From: Candidatus Enterenecus avicola
Lineage (GTDB): Bacteria > Bacillota > Clostridia > Oscillospirales > Oscillospiraceae
NCBI GenBank assembly: GCA_018715985.1
Contig: DVKO01000072.1
Coordinates: 1 to 34,706 of the forward strand
DNA length: 34,706 nt
Reading direction: 5' to 3'
Numbering within the stretch: the stretch's first letter is position 1; each line of letters starts with the position of its first letter. Shown piece after piece: positions 1-34,706 of this stretch. The notes beneath the pieces were generated by a model. That model did no database searches, was not told where the DNA came from, and saw nothing but the letters and a program-made list of their open reading frames with translations. The position numbers and the translations under genes were made by a program.

Positions 1-1
1 A

Positions 2-76
2 AATACTGCGGCAGAAAACAAGGCAGTTATGAGAAATTTCATTTTCCCGTATGGGTCAAAATCTGGGTCAAAGTAA
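2..76 (+). CDS. C-terminal end of a probable tyrosine recombinase/integrase (partial, runs off left edge)
   Basis: Frame 2 reads NTAAENKAVMRNFIFPYGSKSGSK*; an YGSKxGSK-like tail is common at the C-terminus of Firmicutes phage/ICE integrases, and it ends next to a tRNA 3' end. Confidence 0.5.
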   Translation, partial: NTAAENKAVMRNFIFPYGSKSGSK

Positions 77-120
77 AACTCCAAAAATCAAGCAACCGAA
101 AAAGTGCAGAGAAACAAAAT

Positions 121-154
121 AAAACCGCCGGAATCTTGCGATTCCAGCGGTTTT
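121..154 (-). terminator. Rho-independent terminator downstream of the tRNA-fMet/tRNA-Leu unit
   Basis: AAAACCGCCGGAATC-ttgc-GATTCCAGCGGTTTT hairpin with flanking A/T runs. Confidence 0.75.
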
Positions 155-155
155 C

Positions 156-232
<77 letters not shown>

Positions 233-243
233 ATATAAACTTG

Positions 244-330
244 TGGTGCCGGAGACCGGGATCGAACCGGCACGGGATCACTCCCACGGGATTTTAAGTC
301 CCGGGCGTCTGCCAATTCCGCCACTCCGGC
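244..330 (-). tRNA. tRNA-Leu(TAA)
   Basis: Class II tRNA with long variable arm, anticodon loop CTTAAAA, GCCGGAG acceptor, CCA encoded. Confidence 0.95.
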
Positions 331-345
331 CCGTGGGCAAGAATT

Positions 346-374
346 ATAATACCATGGCTATGGAGGGATGTCAA
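346..374 (-). promoter_or_regulatory. SigA-type promoter for tRNA-Leu/tRNA-fMet
   Basis: Minus strand TTGACA-17 nt-TATTAT just upstream of tRNA-Leu. Confidence 0.8.
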
Positions 375-455
375 GGACTTTTTCAAAATACGGGAAAAAC
401 TTCTTGACGGCAGGGCGGCACTGTGCCAAACTGGGGAGAAAAGGAGGCGTAAGCC

Positions 456-959
456 ATGGGAAAGGAACTAACCAGAAAGGACATTGAGCTGATGCGGGAG
501 GAGCTGCACCACCGCCGCTTTGAGCTGCGTCCCAAGCTCATCGAGGCGGTAAAGGAGGCCCGCTCTTTTGGGGACCTCAGCGAGAACTTTGAATACAAGG
601 CCGCCAAGCAGGAGAAAAACCGCAACGACAGCCGGTGCCGCTATCTGGAAAACGTCATCCGCACGGCCACCATCATCTCCGAGCGCACCCAGGCGGGGAC
701 GGTGGGGCTGTATGACAAGGTGACCATCTATGTGGAGGACGACGATGAGGAGATGACCGTTCAAATCGTCACCACCATGCGTCAGGACGCTCTGAAGGGG
801 CTGGTGAGCAAGGAGTCCCCGGTGGGCCGGGCGGTGCTGGGCCGTCGGGTGGGGGACCGGGTGACCGTGCAGGTCAACGACAACTATGGCTATGATGTCA
901 TCATCCGTGCCATTGAGCCGGGGGAGGACAACGGGGAGGTCCCGCTGGTGAAATTCTGA
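456..959 (+). CDS. greA: GreA/GreB-family transcription elongation factor
   Basis: 167 aa; N-terminal coiled coil with GDLSENFEYKAAKQEK and C-terminal SPVGRAVLGRRVGD typical of GreA. Confidence 0.85.
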   Translation: MGKELTRKDIELMREELHHRRFELRPKLIEAVKEARSFGDLSENFEYKAAKQEKNRNDSRCRYLENVIRTATIISERTQAGTVGLYDKVTIYVEDDDEEMTVQIVTTMRQDALKGLVSKESPVGRAVLGRRVGDRVTVQVNDNYGYDVIIRAIEPGEDNGEVPLVKF

Positions 960-1000
960 ACCGCAAGGGTGGGAGCCTGGGCTCCCACCCTTGTCTCATC

Positions 1001-1378
1001 TTATTTTACCGCAATGGCCTCAATTTCAAACAGCCCTCCCTTGGGCAGGGCTCCGGCCTGGACGCAGGAGCGGGCCGGGGGATTTTCGGTGAAGTAGGAG
1101 GCGTACACCTCGTTGATGGCGCCGAAGTCTCCGATGTCCGCCAGAAACACGGTGGTTTTGACCACATTGGCGTAGGTCATGCCGGCGGCCTGGAGAACGG
1201 CGCCCAGGTTGTCCAGGGCCTGTTTGGCCTGGGCCTCCACGCCCTGGGCCAGCACTCCGGTCTCAGGGATCAGCCCCAGCTGGCCGGAGCAGTACAGGGT
1301 GTCGCCGCACAGCTTGGCGTGGCAGTAGGGGCCCACGGCAGCAGGTGCGCCGACGGCGGTAATGGTTTGGTGATTCAT
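1001..1378 (-). CDS. RidA family (YjgF/YER057c/UK114) deaminase
   Basis: 125 aa from internal ATG: MNHQTITAVGAPAAVGPYCHAKLCGDTLYCSGQLGLIPETG...PPARSCVQAGALPKGGLFEIEAIAVK. Confidence 0.93.
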   Translation of the reverse strand: MNHQTITAVGAPAAVGPYCHAKLCGDTLYCSGQLGLIPETGVLAQGVEAQAKQALDNLGAVLQAAGMTYANVVKTTVFLADIGDFGAINEVYASYFTENPPARSCVQAGALPKGGLFEIEAIAVK

Positions 1379-1512
1379 GGTCATGCACTCCTTTGTAGGG
1401 GATTTGGTGTCAGTATACGGCACGGCGGGGCAAAACACAAGCCCCCGCCCTTGACAAAGGGGGGAGGGGTGGCTAGAATACAGTGTCGAACAAGACAAAG
1501 AATGGACAATCT

Positions 1513-1544
1513 GCCCACAAGACCCCACTTGGGGCGGTGTGGGC
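1513..1544 (+). other. 5' leader hairpin upstream of ABC substrate-binding protein
   Basis: GCCCACA/TGTGGGC outer stem and CCCC/GGGG inner stem shortly before the ATG at 1573. Confidence 0.4.
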
Positions 1545-1572
1545 CCGGATAAATCGGAAAGGAAGAGACACA

Positions 1573-2604
1573 ATGAAACGGAAAACTTGGATGGCCGCAC
1601 TCATGGCTGCGGCCCTTTCGGTGGGGCTGATGGGCTGCACCGCTGCCAACCAGACCCAGGCTACCCCCCAGGTCACCACAAGCCAAGAGGAGGTTCAGGG
1701 GGAGGAGGTGCGCCTGGCGGTGATCTCCGGCCCCACGGGCATCGGAGCCGCCAAGCTGCTCACGGACAGCGACCGAGGGGAGACGGTCAACCACTACACC
1801 TACACCATCGCCTCGGACAACAACGAGGTGGTGTCCGGCCTGACCAGCCAGGAGGGGGAGTTTGACATCGCCATGGTGGCCTCCAACATGGCCGCCAACC
1901 TGTACAACAAGACCGACGGAGATGTGCGCATCCTGGCCCTGGGCACTCAGGGCGTGCTCCACATCCTGGAGGGGAGCGGCGGCACTGCCATCCAGTCCAT
2001 GGCGGACTTGAAGGGCAAGACCATTTACGCCACCGGCCAGGGGGCCAACCCGGAGTACATTCTCCGCCATCTGCTCACCGAGAACGGCCTGGACCCGGAC
2101 AAGGACGTGGAAATCGTCTTTGCAGACCCCACCGAGATCAGCGCCAAGCTGCTCTCCGGGGAGATCGACACCGCCATGCTCCCCGTCCCCGCTGCCACCG
2201 CCGCCATTGCCAAGAGCCAGGGCAGCGTCCGGGATGCCATTGACCTCACGCAGGCCTGGAACGACCTGGACAACGGCAGCCAGCTCATCATGTCCGCTGT
2301 GGTGGCCCGGGCCGACTTCATAGAGGAGCACCCCCAGGCGGTGCAGACCTTTTTGCGGGAGTATGAGGGGTCTGTGACCTACGTTCGGGACAATCCTGAG
2401 CTGGCCGGGGAGCTGGTGGCCCAGCTGGGCATCGCTCCCTCCGCCACCATCGCCCAGCAGGCCATTCCCCAGTGCAACCTGGTGTTTCTGTCCGGCGCGG
2501 ACATGAAGCCGGCCATCAGCGGCTACTTTGAGGTGCTCTACGACATCGACCCCACCGCTGTGGGCGGGGCGCTGCCCGATGACGGGATCTACTATGTCCC
2601 CTAA
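1573..2604 (+). CDS. ABC transporter substrate-binding lipoprotein (NMT1/SsuA/ThiY-like)
   Basis: Lipobox ALSVGLMGC after MKRKTWMAALMAA; periplasmic-binding fold motifs; followed by overlapping permease and ATPase genes. Confidence 0.85.
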   Translation: MKRKTWMAALMAAALSVGLMGCTAANQTQATPQVTTSQEEVQGEEVRLAVISGPTGIGAAKLLTDSDRGETVNHYTYTIASDNNEVVSGLTSQEGEFDIAMVASNMAANLYNKTDGDVRILALGTQGVLHILEGSGGTAIQSMADLKGKTIYATGQGANPEYILRHLLTENGLDPDKDVEIVFADPTEISAKLLSGEIDTAMLPVPAATAAIAKSQGSVRDAIDLTQAWNDLDNGSQLIMSAVVARADFIEEHPQAVQTFLREYEGSVTYVRDNPELAGELVAQLGIAPSATIAQQAIPQCNLVFLSGADMKPAISGYFEVLYDIDPTAVGGALPDDGIYYVP

Positions 2605-3349
2605 GGCGGGAAAAACTGCATTGCGTGTTGCCATACCCCTGGCCGTCTGGCTGGGGGTATGGCAGCTTGCGTCTCTATGGGTGGGGCGGGAGCTGCTGCT
2701 GCCCGCCCCGGCGGCGGTGTGGAACTGCCTGCTGCGGCTGGGTGTGACCCGGGAATTTTGGCTCGCAGCGGGGTATACCCTGCTGCGGGTGGCCTCCGGC
2801 CTGGCAGGCGGGGTGGTTTTGGGGGCCCTTCTGGCCTTTCTCACCCACTTCTGCCCCTGGGCAGACTGGGTGTTCTCCCCGGCCATCCGGGTACTGCGGG
2901 CCACCCCGGTGGTGTCCTTTATCCTGTTGGTATACCTGTGGGTGGCCCGCACCCACATCCCCGGCCTCATCGCCGGGATGATGGTGCTCCCGGTAGTGTG
3001 GGGCAGCCTGACGGAGGGGCTCAAGGCGGTGGATGGGCGGCTGTTGGAGTTGGCCCGGGCCTATGGCTTTTCCCGCCTCAAGACGCTGCGCCTCATTTAT
3101 CTGCCCTCTCTGCGCCCCCACTTCACCGCCGCCCTGCTCAACGGCTTCGGTCTGGCCTGGAAATCCGGGGTGGCCGCCGAGGTGCTCTGTCCCCCCAAGT
3201 GGGCGGTGGGCAGCAGCATCCAAAAGGCCCGGCAGGCCCTGGAGACCCCGGAGCTGTTCGCCTGGACCGCGGTGATCGTGGTGCTCTCCCTGGCCCTGGA
3301 GGGGCTGCTGAAGCTGTGGCTGAGACCCAGAGGGGAGGGAACGGCATGA
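2594..3349 (+). CDS. ABC transporter permease (SsuC/TauC/ThiX-like, BPD_transp_1)
   Basis: Multi-TM; EAA-loop-like region [32 protein letters not shown]; start overlaps the upstream CDS. Confidence 0.88.
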
Positions 3350-3906
3350 TACAGGTGGAACATCTGACGGTCCGCTATGGGGATAAGACCGCCCTGCAAG
3401 ATGTCAATCTCACCATCCCGCTGGAGGGAATCACCGCCCTGGTGGGCCCCTCGGGTTGTGGAAAAACCACCCTGCTGCGGGTGCTGGGCGGGCTGCTTAC
3501 CCCGCAGCAGGGGCAGGTCACCGGGCTGAAGCCCAGGGACGCCGCGTTTCTATTTCAGGAAAACCGGCTGCTGCCCTGGCGCACGGTGCGGCAGCACCTC
3601 ACCGATGTGGCCCCCCGCCACCCGGATACCCAGCCGGAGGCATGGCTGAACCTGGTGGAGCTGGAGGGGGAGGGCGGGGCGTACCCCGCCGCTCTGTCCG
3701 GGGGCATGGCCCGGCGGCTGGCTCTGGCCCGATGCCTGGCCCTGGAGCGGCCGGTGCTTCTGCTGGACGAGCCCTTCACCGGCGTGGACCCCCAGCGGGC
3801 ACAGCGCATCCTCCAGCGGCTCAAGGCGCTGGGGAGGCCCGCCATTCTGGTGGCCCATGAGCCCCATTTGTCCCAGAACTGTGACCGGGTGATGGAGCTC
3901 AAGTAA
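3346..3906 (+). CDS. ABC transporter ATP-binding protein
   Basis: Walker [10 protein letters not shown], signature [13 protein letters not shown], Walker [17 protein letters not shown] overlap with permease. Confidence 0.93.
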
Positions 3907-3925
3907 ATAAAACGAGATTTATAGC

Positions 3926-3963
3926 AAAAAAGTACGGTCAGCGAAAGCTGACCGTACTTTTTT
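3926..3963. terminator. Bidirectional terminator between convergent genes
   Basis: AAAAAAGTACGGTCAGC-gaaa-GCTGACCGTACTTTTTT perfect hairpin. Confidence 0.9.
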
Positions 3964-3975
3964 GCCTATTAGGGA

Positions 3976-6318
3976 TTAGCGGCGGCTGCGCTTGTAGGCC
4001 ACGGTGGCGGCTCCCAGGCACACCACAGCGGCGGACAGAGCGGCCACATACCACAGCACCTGGGCAGAGTCGCCAGTCTGAGGCACGTCGGGCTTCTCAG
4101 AGGGCTTGGCGGTGGGCTCCACGGTGGGCTTGGCGGTGGGCTCCACGGTGGGCTGAGCGGTGGGCTCCACGGTGGGAGTGACCACCTCTTCCAGAGCGGC
4201 AATGGCGTCGTTGAGCTTGGCCACCATTGCGGCCACCTCGTCGGTGGTCAGGGCGCTGTAGGTCAGCAGGTCGGAGGCCTCCTTGACCACGCCCTGGAGC
4301 GCAATCCAGGACTCCTGGGTGTACAGGGAGGAATCCATGCCGGCGATGCGGCCCAGCACAGCGGTGATCTCGCCCTTGTCGCCCACAGAGAGGGCGTTGT
4401 AGCTCAGGCCGTAGCCGTTGGCATAGGTCTGGCCGTTGAGAGCAAAGACGTTGTCGGTGAAAGCGCCCTGCTCCTGGTCATACTCCATGATGTTCACAGG
4501 CAGAGTGCCCTGGGCGGGGAAGATGCCGAAGGCCACTTCCACACCGGCGGGGATGTTGGGACCAAAGGCGGCGTCAGGCACCAGACCCTCGGTGGGGTCC
4601 ATGCCCTTGTTGCCGTACACGGCCATGATGGCGTCGGCGTTGTCGTAGAACTGCACGTCATAGGGGTGGGAGATGCTCATGACCACGGACTTCTTGCCCA
4701 GCTCGTGGGCGGTGTTCACGATCATTTCGGGCATGTCCCGCTTCCAGGTGCCCGGCTTCATGGAGGAGCCGCTGAGCTCGGAGATGACGATGACGTAGTC
4801 GCTCTCGGCGATCTTATCCTTGATTTCAGCCTGGGTGGCCTCGTCGGCGTTGTAGTAGATCAGGGACTCATACTCCACGCCGTCCACCAGACCGGCATCC
4901 TGAGCGCGGCGGAAGCCCAGTTCCAGGCCCGGGGCCTCGTTGGAGTAGGCACCGATGAGCAGTACCTTCTCACCGCCCTTGGTGCGGATGGGCAGAGTGT
5001 TGTCCTCGTTCTTCACCACGGTGACACCGGCGGCGGAGATTTCCCGCTCCTCCTGGCGGTTCTCGTCGGAACCCACGGCGGCCAGAGCGTTCTCCAGGGA
5101 GTAGTCGGCGGGGTCGTAGTCCAGAATGCCCCGCTTCTCCTTCAGGGTCAGGATGCGGGTGACGGCCTCGTCGATGCGGCTCTGGGGAATCTCATCGGAC
5201 TCCACAGCGGCTATGATGTCGGCGATGATCTGGTCCAGGTTGTCCACGCTGCTGTTCCGATCCAGCACGCAGGGCATGAGCAGAATGTCCATACCGGCCT
5301 TGATGGACTCGATGCAGGCCTCGGACTGGGTGTACATGTTGGCGAGACCGGCCATGTTCATGGCGTCGGTGATGAGCACGCCGTCATAACCCATGTCGCC
5401 CCGGACGATGTCGGTCAGGAAGACCTTGGACACGGTGGCGGGGATGTAGCTGCCGTCCTTCATGGTGGGGTCAATCTGGGGATAGGCGATGTGGGCCACC
5501 ATGAACATATCGGTGCCCGCATCCATAGCGGCCTGGAAGGGGACCAGCTCCATGTTCTTGATCTCCTCGTAGCTCTTGTCCACCACGGGCAGACCGGAGT
5601 GGGAGTCGGTGGCGGTGTCACCGTGGCCGGGGAAGTGCTTGGCGGCGGTGATGACGTTGGAGGCGTTGATGCCCTCGATCATGGCCACGGCGAAGTCGGC
5701 CACCTTGTAGGGGTCGTCACCGAAGGAACGCAGGCCGATGACCGGGTTGTTGGGGTTGTTGTTCACGTCTACGGTGGGGGCGAAGTTGGTGTTGATGCCC
5801 AGAGCGCTGAGCTCCCGGCCGATGATGGCGCCCGCCCGCTTGGCATACTCGGTGTCGCCGGTGGCGCCCACGGCCATGTTGCCGGGCAGAGCGCTGCCGG
5901 AGCCCAGACGGTACACAATGCCGCCCTCCTGGTCGATGCCGATGAGCATGGGCACCGGGCTGTCCTTGCCCTCCAGGTTCTCCGCCTGCAGGTCCTGAAC
6001 CAGGTTGAAGCTCTGCTCGGTGGTCTTGACGTTGTCGGCGAAGAGGATGACGCCGCCAAAGTCGTGGTCGTGGAGCACCTGAGCCACCTGATCATTCATC
6101 TCGGTGAAGTCAGGGGCGGTGCCCTCTCCGGTGGTGGACCAGTCCCGGAAGTCGGGCATGAGCATCTGCTCCACCTTCTGTTTCAGGGTCATGCTGCCCA
6201 GAATCTCCTCCACACGGGAGGAGGCGGCGTTGGCCCGGGTGGGGGCCAGGAAGGGGACGCACAGAGCCGCAGCCAGGGCACAGGCGCCCAGCTTGCAAAG
6301 AAGCTTTCTTTTGTTCAT
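3976..6318 (-). CDS. Secreted, wall-anchored glycoside hydrolase family 3 protein (NagZ-like) with FIVAR-like region and VPQTGD sorting signal
   Basis: Signal peptide MNKRKLLCKLGACALAAALC; NagZ-type KHFPGHGDTATDSHSGLP; FIVAR-like LYTQESWIALQGVVKEASDLL; Pro/Thr/Glu repeats; VPQTGD + TM + KRSRR. Confidence 0.9.
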   Translation of the reverse strand: MNKRKLLCKLGACALAAALCVPFLAPTRANAASSRVEEILGSMTLKQKVEQMLMPDFRDWSTTGEGTAPDFTEMNDQVAQVLHDHDFGGVILFADNVKTTEQSFNLVQDLQAENLEGKDSPVPMLIGIDQEGGIVYRLGSGSALPGNMAVGATGDTEYAKRAGAIIGRELSALGINTNFAPTVDVNNNPNNPVIGLRSFGDDPYKVADFAVAMIEGINASNVITAAKHFPGHGDTATDSHSGLPVVDKSYEEIKNMELVPFQAAMDAGTDMFMVAHIAYPQIDPTMKDGSYIPATVSKVFLTDIVRGDMGYDGVLITDAMNMAGLANMYTQSEACIESIKAGMDILLMPCVLDRNSSVDNLDQIIADIIAAVESDEIPQSRIDEAVTRILTLKEKRGILDYDPADYSLENALAAVGSDENRQEEREISAAGVTVVKNEDNTLPIRTKGGEKVLLIGAYSNEAPGLELGFRRAQDAGLVDGVEYESLIYYNADEATQAEIKDKIAESDYVIVISELSGSSMKPGTWKRDMPEMIVNTAHELGKKSVVMSISHPYDVQFYDNADAIMAVYGNKGMDPTEGLVPDAAFGPNIPAGVEVAFGIFPAQGTLPVNIMEYDQEQGAFTDNVFALNGQTYANGYGLSYNALSVGDKGEITAVLGRIAGMDSSLYTQESWIALQGVVKEASDLLTYSALTTDEVAAMVAKLNDAIAALEEVVTPTVEPTAQPTVEPTAKPTVEPTAKPSEKPDVPQTGDSAQVLWYVAALSAAVVCLGAATVAYKRSRR
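4103..4174 (-). repeat. Three 24-bp in-frame tandem repeats (PTVEPTAK/Q units)
   Basis: ggcttggcggtgggctccacggtg repeated at 4103, 4127 and 4151 (the last copy has minor changes). Confidence 0.9.
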
Positions 6319-6363
6319 AGAACAGTCTCTCCTTTCAACGGGGTTCCCCAATTTGACGTTAAC

Positions 6364-6393
6364 ATTATAATGCAAAAGTGAGTTTCTTGTCAA
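6364..6393 (-). promoter_or_regulatory. SigA-type promoter for the GH3 gene
   Basis: Minus strand TTGACA-17/18 nt-TATAAT-like element upstream of the ATG at 6318. Confidence 0.7.
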
Positions 6394-6420
6394 ACTATAT
6401 TTGTGCAATAAATACAAAAA

Positions 6421-6464
6421 ATACACCCCGGACTTGGGGCCAAAGGGCCCCATCCGGGGTGTAT
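6421..6464. terminator. Terminator downstream of the minus-strand 6489-8813 gene
   Basis: ATACACCCCGGA...TCCGGGGTGTAT with nested GGGGCC/GGCCCC stem and flanking A/T. Confidence 0.7.
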
Positions 6465-6488
6465 GGGTAAAATATGGTATGAATGGGC

Positions 6489-8813
6489 TCAATATTGGTT
6501 GACCCATCCGGCAATGAGCAGTTCAGGCACCAGCCAGGCCAGCATGAAGATGAGAAAGTTCACCGGGCTCAGCGCCTCGTAGGCGCCGGTGTAGGTGATA
6601 AACCAGGTGAGCAGGATGCCCAGCACGGCGCCGGCCAGGGCGAAGCCCAGGCTCAGACGGGTGGCCCAGCGCAGGCGGCGGCAGCCCACCACCGTCTCAC
6701 AGAACACTCCCACTCCCTCCCGGGAGAGCAGGGCAATGGGCTGGTCCGAGTGCTCCTGAACCGGGTCGGAGAGCTGACGGCGGCGGTCGGTGGCGGGAAA
6801 CTCCATCTTATCCACCGGCAGCTTGAACTTCTGCTCCAGCAGGGCGGGGATCAGGTTGGGGTCCCGGGTGGCCAGAATGGGGGTCACCTGCAGCCCGATG
6901 AGGGTGGACAGGCTGGGGCGCACCGTGGAGGGCATGGAGTAAGTCACGGGGAACATGGCGGCCAGCTGCCCGTCCACGGCGCAGAAGATGGCGTGCTTGA
7001 CCTTCAGGCTCCGGGGCAGAGGGATGTCCACCAGGTGCATGAAGTCGGAGGTGCCCACAATGATGTCGTGGTTGTGGATGATGCCGGTGATGCCTCCCTC
7101 GTGGAAGCGCACGCCGGTGGCCTCCCGGTAGAGGGCGCCGGTGGATTGGAGCAGCTTGTAGAAGGGCTGGGTCAGGTCGCAGTCGGCCGCTTTGAGCAGG
7201 GTGGCGGCATAGGACACCGCCTTCTCCTTGGTGGAATTGCCGTAGAGCTCAAAGTGGGGCACCTGGATGCACCCCGGGGGGAACAGATCCCCGTCGGTGA
7301 TGACAATGCCCCCGTGGCGGCAGCGATGGATGCCGGTCCAGCCGGCAATGGCGGCCCCCACCTTGTACAGCCGGGCGGCCAGCTTTTGGTAGGGCAGGGC
7401 ATAGCAGAGCAGGGCGGAGTAGGAGGCGGCGGCGGTAAAGGTGGCGGAGGCGGCCCAAATGAACCGCTCCGGGGCGTGTTGCCCCACAGAGGAGAGCAGG
7501 GAGAGGGCCACGCAGGCCGCAAGGAGCAGGGGGGCGGCCACGGAATAGGCCCGCTGGGCCCCGTCCTCCATTTGCAGCTGGGAGCCGAAGCCCTTGCCCA
7601 GCCCGGCCCATTTGCAGTAGGCGGGGCGGTGGTTCCACTTGTCCTCGTCCATGGAGACCACGTAGGGGGCGCTGGTCTGGCTTGCCGCCTTGGCGGACAG
7701 CCGGTCTCCCTGCTGGCGCAGGCACCGGCCCCACATGGCCAGGGTCAGGCCCAGAGCGGTGACGGCACAGCAGGGCAGGGCCTCCCCACGCTGGGGCCAG
7801 ATGCCGAAGGTGAGGCCGTCGGCCAGGGAGAAGGCCCAGGCCAGGGCCAGCAGGGTCTCGGCCCGTGGGTGGAGCTTGCACAGCCGAACCACACCCACCA
7901 CCAGCACCTCCATGCACAAAATGCCCACCAGGGCCAGCAGACCGGACAGCAGCCAGGCCTTGAGCTGGACCAAGGTGATCCCGGGCAGCGAGAGGGGAAG
8001 GGAGACGGGGAGAGGCACCGAGATGAGGATGGAGAGCAGGCTGAGGATGAGGGAGATGGTGACCCGGCGCTGCCGGGCCTTCAGGCCCTTCTGATACCGG
8101 GCGGCCAGCTCGGCGGCGGGGGTGTCCGGGGGCAGGGGCTTGGCGGGACGCACCCGGGCAGGCTTGGGCACAACAGGCTTTTTTTTCTTCTTGGGCGGGG
8201 CCACAGGGGCCTCCTGATCCACCCCGGGCAGGTAGGTCTCCACCTTCACCGTCTCCTGGTCCGGCTCCGCCTGGTCGTACATATGATCGGCAAAGTGGTC
8301 GGCCCGCCGCCGCAGGGTGGACAGACGGGCGGCCAGGTTGCGCAGCAGGGTGGCGGGCTGGATGACGGGCATGGGGGAGGGCTTGGCCTCAGGGCGGGCA
8401 AACTCCACCGGCTCCGGCCCGGGGGTGGGGGGCTGCTGGGGCTGGGTGGGTTTCTCCTTTTTGGGGAAGGGGACCACTTTGGCCTTGGCCTCCTCCTGGG
8501 GCGGGCGGTCCGTCTGGCTGGGTTCCGGCTGGAGGTCAGGGTCGGGGGCATCTGCCTGATCCTGCGCGTCCTCCGGCGGCACCTCTTCCGCCGGGACCTT
8601 GGGCTGGGGCCGCACCTCCAGGCGCTTTTGCAGCTGCCGGATGGCCTCTACCTTCTCAGGGTCCTGGGGGATGGGAATGGCGGCGGGGGCCTCCGCTTCC
8701 GGCTCTCCCGCCTCCTCCGGCTCCGGGGGTGCGGCAGAGGCGGAGGAGCCAAACTCCGCCAAAATATCTTCCAACGAGTAGTTGGGCTGTTGGGGATTGT
8801 AGTGTTCAGACAT
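6489..8813 (-). CDS. Large membrane protein resembling a degenerate P-type (P1B-like) ATPase, with long Pro/Glu-rich N-terminal region
   Basis: 774 aa. CYALPYQKLAARLYKVGAAIAGWTGIHRCRHGGIVITDGDLFPPGCIQV aligns by eye to the CPCALxLATP...GxxxxxGILxK...DKTGTLTxG region; later GVRFHEGGITGIIHNHDIIVGT and AVDGQLAAMF resemble N/P-domain motifs. Confidence 0.6.
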   Translation of the reverse strand: MSEHYNPQQPNYSLEDILAEFGSSASAAPPEPEEAGEPEAEAPAAIPIPQDPEKVEAIRQLQKRLEVRPQPKVPAEEVPPEDAQDQADAPDPDLQPEPSQTDRPPQEEAKAKVVPFPKKEKPTQPQQPPTPGPEPVEFARPEAKPSPMPVIQPATLLRNLAARLSTLRRRADHFADHMYDQAEPDQETVKVETYLPGVDQEAPVAPPKKKKKPVVPKPARVRPAKPLPPDTPAAELAARYQKGLKARQRRVTISLILSLLSILISVPLPVSLPLSLPGITLVQLKAWLLSGLLALVGILCMEVLVVGVVRLCKLHPRAETLLALAWAFSLADGLTFGIWPQRGEALPCCAVTALGLTLAMWGRCLRQQGDRLSAKAASQTSAPYVVSMDEDKWNHRPAYCKWAGLGKGFGSQLQMEDGAQRAYSVAAPLLLAACVALSLLSSVGQHAPERFIWAASATFTAAASYSALLCYALPYQKLAARLYKVGAAIAGWTGIHRCRHGGIVITDGDLFPPGCIQVPHFELYGNSTKEKAVSYAATLLKAADCDLTQPFYKLLQSTGALYREATGVRFHEGGITGIIHNHDIIVGTSDFMHLVDIPLPRSLKVKHAIFCAVDGQLAAMFPVTYSMPSTVRPSLSTLIGLQVTPILATRDPNLIPALLEQKFKLPVDKMEFPATDRRRQLSDPVQEHSDQPIALLSREGVGVFCETVVGCRRLRWATRLSLGFALAGAVLGILLTWFITYTGAYEALSPVNFLIFMLAWLVPELLIAGWVNQY

Positions 8814-8835
8814 GGGGGCGCTCCTTTATGGACGG

Positions 8836-9600
8836 TCAGCTGCGCTGACGCACGGCCTCATACAGCACCACGGCCGCCGCCGCAGAGGCGTTGAGGGAGT
8901 TGACCTGGCCCCGCATGGGGATGGACACCAGAAAGTCGCACTGCTCCCGCACCAGGCGGCTCATGCCGTCCCCCTCGCTGCCGATGACAATGGCGGCGGG
9001 GCCCTTGAGATCGGCCTGGTACAGGGAGGTGGCGCCGTCAGCGGCGGTGCCGAACACCCAGAGACCCTCCTCCTTCAACTCCTTGAGCAGGGCGGTGAGG
9101 TTGGCCACCCGGGCCACGGGCAGATAGCTGACCGCCCCGGCGGAGGTCTTGGCCACCACGGCGGTGAGCCCGGCGGAGCGGCGCTTGGGGATGATGACCC
9201 CGTGGGCTCCGGCGGCCTCGGCGGTGCGGATCACTGCCCCCAGGTTGTGGGGATCGCTGAGCTCATCGCACACCACCACCAGTGGGGGCTCGTTTTTGTC
9301 CCGGGCGGCCTGGAGAATGTCGGCGACGCTGGCATACTCCCGCACCGCCGCCACGGCGATGACCCCCTGGTGGGAGTGGGTGGCGCTCATGGCGTCCAGC
9401 TTACGGCGGTCCGCTTCCACCACCACGATGCCCTTGCTGCGGGCGGTGGAGGCAATGTGGCCCAGGGTGGCGTCGGTTTCCCCTTTGGCAAGGTAGATTT
9501 TATCCATGGCAGTCCCGGCTCGCAGGGCCTCAATGACGGCGTTGCGGCCCTCAATGATACCATCGGCCTGACTGCTGCGTTCTCTTTGTTGTTGGCGCAT
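8836..9600 (-). CDS. rlmB: 23S rRNA (guanosine-2'-O-)-methyltransferase RlmB / SpoU-family TrmH
   Basis: IIEGRNAVIEALRAG, DELSDPHNLGAVIRTAEAAGAHGVIIPKRRS, VIGSEGDGMSRLVREQCD, IPMRGQVNSLNASAAAAVVLYE. Confidence 0.95.
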   Translation of the reverse strand: MRQQQRERSSQADGIIEGRNAVIEALRAGTAMDKIYLAKGETDATLGHIASTARSKGIVVVEADRRKLDAMSATHSHQGVIAVAAVREYASVADILQAARDKNEPPLVVVCDELSDPHNLGAVIRTAEAAGAHGVIIPKRRSAGLTAVVAKTSAGAVSYLPVARVANLTALLKELKEEGLWVFGTAADGATSLYQADLKGPAAIVIGSEGDGMSRLVREQCDFLVSIPMRGQVNSLNASAAAAVVLYEAVRQRS

Positions 9601-9775
9601 GGCGGGAGCTCCTTTTATATATAAAAATATTCCCCAGGGAAGGGTTGGCTGGATCCATCTTTGACGTAACATTATATCATGGTTTTGCCGGATGAAAAAG
9701 AGGGAAATCGGAGAATCTAACAGAGAATTCCCGGTGAGGTCATAGAAAGTTTACACCCAAAGGCAAGAACATTTC

Positions 9776-9804
9776 TTGTTTTTACCTCTCAAGTGTGGTA
9801 TACT
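9776..9804 (+). promoter_or_regulatory. SigA-type promoter for ftsH
   Basis: TTGTTT-17 nt-TATACT, followed by leader and AAGGAGGA before the ATG at 9892. Confidence 0.7.
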
Positions 9805-9891
9805 CCAGGCAAACCATGAGACATATTGGCTTTACGCGCACATCGCCGGGAAGGGAAACCCGGCTTGTATGATTTTAAGGAGGACAATTCT

Positions 9892-12024
<2,133 letters not shown>

Positions 12025-12035
12025 CCCACTCGAGC

Positions 12036-12073
12036 AAAAAAACGGATGCAGCTCTTGCTGCATCCGTTTTTTT
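12036..12073 (+). terminator. Rho-independent terminator after ftsH
   Basis: AAAAAAACGGATGCAGC-tctt-GCTGCATCCGTTTTTTT. Confidence 0.9.
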
Positions 12074-12150
12074 GAGCGTGTCGAAGTAGTTCGACACGCT
12101 CAGGCCCCCTTGTGTAAAGGGGGCTGTCACCGTAGGTGACTGGGGGATTG
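12074..12150. repeat. Compact intergenic multi-hairpin element (REP-like)
   Basis: Three consecutive hairpins: GAGCGTGTCGAA-gtag-TTCGACACGCTC; CCCCCTT-gtgta-AAGGGGG; GTCACC-gta-GGTGAC. Confidence 0.6.
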
Positions 12151-12290
12151 TCCTTGCCCGGAGTTGAGAAGTCTTTCCATTTCACAACCGATCCGATTCT
12201 TGCAGGGCAGGCAGGATGGAACGGCAGCGGTTGACTTGCCGCCATCCACCCGGTACAATGGGAAGAGATGGACGGGAAGGGGTGTCAGAT

Positions 12291-14624
12291 GTGCGGAAAC
12301 TGCCGTGGTTTGCAGGCGGCTTCGCCCTGGCTTGTCTGCTGCTGGCGGGGGATGTGCCCCTGGTGTGGCCGGCACTTTCCGCCGTGGGGATGCTGGCGGG
12401 CTGGCAGGTGACCCACCCCAGAAACCGGGAGGAGTGGGTGGCCATGTCTGCCCGTTTCCCATGCCGCCGCCTGCTCTGGCAGATATGTCGGAGGGGGACC
12501 GCCCTGGCCCTGGGATGCGGCGTGGGGCTGTGCTGGTTTTGCGTCTACTACTATGTGGTGTGCGTGCCCACCCAGACTTGGGTGGGAGAGCAGACCGTTT
12601 CCGGCACCGTGATGACCCAGCCCCAGCAGACGGACACCGGAAGGTATTCCATGGTGCTGCGCCTGGACGGCGGGCCTGAGGTCAATTTCTACGCGCCGGA
12701 TACCTGGGCCCAGGTACAGCTGGGAGATCATGTACAGGCCTCCGGCCAGGTGGAGGCCGTCTCCCTGACGGATGGGGATGAGCTGTCCTATTACGCCTCC
12801 AAGGGGGTATTCCTCCTGGGCAGCTGCCAGGAGGCTCCCATGGTGGAACCCGCTGCGGTGCTGCCCCTGGCGTGTTGGCCTGGCTGGGCGGCACAGAGGC
12901 TCAAAGAGGGCATCCAGCGGGCCTTTGATGGGCAGGTGAGCCCTCTGGCGGTGGCTGTGACCCTGGGGGACAGAAGCGGGCTGGAGGATGGGGTGTACCA
13001 GGATATGACCCGGGCGGGGGTGCTTCACGCCGCTGTGGTGTCCGGGCTGCACATCTCCTTCCTGGTGGAGGTGCTGATGCTGCTGTGCCGGGGCAACCGC
13101 CGCTGGGGGCTGGTTATGCTCCCGGTGCTGCTGTTCTATGCGGTGATGGCAGGCGGGACACCCTCGGCCTTTCGGGCGGTGTGGATGCAGGGAGCGGTGC
13201 TGGCGGTGCCCTGGGTGGGGCGGGAGCAGGACTCCCCCTCGGCCCTGGCCCTGGCGCTGCTGGTGCTGCTGATTCAAAACCCCTTTTGCGTGTTCAGTGT
13301 GGGGCTGCAGCTGTCCTTTTTGTCGGTGGCGGGCATTCTGACTTTGACACCCCGGGTGTATGCCTGCCTGATGAAACCGGCGGAGGGCTGGAAGCGGGCG
13401 GGCTGGACCCGGCTGGTCAGACGGATCTGGCGGGGGGTGTGCGCCTCAGTGTCCGCCTCCCTGGGGGCCATGGCGCTGACCATCCCCCTGATGGGAGCGG
13501 TATTTGGGCAGGTGTCCCTGGTGGCGCCGGTGACCAACATCCTGGTGCTGTGGGCCATGACCGCCCTGATGATCTGCGCCCTGGCTGTGGGGGTGCTGGC
13601 CCTGTTTGTGCCCGGCGTGGCCGCCCTGTTGGGCCAGGGTGCGGGGCTGCTGGGCCACTATACCCTGTGGGTGGTGCACCGGATGGGTACCGTCCCCTTG
13701 GGTGTATTGGATACGGAAAATCCCTACCATGTGGTGTGGCTGGTGGGGGCGTACCTGGTGGGCGCGTTGCTGCTGTGGTGCGGTGTGACGGCTGTCCGCG
13801 CCCTGGTGGCCGGGGTGGGGCTGGCTGTGCTGCTGGCCCTGCCGGTGGGGCTGTCCGCCCTGACCGTGGCCAACTCAGACCTGACGGTGGCAGGGCTGGA
13901 TGTGGGACAGGGGTCTGCCACCCTGCTGCTGAGCCCCCGCTGTTCTGTTTTGGTGGACTGCGGCGGCAGCGCCTCCGCCTCGGCGGGCGACATTGCCGGG
14001 GACTATCTGGCCGGAATGGGGCGCACGAAACTGGACGCCCTGGCCCTCACCCACCTGGACGACGACCACTTCAACGGCGTGGAGCGCCTGCTGGATCGGG
14101 TGGAGGTGGAGCAGGTGGTGGCGCCTGTCTCCGCCAGAGGAGAGAAGCCGGCGCAGCAGCTGGAAGGGTGGCTGGAGGAGCGTGAGATCCCCATCCAGTG
14201 GGTGGAGGAGGAGACCCGGCTGCCCCTGGAGGGGGTGGAGCTGACCCTGTTCCCGCCCCTGGGCAGCGGCACCACCAACGAGGAAGGGCTGTTTGTACTG
14301 GGCACGGCGGGGGAGTTTGACGTGCTCATCACCGGGGATGCAGACGACTATGTGGAGAAGATGCTGGTGAAATACTTTGCCATCCCCGACATCGAACTGC
14401 TGGTGGTGGGACACCACGGCTCCGCAAGCTCCACCTGCATGGAGCTGCTGGCACGCACCAGCCCGGAGCTGGGCATCATCTCCGTGGAGGAGGACAACTC
14501 CTATGGACACCCGGACCCCGACACCCTGGAGCGGCTGCGCCGGGCCGGGGTGGAGGTGCACCGCACCGACCTGGAGGGGACGGTGACGGTGGCGGTGCGT
14601 GGAGAAGCTGTGGGAATCTGGTAA
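12291..14624 (+). CDS. comEC: DNA internalization competence protein ComEC/Rec2
   Basis: Multi-TM competence domain (LAVAVTLGDRSGLEDGVYQDMTRAGVLHAAVVSGLHISFLVEVL) plus C-terminal metallo-beta-lactamase domain (VAGLDVGQGSATLL...LTHLDDDHFNGVERL). Start uncertain (GTG 12291 or an upstream ATG). Confidence 0.93.
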   Translation: MRKLPWFAGGFALACLLLAGDVPLVWPALSAVGMLAGWQVTHPRNREEWVAMSARFPCRRLLWQICRRGTALALGCGVGLCWFCVYYYVVCVPTQTWVGEQTVSGTVMTQPQQTDTGRYSMVLRLDGGPEVNFYAPDTWAQVQLGDHVQASGQVEAVSLTDGDELSYYASKGVFLLGSCQEAPMVEPAAVLPLACWPGWAAQRLKEGIQRAFDGQVSPLAVAVTLGDRSGLEDGVYQDMTRAGVLHAAVVSGLHISFLVEVLMLLCRGNRRWGLVMLPVLLFYAVMAGGTPSAFRAVWMQGAVLAVPWVGREQDSPSALALALLVLLIQNPFCVFSVGLQLSFLSVAGILTLTPRVYACLMKPAEGWKRAGWTRLVRRIWRGVCASVSASLGAMALTIPLMGAVFGQVSLVAPVTNILVLWAMTALMICALAVGVLALFVPGVAALLGQGAGLLGHYTLWVVHRMGTVPLGVLDTENPYHVVWLVGAYLVGALLLWCGVTAVRALVAGVGLAVLLALPVGLSALTVANSDLTVAGLDVGQGSATLLLSPRCSVLVDCGGSASASAGDIAGDYLAGMGRTKLDALALTHLDDDHFNGVERLLDRVEVEQVVAPVSARGEKPAQQLEGWLEEREIPIQWVEEETRLPLEGVELTLFPPLGSGTTNEEGLFVLGTAGEFDVLITGDADDYVEKMLVKYFAIPDIELLVVGHHGSASSTCMELLARTSPELGIISVEEDNSYGHPDPDTLERLRRAGVEVHRTDLEGTVTVAVRGEAVGIW

Positions 14625-14644
14625 ACGCAAAAGGAGGAAGGGAA

Positions 14645-15700
14645 ATGCCGCCGAAACAACAGACCGACAACACCGCCATGCGGGAGCTGAAACAGGCCCT
14701 CCGCCAGGGCGGTTTGAAAAACCTCTACGTCTTTTACGGCGACGAGGCATTTTTGCGGGAGTACTATCTGGGCCAGGTGAAGAAGGCCCTGCTCCCCCAG
14801 GGCATGGAGGACTTCAACCTCCACACCGCCCAGGGCAAGGACTGCTCGGTGGAGTGGATTGCCCAGGCGGTGGACTGCCTGCCCATGATGAGTGAGCGCA
14901 CCCTGGTGCTGGTCACCGACTTTGACCTGATGGGCCAGGGGGAGAGCGGGCGCAAGCGGCTGCTGGAGCTGTTGGAAGACCTGCCCGACTACTGCTGCCT
15001 GGTCTTTGTCTACGACCTGGTGAATTTTAAGGTAGATGGGCGCAGCAAGCTGGGCACCTACCTGAAGCAGGCGGGGGCCCTGGTGAACTTCTCCCGCCAG
15101 TCCACCGGGGATCTCACCGACTGGATCGTGCGCAAGTGCAAGGCCATGGGCCACCGGGTGGACAGCGCCGACGCCCAATACCTCATCTTCCTGTGCGGGG
15201 ACAGTATGACCAACCTGTCCACCGAGCTGGAGAAGATCTGCGCCTACGCCGCCCAGGAGCGGATCACCCGGGCGGACATGGACGCCGTGGCCATTCCCCA
15301 GGTGGATGCGGTGGTGTTCCAGATGACCGACGCCCTGGCCCGGCGGGACTTTGACAAGGCCGCCTCGGTGCTCTCCGATCTGCTCCACAGCCAGGAGTCC
15401 GGGGTGATGATCCTCTCGGTGATGGGCAAGTATTTCCGCCAGCTCTACACCGCCCGCCTCTATCTGGATGCGGGGCTGAGCCGGGGGGATTTCATGCAGC
15501 TGTGGGGGATGAAGCACGCCTTCCAGGGGGATAAGCTCATGGACGCCGCCCGGAAATTCTCCCTGGTGTGGTGCCGCCACGCGGTGCGCCGGTGCAGTGA
15601 GGCGGACATCCAGCTGAAGATCCATTATGGGGCGGACAGCGAGATCCTCACGGGGCTGTTGATGGAGCTGTCCGCAGGACGGAAGGTGATCCCATGCTGA
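14645..15700 (+). CDS. holA: DNA polymerase III subunit delta
   Basis: 351 aa; LKNLYVFYGDEAFLREYYLGQVKKALL...LCGDSMTNLSTELEKICAYA; HolA-like length and position after comEC. Confidence 0.92.
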   Translation: MPPKQQTDNTAMRELKQALRQGGLKNLYVFYGDEAFLREYYLGQVKKALLPQGMEDFNLHTAQGKDCSVEWIAQAVDCLPMMSERTLVLVTDFDLMGQGESGRKRLLELLEDLPDYCCLVFVYDLVNFKVDGRSKLGTYLKQAGALVNFSRQSTGDLTDWIVRKCKAMGHRVDSADAQYLIFLCGDSMTNLSTELEKICAYAAQERITRADMDAVAIPQVDAVVFQMTDALARRDFDKAASVLSDLLHSQESGVMILSVMGKYFRQLYTARLYLDAGLSRGDFMQLWGMKHAFQGDKLMDAARKFSLVWCRHAVRRCSEADIQLKIHYGADSEILTGLLMELSAGRKVIPC

Positions 15701-16290
15701 AAATCAAGGAGGCCATCATTGTAGAGGGCCGATACGACAAAAACAGCCTGTCCCAGGTGGTGTACGCCCTGATTTTGGAGACCTCCGGATTTGGGGTGTT
15801 CAAGGACGGGGAGAAGCTGGAGCTCATCCGCCGCCTGGCCCAGCGGCAGGGCATTGTCGTCCTCACCGACTCGGACGGAGCGGGCTTTGTCATCCGCAAC
15901 TACCTCAAGGGGGCCATTCCCAAAGATCAGGTCAAGCACGCCTACATCCCCGACGTGTACGGCAAGGAGCGGCGCAAGCGCAGGGCCGGCAAGGAGGGCA
16001 AGCTGGGGGTGGAGGGGATGAACCCGGACATCCTCCGTCAGGCGCTTCTCCGGGCGGGGGCCACCGTGCTGGACGGAGAGGGGCCCGCCCCTGCCCGGGG
16101 GGATCTGACCCCGGCAGACCTGTTCCAGCTGGGGCTCACCGGGCGGCCGGATTCCGCCCACCGGCGGGAGCAGCTGCTGAGCAAGCTGGGCCTGCCCCAA
16201 CACATGAACAGCAAGGCCCTGTTGGCCATGCTCAACGCCCTGCACACCCCCCAGGAGGTGGCGCAGATGGTGGAGGAGCTGGAGAAATAA
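15694..16290 (+). CDS. Toprim-domain protein, ribonuclease M5-like
   Basis: KIKEAIIVEGRYDKNSLSQVV, VVLTDSDGAGFVIRNYLKG; start overlaps the holA stop region. Confidence 0.8.
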   Translation: MLKIKEAIIVEGRYDKNSLSQVVYALILETSGFGVFKDGEKLELIRRLAQRQGIVVLTDSDGAGFVIRNYLKGAIPKDQVKHAYIPDVYGKERRKRRAGKEGKLGVEGMNPDILRQALLRAGATVLDGEGPAPARGDLTPADLFQLGLTGRPDSAHRREQLLSKLGLPQHMNSKALLAMLNALHTPQEVAQMVEELEK

Positions 16291-16295
16291 CAAAT

Positions 16296-16324
16296 CGGGG
16301 GGCGGACCTGGGTCCGCCTCCCGA
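16296..16324 (+). terminator. Hairpin downstream of the RNase M5-like gene
   Basis: CGGGGGGCGGAC-ctgg-GTCCGCCTCCCG; weak T-tract. Confidence 0.5.
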
Positions 16325-16386
16325 TGAGCTGTTTTATGGGCTCACACCGGTCTCCTTCGTTGTGCTTATGGTGAGGGAAAATGAGT

Positions 16387-17034
16387 TTATTTGGTTCTCG
16401 CCTTTTTCTTCTGCTCCCCCAGGACAAGAATTGTCAGGCACCCAGCGCTGCCCAAGAGGAGAAGCCACCACACAATGGGGTGGGCGGGATCCCCGGTCTG
16501 GGGAACCACCGGGCGGGAGCCGGATGTGTCCTGAACGGTGAAGATCCACCGCAGATGCTCCTGCAACCCAGCCAGTTCATTGCCCGCCTGGGCGGATACC
16601 GCCAGTTCGACCCGAAGAGGAATGGTGGAACTGCGTGAGAATTGGCCCAACTCCACGCCGTTTTCCAGGGCGTAGCCCCCGGCGGCAGGCCCCGTGGCCA
16701 CCAGACGGTCTTGGGAGTAGACGGAGAGGGTGACCTGGGACAGGGCCTGGAGCGTGTCGTCGTCACAATCCGCTCTGAGCCAGATGGTGGCCTCGCCGTC
16801 CAGCTCCCGGGCCTGCAAAGTGATCTGTTGGGTGCGCACGTCGCCGGGCATCAAATCCTTCATGTCCGGGAGCAGATCCGTGCCCTGGGTATTGAGCAGC
16901 GTCAGGGTGTGGTCCCTGCCGTTGTACAGCACGGTGGGAGTCTGGGACGCGGTGTAGGCAAAGGCCAGGCCCATACAAGAGACGGCAACGCCCAGACAGC
17001 AGAGAAGGAGGAGGACTGATTTGAGTTTTTTCAT
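16387..17034 (-). CDS. Secreted small surface protein with C-terminal VPQTGD sorting signal, last gene of the SipW-type operon
   Basis: 215 aa; signal region MKKLKSVLLLLCCLGVAVSCMGLAFAYTASQT; C-terminus VVPQTGDPAHPIVWWLLLLGSAGCLTILVLGEQKKKARTK. Confidence 0.8.
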   Translation of the reverse strand: MKKLKSVLLLLCCLGVAVSCMGLAFAYTASQTPTVLYNGRDHTLTLLNTQGTDLLPDMKDLMPGDVRTQQITLQARELDGEATIWLRADCDDDTLQALSQVTLSVYSQDRLVATGPAAGGYALENGVELGQFSRSSTIPLRVELAVSAQAGNELAGLQEHLRWIFTVQDTSGSRPVVPQTGDPAHPIVWWLLLLGSAGCLTILVLGEQKKKARTK

Positions 17035-17047
17035 GGTATCTCCCTCC

Positions 17048-17638
17048 TTACGGTGCGGCGTCAAGGTTGAGCTGGCCTTGCTCTCCCACAGTGACCCCCC
17101 AGGCCTCCTGTACGGCGTCGGCGGGGACTGCCTGGATGGCCTGGGCCAGAACGTCTACCACAAGGGCTTTGCCGTCCGCTGTCACATCCAACTGGGTGCA
17201 GCGGTCGATGAGGGGGTCTGTGGAGGCCTCTGCATCCACGGGGAGCAAATAGTAGTACAGATCTCCGTGTTGGACCCAGTTGGGGGAGCTTCCCCAGGCG
17301 ATGGTGTAGTCCCTATCCTCGACGGGAGCCTGTGCCACCACGCTCCCATCCTCTGCTTTCCAGTAGATGGACACCGCAGCACGGATGTAGACGGGGACAT
17401 CCCCGGTATTTTTGATGGACACATCTTTCTTCTCCGTATACGGCTCCGGGAAGGTCTCCTGTACCTGGACACTGGCTGTACCCACAGAGAAGGTGTTTTC
17501 GGTGTCGTCCTTGACGGTCAGCCAGGCCACGGTGGAACCTGCGGCGCAGAGAACCAGCACAATGACCAGCACCATCAGCAGCCGTGGCCCCAGCTTGTGA
17601 GGCCCCTTGGATGGGAAAAGATGTCTGTTTTCTTGCAT
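17048..17638 (-). CDS. TasA/CalY-like secreted protein with SipW-type signal region
   Basis: MLVIVLVLCAAGSTVAWLTVKDDTENTFSVGTASVQVQETFPEP... ; the TxAWLTxxDxxxNxFxVG pattern is typical of SipW-dependent substrates; KNTGDVPVYIRA. Confidence 0.75.
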   Translation of the reverse strand: MQENRHLFPSKGPHKLGPRLLMVLVIVLVLCAAGSTVAWLTVKDDTENTFSVGTASVQVQETFPEPYTEKKDVSIKNTGDVPVYIRAAVSIYWKAEDGSVVAQAPVEDRDYTIAWGSSPNWVQHGDLYYYLLPVDAEASTDPLIDRCTQLDVTADGKALVVDVLAQAIQAVPADAVQEAWGVTVGEQGQLNLDAAP

Positions 17639-17662
17639 ATGCCCTTCTCCTTTCCCTGAACC

Positions 17663-20600
17663 TTATGGGTTTCCGGCATCTGAAAGTCCGGTTCCAGATG
17701 CACCTGTGCCGTATACGTTGTGGGCATAGGCCCAGTTGTCAAACCACTGGGAGGAGGTCTGCCGGTTGGTGACCGCCACCTCGGCGGAATCATGGTAGCT
17801 GGTGATCTGTCCCTGATACGGAGACACCGATGGGTCATAACGCCAAGCCCAGTCGGCCTGCTCCGCCACCGCCCAGCTGATTCCGTATGGAACCTCCGTG
17901 ACGGTCAGAGATTGCCCGGCCTGTACCGGCAGGGTTTGGGACTGGGCGCCCAAGGTCACAGAAATCAGGAAGGGGGCATCTGAGCCGGTTTCGTCTGTAC
18001 CGGACACCGTTTTGGTAATGGTCAGATGGCCGGTCAAGGTGAAGACGGCTTTCCCGGTGGAATCCGTGGTCTGGCTGCCGTACAGGCGGCTGGCCTGGCT
18101 GTCGCTGAGAGAGAGATCGGCGCTGCGCCGCAGGGTCAGTGTCACAGGCACATCTTCCACCGCTTCCATGTCTGCACCGGAAGGTGCATACGCCTGCTCC
18201 AGCACCGAGACGGTGAGCTGATCCTGCCGGTATTCGCTCATCACCAACACGGAGACGCTGCTGACCACATCGCTGCTGTCTTGATGTGTGGTACCCAGCC
18301 CCACCTTGACCTCCAGCCTGCTCTGATCGATGGGAGCGGTGGAACTGCTCTCCCGGTACAGGGGCTCCAGAAGAGAAGCCCTGTCCGAGACGGTAACAGC
18401 AAAGACAACGGGGTAGAGGTCCATGTTGTCAGTGATGGTCTGGTTGCAGAACTGGGCCCAACGCTGTGGCTGACCGCTCTCCGGGACATACTGCCACTCC
18501 CGGAACACCTGGTTGACGGACAGGAAACGGTCTGCGTAGAGAAACGCCTCTGTGTCAATGGGGGTGGTCACCTGGGTGAGGTTTCCCTCCTCGTCCGAGA
18601 CCTGGGTGGTGGTGACAAAGGAGCGGTTTTGGTTTTGGGAGACCAGCGCAGTGTAGACGATCTCTCCGGGCTCGTCTCCGTGATAGGTAATTTGGTAGGC
18701 CTGCTCGTATACGGCGGTGTAGGTCACTCCATCGGCGTACAGGTCCGACCCGCTCAGGGTGAAGGTGGTATTCCGGGTGACTGGAGTGCCGGGGGAGCCG
18801 GAGGTGCCGTCCTGCCTGTACCAGCCCACGAAAACATAATGGGAGTCACTTTCCACGGTCACCTGTTCCTGTGCGGTCAGGGTACCGGACTGCACATGGA
18901 GGTTGGGAATGGTTAGGCTGCGGGTATCGGTGGGAGACTGCCCGGCGGAGGTCAGAGTCCCGTCAATGTTGGACTGTACGTCCACAGCCTGGATATAAAC
19001 AGGCCAGAGTTCCATGGGGCGCTGCACCAGAGTGTCCTCGTCCACCAGGGGCAGAGCGTCTGCCTGACTGACCTGGTGGAAGGGCTCCCCGGTGTGGGGG
19101 GAAGTGGCGGTCCAGCCCAGGAATATGTAACTGCCGCCCACCCGCTGTGCGGTGTTGAGAGGGGTGGGGCTGCGGCCCAGCTGGGTGTCGGGCGCGCAGG
19201 AGGAGATGTCCAGAGAATCCCCGGTGGCTCCGCCCAGGTGGTAGATGACCACCATGGGTCGGTAGTAGGCAATGACCGTGTAAGAATTGCCCAGCTTCAG
19301 CCCGGTGACGGTGTAGGAGCCGTCCGCAGAGGGCGAGGCGTCGCTGCGATCCCCTGTGGTGTTGTTGACCACTTCCACCCGGGTGACGGTGTACAGGCCC
19401 GCGGAAGCGTCCTGCTTCATCACCGGTGTGGAGTTGTCAACCGTGAAGGAGACCGTGTAGGTGTTGCCCTCTGTGGGGGTTCGGGTGTTTTCGGTGGGGC
19501 GTGTGGGGACGTTGTAGGTGTTTGTGGCTTGGATGCCTGCCTGCTCAAAGTTGGTGGTGTAGCTGATGTCATACTGGGCGTACACCGGGTACAGATCCAT
19601 GGTGGAGGACACCTGTGTGTCACCGGGCAGCAGGTAGAGTGCGGCTGCATCGGGATGAGAGGTGACAAACTGCCCGGCCTCGTCATACCGATCCCACAGA
19701 TGGGCCCCCTCCGGGGTGAGCGTTCCGTCTCCATTCACCAGTCCGGCCCCGTCGGCCCAGCCCAGAAAGACATAGTCGTCCTTGGCCATGCCCTCAGAGG
19801 AGGGGGCGGCCTCCCAGGTGTGGGAGACGGTGGTGAGAGTTTCGGGGTACAGGTAGAAGGGGTAGGTATAGGTGCCGGCATCGTCAAACAGGGGTTGCTG
19901 GTATCGCCGGGTGACGGTGGAGAGGGCTGTTCCATCCATGGCGTGGAACCGGATGTCAGCCACAAAGCGGCCCATGTACACCAGGTTTTTTGTGGTGTCA
20001 GTGCCTGTTTCCCGGGGATTGCTGGTGCCAGAGGAATTATAGTTTTCACCGTCATAGTCCCTATTTTCAAAGGACCAGCCCACAAACCGATATCCAGAGT
20101 TTGGCGTTGCTGTTATTTCTCCGTTGTAGGAAGTTGTCCCACGGTCATACAATGCTGTGCCTGCCCCTGGAAAATCGAGGAGCAGGTCGATGTCAGCAAA
20201 GCTTTCTATGCCGGCCTTTTCGTTGTGAGAGTAGACGGGCATAGGAGCGTGGACCACCGTCTGGTCGGTGACGGGCGCACTGCCCTGGTAGCCGTCGGTA
20301 CACCAGTGGTCAAAGGTCTCATTGGAGAAGTTGAGGCCGGGAATCTGTCGAACCGGCTCTTCAAAGGTGTGCCAGAGCTGGGTGTACTGCTTGCCGTCTT
20401 TGTACTCCGAGTCAATGAGGGAACCCCAGTTGCCGCTCTGGACCATATAGGATACGGCGTATTCAAACCGGGCCAGATAGGTATGCTCCACCGTCAGGTC
20501 CACCCCGGTGAGGGTGGGGCTGACCAAGCGGCTGATACAGCGGCCGTCCTCATACCAGCCCAGGAAGCGGTAGCCGTCGGGCAGATCTCCGCCGTTGGCT

Positions 20601-23020
20601 CCGGTGAAGGACAGGGTGACGCTGGCGTTGGTTGCCCCTCCGCTCACGTCCACGGAGGCGGAGGTGGTGCCCACGCCGGGGCGGTTTGCCTGGTTTTGCT
20701 GAGACTGCTCCACGGGGTTGCCGGAGGCATCGTACCGATACCCCTCAAATTGGGTAATCACATTGGAGGCCAGTCCTGCGTACACCGGGTAGAGCTCCAT
20801 GGGCTTGGTGATGGGGGTGTCAGGCTCATAAAATTCCCCGCTGTTTTTCAAATCCTGCAACAGGGCAGGGCTGGTTGCGGCATAGGAATAGGCATCGCCC
20901 CAGGCTGAAGGGACACGGGTGGTCCAGCCCAGCAGGGAGGTGTGTCCATCCCCGGGGGCCCGGACAGGAGTGACCGAGGGAAGCGCATCCTGATAGAAGT
21001 ACCAGTCGTCGGTCATATCGTCGTCGGCACTTCCCGTCTGCTTGTCCAGAGGATGGTTTTCAAAATCGTAGAATCGTACCATCGCCTGGAGCCTGGCGGT
21101 GAACAGGTCGTTGTCCTGCCACTGGATGTGCTGGTTTTCTGCGTTGAGGGGGGTATAGAGGTTGTCGGTGGAGACGGGGTTTTTCACGGACTCGACGCGG
21201 ATCTGCTCCCCGTTGGCCCCGTATACGGGGACGTTGGAAAGGGAGGCATAGGTCTCATACAGCTGCTCAAAGTAGCTGTGAGACTGGGGGGCGGTGTCAT
21301 CCAGAACATCCGGGAAGCGATACCAGCCGTACAGGCGGTAGCGCTGGTCGGTGGGGGTGTAGCGCAGAGTCAGCGCATTCTCGTTGGCGTAGACGCCCTG
21401 CACCGCAAAGGTGTAGGGGTCGGTGGTGGACACCGATGTGCCCACCAGGGCGGTGCCGTCAATGGTCACGGTGCCGCCGCCGGGAAAGTCCAGGGTGGCG
21501 GCCACCGAACTGCCGTGGACCGGAATGCCCAGTTCATAGTCCATGACCCACTTGTTTACGTGGGAGCCGTCGGCGTTGCCGGAGCGGGCATCGTAGTCGC
21601 TGGTACGGGGGGTGGTGCCGGTAAAATCAAAGTCAAAGGTCTCCCACGCCTCCCGGTTGGTGTAGAGAGTGTCGCTCCAGGGGCCAAAGCTGCCGTTGGA
21701 GCTGATCTCGCCGGTCAAATTGTCTCCCAGCGTGGTCATGGCGCGTTCGTTGCCGGCGTTGACACTGGCTTTGAAGAAAGAGCCGTAGATATTGGCCCGG
21801 GCGGCGTCAGATTCGCCCTGCCAAATATCCGCTACACCGGAGACGTTGACATCCCGTTGAATGATGGGGATGACCAGCAGGGCGTTGTACTGATAGGAGG
21901 TGGCCCGCCCGGCATAGTGGCAGCGGGTAATGGAACAGTTGTCGTCCCACACCTCGGCGGTAATGCCGCCAATATGGCCCACATTTATTCCCAGAACGGA
22001 GACATAGGTGGCGCAGTAGTAGTTCATCTCCGCGGTGGAGAAACAGTCGATGATGGCGGTGCCCGTGTCTCCGTCTCCGTTGTCGTTGGACCAGATGCGC
22101 CCGGCGATGCCGCCCACGTACAGGGTATTGCCGCCAATGGCGCCCACTGCCACATCGTAATAGATCTTGATGAGGGTTTTTCCCGCTGTATCACTGGCGG
22201 AGGTTCCTGTGGGGGCGTTTTCGTCATAGGGGGTGTCGCCGATGACCCGGGAGTACTCGATGGTGCTGCCCTCTGCGCAGCCCACCAGCCCGCCCAGGGC
22301 CAGAGGCTTCCCGGCCAGAGCGGCCACACCTGAGGTGTTGTTGGAGCGGATCCAGCAGTTGCGCACCTCGCAGTCGTACATGGTGGATTCGTTGATCTGC
22401 CCGGCAATTCCGCCGCCTCGAATGCCCAAGTCGGTGCCGATGAGCAGGACGTTGTCCGCTGCTTCCAGCTTCAGGGCGCTGTTCTTTACAGTGACGTGGC
22501 TGAACAGGGTGTTGTTGGCATACCCTACCACGATGCCGCCCCGTATATCGCTCTCAATGTCTGCGGACTCCAAGGTGAGGTTTTGGATGACGGCGCCGTC
22601 GGTGGCGGCAAACAGCCCGGTGTCTGCCCGGGGTTCATTCCACACCGTGTGGTAGCGCAGGCCATAGATGGTGTGGCCGTTGCCGTCAAAGGTGCCCTTG
22701 AAGGGGTTCTCCTGGCTGCCAAAGATACAGGTGGCGTAGGCGATTTCACTGTCTGAAGAGGTGTCGGTCACCACGGGGACCTGGATGTCACGGGTCAGCT
22801 TCAGTGTCACACCTTCAAAATTTTTGCTGCCGCCGGCCTCTGTGGTAAAGAGCGACTGGGCTTTCAGCTCACTGTAATCGGAAATCTCGATGACCTTGCC
22901 CTGGGCGTCGGCGTAGAGGTGCAGTGGAAACAGGCCCAACAGCAGCGCTGTGGCCAGACAGACGGACAGCCCCCTGCGCAGTGACGAGAAAAACGGCTTG
23001 TGTTGTCTCCTCTGTTTCAT
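17663..23020 (-). CDS. Giant secreted adhesin: GLUG-like beta-helix repeats, multiple InlB B-like repeats, C-terminal Cna-B/SpaA-like domain
   Basis: 1785 aa; signal peptide; FKGTFDGNGHTIYGL and GGIAGxxxx repeats; YRFLGWYEDG/YVFLGWADG/YIFLGWTAT with MELYPVY/MDLYPVY repeats; LTITKTVSGTDETGSDAPFLISVTL...VTNRQT; no LPxTG. Confidence 0.88.
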   Translation of the reverse strand: MKQRRQHKPFFSSLRRGLSVCLATALLLGLFPLHLYADAQGKVIEISDYSELKAQSLFTTEAGGSKNFEGVTLKLTRDIQVPVVTDTSSDSEIAYATCIFGSQENPFKGTFDGNGHTIYGLRYHTVWNEPRADTGLFAATDGAVIQNLTLESADIESDIRGGIVVGYANNTLFSHVTVKNSALKLEAADNVLLIGTDLGIRGGGIAGQINESTMYDCEVRNCWIRSNNTSGVAALAGKPLALGGLVGCAEGSTIEYSRVIGDTPYDENAPTGTSASDTAGKTLIKIYYDVAVGAIGGNTLYVGGIAGRIWSNDNGDGDTGTAIIDCFSTAEMNYYCATYVSVLGINVGHIGGITAEVWDDNCSITRCHYAGRATSYQYNALLVIPIIQRDVNVSGVADIWQGESDAARANIYGSFFKASVNAGNERAMTTLGDNLTGEISSNGSFGPWSDTLYTNREAWETFDFDFTGTTPRTSDYDARSGNADGSHVNKWVMDYELGIPVHGSSVAATLDFPGGGTVTIDGTALVGTSVSTTDPYTFAVQGVYANENALTLRYTPTDQRYRLYGWYRFPDVLDDTAPQSHSYFEQLYETYASLSNVPVYGANGEQIRVESVKNPVSTDNLYTPLNAENQHIQWQDNDLFTARLQAMVRFYDFENHPLDKQTGSADDDMTDDWYFYQDALPSVTPVRAPGDGHTSLLGWTTRVPSAWGDAYSYAATSPALLQDLKNSGEFYEPDTPITKPMELYPVYAGLASNVITQFEGYRYDASGNPVEQSQQNQANRPGVGTTSASVDVSGGATNASVTLSFTGANGGDLPDGYRFLGWYEDGRCISRLVSPTLTGVDLTVEHTYLARFEYAVSYMVQSGNWGSLIDSEYKDGKQYTQLWHTFEEPVRQIPGLNFSNETFDHWCTDGYQGSAPVTDQTVVHAPMPVYSHNEKAGIESFADIDLLLDFPGAGTALYDRGTTSYNGEITATPNSGYRFVGWSFENRDYDGENYNSSGTSNPRETGTDTTKNLVYMGRFVADIRFHAMDGTALSTVTRRYQQPLFDDAGTYTYPFYLYPETLTTVSHTWEAAPSSEGMAKDDYVFLGWADGAGLVNGDGTLTPEGAHLWDRYDEAGQFVTSHPDAAALYLLPGDTQVSSTMDLYPVYAQYDISYTTNFEQAGIQATNTYNVPTRPTENTRTPTEGNTYTVSFTVDNSTPVMKQDASAGLYTVTRVEVVNNTTGDRSDASPSADGSYTVTGLKLGNSYTVIAYYRPMVVIYHLGGATGDSLDISSCAPDTQLGRSPTPLNTAQRVGGSYIFLGWTATSPHTGEPFHQVSQADALPLVDEDTLVQRPMELWPVYIQAVDVQSNIDGTLTSAGQSPTDTRSLTIPNLHVQSGTLTAQEQVTVESDSHYVFVGWYRQDGTSGSPGTPVTRNTTFTLSGSDLYADGVTYTAVYEQAYQITYHGDEPGEIVYTALVSQNQNRSFVTTTQVSDEEGNLTQVTTPIDTEAFLYADRFLSVNQVFREWQYVPESGQPQRWAQFCNQTITDNMDLYPVVFAVTVSDRASLLEPLYRESSSTAPIDQSRLEVKVGLGTTHQDSSDVVSSVSVLVMSEYRQDQLTVSVLEQAYAPSGADMEAVEDVPVTLTLRRSADLSLSDSQASRLYGSQTTDSTGKAVFTLTGHLTITKTVSGTDETGSDAPFLISVTLGAQSQTLPVQAGQSLTVTEVPYGISWAVAEQADWAWRYDPSVSPYQGQITSYHDSAEVAVTNRQTSSQWFDNWAYAHNVYGTGASGTGLSDAGNP

Positions 23021-23032
23021 GGTGCTTCCTCC

Positions 23033-23611
23033 TCACGGCTCAGGCCACCCGGTGGCGGAGAGAACATCGGTGGTGTTGTTTTCACTCTGGACGGCCTGCG
23101 CGTCCACATCCAGATCGAACTGGCTGCCCGGATATGTCTGCGTAATGGAATTGATATCCTGAAAGATGACCTGAGTCATCAGCGCGTTCGTTGTCTCATG
23201 GGGGGTGAGGATCTGCTTGTAGTAGTACCAACCGTCCCGGTAGACCCAGTCGGCCTCGTTGAGCTGATAGGAGACCAGATCCCGGGTGTCGAATGCCTTG
23301 CCGTCAGCTGTTGTCCCCACCATATGCAGCGCCACTCGGACGTACATGGGGTGCTCCCCCGTGTTTTCCACCCGGAGGATCCGGCTGACGGCGCTGTGAG
23401 AGGTGATGTCAAAGGTGCTGTCCTGGGCGACTGGGACCTCCTCCCCGTGGGAATTGAGGGTGGTCTGCCGCAGGGCCAGCTGTAAGGCTCCGAAGGTCAG
23501 AATGTTGTCCGCAGTGGTCTGGCGTGTCAGAAATGCCGTCGTGGCGGCCGTCAGGCAGAGGGCCAGAACCGCGGCAAGGAAGATGCAAAGGGGGATGATC
23601 CGTTTTTTCAT
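23033..23611 (-). CDS. TasA/CalY-like secreted protein
   Basis: MKKRIIPLCIFLAAVLALCLTAATTAFLTRQTTADNILTFGALQLALRQT; RVENTGEHPMYVRVALHMV; ~192 aa. Confidence 0.7.
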   Translation of the reverse strand: MKKRIIPLCIFLAAVLALCLTAATTAFLTRQTTADNILTFGALQLALRQTTLNSHGEEVPVAQDSTFDITSHSAVSRILRVENTGEHPMYVRVALHMVGTTADGKAFDTRDLVSYQLNEADWVYRDGWYYYKQILTPHETTNALMTQVIFQDINSITQTYPGSQFDLDVDAQAVQSENNTTDVLSATGWPEP

Positions 23612-23719
23612 GTGCCTGGCCTCCCGCAATAGTCATTGGCTGAAAAGGGAACAACCGGAGGGCGGGGTTTCCCCAGCCCCCCGGTTGTCAGGGATTTTAC
23701 ACGGATGCAGTTTTGTCGG

Positions 23720-24454
23720 TTAAGGCTCGGAAGAAGGCACCAGCGCAGCGATGGCGGCGTTTTTGATGGTGTCCGCAGGAATGGCGGTGCCGTCGCCGTC
23801 GGTGGCCTGGTGGATGAAGCAGGAGACGGTAATGGACTTGTCGCCTTCAATGTTCAAATCCGCGGTGGAAGCGTTGTCACTCACCGTGACCTGGGTAAAT
23901 ACGGCCCTGGAGGTCCAGACATCGTTGTCCTTGGATGCCTTGAGGATCCCGGAGCTGTCTTCCCCCATGTACTTGAACAGACCGCCCACATAGGTGCGAT
24001 CGGCGGGGCCGGGTGTGGTCTGTCCGTCAACCGCCTGCCAGGCGTCGTTCAGCTTGAAGTAGACCGATTGATTCAGGAAGGGATTTTCCACGTAGACATA
24101 GATCACGGCGTCCTCACTGCCTGCGCCAATGCCCACATAGGGATCTTTGTACAGGGAGCCGCCGGGGACCAGCTTGTGCTCCGCAGTGGTATCCCAGGAG
24201 GGCTCGATGATGTAGCCAGATACACTGAGGTTGGGTTTTTCGGGATCGGGGTCAACACCGGGATCGGGGTCAGGGGTCTCGGGTTTGTCCGGGTCCGGTA
24301 CATTGAAGTTGCCCACGGTGAAGGTGTTGGTGACGGAGTCCTCGGCGGTCAGCCATGCCATGGTACCCGCAGTGATACAGGCCACCAGGGTCAGGCCCAG
24401 GACCGAGAGCAGAAGAGCTTTTTTTCGATTCTTCTTTTGTGTCTGCGCAGTCAT
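23720..24454 (-). CDS. TasA/CalY-like secreted protein with SipW-type signal and Pro/Asp linker
   Basis: MTAQTQKKNRKKALLLSVLGLTLVACITAGTMAWLTAEDSVTNTFTVGNFNVPDPDKPETPDPDPGVDPDPEKP; DAVIYVYVENPF. Confidence 0.82.
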   Translation of the reverse strand: MTAQTQKKNRKKALLLSVLGLTLVACITAGTMAWLTAEDSVTNTFTVGNFNVPDPDKPETPDPDPGVDPDPEKPNLSVSGYIIEPSWDTTAEHKLVPGGSLYKDPYVGIGAGSEDAVIYVYVENPFLNQSVYFKLNDAWQAVDGQTTPGPADRTYVGGLFKYMGEDSSGILKASKDNDVWTSRAVFTQVTVSDNASTADLNIEGDKSITVSCFIHQATDGDGTAIPADTIKNAAIAALVPSSEP

Positions 24455-24470
24455 GTCAATACACTCCTTT

Positions 24471-25012
24471 TTATATTCCGTTTTTGGTGGACGAAGTGGG
24501 CGAAGGGGGCAGCTTGTCCAGCAGCAAGGACACCCCAACCACCACCGCCAGAAGGGCCAAGAGCAGGTACATTCCAGGCGGAGTGGTGCAGAACTGATTG
24601 ACTTGCCCCAACATGGGGAGACAGAGCACGGGCGTTCCAATCAGGTTTTCAAAGGGAACCGGTGCTGCATCCGGCAAAATATTTCCCTGTTCGTCCCGGT
24701 TGTTGATGCCCTGGGTGTAGAATTGGCGCGTCTCAGCGTCAATCCGCCGCACTTGGTGGGTGGCGATGCTGTCACTGCCGGGCATGGTAAAGGTGATGGT
24801 CTGTCCCACCTGAACCTGTTCCGGAGAGACGGAGCGGACATAGATCAGCGCTCCCACCGGGTATTCCGGCTCCATACTTCCGCTGGTCACCACAAAGAGC
24901 TGAAAGCCCAGCAGCCTGGGTACCCCAAAGGCAAAGAGAAGTACCGCAGCCAGCGCCAGCAAAATAAGGGTCAGAATACTCCAAAAGGTTCGGAAAAAGC
25001 CGATAACGTCAC
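24471..25012 (-). CDS. sipW: SipW-type (ER-like, Ser/His) signal peptidase I; start codon unresolved
   Basis: TSGSMEPEYPVGALIYVRSVSPEQVQVGQTITFTMPGSDSIATHQVRRI (Ser...His dyad) flanked by TMs. The best SD-positioned GTG (25012) is out of frame with the body. Confidence 0.82.
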
Positions 25013-25124
25013 TTCCTTCCTCCGTATATGCTTGACCCGTATGGGAATACGACAGAATAGAGTGAACGAGTTTCCACAAAAAACACTCTCGCTTCAGTGC
25101 ATCTTGCACAATTAAAGTGTAAAT

Positions 25125-25153
25125 ATGATAGCATATATTTGAAGAAATGTCAA
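25125..25153 (-). promoter_or_regulatory. Consensus SigA promoter for the sipW operon
   Basis: Minus strand TTGACA-17 nt-TATCAT, about 110 nt upstream of GGAGGAAGG SD. Confidence 0.85.
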
Positions 25154-25246
25154 ATGAACTGAAATAAGGGAAAATAGGGCACAGGATTAAAGAATTTGCA
25201 GTTGGATAACGATTAGTAAGGGCTGTGGTAGTGATAGCGGACACCT

Positions 25247-25283
25247 AAAAGAATACGCCCCAGGCAGGTCGCCCAGAGCGTAT
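25247..25283 (-). terminator. Probable terminator downstream of the RelE/ParE-type toxin gene
   Basis: Minus strand ATACGC...GCGTAT stem with inner CTGGGCG/CCTGGGG, followed by TCTTTT. Confidence 0.5.
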
Positions 25284-25286
25284 CTG

Positions 25287-25622
25287 TTAGTTCATATCCA
25301 AATTGGACAGCTGGTGCCGCTGATCTCTGCGGCCATAGATGATGCCGAAGACTGGAACCTTCTTAGCTTCCTCGTCTACCCAGAAATAGACCAGGTAGTT
25401 TTTGACTGGGAGCTTATGTACGCCCTGACTGTGCCAGGGTTCCTCTTCGGTAAGGGGCACACGGTTGGGAAACTGATCCAGAGATGCGATTTCCTTTTCC
25501 AGAGTGTCCAGCATCTTCATGGCAGTGCCGGGAGCTTGCAGAGTGTAGCTGATATAGCTGATAAGCTCTCTCAGTTGCTCTTGGGCCTGCGGTGTGATTT
25601 TTACTGTGTATTTTTCAGGCAT
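25287..25622 (-). CDS. RelE/ParE-family toxin
   Basis: 111 aa; YTVKITPQAQEQLRELISYIS...KLPVKNYLVYFWVDEEAKKVPVFGIIYGRRD; directly after a RelB/DinJ-like gene. Confidence 0.88.
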   Translation of the reverse strand: MPEKYTVKITPQAQEQLRELISYISYTLQAPGTAMKMLDTLEKEIASLDQFPNRVPLTEEEPWHSQGVHKLPVKNYLVYFWVDEEAKKVPVFGIIYGRRDQRHQLSNLDMN

Positions 25623-25924
25623 TACTGCATCTCCCGTCTCAGATCTGCAAATACATCAGACGCAGCACGGGATTTATCTGCCTTGGCTTCGTTCATACCA
25701 CGCGCCATCATTGCATGGAAAGCGGCCTCGTCCATCTCGTCCCGGGCGACCGGCACAGCGGGAACGGCAAGAGAGAACGGAATGCTGCGAGTCATGATGA
25801 TCTGCTTATAGAGCGTGTTGATCACAACGGAAGCAGGGATGCCCAGCATCTCCATAATCGCTTCAGCTTGCTCTTTAACGCTCGGTTCGACACGAGCCAT
25901 TACATTAGCGGTCTTAGTTGCCAT
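25622..25924 (-). CDS. RelB/DinJ-family antitoxin
   Basis: 100 aa; NVMARVEPSVKEQAEAIMEMLGIPASVVINTLYKQIIMTRSIPFSLAVP. Confidence 0.9.
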   Translation of the reverse strand: MATKTANVMARVEPSVKEQAEAIMEMLGIPASVVINTLYKQIIMTRSIPFSLAVPAVPVARDEMDEAAFHAMMARGMNEAKADKSRAASDVFADLRREMQ

Positions 25925-25948
25925 AGTTCATACCACCTTTCTGGCTCT

Positions 25949-25980
25949 ATTATAACCCATTGTATTGCTGATTGCAATAC
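25949..25980 (-). promoter_or_regulatory. Promoter and putative operator of the RelBE-type operon
   Basis: Minus strand TTGCAA-17 nt-TATAAT; GTATTGC-tgatt-GCAATAC inverted repeat (25962-25980) covers the -35. Confidence 0.75.
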
Positions 25981-26000
25981 AAAAATCAAAAATTTACAAT

Positions 26001-26813
26001 TCAAATGGTGATGCTGTCAGCGCGAGAGGCCAGCTGCCAGAATACCCAGCGATCCAAAGCCATGAAATCGCCAGCATTTTTGAACTGGGGCTGCTTGAAC
26101 AGCATCCGCAGCGTGATGGCCACGGCCACCTCATGCTTGCAGAGATCGGAGTAGGGACAGTCGCAGTAGATGTCGGTCATCATGCCGTCATTAAAATGGA
26201 AGTCAACCCGGTACCACTTGGTACCTTCCACATAAGCATGGCCTACACCGTTCTGGACACAGAGATAACGCACACGGCCTTCCGTGCAATAGCCAACAGC
26301 CCGCTCGGCGATGGCGGAGGTGATATCCTCGCAGGCTTCGATGTTGTTGATGTCGATGGTGTATCCCTCGCCAGAGATCACCTCGTCCTCATCTTCGTCC
26401 TCGTCCTTCTTCTTCTTGGGGTCTTCGGGTGGAGTGACCCAACCACCGAACTGTTCCGGGGTAATGGCGATCTGATCGAAGGATACCATCTTGTCCCGTA
26501 CACCAGTGAAGGAGCCGTGGATCGTCAGATCCAGCAGGGACAGCACACGCTCATAGTCAGAGGTGTGGATGCGGAACTTGGTGGTGACGGAAACAACCAC
26601 GCCGGGTTCACCAGCCAGCTTACCGCTGACATAGACCACATCGCCCTCTTGCAGATCGAAGCGGTCGTTATAGTATGCCAGAGGCATGGAGTGGCATTCA
26701 AAGCGAACCTTCACCAGCGACTTCACAGGAGTCATGCTTCGGATGGTGGTGGGGGCTACGGGTGTTTCCGTTTTGGGTTCATTGCTGGACATAAAGCCGA
26801 TCATTCTTCTCAT
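26001..26813 (-). CDS. SWIM zinc-finger-like domain protein
   Basis: 270 aa; CDCPYSDLCKHEVAVAITLRML matches CxCxnCxH SWIM motif; Lys/Asp/Glu linker. Confidence 0.6.
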   Translation of the reverse strand: MRRMIGFMSSNEPKTETPVAPTTIRSMTPVKSLVKVRFECHSMPLAYYNDRFDLQEGDVVYVSGKLAGEPGVVVSVTTKFRIHTSDYERVLSLLDLTIHGSFTGVRDKMVSFDQIAITPEQFGGWVTPPEDPKKKKDEDEDEDEVISGEGYTIDINNIEACEDITSAIAERAVGYCTEGRVRYLCVQNGVGHAYVEGTKWYRVDFHFNDGMMTDIYCDCPYSDLCKHEVAVAITLRMLFKQPQFKNAGDFMALDRWVFWQLASRADSITI

Positions 26814-26827
26814 AGCGATGCCTCCTA

Positions 26828-27409
26828 TTACAAGTAGATGTTGTCCATGATGGAATAGAGCTGGTTTGCGTTATAGCGGCGGTTGTCCGTGCCGCGCTGG
26901 TAAGGCCGTGTATTTCTCCGCAGATTGCGCATACTGTCTGCTTTCTGCTTGGCCTTCTTCTCCTGCCGTCTGCGGTAAATATCGTGCTGGATAATGTATT
27001 CCAGGTACCCAACAATCGTCTTGCTGCGTGTGGCCTGGGAGTGGTAACCCGGGACGATGCTGGGGATCTCTTCGTACTTGTGATATGTATTCTTGTGATA
27101 GAGGAAGAGCTTGTTTGCCTTACCGTTGACGATGATCCGCCACTTGCTTCTGGGGGTGTGGACATGGAGCTGGCCGTCTTCCAACCAGCAGGATACGCCA
27201 TTTTCCTGGCAGAACTGATTCACGGCTTTCTGCTCTTTTCGGAGCCTCATGCCAACAAGGGAGCAGCAGTTACACATACGATAACCGGCCAGCCGGGCTT
27301 CCTCCGGGGTGGCAAACTGCTTTTTGTACTCTTTGCGAATGCGACGGGCGATCTTGCAGTGAGGAAGGTGGAATACTTTCTCATTGCTTTTTGTGCTGTA
27401 AAATACCAC
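26828..27409 (-). CDS. Protein with Ada-like metal-binding N-terminal domain and basic C-terminus
   Basis: VFHLPHCKIARRIRKEYKKQFATPEEARLAGYRMCNCC resembles the Ada Cys4 Zn domain; 193 aa. Confidence 0.55.
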   Translation of the reverse strand: MVFYSTKSNEKVFHLPHCKIARRIRKEYKKQFATPEEARLAGYRMCNCCSLVGMRLRKEQKAVNQFCQENGVSCWLEDGQLHVHTPRSKWRIIVNGKANKLFLYHKNTYHKYEEIPSIVPGYHSQATRSKTIVGYLEYIIQHDIYRRRQEKKAKQKADSMRNLRRNTRPYQRGTDNRRYNANQLYSIMDNIYL

Positions 27410-27482
27410 GAGGGGTCAACTCCTTTCTTTGTATGACCTAATTATAAAATGATAAGTGTCCCATAAAACGGACTAATATGTA

Positions 27483-27510
27483 GCCCATATGCCCATATGC
27501 AGCCCATATG
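27483..27510. repeat. Three GCCCATATG direct repeats (each containing palindrome CATATG)
   Basis: tagcccatatgcccatatgcagcccatatgcac upstream of the 27409 start. Confidence 0.7.
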
Positions 27511-27565
27511 CACGTTTACGGATTGTTGATGAAATACCTGTTTTTCTGTGCTATAATAACAAAAA

Positions 27566-28084
27566 TCAACATCGAGGAGGTTTCCTATCACCCTTCACAA
27601 CGGTATGGATGCGATAGGTTTCCTTGGCGGTTTCCTCCGTAGGATAGATTGCTACACCGTCATTGGTGAACACATAGGTGCCGGGTTTCTTGTCCGCTGC
27701 CGCCTTTGCATTGGCCAGAATGCGGTAAGCACCCACCTGGGACTTCTTGTCTGCCCAGCTCTTACGCACACGGTAATAGCCAGTGGTCAGCTTCTCGGGA
27801 TACTCGACAGCCGCCTCAGAATCATCGGTCCCGGATTCGATTTCCACAGGGGTGTCCTGTTCGGCCAGAAGCAGACGGACGGCCTCACGGAAGGTGTCCA
27901 TGGACTTGCCGTGCTTGGGGAACCAGTGCATGACATCGCCATGGTTAGAAGCGACGCCCTTGCGGTAACCTTCGGAGTGGCAGATGATGTCCTTCTCGGT
28001 CAGACCATAGAGTTTGCACAGATAGGCAGGGAGAATGCGGATTTCTGCATACAGAAAAGAAGCAACAGGGATAACGACGCCAAA
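27566..28084 (-). pseudogene. Doubly truncated N-acetylmuramoyl-L-alanine amidase (phage endolysin-like) remnant
   Basis: PAYLCKLYGLTEKDIICHSEGYRKGVASNHGDVMHWFPKHGKSMDTFREAV...YYRVRKSWADKKSQVGAYRILANAKAAADKKPGTYVF; no start or catalytic N-terminal half; 3' end breaks at VVKGD. Confidence 0.75.
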
Positions 28085-28093
28085 TTAAAATAA

Positions 28094-28124
28094 AAAAGAC
28101 AACCTCACATGAGGTTGTCTTTTT
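28094..28124 (-). terminator. Terminator downstream of tRNA-Thr/tRNA-Tyr
   Basis: AAAAGACAACCTC-acat-GAGGTTGTCTTTT. Confidence 0.85.
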
Positions 28125-28208
28125 GGTGGAGGAGGATGGATTCGAACCATCGAAGTCGAAGACAACAGATTTACAGTCTGCCCCCTTTGGCCACTTGGGT
28201 ACTCCTCC
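28124..28208 (-). tRNA. tRNA-Tyr(GTA)
   Basis: Class II tRNA, anticodon loop CTGTAAA, GGAGGAG acceptor, CCA encoded. Confidence 0.95.
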
Positions 28209-28229
28209 ATATGAAATTGTGTCAAAACG

Positions 28230-28305
28230 TGGAGCTGGTGGACGGATTCGAACCCCCGACCTGCTGATTACAAATCAGCTGCTCTACCAGCTGAGCTACA
28301 CCAGC
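28230..28305 (-). tRNA. tRNA-Thr(TGT)
   Basis: GCTGGTGTAGCTCAGCTGGTAGAGCAGCTGATTTGTAATCAGC...CCA. Confidence 0.95.
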
Positions 28306-28337
28306 TTGTGTGGCACATCACGTTTGCAGCGAAGGTT

Positions 28338-28366
28338 ATTATAGCAGGGAGAGTTTGCATTGTCAA
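28338..28366 (-). promoter_or_regulatory. SigA promoter for tRNA-Thr/tRNA-Tyr
   Basis: Minus strand TTGACA-17 nt-TATAAT (perfect consensus hexamers). Confidence 0.9.
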
Positions 28367-28443
28367 CAGGTTTTTTGAAAAAACCAGAAGTTTTTCCCCG
28401 CCCCGGGACAAGCCCCCCAGGGGCCATCCCGGGGCAGATGGGA

Positions 28444-29067
28444 TTATCTCTCGCAGGCGCCGATGAGCTCCTGGGCGTAGGGCAGGGTGAGAATCACGCC
28501 GCACAGGGTGTGCCACTCGTCCAGCTTGTGGGAGCGGCGGGCGTAGTAGATGTTGGCCAGCACCTCATAGTTGAGGGTGACGGTGCGCATCTGGTTGTAG
28601 CTGGAGGGGAGCAGCTGAATGAGGTCATACCAGTGGGCCTTGTCCTTGGTCTCCAGATAGCGGCCCCGCACCTGCTCCAGGTAGGCGATGGTGCCGTCGA
28701 AGTGGGCCAGGGTCTCGGGGGTCATGTGGTCACAGCTGAAGTCGGCGCGCTCAAAGGCCTTGGCGTGGATCTTGTGCATGGTGGAGGTGGAGTTGGCCAC
28801 GGTGCCCACCTTGTAGGTGTCAAACTCCTTCCACCAGTACATGGGGGCGGTGATGTCCATGGACACCAAAATCTGACGGATGAACTTCCGGTGGTCGGTC
28901 CCTGCCGCACACAGGCGTGTGGCCAGGGACAGGTCGTTTTCCCCCAGAATGTAGCTGCCCTGCTCATCATAGTGGCTGTCGCTGCGGGCCCAGCTGTTCA
29001 GGGGATTGCGGGCGCCCCGCATGGCGTTTTCCAAATTCATTACGCTGATATGGTCAACGGTAAGCAT
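28444..29067 (-). CDS. ThyX-like protein lacking the canonical ThyX motif
   Basis: 207 aa; FIRQILVSMDITAPMYWWKEFDTYKVGTVANSTSTMHKI and YDLIQLLPSSYNQMRTVTLNYEVLANIYYARRSHKLDEWHTL align by eye with ThyX core segments. Confidence 0.55.
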   Translation of the reverse strand: MLTVDHISVMNLENAMRGARNPLNSWARSDSHYDEQGSYILGENDLSLATRLCAAGTDHRKFIRQILVSMDITAPMYWWKEFDTYKVGTVANSTSTMHKIHAKAFERADFSCDHMTPETLAHFDGTIAYLEQVRGRYLETKDKAHWYDLIQLLPSSYNQMRTVTLNYEVLANIYYARRSHKLDEWHTLCGVILTLPYAQELIGACER

Positions 29068-29139
29068 AAGAGAAATACCTCCTGTTTGGTATGTTTTTTT
29101 CAGTATAGCAGACAACAGCCCCCACTGCAAGGGAAAGAA

Positions 29140-29182
29140 ATTCCGGCAGGAGGGCGGGATCGTTCCGCCTTCCTGCCGGAAT
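29140..29182. terminator. Hairpin terminator-like sequence
   Basis: ATTCCGGCAGGAGGGCGGGA-tcg-TTCCGCCTTCCTGCCGGAAT. Confidence 0.65.
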
Positions 29183-29205
29183 GGTGTGTGGGTGGTTGGG
29201 TAGGG

Positions 29206-30180
29206 TTAGTCCACGGAGATGTACTCGCCCATGATGTAGCCGGTCTTGGTGCCGTTGCTGCCGGCATATTGGATCTCATACCAGTCGTCCCCGGCGTAGG
29301 AGACCACGGTGATGGGGTCCCCGTTGCTCAGGCTGGCCAGCACATCATAGTCGGTGCCGGGGCCGGAGCGGACCCGCAGGCCGCTGGAGGCGTTGATGAT
29401 GGTGCCCCGGGAGCCGTCGGCGATGTCGCCGGTCTGAATGGACTGGCTGGGGGTGGGAGCGGGGGTGTTGGGCGCGGGGGTGACCGGGGCGGAGGACTGG
29501 CAGTACACGGTGCAGGTCACGGTCTGGCTGCCGGTGGTGGCGGTGATGACCACCCGGCGCTGGGAGCCGGAGGCGTTGACGTTGGTGACCACGCCGTCCT
29601 CGTTGACGGTGGCACAGGTCTCATCCGAGGAGGTCCAGGTGACGGTGCCCTCCCAATCCACCGGATCAAAGGTGAGGACCAGGGCGTGGGACTGCTGAGA
29701 CTGGAGGGTGAGGTCCACCGTGTCCAGGGTCATACCCTTCAGACCGTCCGGGCCCACGGTGGCGGAGGCGTTGGGGTCCTGAGAGGCGGACAGAGAGGGA
29801 GAGACGGCGGCATCCGGGTTGGAGGCTCCCCGCAGGTGGGGGTAGACCACGGTAAAGACCATGACCAGAGCGGCGGCAATGATAACCAGGGAGCACAGGA
29901 AGGTAATCAGACGAGGCCAGTTGATGGGCGGGGGCGGCGTGGGGCGCTGCGCGCCGGTGCCGGCCAGCCGCTTGCCGCCCTTTCCGGCGGGGGAGGCGTC
30001 GGGCTGATCGAACACATCCTGACCGTCAAACTGATACTCCTTCGAGGACGCCTTGGCCCCAGAGGCGGGGGCGGCAGGGGCGTTGCGCCCGCCGCAGAAG
30101 GGACAGAATTTATATGTGGCACTGTAATCTTCGCCGCAAGATGAGCAGTGCACCATGCTGGTATCTTGTTTACGAGCCAT
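29206..30180 (-). CDS. Membrane protein with N-terminal zinc ribbon, one TM, Ig-like (Big2) and SH3b domains
   Basis: CSSCGEDYSATYKFCPFCG; VTWTSSDETCATVNEDGVVTNVNASGS; SSGLRVRSGPGTDYDVLASLSNGDPITVV. Confidence 0.8.
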   Translation of the reverse strand: MARKQDTSMVHCSSCGEDYSATYKFCPFCGGRNAPAAPASGAKASSKEYQFDGQDVFDQPDASPAGKGGKRLAGTGAQRPTPPPPINWPRLITFLCSLVIIAAALVMVFTVVYPHLRGASNPDAAVSPSLSASQDPNASATVGPDGLKGMTLDTVDLTLQSQQSHALVLTFDPVDWEGTVTWTSSDETCATVNEDGVVTNVNASGSQRRVVITATTGSQTVTCTVYCQSSAPVTPAPNTPAPTPSQSIQTGDIADGSRGTIINASSGLRVRSGPGTDYDVLASLSNGDPITVVSYAGDDWYEIQYAGSNGTKTGYIMGEYISVD

Positions 30181-30320
30181 GGTAACAACCTCCGTTGACC
30201 TGAAATACATAGAGATACCCATATAGTACACGTTCTCCGCCGTTTCGTCAATCCCCTCCCGGTAACCTGGCATTCTGGTTCCAAAATCCGTCAGAGACGT
30301 AAAAAAAGAGAATTTCCCCC

Positions 30321-30349
30321 TTGCGCGGTGGGACACATTATAGTATAAT
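30321..30349 (+). promoter_or_regulatory. Promoter for tRNA-Leu(CAA)
   Basis: TTGCGC-17 nt-TATAAT, 15 nt before the tRNA. Confidence 0.7.
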
Positions 30350-30363
30350 ATCTCCTGCACCGT

Positions 30364-30450
30364 GCCGGTGTGATGGAATTGGTAGACGTAGTGGACTCAA
30401 AATCCACCGGTGGCGACACCGTGCCGGTTCGAGTCCGGCCACCGGCACCA
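30364..30450 (+). tRNA. tRNA-Leu(CAA)
   Basis: GCCGGTGTGATGGAATTGGTAGACGTAGTGGACTCAAAATCCAC...GTTCGAGTCCGGCCACCGGCACCA; anticodon loop CTCAAAA. Confidence 0.95.
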
Positions 30451-30487
30451 AAAATCGACAAGCACCGCCAGGGGCTTGTCGATTTTT
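30450..30487 (+). terminator. Terminator after tRNA-Leu(CAA)
   Basis: AAAAATCGACAAGC...GCTTGTCGATTTTT. Confidence 0.85.
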
Positions 30488-30618
30488 ACTTATTCACTCT
30501 TCACTTTTCACTCTTCACTAAGTTTGTAGGGTCGATTTTTGGAAGAGAAAATGAAATCAAGCGCACCAAACGCGAAAGCGTCTTGACCGATCAACTCATC
30601 CGCACTGTTGTGATACTC

Positions 30619-30654
30619 CAAAAATCCCGAATGCGTACGCATTCGGGATTTTTG
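30619..30654. terminator. Perfect 36-bp palindrome, probable bidirectional terminator
   Basis: CAAAAATCCCGAATGCGTACGCATTCGGGATTTTTG equals its own reverse complement. Confidence 0.65.
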
Positions 30655-30802
30655 TTTGCTTCCGATGCACCCTTCTCTCAGGTTGACGGGGCGATGCTGA
30701 CGGAAAGAAGGTGCGGCGTACCGCGGTGCGCTGCCGGGAGGACGACGCATCGTCGGCTGTGGGCCACGGGAAAATGCAGACCCGATGGTTGGAGGGAAAC
30801 CA

Positions 30803-32770
30803 TCAATTCCCTCTAACCCGGCGTTTTTGCACGAGAGAGAGTACGCCGAGCCCCAAGGCGGCTGCGCCGGCCATCACGATCCACACAGTCAAATGACCCG
30901 TGTCACCGGTCTGAGGGTTGTCTGTGGGCTGCGAACCGATGTGGGGAGATTCCACTGGGAGGGTGGGCTGGGCAGAATCCTGCGGGTCAGAAGGAGGAAT
31001 GTCGCCGTTGGGATCGGACACGTCGGGTTTATCTCCCTCCGAGTCAGTCTTGTCCACATAGGTCTCGACGACGGCGAAACCCTGTTCGGCAAAAGCGGAC
31101 CCACCCAGGGACAAATCAAATTCCTCGGGCTGATTTTCCACCGTCAGGGTATAGTCGATCAGATCCCAGGCATCCGAAGCACGATAATTTCCTGTGACCT
31201 GGCAGTTGTAGACGGGCTGTGCTGCGAAAGTAAATGCCCACTTGCCCTGCTGGTCGGGGGACACAGTGACACGTTCCGCCACCTGTTCTGCACGGCGCAG
31301 ACTGAGGTCCAGAGACTCCGGGCGCGCTGTCTCCCCATTCCCCACCCACTCAATCGTACCATGGGGGGTGAACGTATGGGTGATGTCAAAATACTGGTAG
31401 CCGCTTTTCAAAACCATGGCATTGTCTGTGTCCGCAGCGATGCAGGAGTCGGTCCACGTCTCAGCACCTTGGGCGTTGGCATCCTGGTTATATCTGGCCA
31501 CGGCATAGGGATTTTCGGAGTAGTCCAGAGCGCTGATCTCACCGAAGAGGGCGCAAGAATCCGTGACGGTTCCGCTTTCACAGGGCCCGCTCATAAAACA
31601 GACGGTTCCGGTGTTGACCTTCAACTGGAAAGAGGTGTCGGCCCAATAACCGTAGGAATATGCGTATCCCTGGTAGGTGGTGCCGCCATATGTATAGGGA
31701 ATGTCCTTGGCACCCAAGCTGACGGCCTCCACATGGGACTTGTCCACGGTCAGGCTTCCGTAGATGCCATAGCTGACCGCCGCCTCCTTGGAGGCGGTCA
31801 CCTTCAAAACGGAATTGTTTTTCACCGTCAGTCCGCTCTCGGCCGCATCCATGAAAATACCGCCGCTGTAATAGCCGTCCCCGGCCTGGACCTCCACACT
31901 GGAATTGTCGATGACGAATTGATTGGCACTGCCTGCCCGGGAGAACAGAGCCATACCGCAGCTCTCTGTCCAGGACAGAGCCACCGCAGCTTGGTTGATG
32001 GGCGCTACATTTCCAGAGATGACGCTCACATCGCTGTTTCGAAGGGTCATATCCCCGTTTACCACGCAAAGGCCCACGCTGGAGTAGGTGGATTGCCGGC
32101 CCTGGGCGGTGAGGGAGAGGTTTTCAACCAACAGGTCTCCCCTAAGGACGTTGATGCCGATGCTGTCCGCCCAATCCTTGGTGTTCTGATCGGAGCCTTT
32201 GGACGTAAGAGAGCTGCTCTCTGTCCCGTCGCCAATGATGGTCAGGTCTGCAAACACATCGATGCCATGGCGGTGCAGCCCGGTGTAAGTGGCCTCAGGG
32301 GCCTGACGCTTGTTTTCAATGGTGTTTTCGCCCACGACTTTGATGGTGATGGCCTTGCGTGCCAGGATCACCGCATCGTGGGACACATCCTGGGGATACT
32401 GCTGGGTCTCATACTGCACATTGTGGTCGGTGTAGGCGGTCTTGGAAAGGTTGGCCCCCATGAGGGTGAGAGTGCTGGAGGCAGGGTCATAACTGACGTT
32501 GAAGTTTGCGGCAGAGGCGTTTTCGCTGGTGATGCCGCCGGTGCCATCGTTGAGATAGTACTCAACCTCCGAAGTTTCACCCACCCTGGTGCCGCCCACG
32601 TACACCTCGTCTTCTTCCACCCGGTGACAGGTGTATGATTGTCCCTGCGAGTCTGTGGCAGTGCAGGAAGCGGGGGACTCAGGTCTGGTTGCCGCCGAAG
32701 CAGCCATGGGCACCATGGTCAGCACAAGTGCGGCACAGAAAAATGCGGACATCCACGCTCTCCCCTTCAT
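30803..32770 (-). CDS. Secreted beta-helix-like surface protein with NPQTGD wall-sorting signal
   Basis: 655 aa; signal peptide MKGRAWMSAFFCAALVLTMVPMAASA; repeated ITIKVVGENTIENK/LTIIGDGTESSSLTSK/LLVENLSLTAQG segments; C-terminus NPQTGDTGHLTVWIVMAGAAALGLGVLSLVQKRRVRGN. Confidence 0.85.
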   Translation of the reverse strand: MKGRAWMSAFFCAALVLTMVPMAASAATRPESPASCTATDSQGQSYTCHRVEEDEVYVGGTRVGETSEVEYYLNDGTGGITSENASAANFNVSYDPASSTLTLMGANLSKTAYTDHNVQYETQQYPQDVSHDAVILARKAITIKVVGENTIENKRQAPEATYTGLHRHGIDVFADLTIIGDGTESSSLTSKGSDQNTKDWADSIGINVLRGDLLVENLSLTAQGRQSTYSSVGLCVVNGDMTLRNSDVSVISGNVAPINQAAVALSWTESCGMALFSRAGSANQFVIDNSSVEVQAGDGYYSGGIFMDAAESGLTVKNNSVLKVTASKEAAVSYGIYGSLTVDKSHVEAVSLGAKDIPYTYGGTTYQGYAYSYGYWADTSFQLKVNTGTVCFMSGPCESGTVTDSCALFGEISALDYSENPYAVARYNQDANAQGAETWTDSCIAADTDNAMVLKSGYQYFDITHTFTPHGTIEWVGNGETARPESLDLSLRRAEQVAERVTVSPDQQGKWAFTFAAQPVYNCQVTGNYRASDAWDLIDYTLTVENQPEEFDLSLGGSAFAEQGFAVVETYVDKTDSEGDKPDVSDPNGDIPPSDPQDSAQPTLPVESPHIGSQPTDNPQTGDTGHLTVWIVMAGAAALGLGVLSLVQKRRVRGN

Positions 32771-32863
32771 AATATTCCTCCTCTCTGAAACTTGGGTTCA
32801 CATAGATGACTCCACCAATGACAACTGAAATACAGCCCATATTTCTGGTGGATTGTTACAGAC

Positions 32864-32893
32864 ATTTTACCTGAGTGCAGTGTGCGCTGTCAA
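32864..32893 (-). promoter_or_regulatory. Promoter for the 30803-32770 surface-protein gene
   Basis: Minus strand TTGACA-18 nt-TAAAAT. Confidence 0.6.
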
Positions 32894-32957
32894 TATATGT
32901 AATAGAAAAAGTACAGGCGGCCATGGAGAAAATGGTACGGACCGCCAAGATGGAGAC

Positions 32958-32997
32958 AGGCTGTATCGCAGAGCTCAAAGTCTATGCGATACAGCCT
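32958..32997. terminator. Inverted repeat downstream of the 33014-33682 gene
   Basis: AGGCTGTATCGCA...TGCGATACAGCCT, 13-bp perfect stem. Confidence 0.5.
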
Positions 32998-33013
32998 ACC
33001 GGGGCGTCTGTCA

Positions 33014-33682
33014 TCAACCTGGATAGCGGGCCATCACGGTATGCTTGGCCTCCATGAGCACATCCATCCCCTGCTGGGTCTGGGTGTAAAATTCCTGCCA
33101 GCGGGCCTCTTTGTAGAGCATGGTGTCCCCTCTCTTCTCATCCACCTGGGCGTTCCAGTCGTCGCAGCAGAGGATGGGGGCCAGGATGAGGTCGTCCCGC
33201 AGCTGGTAGATGGGGTAGCCGTCCATGGTGGGGGGCTCCTCCTCCGCCTGGGTCAGAAAAACCAGGTATTCCCAATTCCTTTGAGGCAGGTTGACATAGC
33301 CGGACTGTAACCCGGCGGGCTCCCGATCCTCCAGAATGTTCCACTGGCCACTGGTGAGCCAGATCAGAGTGTGTTCTTCCAACCCCTCCCCGGCGTACAC
33401 CTCACGGACATAGAAGCGCTGGACCAGGGCAGAGCCCCGGGACATGGGAGAGGAGTCGGCGGAGACCCGGGCGATGATGGGGGAGTTGGGCAGCTGCTCC
33501 ACCATTTCCCGGGCGGCAGCGGCACAGGTGTCGTCGGGGAGAAGGGAGACGGACAGCGGGGTCAGGTCGTCCAACTGGAGAGGGGTGAGGGTCTGCGCCT
33601 GCCGGCGTATGACCCAGAAGATGCCGAAGCCCACCACCACCAGGAGAACCAGCAGAGCCAGAATACGGCGCGGCCATTTCAT
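33014..33682 (-). CDS. Membrane-anchored extracytoplasmic protein of unknown function, coupled to an ABC transporter
   Basis: 222 aa; N-terminal TM RRILALLVLLVVVGFGIFWVI; start overlaps the upstream ATPase stop. Confidence 0.6.
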   Translation of the reverse strand: MKWPRRILALLVLLVVVGFGIFWVIRRQAQTLTPLQLDDLTPLSVSLLPDDTCAAAAREMVEQLPNSPIIARVSADSSPMSRGSALVQRFYVREVYAGEGLEEHTLIWLTSGQWNILEDREPAGLQSGYVNLPQRNWEYLVFLTQAEEEPPTMDGYPIYQLRDDLILAPILCCDDWNAQVDEKRGDTMLYKEARWQEFYTQTQQGMDVLMEAKHTVMARYPG

Positions 33683-34320
33683 GATACCACCTCCAGTTTT
33701 CCCTGTTCAATGCGGAACAGGTGGTCCGAGAGAATGCGGATGTCCTCCTGGTTGTGGCTGGCCAGCAGGACGATGGCCCCCCGGGCCTTCTCCGCCAAAA
33801 TCAGGTCCCGGATTTTGCGCACACCGTCGTCGTCCAGGCCGTTGGTGGGCTCGTCCAGCATGAGCACGTCGGGGTGCTCCATGATGGCCTGGGCAATGGC
33901 CAGCCGCTGCTTCATGCCCAGGGAGTATTTGCGGTAGGTGCGCTTGTCGTCGGGGTCCAGCCCCACCCGCTCCAGGGCGGTGCGGATGTCCGACGCCCCG
34001 GCCCGGCCGGTGAGACCGGCCAGATAGCGCAGGTTTTCCACCCCGGTGAGGTTGGGGTACATCCCCACGTGCTCCAGCACGATGCCCAGGCTGGGCAGCA
34101 CGGCAAAGTCCCGGTGGAGCACCCGGTCGTCCAGGGACACGGTGCCCCCGGAGAGCTTCATAAGCCCGGACAGGGCCCGGAACAGCATGGTCTTGCCGCT
34201 GCCGTTGCGGCCCACGAAGCCGTAGATGGTGCCCCCCTCCAGGGTCAGATTCACGTCCTGGAGAATGGGTGTGCTGCGAATGGTCTTATCCACGTGTTGT
34301 GCGGTGAGTTTCATATCCAT
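33679..34320 (-). CDS. ABC transporter ATP-binding protein (export type)
   Basis: Walker A GRNGSGKTMLFR, signature YSLGMKQRLAIAQA, Walker B VLMLDEPTNGLD, H-loop SHN. Confidence 0.93.
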   Translation of the reverse strand: MDMKLTAQHVDKTIRSTPILQDVNLTLEGGTIYGFVGRNGSGKTMLFRALSGLMKLSGGTVSLDDRVLHRDFAVLPSLGIVLEHVGMYPNLTGVENLRYLAGLTGRAGASDIRTALERVGLDPDDKRTYRKYSLGMKQRLAIAQAIMEHPDVLMLDEPTNGLDDDGVRKIRDLILAEKARGAIVLLASHNQEDIRILSDHLFRIEQGKLEVVS

Positions 34321-34706
34321 TAACCTCCATCCGAATGTGATACCAGTAAGTCGTGGCGCTCAACGAGATAACCACCCAGGACGGCCACCCCGGCGGCCAA
34401 GATCAGCACCAGGGCCAGAGAGTCCTCCAGGTAGATGCCGCCCCCGGCCAGGGGGGCAAACCGGCTGGTCTGCCAGCTGAGAATGAGGCAGGTGATGGGG
34501 TTGACCCGCTTCACCAGCTGGGCCAGGGCGGGGTTGTCCTCCAGGCGGTTCAAGACGATCAAAGCGCTGATGCACACCATCTGGACTGCGGCCAGGGCGG
34601 CAAAGGCGGTGGAACTGCCCACAAAGATGGCCAGCAGATTCACCCCCAGGGTGAAGGCGAAGGTCCACAGGGACCAGATCAGCAGGTGGCAGAGCAGCAC
34701 CGGCAG
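34320..34706 (-). CDS. ABC-2-like permease (partial, runs off right edge)
   Basis: Open frame to window end with several TMs; stop overlaps the ATPase start. Confidence 0.65.
   Translation of the reverse strand: MPVLLCHLLIWSLWTFAFTLGVNLLAIFVGSSTAFAALAAVQMVCISALIVLNRLEDNPALAQLVKRVNPITCLILSWQTSRFAPLAGGGIYLEDSLALVLILAAGVAVLGGYLVERHDLLVSHSDGG

Follow-up and report, generated by a model that had tools for sequence, protein, structure and literature searches.

A SipW-type operon with candidate fibre subunits, a giant surface protein and a candidate wall anchor in Candidatus Enterenecus avicola

The window, the whole stretch of 34,706 nucleotides analysed from Candidatus Enterenecus avicola, carries six genes on its minus strand between positions 16387 and 25079, and together with a promoter at 25153-25125 they constitute a genuine operon layout (Table 1). 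We consider it fairly probable that the six genes specify a SipW-dependent surface fibre on which a single giant exoprotein is displayed; polymerisation, the docking partner, stoichiometry and adhesion are the parts that we infer.

The genes are arranged in the order g1, g2, g3, g4, g5 and g6, all six reading frames are open, and their succession is the one that a first-pass annotation of this DNA had claimed. They were also described there as tightly spaced, which holds for the gaps of 12 to 24 nucleotides and fails for the 108 nucleotides between g2 and g3 (from g1 to g6 the gaps are 16, 108, 12, 24 and 13 nucleotides). The single consensus promoter proposed at that time is indeed the top sigma-70-type match in a scan of 10.6 kb. 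The six genes are predicted to be transcribed as an operon.

Table 1. Positions of the operon genes and associated features in the window
Feature	Coordinates	Strand	Basis
Sigma-70-type promoter, TTGACA-17-TATCAT	25125..25153	-	Consensus match only, 11/12 positions
g1, SipW-type (ER/archaeal-type, Ser-His) signal peptidase	24471..25079	-	TIGR02228, NF046067, SEC11, Ser/His
g2, SipW-substrate protein, candidate major fibre subunit	23720..24454	-	TIGR04088 over cut-off
GC-rich hairpin then CCCTTTTC, g2-g3 gap	23650..23689	-	dG -33.9 kcal/mol
g3, BsaA-family protein, SipW-type signal, candidate adaptor or minor subunit	23033..23611	-	Partial TIGR04090 match
g4, 1785-aa giant surface protein without sorting signal	17663..23020	-	Pfam matches, homologues
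g4 C-terminal domain, DUF7601-like, candidate docking domain	17663..18031	-	Alignments; g5 co-occurrence
g5, BsaA-family protein, SipW-type signal, Ig-like beta-sandwich model	17048..17638	-	Partial TIGR04090 match
g6, diverged BsaA/TasA-like protein, ordinary signal peptide, candidate wall-fixed base	16387..17034	-	Model, profile
VPQTGD sorting motif of g6, then TM helix and KKKARTK tail	16489..16506	-	Sequence
GC-rich hairpin resembling a terminator, where g6 and the DUF4093 gene converge	16294..16325	.	Pattern scan, fold

Representatives of the order sipW-[g2]n-g3-giant-g5-g6 are found in gut Clostridia and in two Coriobacteriia. In four other genera, which belong to two phyla, the order is identical and includes a full-length g4 homologue, and further relatives carry the same core with other giants. 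Because the complete order is conserved in other genera, the operon is not a chance arrangement; the first-pass annotation had named a lack of such conservation in related genomes as grounds for refutation, and its proposal withstands this main test. When g6 is used as a lone query, the succession of terminal domain, g5 and g6 is recovered in all seven testable genomes of the same family (7/7). Two class-level loci, both in one genome, have g3-g6 without the giant and with g5 before it. These findings bear on the possibility that the cluster is degenerate or recently captured and forms no working system in this strain. Full-length g4 is present in none of the 41 other genomes of the genus and the sipW start codon is not clear-cut, as such a history might predict. 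However, the six open frames and the identical order in four other genera, together with a fully supported grouping of the core proteins with those of the other g4-type operons, speak against it; the intact frames largely refute this explanation, and we regard it as highly improbable. Full-length g4 was also considered as a family-wide trait and rejected, since the other matches in the family are partial and comprise generic GLUG-like regions or the terminal domain.

There is good support for a SipW-type (ER/archaeal-type) peptidase in the operon. A profile search matches g1 to TIGR02228 at 1.9e-23 and to the SipW equivalog model NF046067 at 6.3e-16, the latter below that model's Bacillus-tuned cut-off, and the Ser and His residues are invariant among 12 relatives. 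PDB sequence searches return SEC11 for g1, and weak, meaningless matches only for the other profiles searched. The start of g1 lies somewhere between 25079 and about 25004. The closest in-frame start codon is a TTG at 25079, and a good ribosome site, GGAGG (25022-25018), stands before an out-of-frame GTG in this region.

The neighbouring small proteins include SipW-type signal peptides. The g2 protein exceeds the TIGR04088 cut-off, is the sole place in the genome that does so, and belongs to a family represented by 1-6 copies in relatives; g5 scores just under the same cut-off. Matches of g3 and g5 to the BsaA family model TIGR04090 are partial and score 27.1 and 29.6 bits against a cut-off of 60, and therefore we treat both as BsaA homologues and do not file them as family members. 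Their aligned relatives match the model more often, with 19 of 21 g3 members and 12 of 15 g5 relatives being recognized, and the SipW-type signal model is matched by nine of the 21 g3 relatives. Profile comparison scores g5 as homologous to g3 (99.6%), while g2 and g5 resemble one another at the N-terminus only. A predicted structure for g5 (pLDDT 86.8) has structural matches to general Ig-like folds only. The small proteins had been labelled TasA/CalY-like. No curated TasA or CalY model matches any of them in the window. Judged by these profile comparisons, the small proteins belong with the BsaA family of Clostridium perfringens and not with TasA/CalY.

The last gene of the operon, g6, encodes a protein with a PxTG-type motif, a transmembrane helix and a basic tail, as expected for a sortase-anchored protein, and the position of VPQTGD is conserved in most g6 relatives. 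The curated LPXTG model gives no match for g6 itself, and three relatives (L090-L092) have a longer g6 that lacks the sorting signal. There are two sortases in the genome and both are located on other contigs. The predicted structure of g6 (pLDDT 84.5) retrieves an archaeal bundling pilin, FimA and TasA (5of2), with low TM-scores of 0.29-0.35, and a profile match links g6 to g3 (95.8%). We regard g6 as a diverged BsaA/TasA-like protein. Its earlier designation as a candidate wall anchor is in keeping with the sorting signal, and needs amending in that the anchor is itself a diverged BsaA/TasA-like subunit with an ordinary signal peptide.

The giant g4 has a beta-helix/GLUG-like N-terminus followed by divergent InlB-B repeats, as indicated by Pfam matches, and it ends in a domain of approximately 110 amino acids that carries a W[SA]WRY motif and an N...W...N tail. 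Giants in the relatives vary (vWA, GH20, BNR, MucBP and InlB repeats) and nevertheless share this end, which is the sole part common to otherwise unrelated proteins; none of the 21 readable giants has a sorting signal there. Among 151 same-family genomes, strong matches to the terminal domain have g5 downstream in every case, such that this domain as a lone query finds an adjoining g5 in 9/9 genomes of the strong set, window included. Weaker DUF7601 matches in the same genomes mostly carry an anchor of their own.

One possibility is that these genes form an ordinary SipW/BsaA operon for biofilm matrix, and that the adhesin, although transcribed with it, is secreted as a physically separate protein that is either set free or retained in the matrix with no specific docking. 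SipW-dependent BsaA filaments are known in C. perfringens, where the fibres form a matrix mainly outside the cell fraction and sortase is not needed (PMC7395162), and giants that lack their own anchor would suit such an arrangement. This explanation is harder to reconcile with a terminal domain that is the only shared part of the giants and is tied to g5 in all strong cases, with DUF7601 proteins elsewhere that mostly have their own anchor, and with the sorting signal in g6 of most relatives. We consider it rather unlikely.

Under the fibre-display reading, g1 would remove the SipW-type signal peptides from g2, g3 and g5, and the exported subunits would then assemble into polymers on the outside, probably through the donor-strand exchange reported for TasA (PMC9674648). 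The major subunit would most likely be g2. The g6 protein, which is of the same broad fold family, would be fixed to the wall by sortase via VPQTGD and could act as fibre base or nucleator. Exported by an ordinary signal peptide and having no anchor of its own, g4 would use its conserved C-terminal domain to dock onto the BsaA-like subunits encoded next to it, namely g5 and perhaps g3. Alternatively, the giant might itself be the functional unit, with the small BsaA-like proteins serving as secretion or folding partners and wall clamp and no long fibre being formed. The places of g3, g5 and g6 relative to the giant are constant, as a rule with a single copy of each, and in TasA systems a chaperone role is reported for small partners such as TapA (PMC10151520). 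Given that g2-type substrates occur in several copies in relatives, as fibre subunits would, and that BsaA and TasA relatives polymerise, we find this alternative distinctly unlikely.

The gap between g2 and g3 includes a GC-rich hairpin, and the whole gap folds with z = -2.1 relative to shuffles. This hairpin is possibly a partial terminator or an mRNA-stability element. A universal intrinsic terminator at this junction was considered and rejected, in that a hairpin with a U-run is present in 7 of 25 junctions only. Relatives contain, at the subunit/giant junction, an RNA element that shows covariation and has two alternative pairings, each of which excludes the other. It has no match in the window at E up to 1, and so the g2-g3 hairpin is only positionally equivalent. 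Some relatives also have recombinase-flanked inverted repeats upstream of sipW; a search of the window for such a phase switch found neither a matching repeat nor a recombinase close to the promoter.

The recurrence of the layout with different giants suggests a display platform with exchangeable cargo. SipW fibres have been studied mainly as biofilm matrix, and here the same machinery seems to be combined with a wall anchor and with interchangeable giants, some of which have domains that possibly act on host glycans. A wider reading, which we offer tentatively, is that gut Gram-positive bacteria have a widespread modular platform, in which a SipW fibre core would stand on a TasA-like base anchored in the wall and would hold exchangeable giant cargo through one conserved C-terminal domain. 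A structured RNA would fix the ratio of subunit to cargo, and an invertible recombinase cassette would switch the system on or off in some hosts. The cargo would comprise adhesins, vWA proteins, and GH20 and BNR-repeat enzymes. If true, these bacteria would have, in addition to sortase pili and type IV pili, a further means of holding adhesins and enzymes off the cell, and the shared terminal domain would make it possible to link many large orphan surface proteins to a fibre.

Among known systems, the tapA-sipW-tasA operon of Bacillus subtilis and sipW-tasA-calY of B. cereus likewise have a dedicated SipW, SipW-type signals and beta-sandwich fibre proteins. We know of no giant protein or sortase-type anchor in these operons. 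They also differ in that the small proteins of the window match no TasA/CalY model, although the g6 model finds TasA (5of2). The archaeal bundling pili (7ueg) and the Sulfolobus 0406 filament (7pnb) are donor-strand filaments found by the g6 model with weak similarity. To our knowledge, neither has a sorting signal or a giant partner. Sortase-assembled Gram-positive pili share wall anchoring via a C-terminal sorting signal, and the giants consist partly of pilin-like domains (SpaA, DUF7601, vWA) as such pili do. In contrast to them, the sorting signal is confined to g6, the operon has no sortase gene and no adjacent pilus sortase, and the subunits have SipW-type signals; the operon is accordingly not classed as a sortase-assembled pilus.

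The closest counterpart is sipW-bsaABCRSD of C. perfringens, where a SipW-type peptidase also comes first and is followed by BsaA-family secreted proteins; a terminator predicted within that operon, behind its first subunit gene, occupies a place comparable to the g2-g3 hairpin (PMC7395162). That operon has its own two-component system and a neighbouring sortase gene that is not needed, and no giant with the shared terminal domain or sorting-signal protein is described for it (PMC7395162). No paper describing such an arrangement was found in the open-access literature searched, which agrees with the first-pass view that this is not a named system; its kind, SipW-dependent fibre operons, is nevertheless known. 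The first-pass claims that the operon has its own peptidase of the SipW type, more than one SipW-type substrate, a giant protein at the surface and a candidate wall anchor are upheld. With small proteins that are BsaA-family kin, the operon, as read from its predicted proteins, extends the known SipW-dependent fibre operons by two components, a sortase-type anchor and a giant protein of the cell surface.

The six genes (g1 to g6) and the promoter of the minus-strand operon were confirmed on the sequence at the positions given by the first-pass annotation. The description of the genes as tightly spaced holds for intergenic gaps of 12-24 nt, but 108 nt separate g2 from g3. This gap carries a hairpin (computed fold, -33.9 kcal/mol) followed by CCCTTTTC, and the 3' end of the operon is a GC-rich hairpin common to a convergent DUF4093 gene. 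A ParE/RelB-type toxin-antitoxin pair (window 25287-25924) lies on the same strand, directly upstream of the operon promoter. There is no in-frame ATG or GTG at the start of sipW, g1 (window 25004-25079), and the best ribosome site stands before an out-of-frame GTG at 25012. Either translation begins at the TTG at 25079, or an unusual start codon is used, or there is a sequence error. The source genome is a draft (1.74 Mb, 145 contigs), of which the window is one entire contig. The same genome (G000) encodes another giant secreted protein of 1426 aa (L097:6941-11221, contig C42); a sortase gene follows it after a few kb, and this may be a second surface locus.

The assignment of g1 as a SipW-type peptidase was borne out. 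It is an ER/archaeal-type S26 peptidase (TIGR02228, 1.9e-23) whose Ser and His are invariant in an alignment with relatives, and its score with the SipW model itself (6e-16) lies under the cut-off. Among the three small secreted proteins proposed as SipW substrates, g2 passes the SipW-dependent signal model, at the sole such place in the genome; g3 and g5 reach the BsaA model only in part and below cut-off. Nevertheless, the majority of the aligned relatives of g3 and g5 do match that model. The g3 and g5 profiles are clearly homologous (99.6% by profile comparison); between g2 and g5, similarity is confined to the signal and the N-terminal residues that follow it. The predicted structure of g5 is an Ig-like sandwich of general type (pLDDT 86.8).

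By Pfam, the giant protein g4 is beta-helix/GLUG-like at its N-terminus, contains divergent InlB-B repeats and closes with a DUF7601 domain at the C-terminus. There is no family match for g6 in family-model searches. At its C-terminal end, VPQTGD is followed by a TM helix and then a basic tail, and profile comparison matches it to g3 (95.8%). A structure search with its AlphaFold model (pLDDT 84.5) returned archaeal bundling pilin, FimA, TasA and the archaeal 0406 filament with probabilities of 0.97-1.00 and TM-scores of only 0.29-0.35.

Conservation of gene order in relatives, which the first-pass annotation had set as a check, is evident from neighbourhood comparison. All six genes, with g4 homologues of full length (61, 39, 36 and 35% identity), recur in the same order in four other hosts (table). 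In other Clostridia the same core accompanies a different giant, from about 900 to >1900 aa long, in which Pfam finds vWA, GH20, BNR, MucBP, SHIRT, SpaA and InlB repeats, and their operons frequently include extra SipW-substrate-like subunit genes. Giants with a complete, readable end have a common C-terminal domain with a W[SA]WRY motif and an N...W...N tail, that of locus L028 being the most divergent, and none of 21 readable giants has a sorting signal at its end. In L008 and L028, the giant is placed behind the small genes rather than between them. SipW-type peptidases are also found in Candidatus Saccharibacteria (L020-L025, L029). One of these loci, L024, holds two consecutive sipW-g3-g6 sets, and thus the core reaches Patescibacteria.

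Queries with a single component address the linkage of giant, g5 and g6, and they are independent in query but not in genomes, since they share family sampling. With g6, 11 of 151 same-family genomes are positive, the window's own included. Of the others, seven have a long enough contig and a g6 score that can be used, and each shows the order terminal domain (the DUF7601-like end of the giants), g5, g6; the remaining three comprise two contig ends and one locus of another layout. The terminal domain gives strong matches in nine of the same 151 genomes, again including the window's, and g5 is next in 9/9. Its weaker matches differ: three are in proteins that carry a PxTGD anchor of their own, and one is in an ORF without a tail of this kind at its end. 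Among 391 genomes of the class, 20 are g6-positive and spread over many families. Eight further loci exceed 150 bits: six of them read terminal domain-g5-g6, and two, both from one genome, read g3-g6. More distant g6 relatives lie beside SipW and BsaA-like genes in differing layouts.

Among 42 genomes in the genus, only one has full-length g4, and there is no high-score full-length copy in any other of the 150 same-family genomes drawn. In a tree of concatenated g1, g3, g5 and g6, a branch with 100/100 support separates the five g4-type operons from those of the window's own family. Core and cargo thus seem to move as one, and either horizontal acquisition or very patchy retention of the operon is likely. 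Composition does not decide its origin, because the G+C content of its genes (0.55-0.62) falls between those of the left (0.64) and right (0.58) flanks.

In relatives, the longest gap of the operon is the one before g3 (median 138 nt vs 45, 54, 3 and -2.5 elsewhere). There, at the junction of the subunit genes with g3 and the giant, nine relatives have in common an 80-nt element of two hairpins. Both-sided changes occur in 18 of 28 pairs and 94% of cells are paired, as reached by none of 500 shuffles, in an alignment that leans towards structure because its sequences were chosen for looking alike. A mutually exclusive fold, in which the shorter hairpin is lengthened by taking in the longer hairpin's first arm, is 95% paired and also covarying. 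A model from the nine sequences recovers the element at three more loci. Across 12 genomes its best match is at this operon in 11, with overlapping opposite-strand echoes, and one genome has two further weak places. Rfam named no family for the four loci searched. None of the five g4-type loci, the window among them, has the element sequence, but three of the five show a strong hairpin at the equivalent place. Our guess is a role in attenuation or mRNA stability.

In four relatives a tyrosine recombinase gene lies upstream of the operon, roughly 0.2-1 kb from sipW, between inverted repeats that belong to a single family (TTCGCAGAGTT-N4-ACTCTG) and have few other copies in these genomes; in L006, the contig end falls exactly at a repeat. 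Such an arrangement suggests a candidate invertible switch for phase variation of the fibre operons. In the closest relative, L002, a serine recombinase (L002:25-1689) stands at a contig end, with about 90 nt between it and the sipW frame downstream.

Conserved operons, repeat-flanked recombinases and RNA elements in relatives
Feature	Locus	Remark
Complete set, same order	L002	Candidatus Fournierella merdigallinarum
Complete set, same order	L003	Clostridium sp. Marseille-P3244
Complete set, same order	L004	Paraeggerthella hongkongensis
Complete set, same order	L005	Collinsella stercoris
Recombinase + inverted repeats	L006:1-1524	upstream of sipW
Recombinase + inverted repeats	L009:7590-9160	upstream of sipW
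Recombinase + inverted repeats	L010:8420-9887	upstream of sipW
Recombinase + inverted repeats	L012:7643-9217	upstream of sipW
RNA element	L006:5363-5444	founding sequence
RNA element	L009:14767-14843	founding sequence
RNA element	L010:13408-13488	founding sequence
RNA element	L011:13408-13482	founding sequence
RNA element	L012:13986-14065	founding sequence
RNA element	L013:14732-14813	founding sequence
RNA element	L016:4416-4497	founding sequence
RNA element	L033:11532-11613	founding sequence
RNA element	L037:11719-11796	founding sequence
RNA element	L008:3441-3514	recovered by model
RNA element	L014:12751-12847	recovered by model
RNA element	L017:12921-13019	recovered by model

In C. perfringens, BsaA forms filaments and requires SipW for export, and a predicted terminator behind bsaA yields a short sipW-bsaA transcript and a long read-through transcript (PMC7395162). 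TasA polymerises through an N-terminal donor strand (PMC9674648). Beyond the gene-level facts, we infer by analogy a mechanism wherein g1 would process g2, g3 and g5, with g2 as the bulk subunit and g6 as a base fixed to the wall. In this scheme g4 would dock through its terminal domain, beside g5, and the g2-g3 hairpin would raise the peptidase and bulk subunit above the giant and anchor in abundance. No description of the arrangement was found in the literature searched, which was mainly open-access. By the features tested, the system is not a sortase-assembled pilus. It would work like SipW-dependent fibre operons and fits best among them as a variant. What is new is the conserved association of a SipW fibre core with an anchored BsaA/TasA-like protein and with interchangeable giants that share a single type of C-terminal end.
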